Source of the DNA: Methylibium sp. Root1272
Lineage (GTDB): Bacteria > Pseudomonadota > Gammaproteobacteria > Burkholderiales > Burkholderiaceae_C
Reading direction: 5' to 3'
NCBI RefSeq assembly: GCF_001425905.1
Contig: NZ_LMDY01000012.1
Coordinates: 497,734 to 561,733, forward strand
Length of the DNA: 64,000 nucleotides
In this document: positions 1-64,000 of the stretch, piece by piece
Position numbering within the stretch: the stretch's first letter is position 1
Layout: each line of letters opens with the position of its first letter
Notes under the pieces: model-generated
Seen by the model: the letters and a program-made list of their open reading frames with translations, nothing else
The model's database searches: none
Told to the model about the DNA's origin: nothing
Position numbers and translations under genes: made by a program

Positions 1-1
1 C

Positions 2-493
2 GACGTGCGCGCGGCGGGCATCCCGGTCGTGATGCTGATCGGCGGCGCCAACGGCTGCTTCGGCGGCATGGGCATCGTGGCGCGCTGTGCCGACCGCGTG
101 GTCATGAGCGACATGGGGCGGCTGGCCATGTCCGGTCCGGAGGTGATCGAGGCGTCCCAAGGTGTCGAAGAGTTCGATTCCCGAGATCGCGCGCTGGTCT
201 GGCGCACCACGGGCGGCAAGCACCGATGGCTCAGCGGCGATTGCGACGTGCTGGTGAAGGACGACGTGGCGGCGTTCCGGGCCGCGGCCATCGACGCGCT
301 CGACGCATCGCGACCCGTGTCGCTGGAGACGCTGGAAGGCGAACACGCGCTGCTCACCGCGCGGCTGCGACTGCTGCCCGAGACCCTCGACGGAGACGAG
401 GCGGTGGCCCTATGGACGCTGCTGGGCGTGCCCGATGCCTCGCGCGTGCCCGATCTCGATGTGGATGCCCTGCGCGTGTTGCGCACTGTTTGA
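2..493 (+). CDS. mdcD: Malonate decarboxylase beta subunit, 3' part
   Basis: The reading frame is open from the left edge, so the N-terminus and true start lie outside the window; the visible part is about 163 residues. It carries the carboxyltransferase/crotonase-like stretch GGANGCFGGMGIVARCADRV, followed by MSGPEVIE, as in the beta subunit of biotin-independent malonate decarboxylase. With the gamma subunit it releases CO2 from malonyl-S-ACP and regenerates acetyl-S-ACP in the cytoplasm. The gamma subunit gene follows 11 bp downstream, and mdcB follows that, which supports the family call. Confidence 0.85.
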   Translation, partial: DVRAAGIPVVMLIGGANGCFGGMGIVARCADRVVMSDMGRLAMSGPEVIEASQGVEEFDSRDRALVWRTTGGKHRWLSGDCDVLVKDDVAAFRAAAIDALDASRPVSLETLEGEHALLTARLRLLPETLDGDEAVALWTLLGVPDASRVPDLDVDALRVLRTV

Positions 494-504
494 GGAGCGC
501 TCGA

Positions 505-1206
505 ATGGACTGGAACACACTGGCCACGGCCTTGTTCGGTGCCGACCACGGCATCGCCCAGGCGGGCGACGTGTTGCACGGCAGCGTGCGCTTCGACGGC
601 GCCGCGCTCACCGTCATCGGCACGACCAACCATGCGCCGATCGGTGTGCGACTCGCGCTGGAGCAGGCGCGCGTCGTGCTCGACACGGTCGCGCAGCACC
701 CGGGTCGACCGATCCTGCTGCTGATCGACACGCAGGGTCAGATGCTGCGCCGCCGGGACGAGCTGCTGGGGATCAACCGCGCGATGGCGCATCTGGGGAT
801 GAGCATCGACTTCGCGCGGCGACGCGGCCACCGCGTGCTGGGGCTGGTGTACGACCAGGCGCTGTCCGGCGGCTTCATCACCTCGGGGCTGATCGCCGAT
901 GCCTGCGACGCGCTGCCCGAGGCCGAGATCCGCGTCATGCGCATCCCGGCGATGGCGCGCGTCACCAAGATCTCCGAGGATCGGCTCACCGAGCTCTCGC
1001 GCAGCAATCCGGTGTTCGCACCGGGCGTGGAGAACTACGTGGCGATGGGTGGGGTGCGAGCGCTGTGGACGGGCGACCTCGCGGCTGCGCTGCGCGAAGC
1101 ATTGGCCTCGGCGTCCAGCGAGGACGTGCGCGCGGCCGACGGTCAGGCACGCGGCGGGCGCCGGCTCGCGGCAGCGGTGATCCAGCGCGTGCTCGATGCC
1201 GCCTGA
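505..1206 (+). CDS. mdcE: Malonate decarboxylase gamma subunit
   Basis: A 233-residue protein starting at an ATG with GAGGAG seven bases upstream. It partners MdcD in the decarboxylase component that acts on malonyl groups bound to the acyl carrier protein MdcC. Family marks include the N-terminal half with VIGTTNHAPIGV and a glycine-rich stretch DQALSGGFITSGLIAD typical of the crotonase-like fold of this subunit. Its end overlaps the start of mdcB, which indicates one transcript and coupled translation. The length fits the usual gamma subunit. Confidence 0.85.
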   Translation: MDWNTLATALFGADHGIAQAGDVLHGSVRFDGAALTVIGTTNHAPIGVRLALEQARVVLDTVAQHPGRPILLLIDTQGQMLRRRDELLGINRAMAHLGMSIDFARRRGHRVLGLVYDQALSGGFITSGLIADACDALPEAEIRVMRIPAMARVTKISEDRLTELSRSNPVFAPGVENYVAMGGVRALWTGDLAAALREALASASSEDVRAADGQARGGRRLAAAVIQRVLDAA

Positions 1207-2101
1207 ACCGCGAGCCGACAGGCGGGACGCGCTGCCAGGGGCGGCACCCGGCGCCGAGGTCGCGGCATGCGTTCCGCACGGCACCGCGCAGCGCATCGGC
1301 CGGGCCGCCACGGTCGCGCTGTACGAGGAACTGGCGCTCTACCCGAAGCCCGGGCTGGTCTCGTTCGTCGACTGCGGCAGTCATGCCGACATGGATGGGG
1401 GCACCTTCCTGCGCAGCCTGTTCGCGCTGCGCCGCTACTTCCCGCAGGCGGCGGCGCTCGGTGCGGCGGGGGCCGGGTTCGATGTGCTGGAGCGCTTGGG
1501 CATCGACGCCGAACGGCGCATGCTGCTCGCCACCGGCGGGATCAACACCCACCGCGGTGCGGTGTTCACGCTGGGCCTGCTGTGCGCCAGTGCCGGCGCG
1601 GTGCTTGCGCGCGGCGCGCCGTGCACGCCCGCCGCGCTGCGTGCCGCGCTGCGGCGGGGCTGGGGCGAGGCCTTGCTTGTGCGCTGCGAGCGCACGCGGT
1701 CCTCAGCCGGCCAGCGCGCGACGCGGCAGTACGGACTTCGTGGCGCTGGCGAGGAGGCCGCGCTGGGGCTGCCGGTGCTGTTCGACGTGGCCGTGCCGGC
1801 GCTCGATGACGCGCTGGCACGCGGCCTCGATGCGCGGGCCGCGCGGCTCGAGACGCTGTTCCACGTGATCGCCGTGCTGGACGACACCAACCTGGTCCAC
1901 CGCGGCGGCCTGCCGGGGCTGAGGTTCGCGCAGCGCGCGGCGGCCGCCTTCCTGTCGACCGGTGGCGCGGCGCGGGCCGACGCGATCGCGCAGGCCGAAG
2001 CGATCCACCGAGCGTTCGTGGCGCAACGCCTGTCGCCCGGCGGCGCAGCCGACGTGCTGGCCGCCGCCTGCTGGGTGCAAAGGGTGTGCGGCGCCGCCTG
2101 A
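1196..2101 (+). CDS. mdcB: Triphosphoribosyl-dephospho-CoA synthase
   Basis: A 301-residue member of the CitG/MdcB family, which joins dephospho-CoA to ATP-derived ribose to make the 2'-(5''-triphosphoribosyl) precursor of the MdcC prosthetic group. Visible motifs are YPKPGLVSFVDCGSHADMD near residue 50, TGGINTHRGAVF near 112 and DDTNLVHRGG near 228, all typical of the family. The ATG lies inside the end of mdcE (11-base overlap). The partner transferase mdcG and the transacylase mdcH do not follow; they may lie upstream of the window. The gene ends facing the LysR gene. Confidence 0.85.
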   Translation: MPPEPRADRRDALPGAAPGAEVAACVPHGTAQRIGRAATVALYEELALYPKPGLVSFVDCGSHADMDGGTFLRSLFALRRYFPQAAALGAAGAGFDVLERLGIDAERRMLLATGGINTHRGAVFTLGLLCASAGAVLARGAPCTPAALRAALRRGWGEALLVRCERTRSSAGQRATRQYGLRGAGEEAALGLPVLFDVAVPALDDALARGLDARAARLETLFHVIAVLDDTNLVHRGGLPGLRFAQRAAAAFLSTGGAARADAIAQAEAIHRAFVAQRLSPGGAADVLAAACWVQRVCGAA

Positions 2102-2122
2102 GCGGGCGCCGAGGTCAGGCCC

Positions 2123-3103
2123 TCAGAGCACCAGCCCGGCGTGCTGCTCCAGCAGCGCCCGCTGCGTGGCTGCGCTGCGCAGCTGTGACAGCCACCATTG
2201 CAAGGCCAGGCCCGGTGGGCTGTTGCCCGGCGCATGCCAGCCGAAGTGCAGGCCGAGGTTGCGCGTCGGCAGCGTGGTCTGCTTGATCACCAGTCGGCCG
2301 GCTTCGGCATGCCGGCGCAGCAGCGGCTCGGGCATCGAGCCGCAGCCCAGGCCGCGGACGAGGGCCTCGAGCTTCGCCGCGAGAGAGGGCACGGTGAGCA
2401 CGTCCTGGCCGGGCTGCACGCCCAGCGTCATCGGCGCGAAGCTGTGCGCGCTGTCGGCGATGGCCACCACGCGGTGCTGGGCGATGGTCTCGGCCGACAG
2501 CGGCTCGGGCTCCGCCGCCAGCGCATGGTGGGGCGCCACCGCGAAACGCATGTCCAGATTGCCCAGCGGCTCGCAGCGGATGCCGCTGCTGCCCTGCGAG
2601 GGATCGCCGGCGATGCCGATCGCGAGGTCGGCCCGCCCGGTGGCCAGCACCTCCCAGGTGCCCGACAGCACCTCGCTGCGCAGCCGCAACCGCGTCGGCG
2701 GCGGGCTGTCGGGGGCATTGCGGGTGGCGACGCGCAGCGTGTAGAAGGCCTCGACCAGCTCGAACACCGCGGTGGGCGCCAGGATGTTGTCGACCGCGAC
2801 GGTGAGCTGGGTCTCCCAGCCGGTCGCGACGCGCTTGACGCGATTGGCCACCGCGTCGATCTCCAGCAGCAGCCGGCGACCCTCGTGCAGCAGTTCCTCG
2901 CCGGCGGCGGTGAGCTTGGCCTGGCGCGAGCTGCGGTCGAACAGCAGCACGTCGAGCGCGTCCTCGAGCTGACGCACGCTGTAGGTCAGCGCCGACGGCA
3001 CCTTGCCCAGTTCCCGGGCCGCCGCCGCGAAGCTGCCGGTCCGCGCGATCAGGTCGACCATGGTCAGCGCCTCGGGCGTCAGGACGTTGCGGCGGTCGCT
3101 CAT
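2123..3103 (-). CDS. LysR-family transcriptional regulator
   Basis: A 326-residue regulator with an N-terminal winged helix-turn-helix (ALTMVDLIARTGSFAAAAREL, roughly residues 10-60) and a C-terminal effector-binding domain. The ATG at 3103 is preferred over a TTG six codons upstream, because the TTG lies inside a palindrome that looks like the operator. It diverges from the pirin and flavin-reductase genes, the arrangement of E. coli yhaJ with the pirin yhaK, so control of those genes is likely. It also faces the end of the malonate cluster, where an mdcR-type LysR gene often sits, so a malonate role cannot be excluded. Confidence 0.8.
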   Translation of the reverse strand: MSDRRNVLTPEALTMVDLIARTGSFAAAARELGKVPSALTYSVRQLEDALDVLLFDRSSRQAKLTAAGEELLHEGRRLLLEIDAVANRVKRVATGWETQLTVAVDNILAPTAVFELVEAFYTLRVATRNAPDSPPPTRLRLRSEVLSGTWEVLATGRADLAIGIAGDPSQGSSGIRCEPLGNLDMRFAVAPHHALAAEPEPLSAETIAQHRVVAIADSAHSFAPMTLGVQPGQDVLTVPSLAAKLEALVRGLGCGSMPEPLLRRHAEAGRLVIKQTTLPTRNLGLHFGWHAPGNSPPGLALQWWLSQLRSAATQRALLEQHAGLVL

Positions 3104-3116
3104 CGGGCTTTCCGGC

Positions 3117-3143
3117 TTCAAGGACTTTGAATGATGCCATCAA
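3117..3143. promoter_or_regulatory. Candidate LysR operator between LysR gene and pirin
   Basis: The stretch holds a perfect inverted repeat TTCAA-N5-TTGAA (3117-3131), which contains the T-N11-A core known for LysR-type operators. It is followed by TGAT-GCC-ATCA (3132-3142 region). It lies about 15 bp upstream of the regulator's ATG and about 85-110 bp upstream of the pirin ATG. Function is inferred from pattern and position only. Confidence 0.5.
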
Positions 3144-3226
3144 GACGCAGTGACCGATGGCGAGCCGACCCCCACCTACATTGAGTTCATCGCGGTGCCA
3201 CGCACCGCCCACGAAAGGAGCTCTCG

Positions 3227-3928
3227 ATGATCACCCTGCGCAAGTCCGCCGAACGCGGTTACGCCGACCACGGCTGGCTCAAGAGCCACCACAGCTTCTC
3301 GTTCGCCGAGTACCACGACCCGGCCCACATGGGCTTCGGCAACCTGCGCGTCATCAACGAGGACCGCATCGCCCCAGGCACCGGCTTCGGCACGCACGGC
3401 CACCGCGACATGGAGATCATCAGCTACGTGCTCGAGGGCGCCGTCGGCCACAAGGACAGCATCGGCAACGGCGCGGCCATCCAGCCCGGCGACGTGCAGC
3501 GCATGAGCGCGGGCAGCGGCATCCGCCACAGCGAGTTCAACCATGCGGCCCAGCAGACCACGCATTTCCTGCAGATCTGGATCCTGCCGGAGGCGCAGGG
3601 CATCGCCCCGGGCTACGAGCAGAAGCACTTTCCCGCCGCGTCCAAGCGCGGCGTGCTGAAGCTCGTCGCCTCGCCCGACGGTCGGGACGGTGCGGTGCGC
3701 CTGAACGCCGACGCGGCGATGTACGTCGGCCTGTTCGACGGCGCCGAGCAAGCCGTGCTGGATCTCGATCCGAAGCGGCTGGCCTACGTGCACGTGGCCC
3801 GGGGCAGCGTCAGCGTCAACGGGCAGGCCCTGCAGGCCGGCGACGCGGCCAAGCTCGACGGCGAGCGCCGGCTCGAGCTGGGCGATGGCCAGGGCGCCGA
3901 AGTGATCGTGTTCGACCTGGCGCGCTGA
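3227..3928 (+). CDS. Pirin family protein (bicupin)
   Basis: A 233-residue pirin of the YhhW/YhaK type. The N-terminal cupin carries the metal-binding set seen as THGHRDMEIISYVLEG around residue 57 and SGIRHSEFNH around residue 100, which supply the His/Glu ligands. Some members open quercetin with O2; the natural role of most is unknown. A ribosome-binding site (AAAGGAG) stands eight bases before the ATG. It heads a plus-strand group with two flavodoxin-fold reductases, which suggests a role in the response to electrophiles or quinones under the divergent LysR regulator. Confidence 0.85.
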   Translation: MITLRKSAERGYADHGWLKSHHSFSFAEYHDPAHMGFGNLRVINEDRIAPGTGFGTHGHRDMEIISYVLEGAVGHKDSIGNGAAIQPGDVQRMSAGSGIRHSEFNHAAQQTTHFLQIWILPEAQGIAPGYEQKHFPAASKRGVLKLVASPDGRDGAVRLNADAAMYVGLFDGAEQAVLDLDPKRLAYVHVARGSVSVNGQALQAGDAAKLDGERRLELGDGQGAEVIVFDLAR

Positions 3929-3990
3929 GGCTCGCCGGATTTCTTCTTTCAGTCTCCTCTCTGTCTCGACTCATTCGAAAGGGTTTCACC

Positions 3991-4545
3991 ATGTCCAAGA
4001 TCGTGATCGTCTTCCACAGCGGCTACGGCCACACCAAGCGCATGGCCGAGTCCGTGGCCCAGGGTGCCGGCGGTACGCTGCTGCCGATCGACGCCGAAGG
4101 CAACCTGCCCGAAGGCGGCTGGGAGCAACTGGCCGCGGCCGATGCCATCGTCATGGGTTCGCCCACCTACATGGGCAGCGTGAGCTGGCAGTTCAAGAAG
4201 TTCGCCGACGCCTCGAGCAAGCCCTGGTTCGGCCAGGCGTGGAAGGACAAGCTGTTCGCCGGCTTCACCAACAGCGCGTCGATGAACGGCGACAAGCTGT
4301 CGACCCTGCACTACCTGTTCACGCTGGCGATGCAGCACGGCGGCGTGTGGGTCGGTACCGGTCTGATGCCCAGCAACAGCAAGGCCGCGACGCGCAACGA
4401 CATCAACTACGTCGCCTCGTTCTCCGGCGCGATGGCGCAGAGCCCGTCGGATGCCAGCGTCGACGAGATGCTGCCGGGCGATCTGGAGACGGCGCGGCTG
4501 TTCGGTGCGCGGGTCGCGACAATGGCCGCTCGTCTGAACAAGTAA
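3991..4545 (+). CDS. Flavodoxin-fold NAD(P)H reductase (WrbA-like)
   Basis: A 184-residue flavodoxin-like protein. FHSGYGHTKRMAESVA at the N-terminus is the FMN phosphate loop, and MGSPTYMGSVSWQFKKF near residue 53 is the second FMN-contacting loop typical of WrbA and related NAD(P)H:quinone reductases. It is expected to reduce quinones by two electrons in the cytoplasm. The ATG was chosen because the flavodoxin fold begins there. It sits 62 bp after the pirin gene and 10 bp before another flavin reductase, so the three are probably co-transcribed. Confidence 0.8.
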   Translation: MSKIVIVFHSGYGHTKRMAESVAQGAGGTLLPIDAEGNLPEGGWEQLAAADAIVMGSPTYMGSVSWQFKKFADASSKPWFGQAWKDKLFAGFTNSASMNGDKLSTLHYLFTLAMQHGGVWVGTGLMPSNSKAATRNDINYVASFSGAMAQSPSDASVDEMLPGDLETARLFGARVATMAARLNK

Positions 4546-4555
4546 GGAGTGAACG

Positions 4556-5128
4556 ATGGCCGGTCTGCGCGTGTTGTTGATCCCGGGCAGTGCCCGCACG
4601 GGCTCGTGGAACCTCAAGCTCGCGCAGGCGGCCGCGGACGTGCTGCGCGAGCTGGGCGCCGAGCCCAGCGTGGCCGATCTGCGCGCACTGGCGCTGCCGG
4701 TCTACGACGCGGACCTCGAGGCGGCCCAGGGCGTGCCGGCCGGCGCCGGCGCGCTGGCGCAGCAGATGGCGGCGCACGACGCCTTCGTGGTGGTCTCGCC
4801 CGAGTACAACGCCTTCCCGACGCCGCTGCTGATCAACACCATCGACTGGGTGTCGCGCCTGCCCGAGGGCATGAAGGCGATGAACGGCAAGCCCGCCGCG
4901 CTGCTGAGCGCCTCGCCGGGCGCGCTGGGCGGCCTGCGCAGCCTGCTGGTGCTGCGCAACTTCCTGTCCATCAACCCGGCGATGCTGGTGATCCCACAGC
5001 AGTTCGCGCTCGGCAATGCGGCCCAGGCCTTCACGGCCGACGGCGCGCTGGCCGACGAGAAGCAGGCCAAGACGCTGAACGGCGTGCTGGCCGCGCTGCT
5101 GAAGACGGCCACGGCGCTGCGCGGCTGA
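4556..5128 (+). CDS. NADPH-dependent FMN reductase
   Basis: A 190-residue protein of the NADPH-dependent FMN reductase (SsuE/ChrR/ArsH-like) family. It shows the phosphate-binding loop PGSARTGSWNLKLA at residues 10-23 and the diagnostic SPEYNAFPTPLLINTIDW stretch near residue 82. It probably transfers electrons from NAD(P)H through FMN to quinones or other acceptors. A GGAGTG ribosome-binding site overlaps the gap after the preceding WrbA-like gene, consistent with an operon. The substrate cannot be read from sequence. Confidence 0.85.
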   Translation: MAGLRVLLIPGSARTGSWNLKLAQAAADVLRELGAEPSVADLRALALPVYDADLEAAQGVPAGAGALAQQMAAHDAFVVVSPEYNAFPTPLLINTIDWVSRLPEGMKAMNGKPAALLSASPGALGGLRSLLVLRNFLSINPAMLVIPQQFALGNAAQAFTADGALADEKQAKTLNGVLAALLKTATALRG

Positions 5129-5295
5129 CGCTCGCCTGGCCGCTTGCCGCCGGCGTGCAGGCCCGATCTGGCACGAAACGGAACAGTCACTCGGGCCGGC
5201 GGCGTGTCCCGTTCCTGGGACGCCCACGCAGGGTAAACAACCGCTTGTCGGGCGGTTCGCTTCGCGCCAACCTGCGGCTCCGAGGAGATCGCACG

Positions 5296-6201
5296 ATGAG
5301 ACACGATATCGAGTTCAAGACCGACGACGGCACGATCCTGCGAGGCTGGCACTACCTGCCGAGCGGCGGCGGGCCGAAGTTCCCCACCGTGGTCATGTCG
5401 CACGGCTTCACCGGCGTGAAGGAGATGTACCTCGACCATTACGCCGAGGCCTTGGTGGGCGTCGGAGTGGCCTCGATCGTCTATGACAACCGGAACTTCG
5501 GCGCCAGCGACGGCACGCCGCGGCAGGAGGTCGATCCGCAGCAGCAGATCCGCGATTACCGCGACGCGATCACCTATGCCGAGACGCTGCCGCAGACCGA
5601 CGCCGAGCGCATCGGCGTGTTCGGCTCCAGCTACAGCGGCGGGCACGTGCTCGTCGTGGCCGCGATCGACCGGCGCGTGAAGTGCGTGGTGGCGCAGGTG
5701 CCGCTGATCTCGGGACACCGCAACGCCCGCCGCCTGGTGCGCGCCGATCTCTTTGCCGGGCTGCAGGCGATGTTCGCCGAGGACCGCCGAGCCCGCGCCC
5801 GCGGCGAACCGCCGCAGATGATGCCGATCATCTCGGAAGACCCGGCGGGCCCGGCGGCGCTGCCGACGGCCGACTCGTGGGCCTTCATGAACAAGACCCA
5901 CAAGCTGCGCGCGCCGTCGTGGAAGAACGAGGTGACCGTGCGCTCGGTCGAGATGTTCGGCGAGTACGAGCCGGGTGCGCACATCAGCTTCATCAGCCCG
6001 ACGCCGCTGCTGATGATCGTTGCGCTGCAGGACCACCTGACGGTCGCCGATGAAGCCTTGGCGGCCTACGAGCGGGCCCTGGAGCCGAAGAAGCTCGTCA
6101 CGGTCAAGGGTGGGCATTTCGATGCCTACGTGGAGGGCTTCGCGATCGCCGGCGGCGCCACCTGCGACTGGTTCAAGCAGCATCTGGTGTCGGGCGGCTG
6201 A
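5296..6201 (+). CDS. Alpha/beta hydrolase
   Basis: A 301-residue cytoplasmic hydrolase. The oxyanion stretch VVMSHGFTG, a nucleophile elbow GSSYSGG (the GxSYxG form seen in S15-like peptidases and dienelactone-type hydrolases), an acidic residue in LQDHLT and a catalytic His in GGHFDAY follow in the expected order. GAGGAG lies ten bases before the ATG. The 167-bp gap from the reductase gene suggests its own promoter. The substrate is unknown; the neighbouring Baeyer-Villiger-type monooxygenase would make esters, so a partner esterase role is possible but only inferred. Confidence 0.8.
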   Translation: MRHDIEFKTDDGTILRGWHYLPSGGGPKFPTVVMSHGFTGVKEMYLDHYAEALVGVGVASIVYDNRNFGASDGTPRQEVDPQQQIRDYRDAITYAETLPQTDAERIGVFGSSYSGGHVLVVAAIDRRVKCVVAQVPLISGHRNARRLVRADLFAGLQAMFAEDRRARARGEPPQMMPIISEDPAGPAALPTADSWAFMNKTHKLRAPSWKNEVTVRSVEMFGEYEPGAHISFISPTPLLMIVALQDHLTVADEALAAYERALEPKKLVTVKGGHFDAYVEGFAIAGGATCDWFKQHLVSGG

Positions 6202-6229
6202 GCCGCCACGCCCGCCCTGCGTCCCCCGC

Positions 6230-7699
6230 TCAGGCCGCGGCCGGCTCGAGCCGGTAGGCGGCCGCGTCGAAGCGGCGCGTGCGGCGCCGGAAGCCGAAGG
6301 TGAAGCCCGGCCAGATCACGGTGTTGCGGCCGTTGCGGTCGAGGTACCAGCTGCGGCAGCCGCTGGCCCAGGCGGTGCCGGCCAGGCGGTGCTGGAGTTC
6401 TTCGTTGTAGGCGTCCTGCGCTTCGCGCCGCACTTCCACGCTGCGCAACCCGCGCTCGCGCAGCGTGCGCAGCGCGTCGCCGATGTAGGCCAGCTGCGCC
6501 TCGATCATCAGCAGCACCGAGGTGTGGCCCAGTCCGGTGTTCGGCCCGTTCAGCAGGAAGAGGTTGGGAAAGCCGGCGACGGTGGTGCCGAGATAGGCCT
6601 CGCTGGCCTGCTCCCAGGCGTCACGCAGGTCCAGCCCGTCGCGCCCGATCAGGGTGCCGGCCGGCAGGCGTCCCTGCACGCGAAAGCCGGTGCACCACAC
6701 CAGCACGTCGACCGCGCGCTCGCGACCATCGGCCGCGATCACGCCGCGCGGCGTGATCTCGCGGATCGCGTCGCTCACCAGTTCGACATCCGGACGCGCC
6801 AGCGCCGGGTAGTAGTCGTTCGACAGCAGCACGCGCTTGCAGCCCAGCGTGTAGTCGGGCGTGAGGCGGGCACGCAGCGCCGGGTCCGCGATCTGGCGGC
6901 GCAGGTGGCGGCGCGCCTCGGCCTCGCCGACGCGCAGCCATTGGGGCCGCTGCACCAGCGGGATCGCGCGCGCCTCGTGCAGCCAGTAGCTCGCCGCGCG
7001 GGCGATCCGCTGGGCGAACGGCCAGCGCGCGAACAGCCGGCGCTCCCAGTCGTGCAGCGCGCGGTCGGCCTTGGGCAGCACCCAGGCCGGCGTGCGCTGG
7101 TAGAGATCGACCCGTGCCGCCCGGCCGGCCAGCTGGGGCACGAGCTGGATCGCGCTGGCGCCGGTGCCGATCACCGCGACGCGGCGCCCGGAAAGGTCGA
7201 GTCCGTCGGGCCAGGCGGCGCTGAGGACACTGAGGCCGGCGAAGCGCTCGATGCCGTCGATGCGTGGCAGCGCCGGGTTGCTGAGACCCCCGAGCCCGGC
7301 GATCAGCACCGGCGCGCTGTAGCGGCGACCGTCGGTGGTGAGGACCTGCCAGCGCGCGGCGGCGGCGTCCCAGCGGGCCTCGCGCAAGGCCGCGCCGAAG
7401 CGCAGGTGCGGGCCGAGCCGGTACTTGCGCACGCAGTGCTCGAGGTAATCGCGGATCTCATGCCAGGGCGCGTAGGCGCGGGTCCAGCGCGGGTTGGGTT
7501 CGAACGAATAGGAATACAGGTGCGAGGGCACGTCGCAGGCGCATCCGGGGTAGCGGTTGTCGCGCCAGGTGCCGCCCACCGCATCGGCCCGCTCGAGGAT
7601 CGCGAAGTCGTCGATGCCGTCCTGCCGCAGCCGGATGGCCATGCCGAGGCCGGCAAAGCCGGCGCCGACGATCAGGACCGCGTGTTCTTGGACGCTCAT
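6230..7699 (-). CDS. Flavin-containing monooxygenase, Baeyer-Villiger-like
   Basis: A 489-residue class B flavoprotein monooxygenase. The FAD Rossmann motif GAGFAGLG is at residues 12-19, GGTWRDNRYPGCACD follows near residue 42, and a second Rossmann motif GTGASA (NADPH) sits near residue 176. The linker that should read FxGxxxHxxxW is F153-A-G155-...-W163 but has Leu159 where the His belongs (codon CTC at 7223-7225). Overall similarity is to cyclohexanone- and phenylacetone-type enzymes, which insert oxygen beside ketones. The gene ends 28 bp from the hydrolase gene, facing it. The activity is uncertain because of the missing His. Confidence 0.8.
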   Translation of the reverse strand: MSVQEHAVLIVGAGFAGLGMAIRLRQDGIDDFAILERADAVGGTWRDNRYPGCACDVPSHLYSYSFEPNPRWTRAYAPWHEIRDYLEHCVRKYRLGPHLRFGAALREARWDAAAARWQVLTTDGRRYSAPVLIAGLGGLSNPALPRIDGIERFAGLSVLSAAWPDGLDLSGRRVAVIGTGASAIQLVPQLAGRAARVDLYQRTPAWVLPKADRALHDWERRLFARWPFAQRIARAASYWLHEARAIPLVQRPQWLRVGEAEARRHLRRQIADPALRARLTPDYTLGCKRVLLSNDYYPALARPDVELVSDAIREITPRGVIAADGRERAVDVLVWCTGFRVQGRLPAGTLIGRDGLDLRDAWEQASEAYLGTTVAGFPNLFLLNGPNTGLGHTSVLLMIEAQLAYIGDALRTLRERGLRSVEVRREAQDAYNEELQHRLAGTAWASGCRSWYLDRNGRNTVIWPGFTFGFRRRTRRFDAAAYRLEPAAA

Positions 7700-7779
7700 G
7701 CACTCAGCGGCGAAAAGACAGAGGCGCGACTGTAAGTGAGCGCGCCGCGCGGGCGTGGCGGTGGACTAGCATCGTGCCC

Positions 7780-8517
7780 ATGACGCTGTTCTCCACGATG
7801 TCGTTCACGACCCTGCTGTCGCTGCTGCCGTGGGCCGACTGGGCCGCGGTGGGCTGGTTCTTCTCGGCGTGGTCAGGGTATGCCACCTTCGCGCGCCGCC
7901 GCGCGGCCACGCACGCCTCCATCCTCGGTGCCACCAACCGCATCCGGCGCCAGTGGATGCTGCAGACCACGCACCGCGAGGTGCGGGTGGTCGACGGCGT
8001 GGTGGTGCAGAACCTGTCGACCAGCCCGAGCTTCTTCGCGTCGACCACCATCCTCATCATCGGCGGCCTGCTGGCCTTGCTGGGCACCTCGGACCGCGCG
8101 ACCGAGCTGGTGCAGGAGCTGCCGTTCGCCACACGCACCACTGCGCTGGTGTTCGACCTGAAGCTGCTGCTGCTGACGGCAGTGTTCGTCTACGCCTTCT
8201 TCCGCTTCACCTGGAGCCTGCGGCAGTACACCTTCGGCGCGCTGCTGGTCGCGTCGGCCCCCGAGGCCAAGGCCTACGACGCGCTCGGCGAGGTCGGGCA
8301 GGCACAGCGTGAGGCCTTCGCCGACCGCGCCGGGCGCGTGGTGGGCATGGCGGCAGAAACGTTCAACGACGGGCTGCGGGCCTACTACTTCGCGTTCGCG
8401 GCGATCGCCTGGTTCTTCTCGCCGCTGGCGTTTGCATTGGCGACGGCCGGCGTGGTCTACATCCTCTACCAGCGCGAGTTCCGCTCCGAGGTGCTGGCGG
8501 TGCTGCGCGGCGACTGA
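7780..8517 (+). CDS. DUF599 family membrane protein
   Basis: A 245-residue inner-membrane protein with about four hydrophobic segments: near residues 15-35, 85-105, 128-148 and 205-230. The conserved features of DUF599 are visible, such as the central RQWMLQTT and the ETFNDGLRAYYF region before the last membrane span. The function of the family is not known. The ATG at 7780 was chosen over a GTG two codons upstream. It stands alone, with the ABC operon converging on it from the other strand 13 bp away. Confidence 0.75.
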   Translation: MTLFSTMSFTTLLSLLPWADWAAVGWFFSAWSGYATFARRRAATHASILGATNRIRRQWMLQTTHREVRVVDGVVVQNLSTSPSFFASTTILIIGGLLALLGTSDRATELVQELPFATRTTALVFDLKLLLLTAVFVYAFFRFTWSLRQYTFGALLVASAPEAKAYDALGEVGQAQREAFADRAGRVVGMAAETFNDGLRAYYFAFAAIAWFFSPLAFALATAGVVYILYQREFRSEVLAVLRGD

Positions 8518-8530
8518 GAGGCCTGCAGGC

Positions 8531-9304
8531 CTATTTCAACCCGCCCGAGAGGAAGGCCCGTAGCCGTTCGCTGCGCGGTTGCACCAGCACTTCGCGCGGC
8601 GGGCCCTGTTCCTCGATCAGGCCCTGGTGCAGGAACAGCGTGTGGTTCGACACTTCGCGCGCGAAGCCCATCTCGTGCGTGACGACGATCATCGTGCGGC
8701 CCTCGGCCGCGAGGTCGCGCATCACCTTCAGCACCTCGCCGACCAGTTCGGGGTCGAGTGCCGAGGTCGGCTCGTCGAACAGCATCACCTCGGGCTCCAT
8801 CGCCAGCGCGCGCGCGATCGCGACGCGCTGCTGCTCGCCGCCGGACAGGTGGGCCGGAAAAGTGCCGGCGCGGTGCGCCACGCCCACGCGCGCCAGCAGG
8901 GCCTGCGCACGCTCGGTGGCCTCGGCCCGGCCCAGGCCCAGCACCTGCATCGGCGCCTCGATCACGTTCTGCAGCGCGGTCAGGTGCTGCCACAGGTTGA
9001 ACGACTGGAACACCATCGCGAGCCGTGCGCGCCAGCGCTGCAGCTGCTTCGCGTCGCGAGCGCGCAGGCTGCCGTCGCGGTCGGGCAGCAGCGCCAGTTC
9101 CTCGCTGCCGAGCAGCAGGCGGCCCCGGCTCGGCTGCTCGAGCAGGTTCAGGCAGCGCAGCAGCGTGCTCTTGCCCGAGCCGCTGGAGCCGACGACCGTG
9201 ATCACGTCGCCGGCGCGCGCCGTGAGCGACACGCCCTTCAGCACCTCGTGGCTGCCGTAGCGCTTGTGCAGGTCCAGGGCCTGGAGCTTGGGATCGCCGC
9301 TCAT
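8531..9304 (-). CDS. Amino-acid-type ABC transporter ATP-binding protein
   Basis: A 257-residue ATPase of the HisP/ArtP polar amino acid family. Walker A is GSSGSGKST at residues 39-47, the signature is [15 protein letters not shown], and Walker B is [13 protein letters not shown], followed by the switch His in VTHEM. It powers uptake through the two permeases encoded upstream on the same strand. It is the last gene of the cyanophycinase operon and starts 3 bp after the stop of the zinc hydrolase gene, so translation is probably coupled. Confidence 0.9.
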
Positions 9305-9307
9305 GCC

Positions 9308-10423
9308 TCAGGCACCCAGCAGCTTGCCGGTCCGCCGGGCCTCTTGGCCGGCCACCTTGGCCAGGCGGGTGCCGGCCGTCACGAAGCGCAGGTTCTCGCG
9401 GGCGTAGAGCAGGCCGTCGGTCGCGCTCGCCAGCGCCGTCACCTGGCCGCTGATCGGGTCGATCACGTCGACGATCAGCTCGCCTTCACGCACCCAGTCG
9501 CCGGGCCCGCGGTGCCAGGCGACGACGCCGCTGACCGGCGTGGTGACCGGCATCGAGCCGGCCAGCGGCGTGGCGGGGTAGGGCAGCGGCGGCAGTGGCG
9601 GCGCCTCGCCGGCGACCAGGCCGCGATGGACCAGGAAATCGACCAGCGCCTGCGCATCCTGGCGCGCCTGCGCATGGCTCACGTCGGCCATGCCACGCAG
9701 CTCGACCGTGACCGACAGGCAGCCCAGCGGCACCGGGCGCGAGGCGCCGGCCTTGTCGGCCAGTTCCCACCAGATCTGCGAGCAGGCTTCGTCGAAGGGC
9801 TGGTCACCCGACTCGGTGGCCAGCAAGGTCGCCTGGGCGCCGAGGTAGCGTGCCAGCGGCTCGGTCTGCGGCCACAGCGGCGTGCCGGCGTAGAGGTGCA
9901 GCACGGCCTCGGCATCGCAGTGCAGGTCCAGCACCACCTCGGCATCGCAGGCCAGCGCGAGCAGCGTGCGGCGCTGCGCCTCCAGCTCGGACTCCACGGT
10001 GAGCAGCGCCACCGATTCGCGCAGCGCTGCCCGCACCAGCGCGGCGTTGGCCTGCGGGTCCGGCCCAAGCGACGGCTCGATGCGGGCCCAGACCGCATCG
10101 CGCAGCGCCGGATAGTGGCGATTGAAGTTCTCGCCGGTGGCGAGTTCGAAGCGGCCGATCGGGCTGCGCAGCAGCCACTGCGACAGGCCGATCGGGTTGG
10201 CCACCGGCACCACGACCACCTCGCCGCGCAGCGCGTCCCGCGCTTCCAGCTCGGCCAGCCGCTCGCGCAGATGATGCGCGACCAGCATGCCGGGCAACTC
10301 ATCGGCGTGCAGCGAGGCCTGCACGTAGACCTTCGGGCCACCGGGCGTGCCGTAGTGGAAGCTGGTGAGCGTGCGCACCGTGCCGAGGCTGCGGCTGGGC
10401 AAGGGGTGGTCGCGGCGTTGCAT
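9308..10423 (-). CDS. Succinylglutamate desuccinylase/aspartoacylase-type zinc hydrolase
   Basis: A 371-residue metallohydrolase of the AstE/AspA (M14-like) family. Expected zinc ligands are seen in SLHADELPG (His and Glu, near residue 39) and in the LDLHCDAE stretch (His, near residue 168); TVELRGMAD is the probable catalytic region, and a C-terminal domain carries a barrel-like PVSGVVAWHR segment. The gene lies inside an ABC importer operon headed by cyanophycinase. A family of zinc beta-Asp-Arg dipeptide hydrolases (CphZ) is known, as I recall, from such clusters, so hydrolysis of imported beta-Asp-Arg is the best inference. The ATG at 10423 is preferred over an upstream GTG-type extension that overlaps the permease gene. 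Confidence 0.75.
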   Translation of the reverse strand: MQRRDHPLPSRSLGTVRTLTSFHYGTPGGPKVYVQASLHADELPGMLVAHHLRERLAELEARDALRGEVVVVPVANPIGLSQWLLRSPIGRFELATGENFNRHYPALRDAVWARIEPSLGPDPQANAALVRAALRESVALLTVESELEAQRRTLLALACDAEVVLDLHCDAEAVLHLYAGTPLWPQTEPLARYLGAQATLLATESGDQPFDEACSQIWWELADKAGASRPVPLGCLSVTVELRGMADVSHAQARQDAQALVDFLVHRGLVAGEAPPLPPLPYPATPLAGSMPVTTPVSGVVAWHRGPGDWVREGELIVDVIDPISGQVTALASATDGLLYARENLRFVTAGTRLAKVAGQEARRTGKLLGA

Positions 10424-10445
10424 GGTGGTGGAGGTCTCCGAGGGC

Positions 10446-11135
10446 TCAGGCGCGCGGACGCAGATGGGCAAGCCAGCGGCGCTCGGCCGCGTGCAGCGCA
10501 CCTACCAGCGCCAGCGTCAGGCCCAAGTAGACCGCAGCGGCCGTCAGGAAGGCTTCGAAAGGCAGATAGAAGCGCGAGTTGACCTCGCGCGCGGCGCCGG
10601 TGAGGTCGAGCAGTGTGACCACGCTGGCCAGCGACGTGCCGTGCAACATCAGCACCGCTTCGTTGCCGTAGGCCGGCAGCGCGCGCCGCAGCGCCGAGGG
10701 CAGCAGGATGCGGCGCCAGACCTGGGCGCGCGACAGGCCGAGCGCGCGCGCCGCCTCGACCTCGCCATGCGGCGTGGCCTTCAGGCTGCCCGCGATGATC
10801 TCGGTGGTGTAGGCGCAGGTGTTGACGGCGAACGCCAGGCAGGCGCAGAACCAGGCCGACTGCAGCCAGGGCCAGGCGATGCTGGCGCGCACCCACTCGA
10901 ACTGCGCCAGGCCGTAGTAGACGAGGAACAGCTGCACCAGCAGCGGCGTGCCGCGGATCACGTAGGTGAAGCACCAGACCGGGCCGTGCAGCCAGCGCGA
11001 CGCCGACACCCGCAGCACCGCGAGCGGCAGCGCTGCCGCCAGCCCGATCGCCAGCGAGATCAGCAGCAGTTGCAACGTGGTGGCCAGGCCGCTCGCGTAG
11101 AGCGGCAGGCTTTCGGCGATGGCCTCGAAGTTCAC
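10446..11135 (-). CDS. ABC transporter permease (HisM/ArtM type)
   Basis: A 229-residue inner-membrane permease with about five membrane spans. The cytoplasmic EAA loop is visible as EVEAARALGLSRAQVWRRI with the following LPSALRRALPAYGNE. RGTPLLVQLFLVYYG is typical of polar amino acid permeases. A GTG start overlaps the stop of the preceding permease by four bases, so the two are translationally coupled and probably form a heterodimeric channel. Confidence 0.9.
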   Translation of the reverse strand: MNFEAIAESLPLYASGLATTLQLLLISLAIGLAAALPLAVLRVSASRWLHGPVWCFTYVIRGTPLLVQLFLVYYGLAQFEWVRASIAWPWLQSAWFCACLAFAVNTCAYTTEIIAGSLKATPHGEVEAARALGLSRAQVWRRILLPSALRRALPAYGNEAVLMLHGTSLASVVTLLDLTGAAREVNSRFYLPFEAFLTAAAVYLGLTLALVGALHAAERRWLAHLRPRA

Positions 11136-11821
11136 AGCGCGCCCGTCCGCACGCCGACCGCGAGGCGCCGGGCCAGCGCCTTGAAGCCCAGCTCGCTGAC
11201 GCTGGTGATGGCGAGGTAGATGAGTGCCGCGCTGGCGTAGAAGACGAAGGGCTCGCGCGTCGCGCCGGCCGCCTGGGTGGCGCGCAGCATCATGTCGTTC
11301 AGGCCGATCACCGAGACGATGGCCGTGCTCTTGACCAGTACCAGCCAGTTGTTCGACAGACCCGGCAGGGCGTAGCGCAGCATCTGCGGCAGCAGCAGCC
11401 GGCGCAGCACCTGCCAGCGGCTCATGCCGCAGGCCAGGCCGGCCTCGCGCTGGCCCGGCGCCAGCGCGAGGAAGGCGCCGCGGAAGGTCTCGCCGAGGTA
11501 GGCGCCGAACACGAAGCCGATCGTCAGCACGCCGGCCACGAAGGGGTCGACGTCGATGTAGTCCGCAAAACCCAGCTGCTGGGCCAGCGCGTTCACCGCG
11601 AGCTGACCGCCGAAGAACACCAGCAGCATCAGCACCAGGTCCGGCACGCCGCGGATCAGCGTGGTGTAGGCCAGCGCGCCGCCCTGCAGCCAGCGCAAGC
11701 GCGACAGCCGTGCGCTCGCAGCGGCCAGGCCGAGCACCACGGCGATCGCCAGCGACAGCAGCGCCAGCGCCAGGGTCAGCAGCGTGCCGCTCAGCAGCGA
11801 GGGGACATAGCCGTGCAGCAT
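11132..11821 (-). CDS. ABC transporter permease (HisQ/ArtQ type)
   Basis: A 229-residue permease of the same family as the next gene. It starts with the usual MLHGY...LLSGTLLTLALAL segment, has RGVPDLVLMLLVFFGG after the second span and the EAA loop REAGLACGMSRWQVLRRLLL. The ATG at 11821 was chosen because the upstream extension is low-complexity sequence overlapping the binding-protein gene. It forms the membrane part of the importer with its partner. Confidence 0.9.
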   Translation of the reverse strand: MLHGYVPSLLSGTLLTLALALLSLAIAVVLGLAAASARLSRLRWLQGGALAYTTLIRGVPDLVLMLLVFFGGQLAVNALAQQLGFADYIDVDPFVAGVLTIGFVFGAYLGETFRGAFLALAPGQREAGLACGMSRWQVLRRLLLPQMLRYALPGLSNNWLVLVKSTAIVSVIGLNDMMLRATQAAGATREPFVFYASAALIYLAITSVSELGFKALARRLAVGVRTGAL

Positions 11822-11849
11822 CAGCGGGACGGTGGGAGCGCGGCGAGCC

Positions 11850-12641
11850 TCACTTCGTCGGCGCTTCGCCGTAGACGTCGAAGTCGAAGTACTTGTTCTG
11901 GATCTTCTTGTACGTGCCGTCGGCGCGGATGCCCTTGATCGCCGCATTGAGCTTCGACTGCAGCTCGGTGTCACCCTTGCGCAGCGCGATGCCGGCGCCG
12001 ACGCCGAAGAACTTCTCGTCGTCGTAGAACGGGCCGATGTAGCCGTAGCCCTTGCCCTGCGGCGTCTTCAGGAAGCCGACGTCGGCGGCCACCGAATCCT
12101 GCAGCGTCGCGTCGATGCGGCCTGCGGCGAGGTCGAGGAAGACCTCGTCCTGCTTGGTATAGCGCACGATCTCGGCGCCCTTGAACGTGGCGGTGGCGAA
12201 GCGGTCGTGGATGGTGGAGCGCTGCACGCCGATCTTCCTGCCCTTCAGGCCCTCGGGCGTGAGCTCCAGCTTGCTGCCGGTCCTGGCGACCAGCCGCGCC
12301 GGGGTCTGGTAGTAGCGCTCGGTGAAGGCCACGACCTTCTGGCGCTCCGGCGTGATCGACATCGATGCGACGATGGCGTCGAACTTGCGCGCCTGCAGCG
12401 CCGGGATCATGCCGTCGAAGTCCTGCTGCACCAGCGTGCATTCGGTCTTCATCTGGGCGCACAGCGCATTGGCGATGTCGATGTCGAAGCCCTTCAACTG
12501 CCCGGAGGGCGTGACCTCGCTGAACGGCGGGTAGGCCCCCTCGACGGCGATGCGCAGCTTCTTCCCGTCGGCGGCCAGGCCGGGCTCGGCCGCGAGGAGC
12601 ACAACGGCGGCCAGGGCCAGGAAGGAGGCGAAACGGGTCAT
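11850..12641 (-). CDS. ABC transporter periplasmic substrate-binding protein
   Basis: A 263-residue solute-binding protein of the lysine/arginine/ornithine and histidine (ArgT/HisJ) type. Residues 1-23 form a signal peptide ending in GLAADGK. The mature N-terminus LRIAVEGAYPPFSEVTPSG, then GFDIDIANALC and DGMIPALQARKFDAIVASMSIT, are family hallmarks. It captures a cationic amino acid or dipeptide in the periplasm. Its place directly after the cyanophycinase gene makes arginine or beta-Asp-Arg the likeliest ligand. The ATG at 12641 is chosen because the signal peptide begins there. Confidence 0.9.
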   Translation of the reverse strand: MTRFASFLALAAVVLLAAEPGLAADGKKLRIAVEGAYPPFSEVTPSGQLKGFDIDIANALCAQMKTECTLVQQDFDGMIPALQARKFDAIVASMSITPERQKVVAFTERYYQTPARLVARTGSKLELTPEGLKGRKIGVQRSTIHDRFATATFKGAEIVRYTKQDEVFLDLAAGRIDATLQDSVAADVGFLKTPQGKGYGYIGPFYDDEKFFGVGAGIALRKGDTELQSKLNAAIKGIRADGTYKKIQNKYFDFDVYGEAPTK

Positions 12642-12745
12642 GCGGTCCTCATGCGGTCGTTGGGGAGATTCGAGGTGTGGCGGGCGAGGGCAGGGCAGCG
12701 CACGGCCCTCGCCGGTCACGATGCTAGCTGCTGCGGGGCGGTCGC

Positions 12746-14068
12746 TCAGGGCAGGGTCGGCGCCAGCGGCTCGTAGCGGGGCACCACCGCGTCGGTCGCG
12801 GACGCGGTCGCGGGGCTGTAGAGCGGGCGGGCGATGGTGATCGGCGTGACGTCGAGGTAAAGGTTGAGCACCGTGTAGTCATCGCCGCCGAAGGCGCCGG
12901 TGTACCAGCCGTGGCTGTCGGGGCCGCGCCGCAGGCGGAACTCGAAACCCAGGTCGGGCTGCGGATCGCTGGCGCGCGGCGTGCCGCTGAAGGCCAGACC
13001 GGTCGCTTCCGTGTCGCGGTTGTCGAGCAACGAGCCCATCGCATCGACGATGGTCGAGGGGCCGAGCATGTCGTTCTGGAACGGAGCGCTCTCGAAGCTC
13101 GGCGCGAAGTCCGGCGAGCCCGGATCGATCAGTTGCCCCTGCAGCTTCTGCAGCGAGGGTGTGGTGATGCCGCTGTGCAGGTCGTGGCGGTCACCGCGGT
13201 CCAGGTAGGTGAGCTTGGCATTGCGCAGATTGAAGGCGTCGAGCCGGCCGTCCTGCGAGGCCGCGCCGAGGTCGACCAGCAGCACGCCCTTGCCGCCGAC
13301 CACCTCGACCTTGCCGTCGTGCAGGATCGCGGCGGTGTTCTCCTCCACGCCGAGGCCGAGGCGGTAGCCCTTCTGCACCATCAGCGGGAGCAGGCGGCCG
13401 ATGCGGCCGCGCTTGAGGAAGTGCTGGTCGATCAGCAGTTCGGGTCCGACGAAGCCCAGGCCGCGGCCGATCTCCTGCCCTTCGTCGAGACGGCCGCGCT
13501 TGAGCACCCGCAGCACGTCGTAGGCGTCGCGGAACATGGTCTCGCTCATCACCGCGGCGCCGGCGCTGGTGCCGGCCACCACGCCGCCGGCGCGGTAGAC
13601 GCTCCAGATCGCCTGCAGCAGCGGCGTCGGCAGGCCGTCGGGCTGCAGCGAGTCGGTGATGCGCGACTGCGCGCCGCCGGCGAAATAGATGCCGGTAGCC
13701 GCGAGCACCTGCTCGATCAGGACCGGGTCATGCACCGCCTCCGCCACCTCATAGCCCTGCCATTCCGGGGCGACCGGCAGCGTCACGGCCTGGGCGCCGT
13801 GGCGCTGCAGGGCATCGACGACCATCTCGCCGGTCTTCTCAGGGGCCGACGACGCCGCCGGGATGACCACCCAGCGCGAACCCGGCCCGCCCGACAGTTG
13901 CACCAGCCGCGACCAGACCGCCGTGTTGTCGTACCGCAGCTCGCCGCCGATCGGCACCGCGTAGCCGGTCGGGGCCGGGCCGGGGACCGTGGGGGCGGCC
14001 AGCGCCGCCGTCGTGACCGCCCAGACAGCGGCCAGCATGACGAGCCAGCGTCCCGCGGTTCTGGTCAT
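12746..14068 (-). CDS. Exported cyanophycinase (peptidase family S51)
   Basis: A 440-residue cyanophycinase, which cuts the Asp-Arg storage polymer cyanophycin into beta-Asp-Arg dipeptides. The catalytic serine is in VAGTSAGAAVMS, preceded by YFAGGAQSRITDSL; the later GLGVEENTAAIL is typical of the family. Residues 1-25 look like a signal peptide ending in ALAAP, so the enzyme acts outside the cytoplasm, unlike intracellular CphB. The ATG at 14068 starts this peptide; upstream starts would mask it. It heads an operon with a cationic amino acid ABC importer and a zinc hydrolase. The protein is longer than CphB owing to an extra C-terminal part. Confidence 0.85.
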   Translation of the reverse strand: MTRTAGRWLVMLAAVWAVTTAALAAPTVPGPAPTGYAVPIGGELRYDNTAVWSRLVQLSGGPGSRWVVIPAASSAPEKTGEMVVDALQRHGAQAVTLPVAPEWQGYEVAEAVHDPVLIEQVLAATGIYFAGGAQSRITDSLQPDGLPTPLLQAIWSVYRAGGVVAGTSAGAAVMSETMFRDAYDVLRVLKRGRLDEGQEIGRGLGFVGPELLIDQHFLKRGRIGRLLPLMVQKGYRLGLGVEENTAAILHDGKVEVVGGKGVLLVDLGAASQDGRLDAFNLRNAKLTYLDRGDRHDLHSGITTPSLQKLQGQLIDPGSPDFAPSFESAPFQNDMLGPSTIVDAMGSLLDNRDTEATGLAFSGTPRASDPQPDLGFEFRLRRGPDSHGWYTGAFGGDDYTVLNLYLDVTPITIARPLYSPATASATDAVVPRYEPLAPTLP

Positions 14069-14299
14069 CGCGGGGCCTTCCCGGTGCGAGGGACCGGATG
14101 CAGCAGCGAGCAGTGGGGCCGGCATGGTGGTGAAGCCTCCGGTGATGGCGCGTTGCAGAGCTTCGATCTTGGCACCGAAGTGATGGCCTGCCGCGGCAGG
14201 CGAGCACAAATTGCGGCAGGTATCACGCTTGAGCAAGTCTCGCGCCCGCCGGCCCGGCCGTCAGCGAGCACGACGCGGATCGCGATATCCGAGCAGCGC

Positions 14300-15043
14300 T
14301 CACGCCGAGGCGGGTTGCAGGCCGGCGTCGAGCGTGCCGCGCTCGTCGAACACGAAGCATCCGCCCTCGTAGTGGCGTGCGCCGACGGTCTGGAAGTACT
14401 GGAGGATGCCGCCGTCGAGTTGCAGCACGTGCTCGAGTCCTTGCTCGCGCATCAGCAGCGCCGCCTTCTCGCAGCGGATGCCGCCGGTGCAGTAGCTCAC
14501 CACGGTCTTGCCGGCGAGTTCGGCGCGGTGGGCAGCGAGTGCCGCCGGGAAATCGCCGAAACGCTGCAGGCGCCAATCGTGCGCGCCGGCGAAGCGCCCG
14601 GCGTCGACCTCGAAGCCGTTGCGGGTGTCGAGCAGCAGCAGCGGCCGGCCGGCGTCGCAGTGGCCGGCGTCGAGCCAGCGCGCCAGCGTGGCGGCATCCA
14701 CGGCCGGCGCGCGGGCATCGACGGGGCGGATCGTCGGGTGGTCCATGCGGATGATCTCGCGCTTGAGCTTGACGCGCAGCCGCTTGAACGGCTGGGCGTC
14801 GCTCCAGCTCTCCTTGGCCTGCAGGTCGGCGAACCGCGCGTCGCTTCGCAGCCACGACAGGAAGTCGCGCGCGTCGGCCTCGGCGCCTGCCAGGAACAGG
14901 TTGATGCCTTCCTCGGCCAGCAGAATGCTGCCCTTGAGCGCCGCGACGCGGGCCCGCTCCAGCAACCGCTCGCGCAACACCTCGCGATCGTCGAGCGCGA
15001 CGAACTTGTAAGCGGCGAGGTTGAGAACGATGGCGTCCGACAT
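14300..15043 (-). CDS. trhO: Oxygen-dependent tRNA uridine(34) hydroxylase
   Basis: A 247-residue rhodanese-domain protein of the YceA/TrhO family, which uses O2 to make 5-hydroxyuridine at the wobble position of tRNA. The N-terminal domain holds GSILLAEEGINLFLAG, and the rhodanese domain ends in the active-site loop SYCTGGIRCEKAALLM. The start at 15043 is the first ATG that fits the family; a longer frame upstream is not conserved in character. It is probably transcribed alone. Confidence 0.88.
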   Translation of the reverse strand: MSDAIVLNLAAYKFVALDDREVLRERLLERARVAALKGSILLAEEGINLFLAGAEADARDFLSWLRSDARFADLQAKESWSDAQPFKRLRVKLKREIIRMDHPTIRPVDARAPAVDAATLARWLDAGHCDAGRPLLLLDTRNGFEVDAGRFAGAHDWRLQRFGDFPAALAAHRAELAGKTVVSYCTGGIRCEKAALLMREQGLEHVLQLDGGILQYFQTVGARHYEGGCFVFDERGTLDAGLQPASA

Positions 15044-15242
15044 GAGCGTGATTGTAGAAATCGCCGCAGCCGACCGCAGTGTGGCGCACCGTAAGCGTGC
15101 GTCAGTGAGGGCAGGCTTACCCTGGGGCGTGATCGAGTGCCGCACCACGTTGTGGCTCGCCCTGCAACTGCGGGGTGTCCCGGCGGCGGGGATTCGCTAC
15201 CTTATCGGTCACGGCAAGGAATCGTCGGCGAGGAAGACCAAC

Positions 15243-15776
15243 ATGGACAGCACGGCAGGCAAACCGGTTCTAGAAATCACGGCGTACTGGACCGCCGCCC
15301 AAGCCCTGGTAGGCAAGGCGCTGGCGGGGTCACGCGCCTTGCAGCGCGATGCACTGCGGCAGATCGCGCCCTGCTTCACCCGCACGGCCGGTGCGTTCTG
15401 CTTCGACCTGGCCGTTTTCGTGGCGCTGGCGCTGATGGCCGCCACGCTGCTGACGCCCTGGAATCAGCCGCTCGGCGAAGGCGCGGGCTGGATGCTGGTG
15501 TGCCTGGGCGTCTTCGCCGCCTTCTGGTGCTCGATCGCGGCGGCGGATTTCGAGCGTCTGCGCAAGCTGCGCCGTCGCTTCCTGGCGCGCGCTCCGCAGC
15601 CGCCTCGCGCCGCGCCGGTGGTCGATCAGACGTTGCCGCAGGACATGTATCTGATGCCGGCGACCGTGGTCTCCGTGCTGCCGCCGCTGCGCGTGCGCTC
15701 GGCCTACCGTCCGAGTCGCGTGTCTCGGCCGCTGCCGTCGCGCTCGCTGCTGCGGACGGCCGGCCGCTCTCACTGA
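15243..15776 (+). CDS. Hypothetical protein with two membrane segments
   Basis: A 177-residue protein I do not recognise. Two hydrophobic segments, about residues 52-72 and 82-102, are separated by a short polar turn; the C-terminal 70 residues are basic and rich in Arg, Pro and Ser. The ATG at 15243 has GAGGAAGA upstream (15229-15236). A longer in-frame extension upstream crosses the trhO start region and was not used. It lies alone before the convergent chemotaxis genes. Confidence 0.55.
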   Translation: MDSTAGKPVLEITAYWTAAQALVGKALAGSRALQRDALRQIAPCFTRTAGAFCFDLAVFVALALMAATLLTPWNQPLGEGAGWMLVCLGVFAAFWCSIAAADFERLRKLRRRFLARAPQPPRAAPVVDQTLPQDMYLMPATVVSVLPPLRVRSAYRPSRVSRPLPSRSLLRTAGRSH

Positions 15777-15833
15777 GGCGCCGGGCGCAACGCAAACAGC
15801 GCGCCGCAGCGCGCCGTCGGACAAGCCCCCTGC

Positions 15834-16466
15834 TCAGAAGCCCAGGCTGGCCAGCAGGTCGTCGACCTCACCCTGGTTCTGCACCACGTCGGCGCGCCCC
15901 TCAGGGTTGACGACCGGGCCGTTGAGGATGGTGCTCTCCACCTTCTGCGCCTGCTCGGGCGGTGCCGCCTGCACCAGCAGCTTCACCAGGCTGTCCTCCA
16001 GATCGCTCGCCAGCGACACCACCTTGGCGACCACCTGACCGGTGAGGTCGTGGAAGTCCTGCGCCATCATGATGTCGGTCAGGTCGGCGTCGATGCGCGC
16101 GGTGGCGGCTTCCACATCGCTGACGAAGTTCATCACCGAGCCCGAGGCCACGGCCTTCACCGGATCGGCGACGATGGCGGCGGCGATGCGGCGCGTCTCG
16201 GCCGCAATGCGGGTGTGCTCCATCTTGGCCTGGTCGACCGAGTTCAGCACCTTGTTGGCGGCGGCCGCCGTCTTCTCGGCGATGTAGTTGAGGCGGCTGC
16301 GCGCGTCGGGCAGGCCCTCGGCCGCCTGCTGCAGTTTGGGCGTGACACCGAGCTGCGCCAGGGTGTCGTGCAACTGGCGCGTGATCGCGCCGAGCTGCTG
16401 GAACACTTCGGGCGAGGTGCTGGGCGTCGGCGGATGGGCCAGCAAGGCCGTGTCGTCCATCTTCAT
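15834..16466 (-). CDS. cheZ: Chemotaxis protein CheZ, CheY-P phosphatase
   Basis: A 210-residue mostly helical protein. The catalytic region reads DIMMAQDFHDLTGQVV, in which the Asp and the Gln of the DxxxQ pair match the residues that place water for CheY-P hydrolysis. The C-terminal tail EVDDLLASLGF is the CheY-binding helix. It removes the phosphoryl group from CheY at the chemoreceptor complex. It follows cheY by 13 bp and is probably in the same transcript. Confidence 0.92.
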   Translation of the reverse strand: MKMDDTALLAHPPTPSTSPEVFQQLGAITRQLHDTLAQLGVTPKLQQAAEGLPDARSRLNYIAEKTAAAANKVLNSVDQAKMEHTRIAAETRRIAAAIVADPVKAVASGSVMNFVSDVEAATARIDADLTDIMMAQDFHDLTGQVVAKVVSLASDLEDSLVKLLVQAAPPEQAQKVESTILNGPVVNPEGRADVVQNQGEVDDLLASLGF

Positions 16467-16479
16467 GGGCTGTTGTCCT

Positions 16480-16875
16480 TCAGGCCGTCGCTGCCAGTTT
16501 CTGCATGATCTTCTGGACCTTCTCCTCCAGCGTCGCCTTCGTGAAAGGCTTGACGATGTAGCCGGCCGCTCCCGTCTGTGCGGCCAGCACGATGTCTTCC
16601 TTGCGTGCCTCGGCCGTCACCATCAGCACGGGAATGTGCTTGAGGCTGTCGTCGGCCTTGACCGCCTTGAGCAGGTCGAAGCCGTTCATGTTGGGCATGT
16701 TGATGTCGCTGACCACGAAGTCGTACTTCGAGGTCTTCATCATCTGCAGCGCCACTGCACCGTCCTCGGCCTCGTCGGCGTTGACGTAGCCGATCTCCTT
16801 GAGCAGGCCGCGCACGATGCGGCGCATGGTCGAGAAGTCGTCGACGATCAGGAATTTGAGATCGGGGGTGCTCAT
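16480..16875 (-). CDS. cheY: Chemotaxis response regulator CheY
   Basis: A 131-residue single receiver domain. The acidic pair is in [13 protein letters not shown], the phospho-acceptor Asp in [12 protein letters not shown], Thr in VTAEA and Lys in IVKPF. CheY-P binds the motor switch and reverses rotation. It is followed by cheZ. A sigma-28-type promoter overlapping the end of motB stands about 75-95 bp upstream, so cheYZ can be expressed apart from motAB. Confidence 0.93.
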
Positions 16876-16942
16876 GGTCAGGGTCCTCGCGCGCTATCGG
16901 TTCATGCCGCCCGGTGGCGGTCGATACGGTGTTGTGTACGGT

Positions 16943-16969
16943 TTATCGGGTGTCGGCCGGCGGACTTGA
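16943..16969 (-). promoter_or_regulatory. Candidate sigma-28 promoter for cheYZ, overlapping motB end
   Basis: On the minus strand the site reads TCAAGTCC (16962-16969), 11 bases, then CCCGATAA (16943-16950). The spacing is that of flagellar sigma-28 promoters. The TAA of the -10 box is at the same time the stop codon of motB. Assigned by pattern and position. Confidence 0.6.
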
Positions 16970-17905
16970 GGCCGATTCGGCGAGTGCCGTCGCGACTTCC
17001 AGCGCCGGCGGCTGCACTTCGGTTTCCGAGGTGCTGCGGAAGCGGTCCTCGGCGTCGCGGTTCATGACGATGATGCTGATGCGCCGGTTCACCGGGTTGA
17101 GCGGCTGCTCGCGGTCGAACAGGCTGCTGGCGGCCAGGCCCTGCACGCGCAGCACCTTCTCGTCGGCCAGCCCGCCGGCGATGAGCTCGCGGCGCGACGC
17201 GTTGGCACGGTCCGCCGACAGCTCCCAGTTGCTGTAGCCGCCGGCGCCGGCGCTGAAGGCCGCCGTGTCGGTGTGGCCTTCCAGCGTCAGCTTGTTGGGC
17301 ACCTCGGCCAGCACGCCGCCGATGGTGCGCAGCAGCTCGCGCATGTAGGGCTGCACGACGGCGGAGCCGGTCGCGAACATCGGGCGGTTCTGCTCGTCGA
17401 CGATCTGGATGCGCAGGCCGTCGGCCGTCATGTCGAAGCGGATCTGGGCCTTGAGCTCGTTGAAGCGCGGGTCGTTGGCGAGCTTCGACTCGACGCGGCC
17501 CTTCAGCATCTTCAGGCTCTCGGCCTCGGCCGTGGCCTGCTGCGCGCGTGCCGCCTTCAGTGCCTGCAGCGTGTAGCTCTTGCGCTCGGCCTCGACGTCG
17601 CCGCGCTTCACCTGGCCGGTGCTGCGCGTGAGGTCCTGCCCGCCGCCCTTGACGACGCTCGACGAGTCGCCGGACCCGGAGCCGCCCATCATCGAGACCT
17701 TGACCGGGTTGTTGAAGTAGTCCTGGATGCCCTTGCGATCGCCCTCGGTGGTCGAACCGAGCAGCCACATCAGCAGGAAGAAGGCCATCATCGCCGTCAC
17801 GAAGTCGGCGTAGGCGATCTTCCACGCGCCGCCGTGCGCGGCGTGGCCGCCCTTCTTGATCTTCTTGACGATGATCGGCTGCAGCTTCTTCGCGTCGCCC
17901 GCCAT
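16943..17905 (-). CDS. motB: Flagellar motor stator protein MotB
   Basis: A 320-residue inner-membrane protein. One span near residues 28-48 holds the proton-binding Asp in the ADFVTAMMAFFLLMWLLGS stretch; the C-terminal half is an OmpA-like peptidoglycan-binding domain with LEGHTDTAAF and NRRISIIVMNRD. It anchors the stator to the wall and carries ion flow with MotA. The ATG at 17905 is preceded in frame by a GTG. It follows motA across a 130-bp gap that contains a large hairpin. Confidence 0.93.
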   Translation of the reverse strand: MAGDAKKLQPIIVKKIKKGGHAAHGGAWKIAYADFVTAMMAFFLLMWLLGSTTEGDRKGIQDYFNNPVKVSMMGGSGSGDSSSVVKGGGQDLTRSTGQVKRGDVEAERKSYTLQALKAARAQQATAEAESLKMLKGRVESKLANDPRFNELKAQIRFDMTADGLRIQIVDEQNRPMFATGSAVVQPYMRELLRTIGGVLAEVPNKLTLEGHTDTAAFSAGAGGYSNWELSADRANASRRELIAGGLADEKVLRVQGLAASSLFDREQPLNPVNRRISIIVMNRDAEDRFRSTSETEVQPPALEVATALAESASSPPADTR

Positions 17906-17939
17906 CACATGCCCCCACGTCGCCGAGTACGGCTCCTGC

Positions 17940-17978
17940 CCCCATGGGCCACGAAGGGGCCCTGAGTGGCCCCTGGGG
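17940..17978. repeat. Intergenic inverted repeat between motA and motB
   Basis: Arms CCCCATGGGCCAC (17940-17952) and GTGGCCCCTGGGG (17966-17978) pair over 13 bases with one mismatch around a 13-base loop. No T-run follows, so it is not a classical terminator; it may set the motA to motB expression ratio or be an old intergenic repeat. Confidence 0.5.
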
Positions 17979-18035
17979 CGCGGTCCGCCTTGGGAGCGGC
18001 CCGGCGGCGGACCGACCGCGCTTCGGTCAGGTTGC

Positions 18036-18896
18036 TCACTTCTTGCCCTTCACATGGCCTTCGAGCTCGCTGAACGACGGGCGCTCGGTCGAGTACAGCG
18101 TCTTGCGGCCGAACTCCACCGCGATCGCCGGGGCGTAGCCCTGCATGCTGGCGAGCAGCGTGGTCTTGATGCACTGCAGCTCCTTGGAGCCCTCGTCGTT
18201 CTTCTGCTCGAGCAGGCCGCCGAGCGGCTCGACGACCGCGTACGCGAGCAGGATGCCGAGGAAGGTGCCGACTAGCGCCGAGCCGATCATGCCGCCCAGC
18301 ACCGCCGGTGGCTGGCCGACCGAGCCCATGGTATTCACGACGCCCAGCACGGCCGCGACGATGCCGAACGCCGGCAGCGCGCCAGCCAGGCGGCCGATCG
18401 CGGCGGCCGGCGCATGCGCCTCGTGGTGATGGGTCTCGATCTCGCTGTCCATCAGCGACTCGATCTCGTGCGGATTCAGGTTGCCCGACACCATCATGCG
18501 CAGGTAGTCGGTGACGAACTCCACGACGTGGTGGTCAGAGCCGACGGTGGCGTATTTCTTGAACAGCGCCGAGTTGTGGGGGTCTTCGACGTCCTTCTCG
18601 ATCGCCATCAGGCCCTCCTTGCGGGCCTTCTGCAGGATGTCGTAGAGCAGCGCCATGAGTTCCATGTAGCGCGCCTTGGTGTACTTGGAGCCCTTCAGCA
18701 ACGTCGGGATCGCCTTCAGCACTGCCTTCAGCGTCTTGGGCTGGTTCGCCACCACGAAGGCGCCGGCCGCACCGCCGCCGATGGCCATCATCTCGGTCGG
18801 GATCGCATGCAGGATGACCTGCATGTTCCCGCCGTGGATGGCGTAGGCGCCGAAGATGCAGCCCAGCGCGACGACGTAGCCGATGATGACGAACAT
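18036..18896 (-). CDS. motA: Flagellar motor stator protein MotA
   Basis: A 286-residue stator subunit with four membrane spans: near residues 3-22, 30-50, 170-190 and 200-222. The conserved region GRLAGALPAFGIVAAVLGVV holds the functional proline, and MFVIIGYVVALGCIFGAY is the usual start. The large cytoplasmic loop contacts the rotor. Proton-driven rotation needs MotB, encoded next. A sigma-28-type promoter lies about 60 bp upstream of the ATG. Confidence 0.93.
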   Translation of the reverse strand: MFVIIGYVVALGCIFGAYAIHGGNMQVILHAIPTEMMAIGGGAAGAFVVANQPKTLKAVLKAIPTLLKGSKYTKARYMELMALLYDILQKARKEGLMAIEKDVEDPHNSALFKKYATVGSDHHVVEFVTDYLRMMVSGNLNPHEIESLMDSEIETHHHEAHAPAAAIGRLAGALPAFGIVAAVLGVVNTMGSVGQPPAVLGGMIGSALVGTFLGILLAYAVVEPLGGLLEQKNDEGSKELQCIKTTLLASMQGYAPAIAVEFGRKTLYSTERPSFSELEGHVKGKK

Positions 18897-18957
18897 GGTG
18901 AGCGGTCCGGTTGAGATGCCGCGAGCCTGGAGGCCCTGCGGAGGGTTCTGTCCTTGC

Positions 18958-18984
18958 TTATCGGTCCGATGTCGCCGGACTTGA
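18958..18984 (-). promoter_or_regulatory. Candidate sigma-28 promoter for motAB
   Basis: Reads TCAAGTCC (18977-18984), 11 bases, ACCGATAA (18958-18965) on the minus strand, with the -10 about 60 bp from the motA ATG. The -35 is identical to that of the site before cheYZ. Confidence 0.6.
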
Positions 18985-19074
18985 GGCGCGGCCGGTGCTG
19001 CAGCGGAGCCGAGCGGCAGGCGTCGCAGGACGTCCGTGGCAAGGCGGGAGCGCCAAGGGCGCCGGCCGTCATGC

Positions 19075-19101
19075 TTATCGGCGCTTCGCGCGGGAACTGG
19101 G
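19075..19101 (-). promoter_or_regulatory. Possible second sigma-28 site upstream of motA
   Basis: A perfect GCCGATAA (19075-19082, minus strand) contains the TAA stop of the methyltransferase gene. The matching -35 position reads CCCAGTTC (19094-19101), a poor match with only AGTT in common, so the call is weak. Confidence 0.3.
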
Positions 19102-19941
19102 GCGTCGTGCCGGCGCAGGCGTGCGCGTCGACTCGCCGCGCGCGGCGGTGAAGGGGGCGCGGTAGAGCCACAGTGGGCGGCCGTCCGGGCATTGCAACCG
19201 CTCCTGCGGTTCCAATGCCAATGCCGGGAACTCCAGGCTGGCGAGCCAGGCACCGTCGGCCAGTTCTGCGCGGGCCTTGGCCACCGCGCGAGGCAGGCTT
19301 TCTGGGCGCTGGAACAGATAGACCATTGCGCAATGGCTCCAGTCGTCGGCCCACATGTCGCCGCGGCGGACCGTTGCGCGAACCGGTGCGCCACCGTGCC
19401 TCAGCCGTGCGACCAAGGCCAGCGGCCAGCTCCATTCGATGCCTTCCAGCCGGGCCTGGGGATAAGTGCGGCGCAGTGCGGCGAGCCCGGCGCCGAGTCC
19501 GCAGCCGGCATCGAGCACGGTCGCCCCCGGGGGCAGCGGGGCCCGCGCGCCCAGGCTGTCGAGTGCACCGACCGGCGTTGGAAAGAGCGGCGCATCGCGC
19601 CAGGCATGGAGCGGGTACGCGAGCAGCAGCAGGGCCAGCGGCAGCAGCCAGGCCCAGCCGGGAAGTCCGCTCGCCGCGCCGCTGACGAGCAGCGAGACGG
19701 GAAACCCGGCCGCAACGATCAGGCAGCGAACGCGCGTTCGGCTCAGGCTGCCGAGGGCAAGGCCGGTGGCCGTACCGCAGACGATGGCCAGCCAGAGCGG
19801 AGCGGGAGTCGACCGCAACAGCATGAAGGCCGCCCACGCGGCCGCCCAGCCCAGCAGGGCAGGGAGGGGCCAGAGGCGGCGCGGAGCGCCCGCGTCAGGC
19901 GGCGCGGCGGCGATCGGCGAGACGGGCAGGGAAGAGGCCAT
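19075..19941 (-). CDS. Class I SAM-dependent methyltransferase with membrane anchor
   Basis: A 288-residue protein. The first 120 residues hold about three to four hydrophobic segments (around 25-42, 48-62, 70-90 and 95-112); the rest is a SAM-binding Rossmann domain with motif I in VLDAGCGLGAGLAALR near residue 142 and an acidic residue in LEGIEWS. The substrate cannot be read. It stands between flhC and motA, on the same strand, 63 bp after flhC, which places it in the motility control locus. Its C-terminal tail is Arg/Pro-rich. Confidence 0.7.
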   Translation of the reverse strand: MASSLPVSPIAAAPPDAGAPRRLWPLPALLGWAAAWAAFMLLRSTPAPLWLAIVCGTATGLALGSLSRTRVRCLIVAAGFPVSLLVSGAASGLPGWAWLLPLALLLLAYPLHAWRDAPLFPTPVGALDSLGARAPLPPGATVLDAGCGLGAGLAALRRTYPQARLEGIEWSWPLALVARLRHGGAPVRATVRRGDMWADDWSHCAMVYLFQRPESLPRAVAKARAELADGAWLASLEFPALALEPQERLQCPDGRPLWLYRAPFTAARGESTRTPAPARRPSSRAKRR

Positions 19942-20004
19942 CGATGGCGTCCCTGGGGGCGCGGTAGGGCTCGCCTGCGCCGCGGGGGCGCCGGCGGGAC
20001 AGGA

Positions 20005-20541
20005 TCAGTGCAGTTGCAGGGCGCCGGCGGCCTTGCCCTTGCCGGCGCGCGCGGGCGGATTGCACAGGCCGCAGGTGAAGTGCTTGCCGATCTCATGCGG
20101 GTGGGTGACGAAGTGGCCACCACACTTGGAGCATTCGGTCATGGTCAGCATGCCGTTGTCGACGAACTTCACCAGGCGCCAGGCGCGGGTGACGGACAGC
20201 AGCGCTTCCAGGCCCTGGGCTTCGGTCTGCTCGAGGTAGAGGCGGTAGGCCTTGATCACGGTGTCGATCTCGTCGAGCGCCGCGACCTTGTTCAGGTACT
20301 CATGGATGTTCAGGAACAGGCTGGCATGGATGTTGGGCTGCCAGGTCATGAACCAGTCGGTGGAGAAAGGCAGCTGGCCCTTGCTCGGCGACTTGCCCGC
20401 CACTTCCTTGTACAGGCGCAGCAGGCGCTCGTAGGACAGGTCGGTCTCCGACTCCAGCACCTGCAGGCGGGCACCGAGCTGGATCAGCGTGACGGCACGT
20501 TCGATCTGCTTGGCTTCGGTGAGGATGCTCTTGTTGCGCAT
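20005..20541 (-). CDS. flhC: Flagellar master regulator subunit FlhC
   Basis: A 178-residue protein that forms FlhD4C2, the activator of class II flagellar promoters. The zinc site is visible as CSKCGGHF and, about twenty residues later, CGLC, at residues roughly 138-160. LQLGARLQVLESETDLS near residue 20 is typical of FlhC. It follows flhD after a 113-bp gap with palindromes. An unmodified family length supports an intact gene. Confidence 0.93.
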   Translation of the reverse strand: MRNKSILTEAKQIERAVTLIQLGARLQVLESETDLSYERLLRLYKEVAGKSPSKGQLPFSTDWFMTWQPNIHASLFLNIHEYLNKVAALDEIDTVIKAYRLYLEQTEAQGLEALLSVTRAWRLVKFVDNGMLTMTECSKCGGHFVTHPHEIGKHFTCGLCNPPARAGKGKAAGALQLH

Positions 20542-20600
20542 GGCTGGACTTTCAATCTGATTCAAGGCGGGCCGAGCCGAGCGCCGGGCCGCTCCCCAGC

Positions 20601-20649
20601 CGGCTCGGCTCCCCCTCGGGGGGTGGCGCGGTACACCGCGCCGGGGGCT
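20601..20649. repeat. Intergenic palindromes between flhD and flhC
   Basis: Two adjacent inverted repeats: CCCCC-TC-GGGGG near 20611-20623, and a perfect GGCGCGGT-AC-ACCGCGCC at 20625-20642. The outer GGCTCCCCCT and CCGGGGGCTG also pair in part. The pattern resembles intergenic palindromic repeats common in Burkholderiales; only one copy of this form is in the window. Confidence 0.45.
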
Positions 20650-20654
20650 GTCAG

Positions 20655-20978
20655 TTATGCGGCTTCCTGATGGCGGCCGGCCATCAGGATGTTGGCGTGC
20701 AGGCGGCTGACGCTGTCGTTGGCGGCGCCCTTGCCATGGTTGGTCAGCAGACCCCACACCATGTCGTCGTCGACACGCATGCGGCACAGCAGCGTGTTGC
20801 CGGAGGCGATCTTCATCATCTGCGCCGGGCTCAGCAGCCCGATCAGGTCGGCGGTCTCTTCCGAGATGCCGAGGCGGAACAGCGCCTGGTCACGGTCGGC
20901 GCGGATCAGGCTCTGCGCCAGCATCAGGTAGGACAGATTGGCTTCGCGAATCTCGATCAGGATCTGTTCGGTGTTCAT
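20655..20978 (-). CDS. flhD: Flagellar master regulator subunit FlhD
   Basis: A 107-residue all-helical protein, the partner of FlhC. The N-terminal IREANLSYLMLAQSLIRADR stretch and FRLGISEETADLI are clear family marks. AGGAG stands six bases before the ATG. It opens the minus-strand locus flhD-flhC-methyltransferase-motA-motB-cheY-cheZ. FlhDC control of flagella agrees with a beta- or gammaproteobacterial origin. Confidence 0.93.
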   Translation of the reverse strand: MNTEQILIEIREANLSYLMLAQSLIRADRDQALFRLGISEETADLIGLLSPAQMMKIASGNTLLCRMRVDDDMVWGLLTNHGKGAANDSVSRLHANILMAGRHQEAA

Positions 20979-21532
20979 CAGGGTGCTCCTTGTGCGGTTG
21001 CCGGTCGTCTTTCGCTGGTGCAGCGGGTGTTCGTTTCAGCGTGAAATGGATTGTGAAGATCGGAGATGCACAGGAACATCAGCCCAGTTCTGTGGTTCGG
21101 GTCTCGCTTCTTCGACCGCCCGTGTCAGGCAACTTCCTACACGCCCCAGTAGGCAGCGGGTCGCCACAGCCGCTCAAGTGCCGACGGGAGATGCCGAAGA
21201 CAGCCGTGGTGAGGAGGAAAGTGCTCTTCCCGGCCGGGCTGACAGGAAACTCGCAGCCCTCAAGTTGCCAGGACGGGCTCCGATAACCCCCACAACGGGA
21301 CCAAGCGATCGGTTCCGGGGTCCGGAGTAGGCGACCGATGTTTCGTAGAGGGCACAACCATTACGCCCCTCCCACGAGATCTGAGGATGACGTACGCCGG
21401 GCGCAGCAGGCCCTCGAAACCCGCTGTTGGAGATCGAGGGTTAGTTCACGGTGGTGAGGCTCCAGGGCCGAACAACCGAGGCAATGCCGGCGCTGCCGGA
21501 GAGTCATTTCAACCGTTCAGGAGATTCAGATC
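20979..21532. other. Long intergenic region between flhD and the first flagellin
   Basis: A 554-bp stretch between divergent genes with no convincing coding frame. It contains a good sigma-28-type promoter at 21260-21286, directed to the flagellin, and the flagellin ribosome-binding site at 21519-21524. The flhD promoter must lie in the left part, but I could not recognise it. The rest shows nothing I can name. Confidence 0.6.
21260..21286 (+). promoter_or_regulatory. Candidate sigma-28 promoter for fliC1
   Basis: TCAAGTTG (21260-21267), 11 bases, TCCGATAA (21279-21286). The predicted start of transcription near 21293 leaves a leader of about 240 bases before the flagellin ATG. Confidence 0.65.
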
Positions 21533-22747
21533 ATGGCAATGTCAGTCAACACCAACATCGTTTCGCTCAATGCGCAACGCAACCTCGGTACCTCGCAGTC
21601 TTCGCTGGCGACGTCCATGCAGCGCCTGTCTTCCGGCCTGCGCGTCAACAGCGCGAAGGACGACGCCGCCGGCCTGGCGATCGCCGAGCGCATGAACGCG
21701 TCGGTCCGCGGCCTCAACGTCGCGGCGCGCAATGCCAACGACGGCATCTCGCTGGCGCAGACCGCCGAAGGCGCGCTGGGCAAGGTGGGCGACATGCTGC
21801 AACGCATGCGTGAACTGGCTGTCCAGTCGGGCAATGCCACCAACAGCGCCGACGACCGCAAGGCCCTGCAGGCCGAAGTCACGCAGCTGCGCGACGAAAT
21901 CGACCGCGTGGCGAAGAACACCAGCTTCAACGGCCGCAAGCTGCTCGACGGCTCCTTCACCGCGGCGGCCTTCCAGGTCGGCGCCGGCGCCGGCGACAAC
22001 ATCACGGTCGGCAGCCTGACGAACGCGTCGGCCAGCAACCTGTCGAAGATCACCTACGCCGAAATCTCCAGCGCCGACCTGGCGAAGGACGACGCCGACA
22101 TCACCACGCTGGACGCGATCGACGACGGCGACCTGCAGATCACCATCGATGACGGCGGTGCCAACGAACTGGTCGTCGAAGTGGGCGCGATCGCCGAAGC
22201 GAGCTCGGGCCTCGAGCGTCTGGGTCAGGTGGCCGAAGCCATCAACCGCAAGACCAGCGACACCGGCGTGTCGGCCTATCTGGTGGCCAACGACGACGGC
22301 ACCTACAAGCTCGACATCAAGGCGTCGCGCCTGGATGCCGACGGTGCGGCGCTGGCGGTCGAGTTCACCGGCTTCGCCACGACCACGACCGGTCTCGACG
22401 AAGGCGACGTGCCGGCCGAAGTGACCGACGCCGTCGGCATCGAAGCCCTGAGCATCGAGACCGAGTCGGACGTGTGGGTGTCGATCAAGAAGATCGACAG
22501 CGCGCTGGACCAGGTCAACAGCGCTCGCGGTACGCTCGGCGCGATCCAGAGCCGCTTCGAGAATGCGGTGTCGAACATCCAGATCCAGGCCGAGAACACC
22601 GCGGCTTCGCGTGGCCGGATCATGGACGCCGACTTCGCGTCGGAAACGGCCAACCTGTCGCGCTCGCAGATCCTGCAGCAGGCCGGCACCGCGATGGTCG
22701 CCCAGGCCAACCAGCTGCCGCAGCAAGTGCTGTCGCTGCTGCGCTGA
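21533..22747 (+). CDS. fliC: Flagellin, first copy
   Basis: A 404-residue filament protein. The conserved N-terminal D0/D1 region (about residues 1-145, with [13 protein letters not shown] and [21 protein letters not shown]) and the C-terminal D1/D0 region (about 320-404, with [13 protein letters not shown] and ending in PQQVLSLLR) are complete. The middle differs from the second copy and contains a flagellin hook-IN-like stretch around residues 210-290. AGGAGA lies eight bases before the ATG; a second ATG two codons in is also possible. A strong terminator follows. Confidence 0.93.
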
Positions 22748-22793
22748 TCGGCTCCCCGCGGCTGCCTCCGGGCCGCCCTTGCCGGGACCCTCG

Positions 22794-22821
22794 GGCCCCG
22801 TCCGCCAGGACGGGGCCTTTT
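22794..22821 (+). terminator. Rho-independent terminator after fliC1
   Basis: Perfect 10-bp stem GGCCCCGTCC (22794-22803) with GGACGGGGCC (22808-22817), loop GCCA, then TTTT. It lies about 45 bp after the first flagellin stop and separates the two flagellin units. Confidence 0.85.
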
Positions 22822-22959
22822 CCATTTCAGCGTCGAAATGCGCCGGAAGTCGGCCTCTTTTCGATCCATCGTCACCCCCCCGGGTCACCAAGAATGGCTA
22901 CACCGAACAGGTAAGCCGGCTTCGGGCCGGAGATCCTCGATTCTTCAAGGAGCATTTCC

Positions 22960-24174
22960 ATGGCCCAGACCATCAACACGAACGTCATCTCGCTGAATGC
23001 CCAGCGAAACCTGAACACCAGTCAGTCCTCGCTGGCCACCTCGATGCAGCGGCTCTCGTCGGGTCTGCGCGTCAACAGCGCGAAGGACGATGCCGCCGGC
23101 CTGGCGATCGCCGAGCGCATGAACACCCAGGTTCGCGGCCTCAATGTCGCGGCGCGCAACGCCAACGACGGCATCTCGCTGGCCCAGACCGCCGAAGGCG
23201 CACTGGGCAAGCTCGGCGACATGCTGCAGCGGATGCGCGAACTGGCCGTCCAATCGGCCAACGCCACCAACAGCGCCGACGACCGCAAGGCCCTGCAGGC
23301 TGAAGTCAACCAGCTGCGCGACGAGATCGACCGCGTGGCCAAGCAGACCAGCTTCAACGGCAAGAAGCTGCTCGACGGCTCCTTCACCGCCGCGACCTTC
23401 CAGGTCGGTGCCAATTCCGGCGACGCGATCACCGTTGGCAGCCTCACCAACGCCACCGCGGCCGTGCTCTCGAAGATCACCTACGCCGAGGGCGCGAGCG
23501 CCGACCTGACGCTCGACGGTACGACCATCACGGACCTGGCCGCGATCGCTGACGGCGACCTGCAGATCACGATCGACGGCGGCGGCGCGAACGAGCAGAT
23601 CGTCGAAGTCGGCCCGATCGCCGAGGCCAGCACCGAAACGGAACGCATGGGCCAGATCGCAGAGGCGATCAACCGCAAGACCACCGACACCGGCGTGTCC
23701 GCCTACCTGGTGAAGAACGACGACGGCACCTACAAGCTCGACGTCAAGGGCTCGAAGCTGGATGCCGCGGGCGCCGCGCTGGCGGTGGAATTCACCGGCT
23801 TCACCACGGCGACGACGGGCCTGGACGAGGGCGACGCGATCGCCGAAGTCGCCGACGACATCGGCCTGAGCGACCTGAACATCGAGACCGATTCCGCGAC
23901 CTGGGTGTCGATCAAGAAGATCGACAGCGCTCTCGATCAGATCAACGGCGCGCGCGGCACGCTCGGCGCGCTGCAGAGCCGCTTCGAGAACGCGGTGTCG
24001 AACATCCAGATCCAGGCCGAGAACCTGTCGGCCGCGCGCGGCCGCATCATGGATGCCGACTTCGCGATGGAAACGGCGAACCTCTCGCGGGCGCAGATCC
24101 TGCAGCAGGCCGGCACCGCGATGGTCGCGCAGGCCAACCAGTTGCCGCAGCAGGTGCTGTCGCTGCTCAAGTAA
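22960..24174 (+). CDS. fliC: Flagellin, second copy
   Basis: A 404-residue flagellin, the same length as the first copy and nearly the same at both ends; it differs mainly at about residues 165-240 and in scattered positions of the middle domain. AAGGAG stands eight bases before the ATG. Terminators lie on both sides, so it is a separate transcript, yet I found no convincing sigma-28 promoter in the 210-bp gap before it. A small hairpin CCGGC-TTCGG-GCCGG lies in its leader. Confidence 0.93.
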
Positions 24175-24200
24175 GCCGTCCCCGGCGACCTGCTTCGGAG

Positions 24201-24242
24201 AGCCGCGGCTGTCCGGTACCTGACGGTGCCGGACCCGCGGCT
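24201..24242 (+). terminator. Terminator-like hairpin after fliC2
   Basis: Nested stems AGCCGCGG (24201-24208) with CCGCGGCT (24235-24242), and GTCCGGTACC (24211-24220) with GGTGCCGGAC (24225-24234, one wobble pair), loop TGAC. TCAGTTTT follows. The 3' arm touches the -35 box of the fliD promoter. Confidence 0.7.
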
Positions 24243-24268
24243 TCAGTTTTCTGTCGTGGCGCCGATAG
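24242..24268 (+). promoter_or_regulatory. Candidate sigma-28 promoter for fliD
   Basis: TTCAGTTT (24242-24249), 11 bases, GCCGATAG (24261-24268), about 30 bp upstream of the fliD ATG. It begins on the last base of the fliC2 terminator stem. Confidence 0.6.
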
Positions 24269-24295
24269 GCACTCATCACTCCGTCCGGATTCAGC

Positions 24296-25729
24296 ATGGC
24301 CATTTCTTCCCCCGGTCTCGGCAGCGGCCTCGACGTCAGCAGCATCGTTTCGCAGCTCGTGGCGCTGGAGCGCAAGCCGTTGGAGAAGATGCAGACTGCG
24401 GCGACGTTCATGCAGACCCAGGTTTCGGCCTATGGGCAACTGCAAAGTCTGGTCTCCGCCGTGGGCGATGCCGCGAAAGCGCTCGCCAAGCCCACGGTGT
24501 GGCAGGCGGCGTCGGCGGGAACCAGTGATGCCACTTCGGTGGCCGCGACCGCCACTGCAGGCGCCGCCATCGGCAGCTACTCCGTCAGCGTCTCCCAGAT
24601 CGCGCGGGCGCAGAGCCTGGCCTCGGCCGTGTTCACCGCGCCGACGGACGTGGTCGGCGCCGGCAAGATGACGATCGAACTCGGAGGCTACAACGTCGCA
24701 AACGACCCGGCGTTCACCCCGAAGACCGGATCGACGACGCTCGAGCTCGAGTTCGCAGAAGGTACGACGCTCGAGCAGGTCAAGACGCAGATCAATGCCG
24801 CGAACGCCGGCGTCTCGGCGGCGATCGTGCGTGACGCGAACGGCGCCCGCCTCACGCTGACCAGCGCCACGACCGGACTGGACAGTACGCTGCGCATCGC
24901 TGTCAGCGACGCCACCGGCGCGCTGACGGGCCTGGCCTACGACCCGGCCAGTGGCGCCAACCCGATGACGCAGACGCAGGCCGCGGTCAACGCCCTCGCG
25001 TCGATCAACGGCCTGCCGATCGAGTCGCCCACGAACCGCCTGACGGGCACGCTCGATGGCGTGACGCTCGATCTCGTGAAGGTCACGACTGCACCGGTCA
25101 CCGTCAATGTCTCGAGCAACACCGGGTCGATGCGCGACGCGATCAAGAAGTTCTCCGACGCCTACAACGCGCTCAACACCTACCTCGCGACGCAGACCAA
25201 GTACGACGAGGAAAACAAGATCGGCGGCACCTTGCAAGGCGACAGCGCCGCGGTGGGTCTGCGCAACCAGTTCCGCGCGATGCTGCGGCAGGACAGCGCC
25301 GCATCGAGCGAGCTCGCGCGACTGTCGGACATCGGCTTCAACGTGCAGCGCGATGGCTCGATCGTGCTCGACAACGCCAAGCTCGACGCGGCGCTCGCGA
25401 AGCCGGCCGAGCTGTCCAAGCTGTTCACGACCAACGACACCGCCAACCCTGCCACGACCGGACTGGGCGTGCGCTTCCAGAAGCTCGCCGACATGTCGAC
25501 CGGCACCGACGGCGTGATCGCCAGCCGCAACGCGGGGCTCAAGGCCCGCCTGGATCGCAACCAGGACGACCAGGAGAAGGTCAACGACCGTGCCGACCGC
25601 ATGCAGACCCGCCTGACCCAGCAGTACACGGCGCTGGACACCCAGATGGCCAAGTTCTCGGCCCTGTCGACCTACATGACGCAGCAGCTGGCCGGCCTGT
25701 CCAACCTCTACAACAAGAGCGACGACTGA
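24296..25729 (+). CDS. fliD: Flagellar hook-associated protein 2 (filament cap)
   Basis: A 477-residue cap protein that folds flagellin at the filament tip. The start AISSPGLGSGLDVSSIVSQL and LVALERKPLEKMQ are typical; the C-terminus QYTALDTQMAKFSALSTYM with a long helix ending in LSNLYNKSDD matches the FliD C-terminal coiled coil. fliS, fliT and the PilZ gene follow on the same strand, the usual late operon order. Confidence 0.92.
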   Translation: MAISSPGLGSGLDVSSIVSQLVALERKPLEKMQTAATFMQTQVSAYGQLQSLVSAVGDAAKALAKPTVWQAASAGTSDATSVAATATAGAAIGSYSVSVSQIARAQSLASAVFTAPTDVVGAGKMTIELGGYNVANDPAFTPKTGSTTLELEFAEGTTLEQVKTQINAANAGVSAAIVRDANGARLTLTSATTGLDSTLRIAVSDATGALTGLAYDPASGANPMTQTQAAVNALASINGLPIESPTNRLTGTLDGVTLDLVKVTTAPVTVNVSSNTGSMRDAIKKFSDAYNALNTYLATQTKYDEENKIGGTLQGDSAAVGLRNQFRAMLRQDSAASSELARLSDIGFNVQRDGSIVLDNAKLDAALAKPAELSKLFTTNDTANPATTGLGVRFQKLADMSTGTDGVIASRNAGLKARLDRNQDDQEKVNDRADRMQTRLTQQYTALDTQMAKFSALSTYMTQQLAGLSNLYNKSDD

Positions 25730-25796
25730 TTCCGGCCCCGGCCCGCGCGTTCGCGGGATCGGTTGAAACGCGGGGCAATTTTCGAATGTGGGGCGC

Positions 25797-25824
25797 TCAA
25801 GGACGAGCGCACAGCGGCCGATAA
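25797..25824 (+). promoter_or_regulatory. Possible sigma-28 promoter for fliST
   Basis: TCAAGGAC (25797-25804), 12 bases, GCCGATAA (25817-25824). The -10 is perfect; the spacer is one base longer than in the other sites. The fliS ATG is about 35 bp downstream. Confidence 0.5.
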
Positions 25825-25859
25825 ACACTCAGCCCCACTCGAATGCCGGACCTTCAGTC

Positions 25860-26294
25860 ATGTTTGCCCAGAGCAGCCCGTTCTCGCCCTCACGCCACCA
25901 CGCTTCCAGCCAGGCCTACAACCTGGTCGGTGTCGAGACCGGCATCGGCGGTGCATCACCGCACCAACTGGTCGCGATGCTGTTCACCGGTCTGCTCGAC
26001 GCCGTGGCCCGTGCGCGCGGCGCGCTGCGCGATGGCCAGATCGAGCGCAAGGCGCACGAACTGAGCCGGGCGGTCCGCATCGTCGAAGAAGGCCTCAAGG
26101 GCGGGCTGAGCCCGGCCGGCGGTGCCTTGAGCGATCAGCTTTCGTCGCTCTACAGCTATGTCACCACGCGACTGATGCAGGCCAACCTGCGCAACGACGA
26201 CGCCGCGCTGGCCGAGTGCGTGAGCCTGATCGAGCCGCTGCGCGACGCGTGGTCGACGATTCGCGCCCAGAGCGACACGCAGGCGGTTCGCTGA
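25860..26294 (+). CDS. fliS: Flagellin export chaperone FliS
   Basis: A 144-residue helical chaperone that holds flagellin before export. Family marks are AYNLVGVETGIGGASPHQLV near residue 19, AMLFTGLLDAVARARGAL and the later LYSYVTTRLMQANLRND. The ATG at 25860 is used because the in-frame extension upstream runs through the predicted promoter. fliT follows by 38 bp. Confidence 0.9.
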   Translation: MFAQSSPFSPSRHHASSQAYNLVGVETGIGGASPHQLVAMLFTGLLDAVARARGALRDGQIERKAHELSRAVRIVEEGLKGGLSPAGGALSDQLSSLYSYVTTRLMQANLRNDDAALAECVSLIEPLRDAWSTIRAQSDTQAVR

Positions 26295-26332
26295 ATGTTC
26301 CGACGACGGTCCATCGACAAGGATGTTTTTCG

Positions 26333-26632
26333 ATGAATACGCCATTGCTGAATTACTACGAAGCCATCGAACGCGCCAGTGAGCAGATGCTCGAGGCGGC
26401 GCGCGGCGGCAACTGGGACCAGGTCGTCAAGCTCGAAGGAGCCTGTGCGGTGCTGATCAATCAGCTCAAGCAGGCTGCGGCGACCCGTGAGCTCGGCGCG
26501 GACGAGCGCCAGCTCAAGACCCGCATCATGAAGCGCATCCTCGTCAACGACGCCGAGGTGCGTACCCTGGCCGAGCCCTGGCTCGAGGATCTCGATCAGC
26601 TTCTGGCCGGCCGGCCGAAGATGCTGCACTGA
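26333..26632 (+). CDS. fliT: FliT-like flagellar chaperone
   Basis: A 99-residue helical protein with NYYEAIERASEQMLEAARGG at its start, in the position of fliT after fliS. FliT proteins bind FliD before export and can repress FlhDC. Similarity in this family is low, so the call rests on size, helical character and gene order. Confidence 0.75.
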   Translation: MNTPLLNYYEAIERASEQMLEAARGGNWDQVVKLEGACAVLINQLKQAAATRELGADERQLKTRIMKRILVNDAEVRTLAEPWLEDLDQLLAGRPKMLH

Positions 26633-26682
26633 TCGATCCCGAACCCCGACCGCCTTCAGACCGCTGCCGAGAGAACCGAGCG

Positions 26683-27438
26683 ATGGAAACGCTGCCGATG
26701 CCGCTGGAGGCCATGAGCGGTTCGCCCCATGGCCTGGGCGAGTTCAGGGTGAGCTCGCCGGCCGAGGTGCTGAGCCTGCTCAAGCAATGCGCCGACGGCA
26801 ACGTGCTGTTGAGCCTCAGCTCCCCCGAGGGCGCCGCGTACACCACCACCGTGTGGGCGCTGGACCCGGCGCGAGGGCTGCTGTGCCTGAGCGCCGACGG
26901 GGGCGACATCAAGCTCCAGCGCCTGCTGGAAAGCGAAGAGGTGGTCGCTGTAGGCTACCTCGACAGCGTCAAGCTGCAGTTCGACCTGCACGACCTGGTG
27001 CTGGTGCACAGCGGACGCGCCAGCGCACTCAATGCGCGCTTCCCGCGCGAGCTCTACCGCTTCCAGCGACGTGGCAGCTACCGCGTGCGTCCGCTGCTCA
27101 ACACCAGTCCGACCGCCACGCTGCGCCATCCGGCGCTGCCCGACATGCAGCTGAGCCTGCGGGTGCTCGACGTGAGCATCGGTGGCGTCGCGCTGTTCCT
27201 GCCGGACGACGTCCCCCCGATCGAACCGGGCGTGCAGATCGCCCGGGTTCAGGTCGACCTGGACGGCGACACCCGCCTGCAGAGCGGCCTGGTCGTCCAT
27301 CACGTGACGCTGCTGCACCACGAGTCGCGCGGTGCGCGGCTGGGCTGCGAGATGCTGAATCTCGGCGGCGAGGGCGAGCGCGCGCTGCAGCGCTACATCG
27401 ACCAGACCCAGAAGCGGCGGCGCCTGCTGTCCTTGTGA
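26683..27438 (+). CDS. YcgR-like c-di-GMP flagellar brake (PilZ domain)
   Basis: A 251-residue protein with an N-terminal YcgR domain (about 20-125) and a C-terminal PilZ domain (about 128-245). The c-di-GMP-binding set is present: RRGSYR near residue 132 and, about forty residues later, DVSIGGVALF. When loaded with c-di-GMP such proteins act on the motor and slow swimming. Its place at the end of the fliD operon supports this. A short CCGACCC-CT-GGGTCGG hairpin follows at 27455-27470. Confidence 0.85.
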   Translation: METLPMPLEAMSGSPHGLGEFRVSSPAEVLSLLKQCADGNVLLSLSSPEGAAYTTTVWALDPARGLLCLSADGGDIKLQRLLESEEVVAVGYLDSVKLQFDLHDLVLVHSGRASALNARFPRELYRFQRRGSYRVRPLLNTSPTATLRHPALPDMQLSLRVLDVSIGGVALFLPDDVPPIEPGVQIARVQVDLDGDTRLQSGLVVHHVTLLHHESRGARLGCEMLNLGGEGERALQRYIDQTQKRRRLLSL

Positions 27439-27545
27439 CGGTCTGGCAGGCCCACCGACCCCTGGGTCGGGGCCGCCGGCGGCAGTGTTTTCCACAGTCG
27501 AGACAGCCCGCTCGTGCGCCTGCTTGACCTTACACTCCGTGACAG

Positions 27546-30500
27546 TTGTGCCAGGCCCCTTGCCTGTCCGAGCAGTCGTTGTCCGAGCCCGTGCCTTTGG
27601 TCACTCCCGCTGCCCTTCCTGCCCAGCCGCCACCGGTGAGCGCAGCCGACGCCGTGGTTCTGTGGCACGGCTTTCTCGACACACTGATCGACCCCCTGCT
27701 GATGCTCGACGCGCAGGCGCGCGTCCGGTTCGCCAACACGGCCGCCTTGCGGCTGTTCCCGTTCGAGCCGGGCATGCCGCTGGAAGACCTGCCGCCGGTG
27801 ATCGACGGCGGTCTGGTGTCCTGGGTGCTCGATGTGCTCGAAGGACGGGCGGACGAGCTGTTGAGCAGTTTTCCCGACGCTGCGCTCAGCCAGCTCAGCG
27901 CCCAGCGCTGGGCCCTGCGCTTGCCGGCGCCCGCCCGGCGCGAGCGCGTGGCGGCTGCAACGCAGGCTGCGGCGGAACCGCTCACCGAGGTGCGTCGTTT
28001 GTACTGGCACTCGCCGTTTCCGGCCACGCTGGAGGACGGGAGTTTCCGTCTCGTCGACGTCAACCAGGCCTTCGTCGATTACACCGGCTGGTCGCGCAAC
28101 CGCCTCGTCGGCATGGACACACTGACGCTGGTGCCGATCGAGGACCATCTTCTCTGGGAATCCACGCGCGACCCGCCGGAAGGCGCTGAACTGCCGGCGC
28201 TGATGGAGCGCCGCCTGGTCGACGCCCAGGGGCGTGATCGCTGGTTCCGCGGGGCGCGGCGCCAGGTCACGGACACCGAGGGCCGCGTGCTGTGCCTGAC
28301 GGTGATGCAGGACTGCACCGCCGAGCGGGCAGCCCGAGAGCGGGCCGAGCGTTCGCTCAGCGAGCTCGATCAGTGGTTCGAGCTCAGCCCGGTCGGCATG
28401 CTGGCCTTCGACGGTGCCGGCCTCGTGTTGCGCAGCAACGCCGTCTTCGAGGCCCTGGTCGGTCGGGTGCCGGTGCTGCTGAGCGAGGCGCCCCCCGGGC
28501 TGAACGATCTCCTGGGCTGGCATGGACCGCGCAGCCTCGGCGCGCTGCAGCCGGGTGGCGAGGCCGCCGAGCGGCGCGGCTGGGTGGCGGCCCTGCCGGG
28601 CGCGCGTTCGCGCTCCCCGCGCCACCTGCGCGCACGGGTGCGCTGCACCGACGCCGTGGCCGGCAGCGAACCGCGCTATATCGCGGTGATCGAGGACCTC
28701 AGCGCCGAGCAGGCGCTCGATCTGGCGCAGGCCCAGCTCGGGGCGCTGGTCGACGCGGCCGGCGTCGGCGTGGCGTTGCAGAGCGTCAGCCGCGATCTGG
28801 TGCTGTCCGATTCGCTGCCCGAGTTCGAGCGGCTGCAGCGCGCGTTGCGCGCCGGCGAAGCTGCCCAGGCGCGCTATGCGATCCGCCATCCCGAGCTGGG
28901 CATGCGCTGGCTGCTCACGCGCGTGTCGCCACGGCCGGACGGCGATGGCGACCCCTCGGTGGTCACGCTCGATGTCACGGAACAGGAACACAGCCGCACG
29001 CGCAGCGAGGAACTGCTGCGCGAGCTGAGCAGCATCCTCGAGAGCTCGAGTGCCGGCATCGCCTACCTGCGCGGCAACACGCTGGTGCGCTGCAATCGCA
29101 GCTTCGAGCGGATGCTCGGCACCACTTCCGGCGCCGTGGCCGGGTGCAGCGTGCGCGAGCTGTTCGCCGGGCAGCCGCAGGCGCGACTCGCGGTGGAAGA
29201 CGCCGAGCTGGCGTTGCTGGAGTCCGGCGTCTACGAGACGGAGATCGAGATCCTGCTGCCGCAGCACGAGCCGCACTGGGTGTCGCTGGCGGCACGCCGG
29301 ATCGGCGCTCCCGGCCCCGACGCCGAGGTGGTGGCGGTGCTGTCGGACATCACCCGCCTGAAGCGGCAGCAGGCTCAGTTGGAGCGCCTCGCCGACGAGC
29401 GCGAGCGCACGGAGTCGGCGATGGCGCAGCAGGCCGAACTCACCCGGGCCATCCTCGACTCGGTGTTCGTCGGCATCGTCACCGTGGGGCAGGGCGGCAT
29501 CGAGTGGATGAACCGTTCGGCGCGCCGGATGTTCGGCGGTGACCTGGCCGACTTCCAGCACTTCCCCTTGTGCTGCGTGGCGACCAGCGATCCCCAGCAC
29601 CCGTTCCGCCAGGTCGATGCGCGGCTGGCGTCGCCCGACCTGCGCACCGAGGCGGGAGCCAACAGCTTCGAATGCCGCGTGCAGGCACGAGACGGGCGCG
29701 CCTTCTGGGTGGTCGGCAACGTGGTCGCCACCGGCGACGCCGAGCAACCCCAGCTCACCTATGCCTTGCTCGATATCGACCGGCGCCGCCGGGCCGAGGC
29801 GCGCAGTGCGCAAGCGCAGGCCTCGCTGCAGCGGGTCATCGACCTGGCGCCGCTGGCCATCGCCCTGTTCGACGCGGCCAGCGGCGAGTTGCGGCAGGCC
29901 AATCCGCAGGTCGCCGCCGCGGCCGGCCTGCCGAGCGAGATGCTGGTCGGCCGCCGGCCGGAGGAATTGCCGTTGCCGATCAGCGGTGAAGTGATCCGTG
30001 CCGACCTGCAGGCGGCGCTCGAGGCCGGCCAGGGGGGCGACGTGACGCTGCGCGAGTACCGTTTCGAGCACGAAGGGCGCCCGCTGGTCTGGGAGGCGCG
30101 CTACCTGCCGCTCGGGCAGCCCGGCGAGGTGCCGGACGAGGTGCTGCTGGTGGCGGTCGACGTGACCGAGCAGCGCGCCGCCCAGGCGGCGCGCCTCGAG
30201 GCCGCGATCGCGCAGCGCGAGATGCTCGTGAAGGAGGTCCATCACCGCATCAAGAACAACCTGCAGGGCGTGGCCGGCCTGCTGACGCAGATCGCGCAGC
30301 GGCGCCCCGAGGTGGCGCCGGCCATCCACGAGGCCGTGGCCCAGGTGCAGGCGATCGCCCAGGTGTATGGACTGCAGGTGGGCTCGCAGGGACCGGTGCA
30401 ACTGGCCAGCCTGGTCGGCGCGATCTCGACCAACCTGCAGCGCGGCAGCGACCGGACCATCACCGTGGCGCTGCCGGACGGCGAGGCACCACGATGGGCC

Positions 30501-30842
30501 CTGCCCGAGGCTGAGGCGATCCCGATCGCGCTGACGCTCAACGAACTGCTGGGCAATGCACTGAAGCACGGCAGCGGCGCGGTCGAGTGCCGGCTCGTCA
30601 GTGCGGCCGAGGAAGCGCGCATCGAGATCCGCAACGAGGGCAGACTGCCGGAGGGCTTCAGCCTCGACCGGGTGGCCGCGGGGGTTTACGGACTGGGGCT
30701 AGTGCGGGCCCTGCTGCCGCGGCGCAGCGCCACCTTCGGTCTGGCGCCGGATGCCGGGGGAGTACTGGCCTGCGTGAGCCTGCGCCCGCCGGGCCTGGTG
30801 TCGCTGGAGCCTCAGTCGTCCGACATCGGTGTACCGTCATGA
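27546..30842 (+). CDS. Multi-PAS sensor histidine kinase, HisKA_2 type
   Basis: Up to 1098 residues with no predicted membrane span, so probably cytoplasmic. About seven PAS-like repeats fill residues 35-890. The kinase core follows: VKEVHHRIKNNLQ with the phospho-acceptor His near 899-900, then an ATPase domain with NELLGNALKHG and YGLGLVRAL. HisKA_2 kinases often pair with unusual regulators, and the next gene is an ANTAR-type regulator. The start is uncertain: the longest frame opens with TTG at 27546, GTG at 27591 and 27636 are alternatives, and the first ATG comes far into the first PAS repeat. No clear ribosome-binding site was found. Confidence 0.82.
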   Translation: MCQAPCLSEQSLSEPVPLVTPAALPAQPPPVSAADAVVLWHGFLDTLIDPLLMLDAQARVRFANTAALRLFPFEPGMPLEDLPPVIDGGLVSWVLDVLEGRADELLSSFPDAALSQLSAQRWALRLPAPARRERVAAATQAAAEPLTEVRRLYWHSPFPATLEDGSFRLVDVNQAFVDYTGWSRNRLVGMDTLTLVPIEDHLLWESTRDPPEGAELPALMERRLVDAQGRDRWFRGARRQVTDTEGRVLCLTVMQDCTAERAARERAERSLSELDQWFELSPVGMLAFDGAGLVLRSNAVFEALVGRVPVLLSEAPPGLNDLLGWHGPRSLGALQPGGEAAERRGWVAALPGARSRSPRHLRARVRCTDAVAGSEPRYIAVIEDLSAEQALDLAQAQLGALVDAAGVGVALQSVSRDLVLSDSLPEFERLQRALRAGEAAQARYAIRHPELGMRWLLTRVSPRPDGDGDPSVVTLDVTEQEHSRTRSEELLRELSSILESSSAGIAYLRGNTLVRCNRSFERMLGTTSGAVAGCSVRELFAGQPQARLAVEDAELALLESGVYETEIEILLPQHEPHWVSLAARRIGAPGPDAEVVAVLSDITRLKRQQAQLERLADERERTESAMAQQAELTRAILDSVFVGIVTVGQGGIEWMNRSARRMFGGDLADFQHFPLCCVATSDPQHPFRQVDARLASPDLRTEAGANSFECRVQARDGRAFWVVGNVVATGDAEQPQLTYALLDIDRRRRAEARSAQAQASLQRVIDLAPLAIALFDAASGELRQANPQVAAAAGLPSEMLVGRRPEELPLPISGEVIRADLQAALEAGQGGDVTLREYRFEHEGRPLVWEARYLPLGQPGEVPDEVLLVAVDVTEQRAAQAARLEAAIAQREMLVKEVHHRIKNNLQGVAGLLTQIAQRRPEVAPAIHEAVAQVQAIAQVYGLQVGSQGPVQLASLVGAISTNLQRGSDRTITVALPDGEAPRWALPEAEAIPIALTLNELLGNALKHGSGAVECRLVSAAEEARIEIRNEGRLPEGFSLDRVAAGVYGLGLVRALLPRRSATFGLAPDAGGVLACVSLRPPGLVSLEPQSSDIGVPS

Positions 30843-30900
30843 GCCAGATCGGCAAGGGCGCGGATCATGGCGCGGTCAAGGCCTTCGAGGGGAAACGTTT

Positions 30901-31497
30901 TTGAGCAGCAAGGGCAAGATTCTCGTCGTCGATGACGACAGACTGGTGCTGGCGACGCTGACGCACGGCTTGTCCGCAGCGGGCTACGCCGTGGTCGATG
31001 CCGACAACGGCGACGACGCCATCCTCGAGGCGCGAACGCGTCGACCGGACCTGGCGCTGCTCGACATCCGCATGGAGGGCAAGAGCGGATTCGATGTCGC
31101 CGCCTACCTGCGCGAGCACGGCAGCGTGCCGTTCATGTTCCTGTCGGCCTTCTCCGACGCAGCCACGGTGGCGCAGGTGCGGGCCCTTGGCGCGCTGGAC
31201 CACCTGATCAAGCCGGTCGACATGCGGCAGATCCTGCCGGCGGTCGAGGCGGCGTTCAAGCGCATCCGCGGCGGGGCCGAACCGGTCGCCGAGGCCGGTA
31301 CGCCGCGTTTGCGCGATCCGCTGTCCGATCCGGTGGCCATCGCGGTCGGTGTGGTGATGCATCGGCACTCGCTGCCGCGTGCCGTGGCGCTGGAGCGGCT
31401 GCGCCGGCTGGCGACGCATCACGGGCGGGCGCTGGAGGCCGAGTGCGAGCAGATCCTGGCTGCGGTCGAGCTGCTGTCGGCGCCCGCGGCGCCGTGA
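30901..31497 (+). CDS. Response regulator with REC and ANTAR RNA-binding domains
   Basis: A 198-residue protein. The receiver covers about residues 5-118 (ILVVDDDRLV; phospho-Asp in LALLDIRMEG; Lys in LIKPVD). The C-terminal 55 residues (DPVAIAVGVVMHRHSL and the helices after it) fit the three-helix ANTAR fold, which binds two-hexaloop RNA and blocks termination, as in AmiR and NasT. A TTG at 30901 with GAGGGG nine bases upstream is the most plausible start; a frame extension back into the kinase gene is also open. The partner kinase is directly upstream. The target RNA is not evident here. Confidence 0.8.
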   Translation: MSSKGKILVVDDDRLVLATLTHGLSAAGYAVVDADNGDDAILEARTRRPDLALLDIRMEGKSGFDVAAYLREHGSVPFMFLSAFSDAATVAQVRALGALDHLIKPVDMRQILPAVEAAFKRIRGGAEPVAEAGTPRLRDPLSDPVAIAVGVVMHRHSLPRAVALERLRRLATHHGRALEAECEQILAAVELLSAPAAP

Positions 31498-31526
31498 ACC
31501 GAGTGGCCGTCTTGGCGTCGATCGTT

Positions 31527-32801
31527 TCAGGTGGACAGTGTGAAGTAGAAGCGGGCTCCGCGATCGACCTCGGCTTCCGCCCAGATCTCGCCGCCATGGC
31601 GTTGCACGATGCGCCGCACCGAGGCCAGGCCGACCCCGGTGCCGGCGAAATCGCTGCTGCTGTGCAGCCGCTGGAACACGCCGAACAGCCGGTCGATGAA
31701 GCGCATGTCGAAGCCGGCGCCGTTGTCGGCCACGCAAAACGCGCTGCGCTCACCTTCGACCACGCGGCCCAGGTCGATCCGGGCGACCTGGCGCTGGGCG
31801 CTGTATTTCCAGGCGTTGCCGAGCAGGTTCTCGAGCACCACCCGCAGCAGGGTCGGGTCGCCGGTGACCAGCAGACCGGGCGCGATGCGGGCATCGACGC
31901 GGCGCTCCGGCGCCTGGCGCTGCAGGTCTTCGATCACGTAGCTCGCGAGCTGCGACAGGTCGACCGTCTGGCGTGCCAGCGGCAGCGCACTGAGTCGCGA
32001 CAGCGCCAGCAGCGCGTCGATCATGCCGTTCATGCGGGCCGCGGCCCCGAGCACGCGGTCGAGGTGGTCGTTGCCGACGCGATCGAGCAGGCGACCGTAG
32101 TCCTCCTTGACGATTTTCGTGAAGCCCTCGACCACCCGGATCGGTGCGCGCAGGTCGTGCGATACCAGGGTGCCGAACGACGCCGCATCCTCGTCCGCGG
32201 TGGCCGGCAGCGGGCGGGCGGGCGGCAGAAGCGTCGCGCTGCCCTCATGGCCGGCGAAGCGGCCCGACTCGTCGAGGCACACGCACGCCTTCAGTCGCCA
32301 GCGTTGCAGCGGTCCACCGCCGGGCGCAGCGAGCCCGACCTCGAGTGCGTGGAAATCGGCTTCCGACTCGAGCGCCTGGCGCAGCCCCGGCATCGACGCC
32401 GCGTCGAACAGCTGCCAGAACGCCTGACTGTCCTGGCCGGCGTGCAGTGCATGATCGGCAGGCAGCGCCGTGGCGCGCAACGCGGTCAGGCGGTGCTGGG
32501 CGTCGGTGCGCCACAGCGGGCCGTCGATCAGGCCGAGCAGGCGTCGCACACGGGCGCGCTCGTCGCGCAGGGCAGCGGCGTCTCGCCGCTGGCGCTGTTG
32601 CCAGGCCAGCAGGCCGAGCAGGACGGTCAGTGCCAGCAGCGCGCCGACCAGCAACAGACCGAAGTCATGCCAGGCCGGCCCCCCGGCGGCGTCAACGGCA
32701 GCTCGCGCGCCGACCGGCATCAGCAACGCACCGAGTCCGATGCTCGAGGCTTCTGCGGTCCGGGACGGTGTGCGCCTGTGGTCGTCGTCAATCGAAATCA
32801 T
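31527..32801 (-). CDS. PAS-type sensor histidine kinase
   Basis: A 424-residue kinase. One membrane span lies near residues 48-70, then a degenerate PAS region (about 85-195). The HisKA motif is FGTLVSHDLRAPIRVVEGF, like that of bacteriophytochrome-type kinases, and the ATPase part carries LENLLGNAWKYS, DNGAGFDMRF and GTGVGLASVRRI. The ATG at 32801 avoids an extension without family character. It converges with the ANTAR regulator and diverges from the hybrid kinase; its own regulator is not obvious. Confidence 0.83.
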   Translation of the reverse strand: MISIDDDHRRTPSRTAEASSIGLGALLMPVGARAAVDAAGGPAWHDFGLLLVGALLALTVLLGLLAWQQRQRRDAAALRDERARVRRLLGLIDGPLWRTDAQHRLTALRATALPADHALHAGQDSQAFWQLFDAASMPGLRQALESEADFHALEVGLAAPGGGPLQRWRLKACVCLDESGRFAGHEGSATLLPPARPLPATADEDAASFGTLVSHDLRAPIRVVEGFTKIVKEDYGRLLDRVGNDHLDRVLGAAARMNGMIDALLALSRLSALPLARQTVDLSQLASYVIEDLQRQAPERRVDARIAPGLLVTGDPTLLRVVLENLLGNAWKYSAQRQVARIDLGRVVEGERSAFCVADNGAGFDMRFIDRLFGVFQRLHSSSDFAGTGVGLASVRRIVQRHGGEIWAEAEVDRGARFYFTLST

Positions 32802-33025
32802 GTGATCGATTGTAGAAGTCGCATCCGTGAACGATTGCCGCGGCGGGGCTTCGGCGTGGCGACGGCACGCCGGCACACGACCGGACGGGCGGTGGCGCCT
32901 TTGCGCCCGGCACCGGGCCGCGCCACACTCGCCGACATGCGAATCTCTTCGATCCGCCCCGTCGGCCGACCCGGATGCAAGGCGTCCGCATCGACGCAGC
33001 GGGTTCTTGCGTCGAGGGCGGCTCG

Positions 33026-36000
33026 ATGAGCAACGAACACGTCGACTCGCAGTTCGAGCGCGCCGCGACAGAGGCGCGCGCCGCGGTCGACCGCCGGGTG
33101 CTGCGGCCTTTGCGCGACCTGGCAGTGGCGCGCAAGCTCGCGCTGATCGTGTTCCTGCTGGTCGGGGTGGTCGTCGGCCTCGTCTACCTCAGCAAGCTCA
33201 GCTCCGACATCCTGTCCGGCGTGCGCGCCTACGTGGCCGGTGACGGCCTGTGGGCCAAGGGAAATCGCGACGCGGTGTTCTACTTGGTGCGCTATGCACA
33301 GACCCACGAGGAAGCCGATTACCGCCAGTACGCCGCGGCGCTGTCCGTGACGCTGGGGGATCGGCAGGCTCGACTGGAACTGGAGAAGCCCGATTTCGAC
33401 TACGACGTGGCGTATGCGGGCTTCCTGGCCGGGCGCAACCACCCCGACGACATCGACAGCCTGATCTGGCTGTTCCGGACTTTCCGCAACCTGAGCTACA
33501 TGGACCGCGTGATCAAGCTCTGGACCCGCGGCGACGAGGAGATGGCCTTGCTGCGTGTCTACGGCGACACGATCCGCACGCAGGTGCTGAACGGCAGCCT
33601 GAGTCCAGCGCACGCGGTGCTGCTGGTCGGTGAGATCGAGGTGCTCAATCGTCGCCTCGTGCCGATCGAGGACGCTTTCTCCACCGTACTGGGGGAGGCC
33701 AGCCGCTGGATTGCCCAGTTGCTGTTCGCCCTGATGCTGGTGACGGCCTGCGGATTGCTGACCCTGGGGCTGGTGGTCGCCGGCTATCTGACGCGGCGCA
33801 TCAACCGCCAGATCGACGGATTGCGCTCGGGCGCACTGCGCATTGCGGATGACGACTTCGAGCAACCGGTGGAGGTCGTTTCCGACGACGAACTGGGCCG
33901 GCTCGCTGCCACCTTCAACAGCATGCAGGCCCGGCTGCGGCAGCATCGCAGCGCCATCGAGGCCAGCGCAGCCGAGTTGCAGCAGGCCACCACCGCCGCC
34001 CAGGCGCTGGCGCTGCAGGCCGAGACTGCGAGCCAGGCCAAGAGCCAGTTCATGGCGACGATGAGCCACGAGATCCGCACGCCGATGAACGGTGTGCTCG
34101 GCATGACCGAACTGCTGCTGGGCACGTCGCTCGATTCGAGGCAGCGGCGCTTTGCGCAGGCCGTCTACCGCTCCGGCGAGAGCCTGCTCGAGATCATCAA
34201 CGACATCCTCGACTTTTCGAAGATCGAGGCCGGCAAGCTGGAGCTGGCGCCGGCCGACTTCACGCCGCGGGCCCTGGTCGAGGACGTGCTGGAACTGCTG
34301 GCGCCGCGAGCCCAGGAGCGCGGACTGGAGTTGAGCTTCCGCGAAGAGCCCGGCCTGCCGCCGGCCCTGCATGGCGATGCGCTGCGGCTGCGCCAGGTGC
34401 TCACGAACCTGGTCGCCAATGCGATCAAGTTCACCGAGCACGGCGAGGTGGTCGTCGAGATGCGCCGTGCCGAGCCGACCGCCGCGGAGGCCGCCCTGGC
34501 CGCCGAGGACCGGCTGTGGGTCGAGCTGTGCGTGCGCGACACCGGGATCGGCATCCCCCCCGAGGCCCTGTCACGGCTCTTCATCGCCTTCAGCCAGGCC
34601 AGCAGCGGCATGGCGCGGCGCTATGGCGGCACCGGTCTGGGGCTGGCGATCTCGCGCCAGCTGGTCGAACTGATGTCCGGCTCGATCACGGTCCGCAGCC
34701 AGCCGGGGGTGGGCTCGCGGTTCTGCGTGCGGCTGCCGCTGCTGCCGGCCTCCAGCGATGTCGAGGTCGATATGCTCGACCTGCACGACATGCCGGCGCT
34801 GCGCGTGCTCGTGGTCGATGACAACGAGACCAATCGCACGGTGCTCGAGAACCTGCTCGGGGCCTGGGGCATGGAGGTCGTGGTGGCGAACGACGGCGTG
34901 CACGCCCTGGAGCGGCTGTACGCCGAGCGCGACGCCGCGCGCAGCTTCGACATCGCGCTGATCGACATGAAGATGCCGCGGCTCGACGGCCTGCAACTGG
35001 CCGGCCAGATCTCGACCGAGCCGGACTTCGCGGACATGAAGCTGATCATGCTGTCGTCGATGAGCTCGCCCGACGACGCCAAGCGGGCGCAGGCCGTGGG
35101 TTTCAAGCGCTTCGTCAACAAGCCGGTGCGCAAGGCCGAGCTGCGCCAGGCGATCCTCGGCGTGTCCGGAGTCGCCGGTGCCGGTGGCGGCTCGTCGCGC
35201 AAGATCGCGGCCCACATCCTGGTGGTCGAGGACAATCCCGTGAACCAGGAAGTGATCGGGCAGATGCTGCGCCACTTCGGTTGCCGCGTACAGCTGGCCT
35301 CGTCGGCGCTCGAAGGCTTGCGTGCCTTGTGCGCCGAGCGCTTCGACCTGATCATGATGGACATCCAGATGCCGGGCATGGACGGTGTCGAGGCGCTCGG
35401 CTGGTTCCGCCGCGGCCCTGGCGAGCGCTTTGCCTTCCGCACGCCACCCACCACGCCGGTGGTCGCGGTGACCGCCAATGCATTGGGGGGCGACCGCGAG
35501 CGATTCCTCGGCCTCGGATTCGACGAATACCTTTCCAAACCCTTCCGGCAAAGCCAGTTGCACACCATGCTGTCACAACGCCTGAACATTCCCGACACCG
35601 GGGCGGGAGAGCTGACGCCGGCTCCGGTCGAGCCAGCGTCCCCCGTGGCCCCGGCGAGCCCCCCTGTCGCGACGGCCGGAGCACTGGATGCCCAGGCCCT
35701 GCAGCGGCTGCGTGACCTCGATCCAACCGGGGCGAACCGGCTGCTGGAGCGCGTCGTGCAGGCGTTCGAGACGTCGACGGGACGTCTGCTGCCGCAGCTC
35801 GACGAAGCGCATGCGGCGGGCGACCTCGACGGCGTGAAGCATGTCGCCCATACCCTGAAATCCTCGTCGGCCAGCATCGGGGCGCTCAAGTTGTCCTCCC
35901 TGTGTGCCGACATCGAAGGCATGATTCGCAACAACGAGGTGCAGGCCCTGGGGCCGCGCGTCGCGGCGCTGCGCGCCGAGATCGCGTCGGTTCGTGGCAG

Positions 36001-36031
36001 CCTGCACGCTCTGTTGCTGCCTGCCGCCTGA
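33026..36031 (+). CDS. Hybrid sensor kinase with HAMP, two receivers and Hpt
   Basis: A 1001-residue inner-membrane protein. Two spans (about 38-55 and 228-253) flank a periplasmic region; HAMP follows at about 250-305. HisKA has His348 in [12 protein letters not shown]; the ATPase domain has [13 protein letters not shown] and [12 protein letters not shown]. Receiver 1 has Asp647 ([11 protein letters not shown]), receiver 2 has Asp779 ([11 protein letters not shown]), and the C-terminal Hpt has His942 in [12 protein letters not shown]. All phosphorelay residues are present. GAGGGCGG precedes the ATG at 33026; an upstream ATG at 32975 is less likely. The REC-GGDEF-EAL gene follows 42 bp later and may be its target. 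Confidence 0.88.
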
Positions 36032-36073
36032 CCCGGATCCACGACCCACGCGCTGCCGATCAAGAATTCACCC

Positions 36074-38338
36074 ATGGACCTGCGCGCCGATCCCTCTGTC
36101 GACGATCCTCTGGAGAGCCCTCGTGTTCTCCTGGTCGACGACGACGAGGTCAACCTGCTCCTGACATCGATCGCGTTGCGCGAGCGAGGCTTTGCCGTCA
36201 CCGAAGCCACCAGTGGCGAGCGCGCGGTGCAGTTGCTGACCGACTGGTCGCCCGACGTCATCGTGCTCGATGCGCTGATGCCCGGCATGGACGGCTTCAC
36301 CACCTGCCGGGAGCTGCGCGCATTGCCAGGGTTCGAGTCGATGCCGGTGCTGATGCTGACCGGACTCGATGATGACGCGTCGATCACCCGCGCCTACGAG
36401 GCCGGCGCCACCGACTTCTTCGTGAAATCGACGCAATGGAGCCTGTTGGCGGGGCGCCTGCGCTACCTGCTGCGCTCGTCCCGCACCCGACTGGAGCTCG
36501 AGCGCAGCAAATCGAAGCTTGCGCGCGCGCAGGATCTCGCGCGCATGGGCAGCTTCGACTGGCGGCGCGATCGGTCCGGGCTGCTGTTTTCGGTCGAGGG
36601 TCTGCGCGTCTTCGGCCTGGGCCCGGGGGACCACCTCGGCATGCGATCGCTCATCCGCATGGTCCCCGCCGAGCATCGGCAGGGCGGTCTGTCGCTGTTG
36701 CGGGACACGTTGGCCCGCAGCACCGTGCTGGCCACCGACTTCCCGGTGCAACTGATCGATGGGCGCCAGCGAGTGGTCCACGTCGAGGCCGAACCCGAGT
36801 TCAACGAGCACGGCAACCTGACCGGCTACACCGGCATCGTGCAGGACGTGACCGACCGACGGGTGGCCGAGGACAAGATCCGGCACCTGGCGAACTTCGA
36901 CGCGCTGACCGGCCTGCCGAACCGGCGCCAGCTGATCTGGCGGGCCGAACGCGCGATGGAGCAGGCCAAGCGGCTGAACCATCAGGTGGGGCTGCTGCTG
37001 ATCGACCTGGATCGCTTCAAGGTCATCAACGACACGCTCGGGCACGGTGCCGGGGACGAGTTGCTGATGGAGGTGTCGCGGCGTCTGCGGTCCTGCGTGC
37101 GGCACTCCGATCAGGTGGTCGAGACCGGGATCGACTCCGTCGGTCTGCGTGCGCATCGCTCCCTCGAGGCGGTCGGCCGGCTCGGCGGGGACGAGTTCGT
37201 GGCGCTGCTGCCCGAGGTCGACGCCGACCAGGACGCCGAGCGCGTCGCGCTGCGCATCCTGGAAGTGATGCGCGAGCCCATCTTCGTGGGCGGCCAGGAA
37301 TGTTTCGTGACCGCCAGCGTCGGCATCGCGCTGTTTCCGCGGGACGGTGCTTCCGTGGCCGATGTGCTGCGCAACGCCGACGTGGCGATGTACTCCGCCA
37401 AGGCAGCCGGGCGCAATGCGGCGTCGCTCTACCGGCCGCATCTGGCCGGCAAGGGCCGCGAAAAGCTCGAGCTCGAGAGCGCACTGCACAAGGCCATCGA
37501 GCGCGAGGAGCTGGTGCTGCATTACCAGCCCAAGATCGACGTGCGCACCGCGCGCATGGTCGGCGCGGAGGCGCTGATGCGCTGGAAGCGCAACGGCGTG
37601 CTGGTGCCGCCCGGCGATTTCATCCCGTTGGCCGAGGAGACCGGTCTCATCGTGCCGATGAGCGAATGGGCGATCCGCGAGGCGACCCGCCAGGCGCGCC
37701 TGTGGCAGCAGCACCATGGCATCGAGACCTCGATCGCGGTGAACCTGCCAAGCCGGCTGTTCGAGCGCACCGACCTGGTGGCCCACATCCAGCAGGCTGC
37801 GGCGGCGCACGGCGTCACGCATTCCTGCATCGAGCTCGAGATCACCGAAACGGGCCTGATGAAGGACCTGCAGAACGTGATCCCGGCCTTGCATCGGCTC
37901 AACGAGATCGGTGTCGAGATCTCCATCGACGATTTCGGCACCGGCTATTCCTCGCTCGCGTACCTGACGACGCTGCCGATCAGCGAGCTGAAGATCGACC
38001 GCAGCTTCGTGCGCGACCTCGGCGTCACCCTGCAGAGCTCGGCCGTGGTCACGGCGATCATTGCGTTGGCGCGCTCCCTCGGCATCCGCGTGATTGCGGA
38101 GGGCGTGGAGAACCTGCGCCAGATGGAGGTGCTGCACCGACTGGGCTGCAGCACGATGCAGGGCTTCCTGTTCAGCAAGGCCTTGCCGCCTGAAGAACTG
38201 GAGCAGTGGCTGGCGCAGACCGTGCTGCCCCGCAAGGCCCCATGGATCGGGCAGGTGGAAGACAGCGATGCGGCGGCGGAGTCGGTGCCGCGGGCCGATT
38301 TCCGTGCCCTGCCGGGCAGTCTGCCTCCAGGCGCCTGA
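36074..38338 (+). CDS. REC-PAS-GGDEF-EAL c-di-GMP protein
   Basis: A 754-residue cytoplasmic protein. The receiver (about 15-135) has Asp66 in VIVLDALMPG; a PAS-like domain covers about 150-280. The GGDEF box starts at residue 371 and is intact. The EAL domain (about 475-720) has E499-A-L, EITETG, DDFGTGYSSL, KIDRSF and STMQGF, so it looks catalytically complete. It may both make and break c-di-GMP. The RxxD motif that normally sits five residues before GGDEF is pushed away by about 25 inserted residues, which may weaken product inhibition. A hybrid kinase gene lies just upstream. Confidence 0.88.
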   Translation: MDLRADPSVDDPLESPRVLLVDDDEVNLLLTSIALRERGFAVTEATSGERAVQLLTDWSPDVIVLDALMPGMDGFTTCRELRALPGFESMPVLMLTGLDDDASITRAYEAGATDFFVKSTQWSLLAGRLRYLLRSSRTRLELERSKSKLARAQDLARMGSFDWRRDRSGLLFSVEGLRVFGLGPGDHLGMRSLIRMVPAEHRQGGLSLLRDTLARSTVLATDFPVQLIDGRQRVVHVEAEPEFNEHGNLTGYTGIVQDVTDRRVAEDKIRHLANFDALTGLPNRRQLIWRAERAMEQAKRLNHQVGLLLIDLDRFKVINDTLGHGAGDELLMEVSRRLRSCVRHSDQVVETGIDSVGLRAHRSLEAVGRLGGDEFVALLPEVDADQDAERVALRILEVMREPIFVGGQECFVTASVGIALFPRDGASVADVLRNADVAMYSAKAAGRNAASLYRPHLAGKGREKLELESALHKAIEREELVLHYQPKIDVRTARMVGAEALMRWKRNGVLVPPGDFIPLAEETGLIVPMSEWAIREATRQARLWQQHHGIETSIAVNLPSRLFERTDLVAHIQQAAAAHGVTHSCIELEITETGLMKDLQNVIPALHRLNEIGVEISIDDFGTGYSSLAYLTTLPISELKIDRSFVRDLGVTLQSSAVVTAIIALARSLGIRVIAEGVENLRQMEVLHRLGCSTMQGFLFSKALPPEELEQWLAQTVLPRKAPWIGQVEDSDAAAESVPRADFRALPGSLPPGA

Positions 38339-38347
38339 GCCGGCGCG

Positions 38348-40048
38348 ATGAGCGTGACCTCGAACCAGGAAGCATCCGCGGCGCGTGTTGCGGAGCCGGC
38401 GGCCGCGGAGTTGGCCAAGGCGGCGCTGCGCCGCCTTGCGCTGGAACGCCTGCAACCGACGCCCGAGAATTTTGCGCGGGCCTACCAGACCGAGCGCGGT
38501 GATGCGCCGGGGCCTGCAGCGCCGGTCGCTTCTGTCGTGCCGGACAGTGCCGAAGGCGAAGCGTGGGCCACGCTGATCCAGAGCGCCCTACGAGGTGTGG
38601 AGCGTGGTGGCCGCAACTGGACCGCCGCGCGCCGCAAGGACAGTCTGCAGCGCGTGCTCGGAGGCAGCCGCAGCGACGCCAAGCGGCTGCATCAACGGCT
38701 CAAGCAGCTCATCGCCAGTTGGGACAGCGATGCGTTGGACGAGGCGCCGAGCGATCTGGCGCCTTTCGATGCCGGGGCGACGTCGATCGATGTCGGGCCG
38801 ACGGCTGTTTCGAACGATCCGTCCGTGCCGGTCTCGGCAGCTTGGCCGCGCGTCGCTGCCGAACTTGGGGCGACCGTCCAGGCGGCCTTGCCGTCGAGCG
38901 AGGCGCGCAGTCGAGAGGTGGCCGAGCGGCTTGCACGGCTGCAGGCACGCATTGCTGCCGACGGCCCCGACGGTGTTGTCGTTGACGTGGCGCAGGCCTG
39001 CGCGGAGGCGCAGCGGGTGCTGCAGCATCGCCAGCATCTGATGAGTCAACTGGGAGGGCTGTGCCAGGAGCTCACCGAAGGGTTGGCCGACCTGTCCGAG
39101 GACGACTCGTGGGTCAAGGGCCAGTGCGAGGTGATGCGCGGTCAGTTGTTCGAGAGCGATGGCGGCCTGACAGCGCGGGGCGTGCGCTCGGTCAGCCAAC
39201 TGCTGCTCGGTACGCGCGAGCGCCAGCAGGAACTGCGCGCGGCCCGCAAGGCGGCCCGTGATACCTTGAAGGACTCGATCCACGAGATGCTCGACGAAAT
39301 CGCGGCGCTCGGGGCACAGACCGGGCGTTTCTCGTCGCAGCTGGGCGGCTATGCCGATGAGATCGACCGTGCCGAGTCGCTTGAGAGCCTGGCCGGGACG
39401 GTGCGCCAGATGGTGGCCGAAAGCCGGGCGGTGCACGAAGGGGTCAGCCAGGCGCAGGCCAGGCTGGCGCAGGAGCACAGCCGATCGACCGAGATGCAGG
39501 CGCGGGTGGCCGAATTGGAGGACGAGATCCGTCGGCTTTCGGACGAAGTGTCCACGGACCCCTTGACGCAGATCGCCAACCGCCGCGGCCTGCAGCAGGC
39601 CTTCGAGACGGAGCAGGCCAAGAACCAGCGGGCCGCACAGGGTGAGGGCGCGACGCTCGCCGTGGCGCTGATCGACATCGACAATTTCAAGAAACTCAAC
39701 GACCGGCTGGGTCATGCCAGTGGCGATGCGGCGCTGCAGTTCCTGACGCGCCGCGTGACGCAGGCACTGCGTCCCGGTGACACGCTCGCCCGCTACGGCG
39801 GTGAAGAGTTCGTGGTGCTGTTGCCGGGCACGCCGCTCGACGAGGCACAGCGCGTGCTCACCCGCGTGCAGCGCACGCTCAGTGCAGAGCTGTTCATGAG
39901 CGACGAGCAGGGGCAGGTGTTCGTGACCTTCTCGGCCGGTGTCAGCCTCTACCGGCCCGGCGAACGGCTCGAGCAATCGCTGGAGCGCGCCGACGAGGCG
40001 CTGTACGAAGCCAAGCACAGCGGCAAGAACCGCACCTGCGCCGCCTGA
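38348..40048 (+). CDS. Diguanylate cyclase with long helical N-terminus
   Basis: A 566-residue protein. The first 390 residues are mostly helical, with the opening ALERLQPTPENFARAYQ seen in a family of proteobacterial cyclases and a coiled coil at about 290-400. The GGDEF domain is at about 400-560; the box is GGEEF at 484-488, with an inhibitory RxxD (RPGD) exactly five residues before it. It should make c-di-GMP from two GTP. The ATG is 10 bp after the preceding gene, so the two are probably co-transcribed. Confidence 0.87.
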   Translation: MSVTSNQEASAARVAEPAAAELAKAALRRLALERLQPTPENFARAYQTERGDAPGPAAPVASVVPDSAEGEAWATLIQSALRGVERGGRNWTAARRKDSLQRVLGGSRSDAKRLHQRLKQLIASWDSDALDEAPSDLAPFDAGATSIDVGPTAVSNDPSVPVSAAWPRVAAELGATVQAALPSSEARSREVAERLARLQARIAADGPDGVVVDVAQACAEAQRVLQHRQHLMSQLGGLCQELTEGLADLSEDDSWVKGQCEVMRGQLFESDGGLTARGVRSVSQLLLGTRERQQELRAARKAARDTLKDSIHEMLDEIAALGAQTGRFSSQLGGYADEIDRAESLESLAGTVRQMVAESRAVHEGVSQAQARLAQEHSRSTEMQARVAELEDEIRRLSDEVSTDPLTQIANRRGLQQAFETEQAKNQRAAQGEGATLAVALIDIDNFKKLNDRLGHASGDAALQFLTRRVTQALRPGDTLARYGGEEFVVLLPGTPLDEAQRVLTRVQRTLSAELFMSDEQGQVFVTFSAGVSLYRPGERLEQSLERADEALYEAKHSGKNRTCAA

Positions 40049-40226
40049 TCGGCTTCGCGAGGCTCATCCAGGGAGCCAGGATGCCGGACGGCGATCCACA
40101 CCGGTCACATCCCTAGTTCATCCGTTTTCTGTGCCCCGCCGAGGCCGACAATCGGGGGCTCCCGTCTCGTCGATGGAAGCAGCTTCCCTACTTGTGTGCC
40201 GATCCTGCAGACGTTCCTGATCCCAA

Positions 40227-40496
40227 ATGAGCGGCTTCGAACGACAAGCGCAAGAGTTGCTGAGCAGGCTCTTGGCGGGGCGACATCTGTCGGCGGACCT
40301 GCGTCTGGCGATCGAGCAAGCCATCGCCGTGCAGATGCGCGATGGGTTCACGCCGGCCATGGAGGCTGAGCTGCGTCACTTCATCGACAGCTGCGCCGAA
40401 GCGGCCCCCAGCCCTTCCGAGCCGGCAGGCGCGAGTCCAGCAGACGACGACGATCGATCGACCAGCGTCGACGTTCATTGGACGACGCTGCGCTGA
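40227..40496 (+). CDS. Small hypothetical protein
   Basis: An 89-residue protein I do not recognise. The first 60 residues are predicted helical (GFERQAQELLSRLLAGRHLS, then AIEQAIAVQMRDG), and the tail is acidic with DDDDRS. The ATG has no clear ribosome-binding site. It follows the diguanylate cyclase by 178 bp. Confidence 0.45.
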   Translation: MSGFERQAQELLSRLLAGRHLSADLRLAIEQAIAVQMRDGFTPAMEAELRHFIDSCAEAAPSPSEPAGASPADDDDRSTSVDVHWTTLR

Positions 40497-40595
40497 GGCC
40501 CTGACGAATTTCCTCGTGATGGACGGCGACGGCCGCCAATAGCCCTCTGGTTTTCAAGGGAATTACGAGAGCCTCGCCATAGATGTAACCTTATG

Positions 40596-40611
40596 TGTGC
40601 GATCACGCACA
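40596..40611. promoter_or_regulatory. Inverted repeat upstream of a small gene
   Basis: Perfect arms TGTGCG (40596-40601) and CGCACA (40606-40611) around ATCA, 13 bases before the ATG of the next small gene. It could be an operator or a leader hairpin. Confidence 0.35.
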
Positions 40612-40623
40612 GCGAGGTTCGTC

Positions 40624-40854
40624 ATGGCAACTTTCGATTTCGGGGCCAAGCCTCGGCATTTCAATCTCCATCCGCCCAAACACCGGATGGACCGAAGCGC
40701 CGTGGATTCGGTTCGAGCCGTTCAGCAGGACGACGCTAAGGCTGACGACCACTGGTTGCATTCCTCGTTCGATCTGCGCCGCGGACTGGACGTGAGCGAG
40801 GAAGAGATCGAAACCCTGCCCGGCGAACTGCAGGACGCGTTCATCAAGCGCTGA
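40624..40854 (+). CDS. Small hypothetical protein
   Basis: A 76-residue soluble protein I do not recognise. It is rich in His, Asp and charged residues, with PRHFNLHPPKHRMDRS near the N-terminus, HWLHSSFDLRRGLDVSEEE in the middle, and the end LPGELQDAFIKR. GAGG lies seven bases upstream of the ATG. Codon use looks like that of the neighbours, which supports a real gene. It sits directly before the tRNA-Ser gene on the opposite strand. Confidence 0.55.
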   Translation: MATFDFGAKPRHFNLHPPKHRMDRSAVDSVRAVQQDDAKADDHWLHSSFDLRRGLDVSEEEIETLPGELQDAFIKR

Positions 40855-40863
40855 GGCGCATAT

Positions 40864-40953
40864 TGGCGGAAGCGGTGGGATTCGAACCCACGGAAGGGTC
40901 GCCCCTTCGGCAGTTTTCAAGACTGCTGCCTTCAACCGCTCGGCCACGCTTCC
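40864..40953 (-). tRNA. tRNA-Ser (anticodon TGA)
   Basis: A 90-nt class II tRNA. The acceptor stem GGAAGCG pairs with CGCTTCC, followed by G and an encoded CCA. The anticodon loop reads CTTGAAA with anticodon TGA, which reads UCA codons. The long variable arm GAAGGGGCGACCCTTC and the T-arm GTGGGTTCGAATCCCAC are complete. Confidence 0.96.
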
Positions 40954-41010
40954 AACGGTCTGGATTCTAAGTTCGAAGGCGGCGCTCGCTCCTGGTCGCC
41001 GCGGCTGAGA

Positions 41011-41832
41011 TCAGCCAGGCTGCTGCGCCGTTTCGCAGTCGACCTGGATCGTTTCCCGCCGTCCGCCGTCGATGCGAACTGCAGTGAGCGCGCCGCCCCA
41101 GACGCAGCCGGTGTCGATGGCCAGCAGGTCGGGCCGATTCACGAGGCCGAGTGTCGACCAGTGGCCGAACGCGATCGGTTGACCCTGCGTGAGGCGGTCG
41201 GGGGCCTCGAACCACGGATAGAGCCCCTTCGGCGCCCTGTCGGCGGCTTCCTTCACCTTGAAGTCCAGCGTACCGCGCGCGTCGACGTAGCGCACGCGCG
41301 TGAGCACGTTGATCGCGAAGCGCCACCGGTCAGCGCCGTCGAGCCTGGGCTTCCAGCGAGACGGCTCGTTGCCGTACATCACCTGCAGGAACTCGCTCCA
41401 TTGCGGGCTGGCCAGTTCCGCCTCGACTTCGGCGGCCAACTGCAGGGTCAGCGCCAGATCCCATTGCGGCGCCACGCCGGCGTGCACCATCAGCCAGCCT
41501 TCCGCATGCACTGCGAGCCGTCGCGTGCGCACCCAGTCGATCAGCGCGTCGCAATCCGGCGATTCGAGGATAGGGGACAGCGTGTCGCTGCGGTGTTGAG
41601 GGCGCACACCCTGGGCCACTGCCATCAGGTGCAGATCGTGGTTGCCGAGCAAGCAGGTGGCCGCATCGCCCATGCCGATCAGGCGCTGAAGTACCTGGAG
41701 CGAACAGGGTCCTCGATTGACCAGATCGCCCAGCACATACAAGCGATCGCGCGACGGCGAGAAATCGATCTTGGCGAGCAAGCGGTCGAGTGCATCGCAA
41801 CAGCCTTGGAGGTCACCGACGAGATAGATCAT
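41011..41832 (-). CDS. apaH: Symmetrical bis(5'-nucleosyl)-tetraphosphatase
   Basis: A 273-residue phosphoesterase that splits Ap4A into two ADP. Metal-binding motifs are clear: GDLQGCCDAL, LGDLVNRGPCS and LLGNHDLHLM, then GHWSTLG and DTGCVWGGALTAVR at the C-terminus. Length and motif order fit ApaH. It is transcribed towards the tRNA-Ser gene and is divergent from the CBS-domain protein gene. Confidence 0.92.
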   Translation of the reverse strand: MIYLVGDLQGCCDALDRLLAKIDFSPSRDRLYVLGDLVNRGPCSLQVLQRLIGMGDAATCLLGNHDLHLMAVAQGVRPQHRSDTLSPILESPDCDALIDWVRTRRLAVHAEGWLMVHAGVAPQWDLALTLQLAAEVEAELASPQWSEFLQVMYGNEPSRWKPRLDGADRWRFAINVLTRVRYVDARGTLDFKVKEAADRAPKGLYPWFEAPDRLTQGQPIAFGHWSTLGLVNRPDLLAIDTGCVWGGALTAVRIDGGRRETIQVDCETAQQPG

Positions 41833-41894
41833 GGGTCGATTCTGCTACGCTCGTATTTCGCTGACTCGTGACGCAGCCTGGCGCGGCGCGCTGA

Positions 41895-43214
41895 ATGGAC
41901 GTTCTCCTGCTGGTTTGCCTGATCCTGCTCAACGGCCTGTTCGCCATGTCGGAGATGTCGCTGGCCGCCAGTCGCAAGGCGCGGTTGCAGGTGATGGTGG
42001 AAACCGGGGATGCCGGCGCGAAGGTGGCGATGGAGTTGCACGACAACCCGACGAGCTTCCTGTCGACGGTGCAGATCGGCATCACCTCGATCGGCATCCT
42101 GAACGGCATCGTCGGTGAGGCCGCCTTCTCGCAGCCGCTGGCCGCTTGGCTCAAGGAAGGTTTCGACATCGCCCCACGGGCGGCCGATATCGGCTCGCTC
42201 GCCCTGGTGGTGGTGATCATTACTTTTCTGACGATCATCTTCGGCGAGTTGGTGCCCAAGCGTGTCGGCCAACTCTATCCCGAGGCCGTTGCGCGCTTGG
42301 TCTCGCGACCGATGCGCGGCTTGTCCTTCGTCGCCAGGCCATTCGTCAAGTTGCTGGCCGGCAGCACCGGCGCGATCCTTGGCTTGCTGGGCATTCGCGA
42401 CACGCAGAGCCGCGGTGTGACGGAAGAGGAGATCGCGGCCAGCCTGGAGGAGGGTTTCGACGCCGGCGTCATCGAAGCGCAGGAGCACCAGATGGTGCGC
42501 AATGTGTTTCGGCTCGACGAGCGCCAGATCGGCTCGATGATGATCCCGCGCGGCGAGATCGCCTGGCTCGACAGCACGACGCCGATCGCCGAGGCGCTGG
42601 CGGTGATCGCGGCCCACGAACACTCCCGCTATCCGGTGTGCCGGGGCGGGCTGGACGAGGTGCTCGGGGTCGTCGGCACGCAGCACCTGCTGCAGCAGGT
42701 GACTAGCGGCAAGCCGCTCTCGTTGACCGAAGGATTGCAGCCACCGGTGTTCGTGCCCGAGACGCTGACCGGCATGGAGTTGCTCGAGCAGTTCCGCGGT
42801 TCGACCACGCAGATGGTGTTCGTCGTCGACGAGTATGGCGAAGTCCAGGGAGTGATCACGCTGCGCGACGTGCTGGAAGCCATCACCGGCGAGTTCACGA
42901 CGCCCACGGCCGACGACGCCTGGGCGGTGCAGCGCGAGGATGGCTCCTGGCTGATCGACGGCCTGATCCCGGTCCCCGAGCTCAAGGACCGGCTCGGCCT
43001 GAAGGAATTGCCCGACGAGGATCGCGGTCGCTACAACACGCTCGCGGGCATGACGATGCTGCTGTTGGGGCGCCTGCCACAGACGGCTGACGTGGTCGAG
43101 TGGGCCGGCTGGCGCTTCGAGGTGGTCGACCTCGATGGCAAGCGAGTCGACAAGGTGCTGGTCAACCGGCTGAAGGGCGCTGACGAGGCGTCGCTGACCA
43201 GCGCAGAGTCCTGA
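41895..43214 (+). CDS. CorC/HlyC-type membrane protein with CBS domains
   Basis: A 439-residue protein with an N-terminal DUF21 (CNNM) membrane domain of about four spans (residues 1-180), two CBS domains (about 205-325) and a C-terminal CorC/HlyC domain (about 345-430, with DGSWLIDGLIPVPELKDRL). FGELVPKRVGQLYPE is the conserved DUF21 signature. Relatives take part in magnesium or cobalt efflux; the older label hemolysin is misleading. It stands alone, divergent from apaH. Confidence 0.85.
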   Translation: MDVLLLVCLILLNGLFAMSEMSLAASRKARLQVMVETGDAGAKVAMELHDNPTSFLSTVQIGITSIGILNGIVGEAAFSQPLAAWLKEGFDIAPRAADIGSLALVVVIITFLTIIFGELVPKRVGQLYPEAVARLVSRPMRGLSFVARPFVKLLAGSTGAILGLLGIRDTQSRGVTEEEIAASLEEGFDAGVIEAQEHQMVRNVFRLDERQIGSMMIPRGEIAWLDSTTPIAEALAVIAAHEHSRYPVCRGGLDEVLGVVGTQHLLQQVTSGKPLSLTEGLQPPVFVPETLTGMELLEQFRGSTTQMVFVVDEYGEVQGVITLRDVLEAITGEFTTPTADDAWAVQREDGSWLIDGLIPVPELKDRLGLKELPDEDRGRYNTLAGMTMLLLGRLPQTADVVEWAGWRFEVVDLDGKRVDKVLVNRLKGADEASLTSAES

Positions 43215-43356
43215 CCCACGCGCGGCTTCGTCTTTCCTGGGGATGCCGCCATCGCGTGGGGGCAGCGGTGAAGACCTTGGCGTCGAACAGGATTGCGCGT
43301 TCCTGCAAAACTGCGCCGGCCCACCCATCGATCATCACCCTTCAAGAAAGCCCAAC

Positions 43357-44151
43357 GTGGATCTTCAACTGACAGGCAAGCTGGCTCTCGTCTCCGGCAG
43401 CACGGCCGGTATCGGCTTCTCGATCGCCCAGGCCCTGGCGCGCGAAGGCGCGCGCGTGATCGTGAACGGACGCACCGAAGCGGCCGTCGAACACGCCGTC
43501 GCGCAACTGCGCTCGGCATCGGGGTCCACCGCCGCCGAAGGCTTTGCCGGCGACCTGAGCACGGCCGAAGCGGCCGAGGACCTTGCGCGGCGCTTCCCGG
43601 ATGTGGAGATCCTCGTCAACAACCTCGGCATCTTCGAGCCCAAACCCTTCGAGGAAATCCCCGACGCGGACTGGCTGCGCTTCTTCGATGTCAACGTGCT
43701 CAGCGGTGTGCGCCTCGCGCGGCTTTACCTGCCAGCCATGCGGCGGCGCAACTGGGGTCGCGTGATCTTCATCTCGAGCGAGAGCGCGCTGCAGATCCCG
43801 GCCGAGATGATCCACTACGGCATGACCAAGACCGCGCAGCTGGCGGTGTCGAGAGGCCTCGCGGAGGCCGTGGCCGGCACGGGTATCACCGTCAACAGCG
43901 TGCTGCCCGGTCCGACGCGTTCGCGCGGTGTCGGCGACTTCGTCGATGCGCTGGCCAAGGCCGAAGGCAAGTCGGCCGAGGCCGTGGAGCAAGAGTTCTT
44001 CCTGAAGATGCGGCCCAGCTCCTTGATCCGGCGCTTTGCCAGCACCGAGGAAGTGGCTTCGCTGGTGGCCTATGTCGCCAGCCCGCTCGCGTCTGCCACC
44101 ACCGGTGCAGCGCTGCGGGTGGACGGGGGCGTGCTCAGGTCTGCGGTCTGA
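43357..44151 (+). CDS. Short-chain dehydrogenase/reductase
   Basis: A 264-residue classical SDR. The cofactor loop is SGSTAGIGFSIAQAL near residue 14, NNLGIF matches the NNAG motif, Ser is in ISSESA, and the catalytic YxxxK is in HYGMTKTA. The Arg in NGRTEA after the second strand suggests NADPH use. The start is a GTG at 43357 with AAGAAAG upstream; the longer open frame before it lacks family character. The substrate is unknown. Confidence 0.82.
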   Translation: MDLQLTGKLALVSGSTAGIGFSIAQALAREGARVIVNGRTEAAVEHAVAQLRSASGSTAAEGFAGDLSTAEAAEDLARRFPDVEILVNNLGIFEPKPFEEIPDADWLRFFDVNVLSGVRLARLYLPAMRRRNWGRVIFISSESALQIPAEMIHYGMTKTAQLAVSRGLAEAVAGTGITVNSVLPGPTRSRGVGDFVDALAKAEGKSAEAVEQEFFLKMRPSSLIRRFASTEEVASLVAYVASPLASATTGAALRVDGGVLRSAV

Positions 44152-44221
44152 TGCGACAGTGGCGATGCCGCCCGAGAGCGGGCGCCGCCGGTGAGTCCGT
44201 GATGCGCGCGAAAATGAGTGC

Positions 44222-44782
44222 ATGAGCAAGGCCTTTACGAAGGAAAGCGACGCGGGCGACGAGGACGACGAACTCGAACTGCCCGCGCTGCCGGCCGGCA
44301 GCAAGAACTACATCACGCCAGCCGGTTTTGCGCGGCTGCGCGCAGAGCTGATGCAACTGCTCGACGATGAACGCCCCAAGGTTGTCGAGACCGTGTCCTG
44401 GGCCGCGAAGAACGGCGATCGCTCGGAGAACGGCGACTACCTCTACGGCAAGAAGCGGCTGCGCGAGATCGACCGCCGCATCCGCTTCCTGACTCGGCGG
44501 CTCGAGATCGCCGAGGTGGCCGACCCGAGCGTGCACCACGGCAGCGACCGGGTGTTCTTCGGCGCGACCGTCACCTACGCCGCCCCCGACGGCGCCGAAC
44601 GCACGATCACGATCAAGGGCATCGACGAGGCCGACAACCTGCAGGCCGAGGTGAGCTGGATCTCGCCGGTGGCGCGGGCGCTGCTGAAGGCGCGCGTCGG
44701 CGACGAGGTCACGCTGCTCACGCCGCAGGGGCCAAAGACGATCGAGGTGGTCGGGGTGCGCTACCCGTCGCCGACAGCCTGA
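44222..44782 (+). CDS. greB: Transcription elongation factor GreB
   Basis: A 186-residue factor that restarts backtracked RNA polymerase by stimulating transcript cleavage. The N-terminal coiled coil carries the acidic tip DRSENGDYLYGKKRLREIDR; the C-terminal FKBP-like domain includes VSWISPVARALLKARVGDEV. An N-terminal acidic extension of about 28 residues precedes the usual start NYITPAGF. The gene lies alone, facing the CoA-transferase gene. Confidence 0.92.
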   Translation: MSKAFTKESDAGDEDDELELPALPAGSKNYITPAGFARLRAELMQLLDDERPKVVETVSWAAKNGDRSENGDYLYGKKRLREIDRRIRFLTRRLEIAEVADPSVHHGSDRVFFGATVTYAAPDGAERTITIKGIDEADNLQAEVSWISPVARALLKARVGDEVTLLTPQGPKTIEVVGVRYPSPTA

Positions 44783-44804
44783 GTACCGGCCGCAACCGGC
44801 CGCG

Positions 44805-45995
44805 TCAGCCCACGACCTTGCGCGCGCGCAGTGCGGCGATGGCCGCGTCGTCGTGTCCCAGTTCCCGCAGCACCGCGTCGCTGTGCTCGCCCAGCCGGGG
44901 CGCGCGGCGGTGTACCGCGCCCGGCGTGGCCGACAGCCGCGGCACGATGCCGGGCACCGCGATCGTGCCGCCAGCCAGCGCCGGGATGCGCTCGATGTTG
45001 CCGCGCGCCTGGTAGTGCGCGTCGGTCGCCAGGTCGGCGATCGTATAGAGCCGGCTGGCCGGCACGTCGGCGGCGGCCATCGCGGCCAGCACCTCGTCGA
45101 GTGGGCGCTGCACAGTCCACGCGCCGATTGCGGCGTCCAGTTCTCCGGCTCGCGCAGCGCGGCCGTCGTTGCGCGCCAGCGCCGGGTCGTCGGCCAGATC
45201 GGGCCGGTCGATCGCGGCCATCAGCCGGCGGAAGATGCTGTCGCCGTTGCCGGCCACCAGCACGAAGCGGCCATCGCCGCAGGGGTAGGCATTCGACGGA
45301 GCGATGCCGGGCAGCGCACCACCGGCCGGCTGGCGCACCTCGCCGAAGGCGTCGTACTCGGGCAGCAGGCTCTCGGTGAGGTTGAACATGGCCTCGTAGA
45401 GCGCCAGATCGATCATCTGCCCGGTGCCGCCGCGCGCATCGCGTCCGTACAGCGCCAACAACACCCCCATCGCGCCATGCAGCCCGGCCACGGTGTCGCC
45501 GAGCGATACGCCGGCCCGCACCGGTGCGCGGCCGGGCTCGGCGTTCAGGTGGCGCAGGCCCGCAAAGGCCTCGCCCACCGCCGCAAAGCCCGGCTCGGCG
45601 GCCCGCGGCCCGGTCTGGCCGAAGCCCGACAGGCGCAGCATGATCAACCGCGGATTCAGCGCGTGCAGCGCCTCCCAGCCCAGGCCCCAGGCTTCCAGCG
45701 TGCCGGGGCGGAAGTTCTCGATCACCACGTCGGCGTCGGCGAGCAGTTCGCGCACCAGGGCCTGGCCCTCGGGCTGGCGCAGGTCGATCGCGACCGACTC
45801 CTTGTTGCGCGACTGCGCATCCCACCACACCGAGTTGCCGTCGCGCAGCTTGCGCCACTTGCGCAGCGGGTCACCGCTGACCGGCGGCTCGATCTTGACG
45901 ACCCGAGCGCCGAAGTCGGCCAGCGTCTTGGCCGCGAAAGGGCCGGCGATGAGCTGGCCGAGTTCGACCACCTTGATGCCCTCGAGAATCTGCAT
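44805..45995 (-). CDS. Family III CoA-transferase (CaiB/BaiF)
   Basis: A 396-residue protein. The start LEGIKVVELGQLIAGPFAAK, then KIEPPVSGDPLR and the central NFRPGTLEAWGLGWE are hallmarks of family III CoA-transferases, which move CoA between carboxylic acids through an aspartyl anhydride. The expected Asp is replaced by Glu in LALYEAMFN, a variant seen in part of the family. The substrate is unknown. It lies downstream of spoT on the same strand after a 58-bp gap. Confidence 0.85.
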   Translation of the reverse strand: MQILEGIKVVELGQLIAGPFAAKTLADFGARVVKIEPPVSGDPLRKWRKLRDGNSVWWDAQSRNKESVAIDLRQPEGQALVRELLADADVVIENFRPGTLEAWGLGWEALHALNPRLIMLRLSGFGQTGPRAAEPGFAAVGEAFAGLRHLNAEPGRAPVRAGVSLGDTVAGLHGAMGVLLALYGRDARGGTGQMIDLALYEAMFNLTESLLPEYDAFGEVRQPAGGALPGIAPSNAYPCGDGRFVLVAGNGDSIFRRLMAAIDRPDLADDPALARNDGRAARAGELDAAIGAWTVQRPLDEVLAAMAAADVPASRLYTIADLATDAHYQARGNIERIPALAGGTIAVPGIVPRLSATPGAVHRRAPRLGEHSDAVLRELGHDDAAIAALRARKVVG

Positions 45996-46053
45996 CGGTT
46001 GCTCCCGTTCGTGCGACGCGCATTCTGCCCACTCGCGTGGGCGCCGGCCGTGT

Positions 46054-48345
46054 TCAGGGCTTGACGCGTGCGACGCGCAGCACCGACGGCGAGCGCTTCA
46101 GCGCCCGCAGGGTGTCGGCCAGGTGCAACCGGTCGCGCACGGCGAGCAGCAGGCGCAACTCGGTCGTCTCGGTGGCGCGCTCGTCGCCCATGTCGATATG
46201 CACGATGTCGGCCTCGGCGCCGCTCACCGCGGTGGCGATTTGCGCCAGCACGCCCTTGCCGTTGTTGACCAGCACCGTCACCGCCGTCTCGAAGTTGCGC
46301 TGCGGTGCCTCGGACCACTCGACCGTGATCCACGGCTCGCTGTCGCGGCCGAACAGCCGCTTGGCGGTGCTGCACTCGCCGGTGTGCACCATCAGACCCT
46401 CGCCGCGCCCCAGGTATCCGACGATCGAGTCGCCGGGCACGGGCCGGCAGCATTCGGCCAACTGCACCGTTGCGCCTTCGCTGCCGTCGATCACCACAGT
46501 GCCCTGCGAGGGCGTGCCCTCGTCGGCGCCGTAGCGGCCCATCGTCAGCGTCAGCGCATCGGGCCGCGCGCCGCGCTCGGCCAGCAGGGCGGCCATGCGC
46601 TTGGCGACGATGGTCGGGATCTTCTTGCCCAGGCCGATCTCGGTCAGCAGCTCGTCGCGCTTCCTGGTGCCGCTCCAGCGCAGCAGGGCCTGCCACAGCG
46701 CACCGTCGGTGCCGGCCGAGGTCTCGTCACCGGCGGGCAGCGCCAGGCCTTCGGCGCGGATCGCCTGCGCCAGCAGTTTCTGGCCGAGCTGCAGCGACTC
46801 CTCGACCTCCATGTTCTTCAGATAGTGCCGGATGCGCGAGCGTGCGCGGCCGGTGCGCACGAAGTTCAGCCAGGCCGGGTTGGGGCGGGCGCCCGGCGCG
46901 GTGACGATCTCGATCGCGTCGCCGCTGCGCAGCGCGGTGCGCAGCGGCGCAGGTTCGCCGTTGATCTTGGCGGCGATACAGTGGTCGCCGACGTCGCTGT
47001 GGATCGCGTAGGCGAAATCCACCGGCGTGGCGCCCTTGGGCAGCGCCAGGATCTTGCTCTTCGGCGTGAAGACGTAGACCGAGTCGGGGAACAGGTCGAT
47101 CTTGACGTGCTCCAGGAACTCGGCCGAGTCGCGCGTCTCGTCCTGGATGTCGAGCAGCGACTGCAGCCACATCGCACCGATGTTCTGGGCGTCGGCGCTG
47201 CCGCGGGTCTTGTACATCCAGTGCGCAGCGATGCCTTTCTCCGCCACCATGTGCATCGGCGCGGTGCGGATCTGGAACTCGACAGAGGTGCCGAGCGGGC
47301 TGACCAGCGTGGTGTGCAGCGACTGGTAGCCGTTGGCCTTCGGGATCGCGATGTAGTCCTTGAAGCGGCCCGGCACCGGCTTGTAGAGCTGGTGCAGCAC
47401 GCCCAGCGCGAGGTAGCACTCGGGCAGCGTGTTGACGACGATGCGGAACCCGAAGATGTCGCTGACCTGGGCGAAGCTCAGGCGCTTCTCGTCCATCTTG
47501 TTGTAGATCGAGAAGATCGTCTTCTCACGGCCCGACACCTGCACCGCGAGCTTGGCTTCCTTGAAGGCCTTCTCGACATCGCGCTGCACGCGCTCGACGA
47601 TGTCGCGCCGGTTGCCCCGCGCGCGCAGCACCGCCTTGCTGAGCGCGGCATGGCGCCACGGGCGCAGCTGCTGGAACGACAGTTCCTGCAGCTGCCGGTA
47701 GGTCTCGTTCAGGCCCAGCCGGTGCGCGATCGGCGCGTAGATCTCGATGGTCTCGCGCGCGATGCGTTCGCGCTTGACCGGCAGCATTGCGTCGATCGTG
47801 CGCATGTTGTGCAGCCGGTCGGCCAGCTTGACGAGGATCACGCGCACGTCGCGCGCCATTGCCAGCAGCATCTTGCGGAAGCTCTCGGCCTGCGACTCCT
47901 CGCGGGTGCTGAACTGCAGCTTGTCGAGCTTGGTGAGGCCGTCGACGAGGTCGGCCGTCGGCGCGCCGAAGCGCTCGATCAGCTCGGCCTTGCCGATGCC
48001 GCAGTCTTCCATCGCGTCGTGCATCAGCGCGGCCATGATGGCCTGCGCGTCGAGCTTCCAGTCGGCACACAGGCCGGCGACCGCGATCGGGTGCGTGATG
48101 TAGGGCTCGCCGCTGGCGCGGAACTGGCCCAGGTGGGCCTCGTCGGCGAACTTGTAGGCCTCGCGCACACGCTTGATGTCGGCCGCGTCGAGGTAAGACA
48201 GCTTGTGCGTCAGCGCGGCGAACGACGCGGCCTCGGCGTCGCTGGTGGCCGCATCCTGCTCGGCCACGGCGTTGCCGCCGAGCATGAACGACGGCAACGC
48301 CTGGCTCAGCTTTTTGCGGACGGCAAGAACGGCACGCGAGGGCAT
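46054..48345 (-). CDS. spoT: Bifunctional (p)ppGpp synthetase/hydrolase SpoT
   Basis: A 763-residue RelA/SpoT protein. The HD hydrolase domain (about 50-200) is intact with LMHDAMED and KLADRLHNMRT; the synthetase domain (about 245-370) has GRFKDYIAIPKANGYQSLHT. TGS (about 415-475, DSVYVFTPKSKILALPKG) and a C-terminal ACT domain (about 680-760) follow. Both catalytic centres look complete, so it should make and degrade the stringent-response alarmone. rpoZ normally sits next to spoT; here they are separated by a persulfide module. Confidence 0.93.
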   Translation of the reverse strand: MPSRAVLAVRKKLSQALPSFMLGGNAVAEQDAATSDAEAASFAALTHKLSYLDAADIKRVREAYKFADEAHLGQFRASGEPYITHPIAVAGLCADWKLDAQAIMAALMHDAMEDCGIGKAELIERFGAPTADLVDGLTKLDKLQFSTREESQAESFRKMLLAMARDVRVILVKLADRLHNMRTIDAMLPVKRERIARETIEIYAPIAHRLGLNETYRQLQELSFQQLRPWRHAALSKAVLRARGNRRDIVERVQRDVEKAFKEAKLAVQVSGREKTIFSIYNKMDEKRLSFAQVSDIFGFRIVVNTLPECYLALGVLHQLYKPVPGRFKDYIAIPKANGYQSLHTTLVSPLGTSVEFQIRTAPMHMVAEKGIAAHWMYKTRGSADAQNIGAMWLQSLLDIQDETRDSAEFLEHVKIDLFPDSVYVFTPKSKILALPKGATPVDFAYAIHSDVGDHCIAAKINGEPAPLRTALRSGDAIEIVTAPGARPNPAWLNFVRTGRARSRIRHYLKNMEVEESLQLGQKLLAQAIRAEGLALPAGDETSAGTDGALWQALLRWSGTRKRDELLTEIGLGKKIPTIVAKRMAALLAERGARPDALTLTMGRYGADEGTPSQGTVVIDGSEGATVQLAECCRPVPGDSIVGYLGRGEGLMVHTGECSTAKRLFGRDSEPWITVEWSEAPQRNFETAVTVLVNNGKGVLAQIATAVSGAEADIVHIDMGDERATETTELRLLLAVRDRLHLADTLRALKRSPSVLRVARVKP

Positions 48346-48424
48346 GGGCTCATGGTAGCGCGGTCACCGAGAGGACCCTCGTCGAACGCGAAACGACCCT
48401 GTCGACGGTCGGAGGCAGGGCTAA

Positions 48425-49324
48425 TCAGCGCGTGTTCGGATCGCGCTCGTGCTTCGTCGCCAGCACGTTGAGCGGAATCTTCAGGTAGCTGACACCATCG
48501 TCTTCCGCCGGCGGGAGCCGCCCGGCGCGCACGTTGACCTGCAGTGACGGCAGGATCAGCGTGGGCACCTCGAGTTGCGCGTCCCGGGCCATGCGCATGG
48601 CCACGAACTCGCTCTCGCCGATGCCATCGTGGACATGGATGTTGCGGGCCCGCTGATCCGCGACCGTTGTCTCCCACCGCGGTGGGCGGTTCGGCGGCGG
48701 GTAGTCGTGGCAGACGTACATCACCGTTTCCGGCGGCAGATCGAGCAGGCGGCGCATGGAGCGATACAGCTGGTGCGCATCGCCGCCCGGGAAATCGGCT
48801 CGGGCGCTGCCCACGTCGGGCATGAACAGCGTGTCGCCCACGAACACGGTGCCGTCGACGAGGTAGGCCATGTCGGCGGGCGTGTGACCGGGCACGAGCA
48901 GGGCGGTCGCTTCGACGCCACCGATCCTGAAGGTCTCGCCGTCCTTGAACAGGTGGTCGAACTGGCTGCCGTCGGGGAGAAAGGCGCGCTCGAGGTTGTA
49001 GATCTTCTTGAAGACGGCCTGCACCGCGCGGATGTTCTCGCCGATCGCGATGCGTCCGCCGATGCGCCCTTGCAGATAGCGCGCCGCCGACAGGTGGTCC
49101 GCGTGGGCGTGGGTTTCCAGGATCCAGTCGACCTGCAACTGCTCGTCGGACAGGCAGGCCAGCAACGCGTCGGCTGACGTGGTGCTGGTGCGGCCCGACT
49201 TGAAGTCGAAATCCAGCACCGGATCGATCACCGCAGCCCGGCGGGTCGCGCGGTCCCAGACGACATAGGACACCGTTCCGGTCTGGGGGTCGTAGAAGGC
49301 GCGGGTCGTCGTTCGCGTGCTCAT
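48425..49324 (-). CDS. MBL-fold persulfide dioxygenase-type protein
   Basis: A 299-residue metallo-beta-lactamase-fold protein of the Blh/ETHE1-like group. The metal motif is THAHADHLSA near residue 60; further ligands are in VPGHTPADM, VGDTLFMPD and VCHDYPP. In other bacteria the relative encoded beside BigR oxidises persulfides of glutathione. The ATG at 49324 is preferred over a TTG ten codons upstream that falls in the operator region. It diverges from the ArsR-type gene and shares an AT-rich control region with it. Confidence 0.83.
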   Translation of the reverse strand: MSTRTTTRAFYDPQTGTVSYVVWDRATRRAAVIDPVLDFDFKSGRTSTTSADALLACLSDEQLQVDWILETHAHADHLSAARYLQGRIGGRIAIGENIRAVQAVFKKIYNLERAFLPDGSQFDHLFKDGETFRIGGVEATALLVPGHTPADMAYLVDGTVFVGDTLFMPDVGSARADFPGGDAHQLYRSMRRLLDLPPETVMYVCHDYPPPNRPPRWETTVADQRARNIHVHDGIGESEFVAMRMARDAQLEVPTLILPSLQVNVRAGRLPPAEDDGVSYLKIPLNVLATKHERDPNTR

Positions 49325-49352
49325 CGGCGGGCTTGGCTCCGGCAGATCAAAC

Positions 49353-49393
49353 AATCTGTCTATTTATAGTATATTTATTTATATATTGATAGC
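49353..49393. promoter_or_regulatory. AT-rich control region between dioxygenase and ArsR/BigR gene
   Basis: About 40 bp of nearly pure A and T in otherwise high-GC DNA. It contains CTAT-TT-ATAG (49360-49369) and TATAT-TTATTT-ATATA (49370-49385), both inverted repeats. The position between divergent genes of a BigR-type system suggests operator plus -10 elements for both directions. Confidence 0.6.
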
Positions 49394-49418
49394 AAGTCGA
49401 AGTTCTGGAATCGCTTCT

Positions 49419-49739
49419 ATGAAGTCCCCACCCACCGCCATCGACCCGGCCGCGCTGCGAGGCGCCGCAGTGCGGGCCGTCGGCGCCCTCAAGCTGTTGG
49501 CGAACGAAGACCGCCTGCTGCTGCTGTGTCAGCTGTCGCAGGGTGAGCGCTGCGTCAGCGAACTCGAGGCGCAGCTGGAGATCCGCCAGCCGACGCTGTC
49601 GCAGCAACTCGGCATCTTGCGCGCCGAGGGCGTGGTCGCCACGCGCCGGCAGGGTAAGAACATCTACTACAGCGTCGCGGATCCCGCGATGCTCGAGATC
49701 CTGGCGGTGCTCTACCGCCTCTACTGTCCCGAGGAGTGA
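49419..49739 (+). CDS. ArsR-family persulfide sensor (BigR/SqrR-like)
   Basis: A 106-residue winged-helix repressor. The DNA-binding helix lies in LEIRQPTLSQQLGILRAEGVV. Two cysteines stand in the places of the BigR/SqrR redox pair: Cys in GERCVSELEAQL and Cys in RLYCPEE at the end; oxidation to a di- or tetrasulfide lifts repression in the known members. The ATG follows an AT-rich region. Neighbours (persulfide dioxygenase and YeeE transporter halves) match the sulfide-response regulon. Confidence 0.83.
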   Translation: MKSPPTAIDPAALRGAAVRAVGALKLLANEDRLLLLCQLSQGERCVSELEAQLEIRQPTLSQQLGILRAEGVVATRRQGKNIYYSVADPAMLEILAVLYRLYCPEE

Positions 49740-49742
49740 GCG

Positions 49743-50177
49743 GTGGTCATCGACTGGAATGCATTCACTCCGTGGTCCGCGCTCGCTGGCGGCCTGTTGA
49801 TCGGCCTGGCGGCGGCGATGTTCGCGCTGCTGAATGGCCGGATCGCCGGCATCAGCGGTGTCGTCGGTGGCTTGGTCCGGCCGGTCTGGGGCGACGCGGC
49901 ATGGCGGGTTGCCTTTGTCGCGGGCCTGATCGGTGCACCGCTCGTCTACCTGCTGTTCGCAGCGCTGCCGACGCCACAGATCGACGCGGGCTTCGGCACG
50001 CTCGTCGTGGCGGGTCTGTTGGTGGGCGCCGGCAGCCGCTACGGCGCGGGCTGTACCAGCGGACACGGCATCTGCGGTCTGTCGCGACTGTCGCCGCGGT
50101 CGCTCGTCGCGACGGCGATGTTCATGGGGGCGGGCTTCGTCACCGTGTTCGCGGCGCGCCACGTGTTCGGCTTCTGA
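49743..50177 (+). CDS. YeeE/YedE family transporter, first half
   Basis: A 144-residue inner-membrane protein with about four spans. The conserved motif [19 protein letters not shown] near residue 100 holds the Cys that passes sulfur species in YeeE-type thiosulfate transporters. The GTG start lies 3 bp after the ArsR gene. The next gene encodes the matching second half, so the two probably form one unit. Confidence 0.82.
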
Positions 50178-50188
50178 GGAACATCACC

Positions 50189-50626
50189 ATGCTGATCTTC
50201 ACGTCCCTGCTTGCCGGCCTGGTGTTTGGCCTGGGCCTGATCGTCTCCGGCATGGCGAATCCGGCCAAGGTGATCGGCTTCCTGAATCTTGCCGGACCGT
50301 GGGATCCGTCGCTGGCCTTCGTGATGGCCGGAGCGATCGCCGTCGGCGCGGTCGCGTTCTTCGTCGCGCGCCGCCGCAGCGTGTCGCTGCTGGGGGCCGC
50401 CATGAAGTTGCCGACCGCTCGCGATATCGATCGCCGGTTGGTGCTGGGCAGCCTCGTGTTCGGCGTCGGTTGGGGTCTTGCCGGGTTCTGCCCGGGCCCC
50501 GGGCTGGTGGCTCTGGGGATGGGCGAATTCAAGGCGATGGTCTTCGTGGCCGCGATGCTGGTCGGCATGGGTGCGTTCGAACTGCTCGAGCGGCGCCGGC
50601 GGGTCGCCGTTCCGGGCGCTGCCTGA
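50189..50626 (+). CDS. YeeE/YedE family transporter, second half
   Basis: A 145-residue membrane protein with about four spans and the conserved SGMANPAKVIGFLNLAGPWD near residue 20 and WGLAGFCPGPGLVALG near residue 102, whose Cys is the partner of the first-half motif. It starts 11 bp after the first half. It ends at a strong terminator shared with rpoZ from the other side. Confidence 0.82.
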   Translation: MLIFTSLLAGLVFGLGLIVSGMANPAKVIGFLNLAGPWDPSLAFVMAGAIAVGAVAFFVARRRSVSLLGAAMKLPTARDIDRRLVLGSLVFGVGWGLAGFCPGPGLVALGMGEFKAMVFVAAMLVGMGAFELLERRRRVAVPGAA

Positions 50627-50668
50627 GCGGATGCTGCCGACCGTTGGATGTGCCCCGCCACAATGACG

Positions 50669-50692
50669 ACGGCCCGCCGAGGCGGGCCGTTT
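50669..50692. terminator. Terminator between YeeE genes and rpoZ
   Basis: A 10-bp stem ACGGCCCGCC (50669-50678) with GGCGGGCCGT (50681-50690) and a GA turn, followed by TTT on the plus strand. It lies between convergent transcripts and ends the persulfide module. Confidence 0.75.
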
Positions 50693-50711
50693 ACTAGATG
50701 GCGCGGTGGTT

Positions 50712-50915
50712 TTAGACCGGCACCTTGCGCAGCATCTCCAGGCCCACGTGGCCTTCGGCGATCTCGCGCAGCGCGGTCACACCGGGCTTGTTCTTGCTCT
50801 CGACCTTGGGCGCATGACCCTGGCTCAACATGCGGGCCCGGTAGGTGGCCGCCAGCACGAGTTGAAAGCGGTTGGGGATCTTGGTCAGGCAGTCTTCGAC
50901 GGTGATGCGGGCCAT
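50712..50915 (-). CDS. rpoZ: RNA polymerase omega subunit
   Basis: A 67-residue omega subunit. [19 protein letters not shown] and [15 protein letters not shown] are the family signature. It helps assemble RNA polymerase and takes part in ppGpp binding. The gene follows gmk by 32 bp on the same strand, as usual. spoT, the usual next gene, is displaced by about 2.4 kb. Confidence 0.94.
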
Positions 50916-50947
50916 GGACGGTGCTCCGGGGACGGGGGTGAAGAGGG

Positions 50948-51568
50948 TCAGTCCAGGTGCAGAGCCCGGAACACGGCCGCCTTGCTGCGGCGCAGACGTG
51001 AGTATTTTAGCCGCTGCGCGTGCACGATGGCCTTTAGGTCGAACAAAGCCGTCTCGAACACTGCATTGATGACCACGTAGTCGAAGTGCTGCGCCTGGGC
51101 CACTTCGAGCCGGGCGTTGGCCATCCGGGTCTCGATGACCGGCGGCGGATCCTCGCCGCGGCGTTGCAGGCGCTGGAGCAGTTCGTCCCAGCTCGGCGGC
51201 AGGATGAAGATCAGCACGGCGTTCGGGAACAGCCGTTTGATCTGCAGCGCCCCCTGCCAGTCGATCTCCAGCACGACGTCCTCGCCGTCCTGCAGCCGCT
51301 GCTCGATCGCGATGCGCGACGTGCCGTACAGGTTGCCGTGCACCTCTGCCCACTCGAAGAACGCACCCTCCATGACCATGTCGCGGAACGTCGGCTCTTC
51401 GATGAAGTGGTACTCGCGGCCCTCGACCTCCTGGCCGCGCGGCGGCCGTGTGGTGTGTGAGATCGACACCGCGAGGTGCGAATCCAGTTCGAGCAGCGCC
51501 TTGACCAGGCTCGACTTGCCGGCCCCACTGGGGGCCGCAACGACGAAGAGGTTGCCGGGAGTGTCCAT
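50948..51568 (-). CDS. gmk: Guanylate kinase
   Basis: A 206-residue kinase that makes GDP from GMP. The P-loop is [10 protein letters not shown] at residues 12-21; [19 protein letters not shown] is the GMP-binding region, and [13 protein letters not shown] follows. It lies between yicC and rpoZ, all on the minus strand, with 14 bp to yicC. Confidence 0.95.
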
Positions 51569-51582
51569 CGGGTGTCAGGGCC

Positions 51583-52506
51583 TCATTCGATGTTCTGGAC
51601 CTGCTCGCGCATCTGCTCGATCGCGACCTTCATCTCGACGGAAATCTGCGTCAGCTCCAGTGCGGCCGATTTCGAGCCCAGCGTGTTGGCCTCGCGTTGC
51701 AGCTCCTGGATCAGGAAGTCCAGCCGCTTGCCGAGCTCACCGCCGGCCTTCAGCAGGCGCTCGATCTCGTCGAGGTGGGCGCCGAGTCGCGCCAGTTCTT
51801 CGGCCACGTCGATCCGGATCGCGTAGGCGGCGGCTTCGGTCAGCGCGCGTTCCTGCAGCGCCTGCTGCGGAAGGGTCTGCGCGGCACCGCTGGACGCCAA
51901 GGCTTCCTGCCAGCGCTCCAGGAAGCGTTGCTGCTGGCGCTGCACGACCTGTGGCACCAGTGGCTGTGCGTCGCTGGCCAGCTGTCGCAGGCGGTGGACG
52001 CGCTGCATCAGCACCACGACGAGCTTTTCTCCCTCGCGAGCCCGCGCCTCGACCAGCCCCGTCACCGCGCGCCGGGCGGTGTCGAGCGCTGCCTCGTCGA
52101 GCCGCACCGCAGGGGCCGCACCGCGGCACCACTGCAGCACCTCGTGCACCGTCAGCGGCGGGGCCTTCGGCAGCCACGATTGCACGGTGCTCTCCAGGCG
52201 CGAGAGCGTGTGCAGTTGATCGGTCTGCGGCTGGGGCCAGGCGGTGCTGGCGTCGTCTCGCGTTGCAAGCCTCAGCTCGATCTTGCCGCGCCGCAACTGG
52301 CCGGTGATCAGCTCGCGCAATGCAGGTTCCAGCGCGCGCATTTCGTCGGGCATGCGAAATGCGATGTCGAGGAAACGGCTGTTGACCGAACGCAGATCCA
52401 CCACCACCCCGGCGGACGGACCGTGCCCGCTCTCGCTGGCGTTTTCCCCTGTGGCGGAGGTCCCGGTCGATGCGCTTGCATAACCGGTCATGCTGTAAAC
52501 TGCCAT
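51583..52506 (-). CDS. yicC: YicC family endoribonuclease
   Basis: A 307-residue protein. The start [13 protein letters not shown], the central [19 protein letters not shown] and the C-terminal [19 protein letters not shown] are the YicC signature. Recent work on the family shows RNA-cleaving activity; the role in the cell is not settled. The ATG at 52506 fits the family start. The kinase gene on the other strand begins 28 bp away. Confidence 0.92.
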
Positions 52507-52534
52507 CGAACTTATCGCATTGCAAAATCCGATT

Positions 52535-53503
52535 ATGTCAAAGCTGAAACCCGCGCCACTGCCTGCGGGCACCGTGGTCGGGGGTTACCAGGTCATCAAG
52601 AAGTTGGCGGCCGGCGGCTTTGGTGTCGTCTATCTCTGCGAAGACAGCGAGCGGCGGCTGATCGCGCTGAAGGAATACCTGCCGGCCTCGCTGGCCGAAC
52701 GCTCGGTGGGTGAACTCACGCCCCGCGTCAAGCCCGAGAAGCAGCCGCTGTACCGCCTGGGTCTGAAGAGCTTCTTCGAGGAAGGCCGCTCGCTCGCGCA
52801 GATCAGTCACCCGAGCGTCGTCTCGGTGCTCAATTTCTTTCGCGAGAACGAGACCGTCTACATGGTGATGAACTACCTGCAGGGCGACACCCTGCAGGAC
52901 TTCATCGTCACGGCACGCGACCTGAAGCGCGACAAGGTTTTCAGGGAATCGACGATTCGTTCACTGTTCGACGAGATCCTCCGTGGACTGCGCATCGTGC
53001 ATCAGCACAAGATGCTGCACTTGGACATCAAACCGGCGAACATCTTCATCACGAACGACAACAAGGCGGTCATGCTCGACTTCGGCGCGGCCCGCGAGGT
53101 GCTGTCGAAGGAAGGCAACTTCATTCGCCCGATGTACACGCCGGGCTTCGCGGCGCCGGAGATGTACCGGCGCGACGGCACGCTCGGTCCCTGGACCGAC
53201 ATCTATGCGATCGGCGCGTGCATCTACGCCTGCATGCAGGGCTATCCGCCGAACGACGCGCCGCAGCGCATCGAGAAGGACCGCCTCGGGCTGTCGCTGT
53301 CGCGACTGCGCAATGTGTACTCCGACAACTTGATCGAAGTCACCGAATGGTGCATGTCGCTCGATCCGCTGTCGCGCCCGCAGAGCGTGTTCGCGCTGCA
53401 GAAGGAACTTGCGCGCGAGACCGAGCGCCGCTACACCAAGCTCAGTTTCAGCGAGCGGCTGAAGTTGCAGCTCGAAAACATCAAGACCGGCGCGAAGGCG
53501 TGA
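52535..53503 (+). CDS. Serine/threonine protein kinase
   Basis: A 322-residue soluble protein kinase without a membrane span or sensor domain. The Gly loop is LAAGGFGVVYLCED, the catalytic Lys is in IALKEYLP, the catalytic loop is LHLDIKPANIF (Asp and Asn present), the metal loop is LDFGAAREV, and APEM closes the activation segment. The ATG at 52535 is used rather than a TTG five codons upstream. A PP2C phosphatase gene follows by 10 bp, so the pair forms a reversible phosphorylation switch. Targets are unknown. Confidence 0.85.
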   Translation: MSKLKPAPLPAGTVVGGYQVIKKLAAGGFGVVYLCEDSERRLIALKEYLPASLAERSVGELTPRVKPEKQPLYRLGLKSFFEEGRSLAQISHPSVVSVLNFFRENETVYMVMNYLQGDTLQDFIVTARDLKRDKVFRESTIRSLFDEILRGLRIVHQHKMLHLDIKPANIFITNDNKAVMLDFGAAREVLSKEGNFIRPMYTPGFAAPEMYRRDGTLGPWTDIYAIGACIYACMQGYPPNDAPQRIEKDRLGLSLSRLRNVYSDNLIEVTEWCMSLDPLSRPQSVFALQKELARETERRYTKLSFSERLKLQLENIKTGAKA

Positions 53504-53513
53504 GGATCGCCCC

Positions 53514-54434
53514 ATGAGGTTCTCCGTCTATCAGATCAGCCGCAAGGGCGGGCGCGAGAAGAACGAAGACCGCATGGGCTATTGCTACACGCGCGATTCG
53601 GGTCTGTTCGCGCTGGCCGACGGCATGGGGGGGCACCCGGAGGGCGAGGTCGCCTCACAGCTCGCGCTGCAGACGCTGGCCGCGATGTTCCAGCGCGACG
53701 CCAAGCCGGTGCTCAAGGACCCGATGCGCTTCCTGCACGACGCCATCATCGCGGGCCACCACCAGCTGATCCGCTACGCCACCGAGAAGGCGCTGATCGA
53801 CACGCCGCGTACCACCATCGTCGCCTGCGTGCTGCAGGGCAACACCGCTTACTGGGCGCACTGCGGCGATTCGCGGCTCTACCTGGTGCGCGGCGACAAG
53901 CTGATCGCCCGCACCCGCGACCACAGCTATTCCGAGCTGCAGGACACGATGGCTCAGGTCGTGCCGATGGGCGAGCGCTTCAACCGCAACGTGCTGTTCA
54001 CCTGCCTGGGCAGCCCGGGCAAGCCGGTCGTCGACACGGTGGGGCCGCTGATCCTGCAGAAGCGCGATCGCCTGCTGCTGTGCTCCGACGGCCTGTGGGG
54101 CAGCATCAGCGACGACACCATCACCGAGCAGCTCGCCACGCGCTCGATCTCCGATGCGGTGCCCGAACTGGTCGAGCAGGCCCTGCGCAAGGGGGGTCCG
54201 AAGAGCGACAACGTGACCGTGCTCTCGGTCGAGTGGGAGGCGGCCGAGAATGCCGTCACCGACCAGGCCATATCCACCCAGACCCTGGGCGAGGAGGTGT
54301 TTGCCTCCACGATCCAGGCCAGTGTCGGCGCCGGCTCCGGCGAACCCGACGAGCTGGATGAAGCCGAGATCGACCGCTCGATCCGCGAGATCAACGAGGC
54401 CATCCGGCGCTCGTCCGAATCCAAGAAGCACTGA
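53514..54434 (+). CDS. PP2C-type protein phosphatase
   Basis: A 306-residue metal-dependent Ser/Thr phosphatase. Metal-binding motifs are in [43 protein letters not shown] and [10 protein letters not shown], in the usual order. The last 50 residues are acidic and rich in Ser. It probably reverses the action of the kinase encoded just upstream. rph begins 10 bp later, so the pair may share a transcript with RNA-processing genes. Confidence 0.88.
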
Positions 54435-54444
54435 AAGGCCCGCC

Positions 54445-55170
54445 ATGGGTTTCGAACGCACGCAAGCCCGTGCAGCGGACGCTTTGCGCCCGCTCACCAT
54501 CACCCGCCGCTACACGAAGCACGCCGAGGGTTCGGTGCTGATCGCCTTCGGTGACACCAAGGTGCTGTGCACGGCCTCGGTCGAGGAGAAGGTGCCGCCG
54601 CACAAGCGCGGCTCCGGTGAGGGCTGGGTCACCGCCGAGTACGGCATGTTGCCGCGCTCCACGCACACGCGCAGCGACCGTGAGGCCGCGCGTGGCAAGC
54701 AGAGCGGCCGCACGCAGGAGATCCAGCGCCTGATCGGTCGCTCGTTGCGCGCGGTGTTCGACCTGAAGGCGCTGGGCGAGCGCAGCATCCACCTCGACTG
54801 CGACGTGCTGCAGGCCGACGGCGGCACGCGCACCGCGGCGATCACCGGCGCCTACGTGGCGGCGCATGACGCGGTGACCTGGCTGCTGGCGCAGGGCAAG
54901 ATCGGCGCCTCGCCGATCCGCGAGCCGGTGGCGGCGGTCAGCGTCGGCATCGTGCAGGGCACGCCTTTGCTGGACCTCGAGTACATCGAGGACTCCGCCT
55001 GCGACACCGACATGAACGTCGTGATGACCGGTGCCGGCCACTTCATCGAGGTGCAGGGCACCGCCGAAGGCGCCGCCTTCAGCCGTGCCGAGATGGACCG
55101 CCTGCTGGCGCTGGCCGAGCAGGGCATCCGTACGCTGGTCGCAGCCCAGGCCGCGGCGCTGAAGGATTGA
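54445..55170 (+). CDS. rph: Ribonuclease PH
   Basis: A 241-residue phosphorolytic 3'-5' exoribonuclease that trims tRNA ends. It shows [62 protein letters not shown] and [19 protein letters not shown], with the phosphate-binding Arg residues present. Length is normal. rdgB follows 13 bp downstream and hemW overlaps rdgB, an order common in this group of bacteria. Confidence 0.95.
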
Positions 55171-55183
55171 GGGCTCATCGACC

Positions 55184-55810
55184 GTGCGCGTGGTCCTGGC
55201 CTCCAACAACGCGAAGAAGCTCGCCGAACTGCAGCGGCTGTTCGTCGCCCTGCCGATCGAGCTGGTGACCCAGGGCTCGCTGGGTATCGCCGAGGCCGAG
55301 GAGCCGCACCACACCTTCGTCGAGAACGCGCTGGCGAAGGCGCGGCACGCCGCCGCGGCTTGCGGCGGCGCGGCGATCGCCGACGACTCCGGACTGTGCG
55401 TCGATGCGTTGGGCGGCGCCCCGGGGGTCGTCTCGGCCCACTACGCGTCGATCGAGTTGCAGACCGTTGATCGCGAGGCCCTGCGCGCAGCGCAGGACAC
55501 CGCGAACAATGCGCTGCTGCTTGAACGCCTGCAAGGGCAGGCGGACCGCCGCGCCAGCTTCGTCTGCACGCTGGTCGCTCTGCGTCATGCCGACGATCCT
55601 CAGCCGCTGATCGCCTTCGGCCGCTGGCAGGGCGAGATCCTCGACGCGCCGCGCGGCGAGGCCGGCTTCGGCTACGACCCGCTGATGTTCATTCCGGCGC
55701 TCGGCCGCAGCGTCGCCCAGATGCAGGCCGACGAGAAGAGCCGCTGCAGCCACCGCGCGCTTGCAGCGCGTGACATGCTTGCGTTGATGCGAGCACACTG
55801 GCTCGCGTGA
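55184..55810 (+). CDS. rdgB: Non-canonical purine NTP pyrophosphatase
   Basis: A 208-residue enzyme that removes dITP and XTP from the nucleotide pool. SNNAKKLAELQRL at the start and ADDSGLCVDALGGAPGVVSA are the signature. The start is a GTG at 55184. The stop overlaps the GTG of hemW (GTGA), which implies coupled translation. Confidence 0.92.
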   Translation: MRVVLASNNAKKLAELQRLFVALPIELVTQGSLGIAEAEEPHHTFVENALAKARHAAAACGGAAIADDSGLCVDALGGAPGVVSAHYASIELQTVDREALRAAQDTANNALLLERLQGQADRRASFVCTLVALRHADDPQPLIAFGRWQGEILDAPRGEAGFGYDPLMFIPALGRSVAQMQADEKSRCSHRALAARDMLALMRAHWLA

Positions 55811-57060
55811 ACACGCGAGCCATCGACGTCGCGGCGCTGCACCAGCGCGCCGGCACGCTGCAATTGGCGGCGTTGCCGCCACTGGCGCTGTACGTCCACC
55901 TGCCGTGGTGCCTGAAGAAATGCCCCTACTGCGATTTCAATTCGCATGAATTGACGGCAGCGCCCGCACTCCATCCCGGGAAGTCCGGATCCGGGACGGG
56001 CCGCACTCTCGACGTCGGACTGGAATCGCGCTACCTCGACGCCCTGCGCGCCGACCTGGAGGCAGCCCTGCCGCTGGTCTGGGGCCGGCGCGTGGTCAGC
56101 GTCTTCATCGGCGGCGGCACGCCCAGCCTGTTCTCGCCCGACGCGATCGGGCAATTGCTGGCCGACCTGCGGGCGCGGTTGCCGCTGGAGCCGGGCTGCG
56201 AGATCACGCTGGAGGCGAACCCAGGCACCTTCGAGCGCGAGCGCTTCCGGGCCTTCCGCGAGGCCGGCGTCACGCGTCTGTCGATCGGCGTGCAGAGCTT
56301 CGACGATGCCAAGCTGAAGGCGCTGGGGCGCGTGCACGACCGCGCCCAGGCGCTGGCTGCCGTCGAGGAAGTGCGCTCGGCCTTCGACACCTTCAACCTC
56401 GACCTGATGTACGCACTGCCGGGCCAGACTCCGGCCGAGTGCGAGGCGGACGTGCGGCAGGCGCTGGCCTTCGAGCCGCCGCACCTGAGCGTCTACCACC
56501 TGACGCTCGAGCCGAACACCCAGTTCGCGTCGCGCCCGCCGGCCGGCCTGCCCGACGATGACACCGCCTTCGGCATGCTCGATCGCATCACCGAACTCAC
56601 CACCGTGGCGGGCCTCGGGCGCTACGAAGTCTCGGCTTACGCTCGGCCCGGGCATCGCTGCCAGCACAACCTCAACTACTGGCAGTTCGGTGACTATCTG
56701 GGGATCGGCGCCGGCGCGCACAGCAAGCTCAGCTTTGCGCACCGCATCCTGCGCCAGACCCGCTGGCGCGAGCCGGCCGCCTACATGCGCCAGGCGCAGC
56801 AGGGCACGGCGGTGTCGAGCGAGCAGGAGGTGGCACGCGAGGAGCTGCCATTCGAGTTCATGCTCAATGCGCTGCGCCTGCGGGAGGGCTTCGAACTGGC
56901 GCGGTTCACCGAGCGCACCGGTCTCGCGGTGACCGCGATCCAGCGCGGACTGGAGGCGGCGGAGGCCAAGGGCCTGATCGAGCGCGATCTCCAGCGCGTC
57001 TGGCCGACCGAACGCGGTTTCGATTTCCTCAGCGACCTGCAGTCGCTGTTCCTGCCGTAG
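55807..57060 (+). CDS. hemW: Radical SAM heme chaperone HemW
   Basis: A 417-residue radical SAM protein that inserts heme into respiratory enzymes. The cluster motif is WCLKKCPYCDF (CxxxCxxC) at residues 36-45; GGGTPSLF follows, and the C-terminal HemN-like domain includes NYWQFGDYLGIGAGAHS. An insertion of about 20 residues rich in Gly, Ser and Pro stands shortly after the cysteine motif. The GTG start overlaps the stop of rdgB. Confidence 0.9.
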   Translation: MNTRAIDVAALHQRAGTLQLAALPPLALYVHLPWCLKKCPYCDFNSHELTAAPALHPGKSGSGTGRTLDVGLESRYLDALRADLEAALPLVWGRRVVSVFIGGGTPSLFSPDAIGQLLADLRARLPLEPGCEITLEANPGTFERERFRAFREAGVTRLSIGVQSFDDAKLKALGRVHDRAQALAAVEEVRSAFDTFNLDLMYALPGQTPAECEADVRQALAFEPPHLSVYHLTLEPNTQFASRPPAGLPDDDTAFGMLDRITELTTVAGLGRYEVSAYARPGHRCQHNLNYWQFGDYLGIGAGAHSKLSFAHRILRQTRWREPAAYMRQAQQGTAVSSEQEVAREELPFEFMLNALRLREGFELARFTERTGLAVTAIQRGLEAAEAKGLIERDLQRVWPTERGFDFLSDLQSLFLP

Positions 57061-57077
57061 CGGACCTGGCCTGAAGC

Positions 57078-58166
57078 TCAGACCCGGTTGAGCGAGAGGC
57101 CCGCGGTGCTGCGCAGGCGCTCGAGCAGGTGCGGCGCGATCTGCGACAGCGGCAGCACCTCGTGCGCCGCGCCGGCCGCGATGGCCTCGCGCGGCATGCC
57201 GAAGACCACGCAGCTCGCTTCGTCCTGGCACAGGTTGTAGCTGCCGGCATCGCGCATCTCGCGCATCGCCTTGGCGCCGTCGGCGCCCATGCCGGTCAGC
57301 ATGATGCCGATGGCGTTCGGGCCCACCACACGGGCCGCGCTCTTGAACAGCACCTCGACGCTGGGCTTGTGGCGGTTGACCGGCTCACCGTCCTGCACGC
57401 GCGCGACGTAGTTGGCGCCGCTGCGCTCCACGCTCAGGTGCAGGCCACCGGGTGCGATGTAGGCGTGCCCGGGCAGCACGCGCTCGCCGTCGCGCGCTTC
57501 GCACACGCTGATGCGGCACAGGCCGTCGAGCCGGTTCGCGTAGCTGGTCGTGAAGCCGGGCGGCATGTGCTGCGTGATCACGACGGCCGGCGCGTCGGCC
57601 GGCAGCGCCATCAGCACTTCCTTGGTGGCCTCGGTGCCGCCGGTCGAGGCGCCGATGAACACGATCTTCTCGGTCGACAGCCGGCCCAGGCTGGCGGCCG
57701 GCACGGCCACCCGAGGGGCGGCGGCGCCGGGGGCCGCCGAGGGTGCCGTGACCAGCTTGCGCACGCGAGCCTGCGCCGCGGTGCGGATCTTCTCGGTGAT
57801 GTCGGCGCCGAGCTGGCGCAGGCCATCGGCCACGCCGATCTTCGGCTTGGCGACGAAGTCGACGGCACCCAGCTCCAGTGCCTTCAGCGTGACCTCGGCG
57901 CCACGCTCGGTCAGCGTGGACACCATCACCACCGGCGTCGGACGCAGCCGCATCAGGCGCGACAGGAAGTCGATGCCGTCCATGCGCGGCATCTCGACGT
58001 CGAGCGTGATGACGTCGGGATCGAGGTTGCGAATCATCTCGCGCGCGACGATCGGGTCGCTGGCCGCGCCGACACAGCTCATGTCCGGCTCGCGGTTGAT
58101 GATCTCGGTGAGCAGGCTGCGCACCAGCGCCGAATCGTCCACCACCACCACACGGGTCTTCGCCAT
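57078..58166 (-). CDS. cheB: Chemotaxis protein-glutamate methylesterase CheB
   Basis: A 362-residue enzyme. The receiver has Asp in [12 protein letters not shown]; the catalytic domain has Ser in [10 protein letters not shown], His in ITQHMPPGF and Asp in [10 protein letters not shown]. It demethylates and deamidates receptors when phosphorylated. It is the last gene of cheR-cheD-cheB. The cognate kinase cheA is not in the window. Confidence 0.94.
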
Positions 58167-58221
58167 CTTGTTCTCCCTGTCCTTGTGTACTCGATGTGCC
58201 TTCCTGCCGCCACCGGCGGCG

Positions 58222-58905
58222 TCAGAACAGGTCCACTGAGCCTCCTGCGCCCGCGGCCGGCAGCACGGCCTTCGCGGCCGCGCGATCCTGCGCCACCAGG
58301 GCGTCGGTGTTCGTCGCGGCCAGCCGCTTGACCATCGCCTTCCCGCTGGCCGGGAAGAAGCACACCTTGCGCGGGTAGACGTCGAGCACGTCCTTGCTGA
58401 CCACCGGGATGCGCTCGGTCTTCAGGTAGTCCATCACGAAGGCCGTGTTGCGCTCGCCGACGTTGAGCGTGTTCATGCCGCTCACGACTGCGCCGCCGCC
58501 GAACACCTTGGCCTCGAGCGTCAGGCGATTCGCGCCGCGCTTGAGCATCTCGTTGATCAGCAGTTCCATCGCGTAGGAGCCGTAGCGGCCCGACTCCATC
58601 GCGCCGCCGCCGTCGGGCAGCATGAAGTGGTTGAGTCCGCCGATGCGGCGCTCGCGGTCCCACAGGCAGGCGGCGATGCAGGAACCCAGCGTGGTCATGA
58701 TCAGCAGGTCTTCGTCGTGGACGAAGTACTCGCCCGGCAGCACCTTCACGGTGTCGGCCTTGAAGTGGGCGTCGAAGAAGAAGAACGAGGCCTCGCCCGC
58801 CTTGCGCGGTGCGGCCTTCAATTGCTCGATGCGGGAAGAGGGGCGGGCGATGCCGCGCGCGAGGCCAGCGGCGGCGCCTGGGGGCTGGGCGGTGGTGGAG
58901 AGCAT
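58222..58905 (-). CDS. cheD: Chemoreceptor glutamine deamidase CheD
   Basis: A 227-residue protein. The catalytic Cys is in [13 protein letters not shown], His in [11 protein letters not shown] and Thr downstream near NTLNVGERN. It deamidates receptor glutamines. A basic N-terminal extension of about 35 residues and an Ala-rich tail ending in GSVDLF flank the core. It lies between cheR and cheB on the same strand, about 30 and 55 bp from each. Confidence 0.92.
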
Positions 58906-58934
58906 GGGAGGAGGCAGGGGCCGGGTCAGGTGAT

Positions 58935-59801
58935 TCAGCGGTCCACGCGCTCGTAGACCGTCTTGCCGCGCAGGCGGAACAGCTCGCGCGCGTCGCTGAA
59001 GTTCTCGGAATGACCCACGAACAGCAGACCCCCCGGCTTCATCACGCGGTGGATGCCTTCCAGCACGCGGCGCTGTGTCGGGTTGTCGAAATAGATCATC
59101 ACGTTGCGGCAGAACACGATGTCGAACGGGTCGCCCAGCGCCCAGGCGCTGCTCATCAGGTTGAAGCTGCGGAATTCGATCATGCGTGCCAATTCCGGCT
59201 TCACGCGGATCGAACCGGCGTTGGCGCCCGTGCCGCGCAGGAAGTGCGCGCGCAGGCGCTCGGGGCTCAGTCCGCGCGAGTCCGCGTCGTAGACGCCGCG
59301 GCTCGCGGTCGCCAGCACCTTGGTGTCGATGTCGCTGGCGACGAGCTTGACGTTGTGCTGGGCGCCGAGCGCCTCGATCGCCGTCATCGCCAGCGAATAG
59401 GGCTCCTCGCCGGTCGAGGCCGCGTTGCACCACATCCGCACGGCCTGGCCGCGGCGCTGCTGCAGCGCCTGCGTCAGCAGCGGAAAGTGGTGCTCCTCGC
59501 GGAAGAAGCTCGTCAGGTTGGTGGTCAGGCAGTTCACGAACTCCTGCCATTCGGCCTCGCCGCCGGCGCCGCTGTGCTGTTCCAGCCACTGCAGGTAGCT
59601 GCCGACCGAGCGGTGCCCGGTGTCGCGCAGCCGACGCGACAGCCGGCTGTAGACCATGGCCTGCTTGCCCGGCTGCAGGTTGATGCCGGCACGCTGGTAG
59701 ATCAGGGTGCAGACGCGCTGGAAATCGGCGGCTTCGAAGTCGAACTCGCGATCGCCGGGGGGCGGCGAGGCGGACAGGGCGGATGACAGCACGGCGCTCA
59801 T
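58935..59801 (-). CDS. cheR: Chemotaxis protein methyltransferase CheR
   Basis: A 288-residue enzyme that methylates receptor glutamates. The N-terminal helical domain has LTTNLTSFFREEHHFPLL; the SAM site is in MWCNAASTGEEPYSLAM, and later DIVFCRNVMIYFD and GLLFVGHSENF. The ATG at 59801 fits the family start. A sigma-28-type promoter stands about 42 bp upstream. Confidence 0.94.
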   Translation of the reverse strand: MSAVLSSALSASPPPGDREFDFEAADFQRVCTLIYQRAGINLQPGKQAMVYSRLSRRLRDTGHRSVGSYLQWLEQHSGAGGEAEWQEFVNCLTTNLTSFFREEHHFPLLTQALQQRRGQAVRMWCNAASTGEEPYSLAMTAIEALGAQHNVKLVASDIDTKVLATASRGVYDADSRGLSPERLRAHFLRGTGANAGSIRVKPELARMIEFRSFNLMSSAWALGDPFDIVFCRNVMIYFDNPTQRRVLEGIHRVMKPGGLLFVGHSENFSDARELFRLRGKTVYERVDR

Positions 59802-59842
59802 GGCTGGGGCGAGTTCGGGCAGTGGGAGGGGGATCGTCAGGT

Positions 59843-59869
59843 TTATCGGCGGAAGTCTGGTGCCCTTGA
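59843..59869 (-). promoter_or_regulatory. Candidate sigma-28 promoter for cheR-cheD-cheB
   Basis: TCAAGGGC (59862-59869), 11 bases, GCCGATAA (59843-59850) on the minus strand. The -10 is perfect and spacing canonical; the cheR ATG is about 42 bp downstream. Confidence 0.65.
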
Positions 59870-59949
59870 GCGGTGCGCCGGGCGCCAAGAAGCCGCGAGG
59901 AAGCGGCGCAGTTCGCGGCTTCGCGCCCTTGCCGCCCCGCTAGACTGCC

Positions 59950-60705
59950 GTGATCGTGAAGCCCTCCCGCCCCGAGCCGCCGGACGCGCCCCTGCCCACC
60001 GACGGACTGCAACTCGACACCGCGCTGCAACTGCTGCAGCGCGCCGGGCATGCGCTGTCGACGGGCCCGCGCGACGCGGCCTGGCTGCAGCAGCTGGTCG
60101 ACGCGCTGTGCGACCTGTCCAGCCGCGACGCACTCACCGGCCTCGCCAACCGCCGGCAGTTCGACCTGGCGCTCGAGCGCGAGACCGACCGCGTGGCCCG
60201 CTCCGGCGAGGCGGCGCTGGTGCTGCTGCTCGACATCGATCATTTCAAGCGCGTCAACGACACCTATGGTCACGCCGCCGGCGACCTGGTGCTGCAGGCC
60301 GTGGCCCGCACGCTGCAGGAATGCGTGCGGCCCATGGACACCGTCGCCCGCTATGGCGGCGAGGAGTTCGCGATCGTGCTGCCCAACTGCCCTCCGGCGT
60401 TCGCACAGGCAGCCGCCGAGCGCGTGCGCCATGCCGTCGAATCGCATGCCGTTCCGCTGGCGCAAGGCGTCACGCTGAGTGTCACGCTCAGTGCCGGCGG
60501 CGCCTTCGCGCCGCCGTGGGTGCGCTCGTCGGCCCGCCTGTGGACCGAGCGCGCCGACGCCCAGCTCTACCGTGCCAAGGCCGAGGGCCGCAACCGCACA
60601 TGCATCGAGCCGACTGCCGTCTCGCTCGTCAGTGCCGAAGAGCGCGGCATGCTGTTCTCGCCCAGTTTGCCGATGCCGCTCGACGACGCGGCAGCCACCT
60701 CCTAA
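59950..60705 (+). CDS. Diguanylate cyclase (GGDEF)
   Basis: A 251-residue protein with a short helical N-terminus (about 1-55) and a GGDEF domain. The active site is GGEEF at residues 136-140, and an RxxD inhibitory site (RPMD) lies exactly five residues before it, so product control is likely. No sensor domain is seen. The start is GTG at 59950, or GTG two codons later. It diverges from cheR and is followed by a FlhG-like ATPase gene 12 bp away. Confidence 0.85.
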   Translation: MIVKPSRPEPPDAPLPTDGLQLDTALQLLQRAGHALSTGPRDAAWLQQLVDALCDLSSRDALTGLANRRQFDLALERETDRVARSGEAALVLLLDIDHFKRVNDTYGHAAGDLVLQAVARTLQECVRPMDTVARYGGEEFAIVLPNCPPAFAQAAAERVRHAVESHAVPLAQGVTLSVTLSAGGAFAPPWVRSSARLWTERADAQLYRAKAEGRNRTCIEPTAVSLVSAEERGMLFSPSLPMPLDDAAATS

Positions 60706-60717
60706 CTCCTCACCGCC

Positions 60718-61518
60718 ATGACCACCGCCTCCACCGACCGACCCGTCCCGAACGACGCGCCGCCGCGCGCGCGCATCCTGGCCGTCACCAGCGGCAAGGG
60801 CGGGGTCGGCAAGACCTTCATCTCCGCCAACCTCGCGGCAGCGCTCGCACGCCGCGGCCTGAGGGTGCTGGTACTCGACGCGGACCTGGGCCTGGCCAAT
60901 CTCGACGTGGTGCTGAACCTGCATCCCAAGATCACGTTGCACGACGTCTTCACCAGCGATGCCACGCTGGAGCAGGCAGTGCTGCCGGCGCCCGGCGGCT
61001 TCTCGGTGTTGCTGGCCGGCTCGGGCCTGGTCGAATACTCGCGGCTGACGCCCGAGGTGCGCGAGAAGCTGCTCGCGGTGATCGAAGAAGTGACTCCGCG
61101 CTTCGACATCGTGCTGCTCGACACTGGCGCCGGCATCTCCGACGTGGTGCTTTACACCGTGTCGCTGGCCGACGAGGTGCTGATCGTCGCCACGCCGGAA
61201 CCGACCTCGATGACCGATGCCTACGCCACCATCAAGGTGCTGGCGATGCAGCAGTCGCGCCGCGAGCTGCGGCTGGTGGTGAACCAGGTGCCGCGCGCCG
61301 GCGACGGGCGGGGCGTCGCGCTGCAACTGCAGCAGGTGATCGACCGCTTCGTCAGCTCTGCCGTCGACACGCCGGTGCGGCTGGAACTGCTGGGCGAGGT
61401 GCCGCTCGATCCCTCGGTCCGCGACGCGGTCAAGAAGCGTCAACTGGTCGTCGAGACGCTGCCGGGCTCGCCGGCGGCGCAGGCGGTGAGCCAGCTGGCG
61501 GCCCGGCTGAGCCCTTGA
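60718..61518 (+). CDS. FlhG/MinD-type P-loop ATPase
   Basis: A 266-residue ATPase. The deviant Walker A is SGKGGVGKTFISANLA at about residues 25-40, followed by VLDADLGLANLDVVL and LLDTGAGISD, as in FlhG (YlxH/FleN), which sets flagellar number and place. A MinD-like C-terminal membrane helix is not evident. flhF and fliA, the usual partners, are absent here, so it may be a second paralogue. The 12-bp gap to the diguanylate cyclase gene suggests joint expression. Confidence 0.8.
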   Translation: MTTASTDRPVPNDAPPRARILAVTSGKGGVGKTFISANLAAALARRGLRVLVLDADLGLANLDVVLNLHPKITLHDVFTSDATLEQAVLPAPGGFSVLLAGSGLVEYSRLTPEVREKLLAVIEEVTPRFDIVLLDTGAGISDVVLYTVSLADEVLIVATPEPTSMTDAYATIKVLAMQQSRRELRLVVNQVPRAGDGRGVALQLQQVIDRFVSSAVDTPVRLELLGEVPLDPSVRDAVKKRQLVVETLPGSPAAQAVSQLAARLSP

Positions 61519-61583
61519 TGCCCTGAGTGCCGTGCCGCGGTGCGAGCCGATCGCCCGCCGCAACCGCTATGCTCCGCGCCGTC

Positions 61584-61994
61584 ATGACCGTTTCCACTCC
61601 TGAATCCGACGCTTCGGCGACGCCCTACGAATGGGTCGGCGGCGAGCAAGCCGTACGCTCGCTCGTCGACCGCTTCTACGACCTGATGGACCTGGAGCCC
61701 GGCTTCCAGGATCTGCGCCGCCTGCACCCGAGCACGCTGGACGGCTCGCGCGACAAGCTGTTCTGGTTCCTGTGCGGGTGGCTCGGCGGGCCGGATCTCT
61801 ATGTCGAGCGCTTCGGTCATCCACGCCTGCGCGCGCGCCACCTGCCGTATTCGATCGGCGTGCGCGAGCGCGACCAGTGGATGGCCTGCATGGAGCAGGC
61901 GATGCACGAATGCGCACTCGATCCCTTGCTCGTCTCGCGGCTCAAGGCCTCGTTCGCCAACACGGCCGACTGGATGAGGAACCGTGGCACCTGA
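61584..61994 (+). CDS. Group II truncated hemoglobin
   Basis: A 136-residue globin. The start PYEWVGGEQAVRSLVDRFYD is typical of group II; the proximal His is in RARHLPYSIG, and the Trp of group II is in RDQWMACM. KLFWFLCGWLGGPDLY lies before the proximal His. Such proteins bind O2 or NO and may protect against nitrosative stress. The ATG at 61584 was chosen over others 5 and 19 codons upstream. The stop codon lies in the loop of a strong hairpin. Confidence 0.9.
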   Translation: MTVSTPESDASATPYEWVGGEQAVRSLVDRFYDLMDLEPGFQDLRRLHPSTLDGSRDKLFWFLCGWLGGPDLYVERFGHPRLRARHLPYSIGVRERDQWMACMEQAMHECALDPLLVSRLKASFANTADWMRNRGT

Positions 61995-62008
61995 GTGCCG
62001 CGGTTCCT
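61977..62008. terminator. Hairpin overlapping the globin stop, between convergent genes
   Basis: AGGAACCGTGGCAC (61977-61990) pairs with GTGCCGCGGTTCCT (61995-62008) over 14 bases with one wobble; the loop CTGA holds the globin stop codon. No T-run follows. It is a probable bidirectional stop for the globin and Smr transcripts. Confidence 0.6.
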
Positions 62009-62015
62009 CTTCGGT

Positions 62016-62720
62016 CTAGGCCGACGAAGGTGGCGAGCCGAGCAGCACGATGAGCGCGCCGGCGCCGCCTTCGGGCCCGCGCGCCTGCGTGAAAGCCAGC
62101 ACCTCGGCCTTCTGCACCAGCCAGGTTCGCACCTTGGCCTTCAGCACCGCCTGCCGGCCCGGCGAGCCATTGCCCTTGCCGTGCACCACGCGCACGCAAC
62201 GCAGGCCTTGCCGGCCGGCCTCGCGCAGGAAGGCGGCGAGCCGCTCGCGGGCCTCGTCGCGGCGCAGACCGTGAAGGTCGAGATGGGCCTGGATGGCCCA
62301 GCCGCCGCGTCGCAGCTTCTTGACGACGTCGACACCCACGCCGCTGCGGCGGTAGGACAGCGCGTCGTCCGTGTCCAGCAGCGACTCGACGTCGAACTCA
62401 TCGGACAGTGCTTCGCGCAGCGCGGCCTGCTCATCGCGCTGGCGTTGCAGCGGCACGGGCTCCGGCTTGGGCCGCGGCACCGGCGTGCGCACGGTGCGTT
62501 TGAGCGGAAACACCGGGCCGACGCTGAGCGCGAACAGATCACGCTCGCGCCTCAGGCGCGCCTCGGCGGCGGCGTGCTCGGCCTCGCGCCGTGCCTGTTC
62601 TTGCGCGGCATCCTCGATCCGGCGCTTCAGGCTCTTCAGGTCCTTCAGGCTGCCGGCGTCCAGGGCGACAGCCTTGCGGCATGTCCTGCGCGCCCGGTTC
62701 TCCGGCGGGGCGGCACTCAC
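62016..62720 (-). CDS. Smr-domain protein
   Basis: A 234-residue protein. A helical, charged N-terminal half (about 25-65 looks coiled) is followed by a C-terminal Smr domain with [17 protein letters not shown], the active-type LDLHG motif, and [11 protein letters not shown]. Smr domains cut or bind nucleic acids; stand-alone forms in proteobacteria act on RNA during ribosome rescue. The GTG start overlaps the radC stop. Confidence 0.85.
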
Positions 62721-63385
62721 AGCAGTCCCCGCTCGGCAAACGACACCACGCTGCCGCGAGCCACCACGAAGTGATCGAGCACCCGCACGTCGATCAGCGC
62801 CAATGCGGCCTTCAGCGCCTGCGTCAGGGCCTCGTCGGCACGCGAGGGTTCGGCCACGCCGGAGGGGTGGTTGTGCGCCAGGATCGCCGCCGCGGCGTTG
62901 AGCGCCAGCGCGCGCTTGACCACCTCGCGCGGATACACGCTCGCCTGATTCAGCGTGCCGCGGAACAGTTCCTCGAAGGCGAGCAGGCGGTGTTGCGTGT
63001 CGAGGAACAGCACCGCGAACACCTCGTGCGGCTTGCTGGCCAACTGGAGCTGCAGATAGTCCTTGACCGTTTGCGGCGAATCGAACACCGGTGTCTGCTG
63101 CAGCCGCGCGGCCAGGCTGCGGCGGGCGATCTCCAGCACCGCGGCCAGCTCGGCCCGCTTGGCCGGTCCCAGCCCCTTGACGCTACCGAGTTCGGCCGTC
63201 TCGGCCGCCAGCAGGCCGGAGAGGCCGCCGAAGCGGTCGAGCAGCGCCTGCGCGAGCTGCAGCACGCCCTGGCCCTTGAGGCCGGTGCGCAGCAGCAGCG
63301 CCAGCAGCTCGGCGTCGGCCAGCGCCGCCGGCCCGCGGGCGAGCAGCTTTTCGCGGGGTCGGAGTTCGGCGGGAAGGTCTTTCAC
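62717..63385 (-). CDS. radC: RadC family protein (JAB/MPN domain)
   Basis: A 222-residue protein. A helix-hairpin-helix region ([20 protein letters not shown] near residue 68) precedes a JAB metalloprotease-like domain with the metal motif [15 protein letters not shown] near residue 171. The original DNA repair role is disputed and the biochemical function is unknown. The start is GTG at 63385. The gene overlaps the Smr gene at GTGA and diverges from the FKBP gene. Confidence 0.88.
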
Positions 63386-63435
63386 GGTGCGGTGCGAAAA
63401 TCCACCTCAGTCTATCGAAGCGAAAGCAAACCTCC

Positions 63436-63897
63436 GTGGTCAACGCTCAACAGGTCCAGCCCGGATCCTTCCTGACCCTGCACTACCGGCTCTCCGGCCC
63501 CGACGGTGCCGATCTGATCAACACCTTCGCCGACAAGCCGGCCACGCTGTCGCTGGGCACCGGCGAGCTGGCGCCGGCCGTGGAGCGGCGGCTGATCGGC
63601 CTGGCCGAGGGCGCGCACACCACCTTCCAGCTCGCTCCGGGCGAGGCTTTCGGCGAGCGCAATCCCGAGCTGCTGCAGCGCGTGGCGCTGTCGGTACTGC
63701 GCGAGCATGGCGACCCCGACGAGCGCTACGGCGTCGGTGACGTGGTGCAGTTCCCCACGCCGGACGGGCAGGGCGCCTTCGCCGGTGTGCTGCGCGAGCT
63801 GGGCCCGCCCGAAGAAGACTGGGCGCTGTTCGACTTCAACCACCCGCTCGCCGGCCAGCCGCTGAGCTTCGAGGTGCAACTGATCGGGGTGTTGTGA
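63436..63897 (+). CDS. slpA: FKBP-type peptidyl-prolyl isomerase (SlpA-like)
   Basis: A 153-residue two-domain isomerase of the SlpA/SlyD type. GSFLTLHYRLSGPDG at the start, then the FKBP core with LGTGELAPAVERRLIGLAEG and the inserted flap domain starting at FGERNPELLQRV. It helps protein folding by proline isomerisation. The start is GTG at 63436. Its stop overlaps the ispH start by one base (TGATG), the typical slpA-ispH pair. Confidence 0.9.
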   Translation: MVNAQQVQPGSFLTLHYRLSGPDGADLINTFADKPATLSLGTGELAPAVERRLIGLAEGAHTTFQLAPGEAFGERNPELLQRVALSVLREHGDPDERYGVGDVVQFPTPDGQGAFAGVLRELGPPEEDWALFDFNHPLAGQPLSFEVQLIGVL

Positions 63898-64000
63898 TGA
63901 CGATGAACGCGAGCCCGTCCCATGACGCCGAACACAGCGTGACCGACGTGCTGCTGGCCGAGCCGCGCGGCTTCTGCGCGGGCGTGGACCGAGCGATCGA
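63897..64000 (+). CDS. ispH: 4-hydroxy-3-methylbut-2-enyl diphosphate reductase, 5' part
   Basis: Only the first 34 residues are in the window. VLLAEPRGFCAGVDRAI is the invariant IspH start, with the first iron-sulfur cluster Cys in FCAGV. IspH makes the last step of the MEP isoprenoid pathway. The ATG at 63897 overlaps the slpA stop; a second ATG two codons later is also possible. Confidence 0.9.
   Translation, partial: MTMNASPSHDAEHSVTDVLLAEPRGFCAGVDRAI

Follow-up and report, generated by a model that had tools for sequence, protein, structure and literature searches.

A probable sulfane-sulfur control module of known kind in the rpoZ-spoT gap of two Methylibium genomes

A set of four genes whose protein families suggest roles in the sensing, import and oxidation of reactive sulfur lies between rpoZ and spoT in the window, i.e. 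the whole stretch of 64,000 nucleotides of Methylibium sp. Root1272 DNA that was analysed. We consider it probable that these genes form a sulfane-sulfur control module of a known type, that the module entered this site as a single block in an ancestor shared by this genome and Methylibium petroleiphilum PM1, and that it operates through the sensor-dependent switch outlined below. Judging by the related loci compared, the rpoZ-module-spoT placement is derived. The module is unusual only in its location, which is common to one close relative.

Genes of the module

The four genes and their two flanking genes are:
46054-48345, minus strand: spoT, insertion flank (TIGR00691 717 bits, PF13328, PF04607)
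48425-49324, minus strand: predicted single-domain persulfide dioxygenase (type II, ETHE1-like), 299 amino acids (PF00753, E 1.4e-20)
49419-49739, plus strand: SqrR/BigR-type ArsR-family sensor, 106 amino acids (PF01022, E 7.7e-14), with Cys37 and Cys103
49743-50177, plus strand: YeeE1, a YedE1/PmpA-like half transporter, 144 amino acids (PF04143 positions 175-308 of 310)
50189-50626, plus strand: YeeE2, a YedE2/PmpB-like half transporter (DUF6691), 145 amino acids (PF20398, E 7.5e-62)
50712-50915, minus strand: rpoZ, insertion flank (TIGR00690, PF01192)

Every part of the complete module named in the initial annotation (persulfide dioxygenase, sensor with both cysteines, two YeeE halves) was found, and the dioxygenase gene points away from the sensor and the two YeeE genes. 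The ATG start of the dioxygenase gives 299 amino acids, while an alternative reading frame of 309 amino acids, reaching 49354, begins at an upstream TTG. The protein matches the solved structures 9g8t, 4ysk/4ysl and 4efz over near-full length (E 1e-101 to 1e-108), and HAHADH at positions 72-77, H147, D164 and H206 are kept in 21 of 21 aligned module dioxygenases. We take the HxHxDH motif and the three further residues to be the ligand residues of the metallo-beta-lactamase fold, and fold and residues together point to a single-domain persulfide dioxygenase. Only the dioxygenase part of the Blh model is covered (positions 140-423 of 423; 389 bits, below the cut-off of 625). The protein lacks the N-terminal sulfur-transferase domain of Blh and falls outside the NCBIfam Blh family.

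The sensor has the winged helix of the ArsR family, and its Cys37 and Cys103, 66 residues apart, are identical in 21 of 21 aligned module sensors and align with cysteines of the closest solved chains (the 13ct/6o8l set and BigR 3pqj). This fold and cysteine spacing are those of SqrR/BigR persulfide sensors, to which the protein probably belongs. Since it scores 91.6 bits against the NCBIfam BigR equivalog model, below the cut-off of 155, we name it SqrR/BigR-type and not BigR itself. YeeE2 covers positions 24-103 of 310 in PF04143, scoring under the cut-off of that family and strongly to DUF6691. Cys104 of YeeE1 and Cys101 of YeeE2 are each present in 21 of 21 aligned module proteins. Opposite YeeE halves with one cysteine each fit the YedE1E2/PmpAB importer type, and import is predicted on this basis. 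A single broken gene was rejected as an explanation of the pair, because the two proteins represent opposite family halves and keep a cysteine in each, as in known pairs. The codon style of the module, described earlier as that of its surroundings, is indeed fairly similar (GC3 0.86-0.89 versus 0.88-0.94 for spoT, rpoZ and gmk).

The control region

The intergenic region between the divergent genes contains three overlapping features:
49359-49395, strand not assigned: conserved control element and probable operator, a 37-bp motif found in 22 family loci, with overlapping divergent promoters
49368-49395, minus strand: predicted promoter toward the dioxygenase, -35 TTGCTA (49395-49390), spacer of 16 nt, -10 TATACT (49373-49368)
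49359-49387, plus strand: predicted promoter toward the sensor operon, -35 TCTATT (worn), spacer of 17 nt, -10 TATATT

With 39% GC versus 69% for the whole window, the 94 bp of 49325-49418 are as strikingly AT-rich as had been claimed, and it is here that the window has its AT-richest stretches of 42, 50 and 75 bases. AT-richness was rejected as a sign of recent foreign DNA, and with it the hint that the control region marks a foreign origin, because module intergenics are AT-rich across the family and carry the same promoter pair.

In the 37-bp element, two predicted promoters overlap and point in opposite directions, and the dyads are nested. The dioxygenase-side promoter has 9 of 12 matches and is the sole promoter-like site found by a scan of 48300-51000. 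The sensor-side promoter, which the scan missed, has 7 of 12 matches in the window and 9 of 12 in PM1. Each -10 box lies within the spacer of the other promoter, with about 33 bp between the predicted starts if 7 nt are assumed from -10 to start. Having two separate -10 boxes, the pair falls outside the definition of a bidirectional promoter by a shared -10; through mutual blocking, overlapping promoters may resemble bidirectional promoters in function.

An operator shared by both directions had been proposed at 49353-49393. A conserved element is present, its coordinates corrected to 49359-49395, and its dyads overlap both -10 boxes, which makes it a candidate operator on sequence grounds. 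The motif was built from 22 of 23 loci, with G109 omitted because its dioxygenase match is far away; for two of the 22 (G195, G246), which have no dioxygenase gene beside the sensor, a fixed stretch was used. A single chosen site served as the seed of the motif search, which ran longer than its shuffled controls; these controls preserved single-base content only. For the nested dyads, none of 2000 column permutations reached the value observed over all 22 sites, with the arms picked after viewing the alignment and an earlier run having taken 18 of the 22; single sites are only weakly symmetric. The published pattern ATTC-N8-GAAT, quoted as the SqrR recognition pattern (PMC9774250), was found neither in 49200-49500 nor in the family intergenics examined. 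The family-wide element is a concrete operator candidate unlike this quoted pattern, and at up to three mismatches no further copies of it were found in the genome of the window.

Proposed working of the switch

We infer sensor binding and the persulfide chemistry from the protein families. With little persulfide present, the sensor would be a reduced dimer that occupies 49359-49395 and blocks the two overlapping promoters. A rise in persulfide or polysulfide would link Cys37 to Cys103 and make the sensor release the DNA, after which RNA polymerase could bind in either direction. Rightward transcription would provide more sensor together with the YedE1E2 pair, expected to import zero-valent sulfur as glutathione persulfide, and transcription in the opposite direction would provide the dioxygenase, which would oxidise glutathione persulfide to sulfite (then thiosulfate).

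Relation to known systems

Among the closest known systems is the yeeE-yedE-pdo2 operon of Acinetobacter baumannii under BigR, which according to the same report was found earlier in Serratia (PMC7315123). Like the window module, it combines a persulfide dioxygenase gene with two YeeE/YedE genes under a single sensor of the BigR type, and the sensor cysteines are 66 residues apart in both (C34/C100 in A. baumannii, C37/C103 in the window). The transporters and the dioxygenase of A. baumannii form one operon, whereas the window dioxygenase is divergent from the sensor-transporter genes (PMC7315123). The bigR operon of Xylella and Agrobacterium (BigR, Blh, transporter) likewise combines a two-cysteine BigR-type repressor with dioxygenase and transporter genes. 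There BigR reportedly binds DNA at the -10 region (PMC5823870); the candidate operator in the window overlaps both -10 boxes. In contrast to the window proteins, Blh is described with an extra sulfur-transferase domain and the transporter as TauE-related (PMC5823870).

YedE1E2 of Cupriavidus pinatubonensis and PmpAB of Serratia are, like the window pair, two half-size YeeE proteins corresponding to the C- and N-terminal halves (PMC10812762, PMC11582611). Zero-valent sulfur import was demonstrated for YedE1E2, and its cysteines 104 and 101 are reported as essential in Cupriavidus; Cys104 of YeeE1 and Cys101 of YeeE2 carry the same numbers (PMC10812762). The C. pinatubonensis pair adjoins an ArsR/SmtB gene and, unlike in the window, no dioxygenase gene is named beside it in the source's account of the locus (PMC10812762). 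Bidirectional promoters of Escherichia coli are described as pseudo-symmetric DNA with two mutually blocking polymerase orientations, as predicted for the window, and an auto-repressor gene can lie on one side (acrA/acrR in E. coli, the sensor gene in the window). They share a -10 and their starts are mostly 18 bp apart (10 and 23 are also common), in contrast to about 33 bp in the window (PMC12825309). As the parts are already known, the value of the case is modest.

Placement among relatives

The named spoT loci compared were the best 80 of 319 related stretches, and none of these 80 carries module genes in the stretch examined. Both rpoZ and spoT are visible at 73 of them, with a gap of 98-355 bp in 69 and other inserts in four, in agreement with the claim that the two genes are normally adjacent. 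In a further 28 family genomes, which overlap partly with the named-locus set, 27 could be judged: rpoZ and spoT are adjacent in 26, one has another insert and none has the module. Apparently identical records across the named and unnamed sets are L039/G003, L004/G002, L005/G005 and L051/G081. Among the judged relatives, the module occupies the rpoZ-spoT gap only in the window genome and PM1, and the comparison with related genera that the initial annotation had called for gave no sign of a shared ancestral order. Within the genus, three of six genomes bear the module. In the congener G003 the same block lies on a different contig and the rpoZ-spoT site is empty; G004 and G005 have an empty site and no sensor.

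The module is frequent elsewhere in the family. Sensor relatives (E<=1e-25) occur in 82 of 299 genomes, themselves a sample of a larger family, and the same divergent four-gene order is present at 22 of the best 30 sensor loci from these 82 (the 30 genomes examined being G002 and those of the 30 best loci except G101, which has the sensor only). It is often accompanied by a fifth gene, DUF599, which is absent from the window module. The genes around the module vary between genomes. A search with the nine neighbour genes of G003 as queries in 20 other contexts did not reveal a common ancestral location; only DUF599 and a weak CydB match (31%, G109) recur.

At the edges of the block, two features are visible:
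50668-50691, strand not assigned: rpoZ-derived terminator-type hairpin, now common to rpoZ and yeeE2
48346-48424, minus strand: dioxygenase-spoT junction of 79 bp, with the -10-like TACCAT directly before the spoT ATG

The hairpin is far more stable than shuffled sequences (z -3.4 and -4.3), and the terminator scan of 48300-51000 did not call it a terminator. It had been assigned to the module as its own terminator, an assignment that was rejected: where the site is empty, rpoZ is followed by a near-identical hairpin in G003/L039 and G004 and by a related one in G005, which identifies it as the ancestral rpoZ hairpin. The block is bordered by this hairpin on one side and, on the other, by the promoter-like core just upstream of spoT, and both neighbouring genes remain intact. 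This makes it a clean case of a detoxification block set between two such elements with neither neighbour broken, accompanied by the empty sites of the congeners and the same-genus copy elsewhere. No recombinase is among the four genes. Of the repeat pairs listed for 48340-50760 (20 direct, 25 inverted), none was conspicuous at the borders; no target-site duplication was seen, and no mechanism for the move was found.

Origin of the block and possible consequences for spoT

How the block moved is likewise an inference. For the tree of the four module proteins, 22 four-gene loci were available and 21 were used (G061 was omitted for its partial dioxygenase match). This tree shares with the spoT tree the order ((window, PM1), G003), G112, with supports around Methylibium of 100/80/68 (module) and 100/96/96 (spoT). 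Given this local agreement, foreign arrival and a move within the lineage fit equally well; a foreign donor would not be required by the matching trees, though compatible with them. At fourfold sites, the window and PM1 differ at 120 of 390 positions in the module and at 273 of 1429 in eight flanking genes (p 1.5e-6), so that a later exchange of the more diverged block is possible.

It is also conceivable, if rather less probable, that the window/PM1 ancestor acquired the block from another genus, directly at the rpoZ-spoT gap, the G003 copy being a separate gain. The patchiness of the module in family and genus, its variable neighbours and the conflict between module and spoT trees for several other genera speak for such an arrival, and the sensor alone places several other genera nearer to the window than G003. 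Against it, the four-protein tree groups the window/PM1 copy with G003 and then G112, as spoT does, and the module GC3 fits the host. We consider relocation of a resident block more likely than direct arrival from outside. Several observations weigh against the explanation as a whole: the divergence of the module genes from PM1, tree supports of only 80 and 68 with conflicts elsewhere in the family, the BigR score under the cut-off, the absence of ATTC-N8-GAAT, the weak symmetry of single sites, the worn sensor-side -35 and the lack of any mechanism found for the move.

Compatible with the favoured explanation, and in our view unlikely, is a regulatory capture of spoT, in which read-through from the persulfide-controlled dioxygenase promoter would link persulfide to (p)ppGpp. 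The dioxygenase and spoT genes are co-oriented and 79 bp apart, an order retained in PM1; the scan found no terminator-like site on the minus strand of 48300-51000, and the junction has no run of four T and no unusual fold (z 0.64). With the dioxygenase gene directed toward spoT and no terminator visible, spoT might therefore be persulfide-inducible. However, six sequences (window, PM1, G003, G004, G005 and L004) retain the -10-like GCGCTACCATGA immediately upstream of the spoT ATG. It is therefore likely that spoT is transcribed from a start of its own, and Rho could terminate read-through. A loose -10-like pattern upstream of spoT is matched in 57 of 73 loci, a count with no control set. That the landing of the block lets sulfane-sulfur stress directly raise SpoT and tune (p)ppGpp in this species pair would be a long shot; if true, a stress circuit would have been rewired by the landing place of a module.

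An ancestral rpoZ-module-spoT order was rejected as highly implausible, for it has in its favour solely that two genomes show it and would require an independent loss in every judged relative (73 named loci, 27 family genomes), while G003 retains the block elsewhere.

Gene content of the persulfide module

The four-gene persulfide set that the initial annotation placed between rpoZ and spoT is present in the sequence, and all of its genes could be located.

46054-48345, minus strand: spoT, flank of the module
48425-49324, minus strand: metallo-beta-lactamase-fold dioxygenase, divergent from the sensor gene
49419-49739, plus strand: ArsR-family sensor, upstream of both yeeE genes
49743-50177, plus strand: yeeE1, half-size, matching the C-terminal half of the sulfur-transport family
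50189-50626, plus strand: yeeE2, half-size, matching the N-terminal half of the same family
50668-50691: hairpin beside rpoZ
50712-50915, minus strand: rpoZ, flank of the module

The module is a known kind of system. The dioxygenase belongs to the single-domain type: of the Blh model, only the dioxygenase part is matched. Its nearest solved structures are 9g8t, 4ysk/4ysl and 4efz, all deposited as lactamase-domain proteins, and we take 4ysk/4ysl to be a persulfide dioxygenase. The HAHADH motif, H147, D164 and H206, to which single-residue roles are assigned, are invariant in all 21 module copies. The solved chains nearest to the sensor are BigR 3pqj and the 13ct/6o8l set, presumably SqrR. Both sensor cysteines described initially, Cys37 and Cys103, are kept in 21 of 21 copies, and their spacing of 66 residues equals that given for C34 and C100 of A. 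baumannii BigR (PMC7315123). YeeE1 contains Cys104 and YeeE2 contains Cys101; the cysteines reported as essential in YedE1E2, a Cupriavidus importer, carry the same numbers (PMC10812762). Elsewhere, the window genome encodes a second YeeE-family transporter, this one full-length (L001, G000:C14:207933-208913; E 5.5e-60).

Position of the module in related genomes

The site was compared in two partly overlapping sets of relatives. In the first, made up of the 80 closest of 319 spoT loci in named genomes, the module genes had no match in the retrieved stretch of any locus. Both rpoZ and spoT are visible in 73 of these 80 loci, with a gap of 98-355 bp in 69 and other inserts in 4, while the site was not judgeable in 7. 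The second set contained 28 family genomes (30 examined minus the window genome and Methylibium petroleiphilum PM1); among the 27 that were judgeable, rpoZ adjoins spoT in 26 and G081 carries another insert. These counts confirm the arrival of the module at this site and indicate that its position between rpoZ and spoT is derived.

Among the six genomes of the genus set, the module stands at rpoZ-spoT in the window genome and PM1. In the genome G003 it lies close to a cytochrome bd gene on contig C523, and the rpoZ-spoT site of that genome is empty. The sites of G004 and G005 are also empty, and neither genome has a sensor match at E<=1e-10; G002 likewise lacks one, and its contigs end at the site. 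The position of the module is a curiosity of this lineage, with a single consequence that can be put to the test. The gap itself seems tolerant of insertions, because four of the 73 judged gaps (loci L043, L051, L052 and L066) carry other inserts of 1.3-4.4 kb, which by eye we take to be a pair of peptidases, a TetR-type regulator plus a glyoxalase-type gene, and a TRAP transporter set accompanied by a LysR regulator.

Spread and origin of the module

As a block, the module is common in the family: 82 of the 299 genomes sampled have sensor relatives at E<=1e-25. The best 30 sensor loci include 22 where the full four-gene set has the window's divergent arrangement, seven with the sensor and both yeeE genes, and one with the sensor alone; among their genomes, the block stands at rpoZ-spoT only in the window genome and PM1. 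A four-protein tree of 21 loci gives the order ((window, PM1), G003), G112 with supports of 100, 80 and 68, and for the same genomes a tree of spoT recovers the identical order (supports 100, 96 and 96). Since both trees agree around Methylibium, relocation of a resident block would suffice to explain the data, and no foreign donor is needed.

The suggestion that the module could have arrived as a unit holds for its arrival at the site, whereas a foreign origin is possible but, given this local agreement, not required. It would fit the modest supports of the module tree (80 and 68) and the sensor identity alone, by which several other genera are nearer to the window than G003. Module and spoT trees also disagree elsewhere in the family, which makes transfer of the module between genera likely in general.

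At fourfold sites, window and PM1 differ at 120 of 390 positions in the module genes, and the corresponding figure for eight flanking genes is 273 of 1429 (Fisher p 1.5e-6); this higher divergence of the module could reflect weaker codon selection or later exchange. A gene for a DUF599 membrane protein follows yeeE2 in 11 of 20 other module contexts (e.g. L163, L164, L166, L167, L169 and L180), and a short DUF599 reading frame follows it in G003. The block at rpoZ-spoT is without this fifth gene, because the window genome and PM1 each have a single DUF599 gene, which lies about 40 kb from the module in the former (7846-8490) and about 180 kb from it in the latter.

Borders of the block and possible read-through into spoT

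The initial annotation assigned the module its own terminator, which proved to belong to rpoZ. The empty sites of G003 (L039) and G004 have a hairpin 3' of rpoZ, with a T run in G003, and G005 has a related one; the same hairpin adjoins rpoZ at 50668-50691 in the window and in PM1. The window's copy has lost the T run on the rpoZ strand; on the yeeE2 strand, all that comes after the stem is a short T stretch and TTTACTAG-like sequence. The hairpin's fold is much more stable than those of shuffled sequences (z -3.4 and -4.3), but the terminator scan did not call it. On the other side, GCGCTACCATGA directly before the spoT ATG is common to the window, PM1, G003, G004, G005 and the stretch L004, and is read here as the core of a promoter of spoT itself, which would give a very short leader. 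The block thus has the stem of a terminator on one side and a promoter-like core on the other, and no repeats stood out at its borders. Upstream of spoT, 57 of 73 rpoZ-spoT loci (L004-L083) match a loose pattern for a -10-like element placed 4-8 bases ahead of an ATG; this count, made with no control set, hints at leaderless spoT mRNA in the family.

The dioxygenase gene lies 79 bp upstream of spoT and points in the same direction. If its transcription read through into spoT, persulfide would be coupled to (p)ppGpp. No terminator-like site was found on this strand within 48300-51000, and the junction contains neither a run of four T nor an unusual fold, but the conserved promoter-like core argues against read-through, which we consider improbable. 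The top-ranked literature results contained no paper on a persulfide-(p)ppGpp link or on the Methylibium locus.

Control region and proposed working

The 94-bp dioxygenase-sensor intergenic region is as strikingly AT-rich as first described, with 39% GC and the AT-richest stretches of the window. A 37-bp motif common to 22 loci reached 26.5 bits of information, whereas none of 20 shuffled sets exceeded 9.4; the real run had a chosen site as its seed and was longer than the shuffled runs. Its fit is uneven, with less than 20 bits in G250, G075 and G160, the last below zero. The motif reads as two overlapping divergent promoters, with TTGACA-17-TATATT toward the sensor and TTGACA-16-TATAAT toward the dioxygenase in the best copies. 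The motif contains nested dyads, whose outer arms are the two -35 boxes and whose inner arms lie around the -10 boxes of both promoters. Across all 22 sites these arms, picked after inspection of the alignment, are 64% (outer) and 68% (inner) complementary, which none of 2000 column permutations reached. Because individual sites are weakly symmetric, this symmetry is a statement at the family level. The sensor-side -35 box is worn in the window (TCTATT; TTGATT in PM1), and a general promoter scan of 48300-51000 found the dioxygenase-side promoter and missed the sensor-side one.

The predicted element is consistent with the reported location of BigR on the -10 region (PMC5823870), and the SqrR pattern quoted as ATTC-N8-GAAT (PMC9774250) is absent from the control region. 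The window's genome has no second copy of the element at up to 3 mismatches. The two predicted promoters are probably not occupied simultaneously, as reported for E. coli bidirectional promoters, although the geometry here is unlike their shared -10 kind (PMC12825309).

Based on the cited relatives, the module most likely works by import, oxidation and derepression: the YedE1E2 pair would import outside sulfane sulfur as glutathione persulfide, the dioxygenase would oxidise this to sulfite, and a rise in persulfide would release the sensor from the putative operator and open both promoters.

Wider synteny with PM1

Positions 1-44200 of the window have no syntenic counterpart in the 80-kb stretch of PM1 that surrounds the locus. 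Before about 44,000 there are only four short weak matches (68-79%), and from there to the end identity is 84-97%; a rearrangement border or island edge therefore lies near 44,200. About 5.7 kb of PM1 (L101-L104), situated between gmk and the counterpart of the gene at window 51583-52572, is missing from the window.
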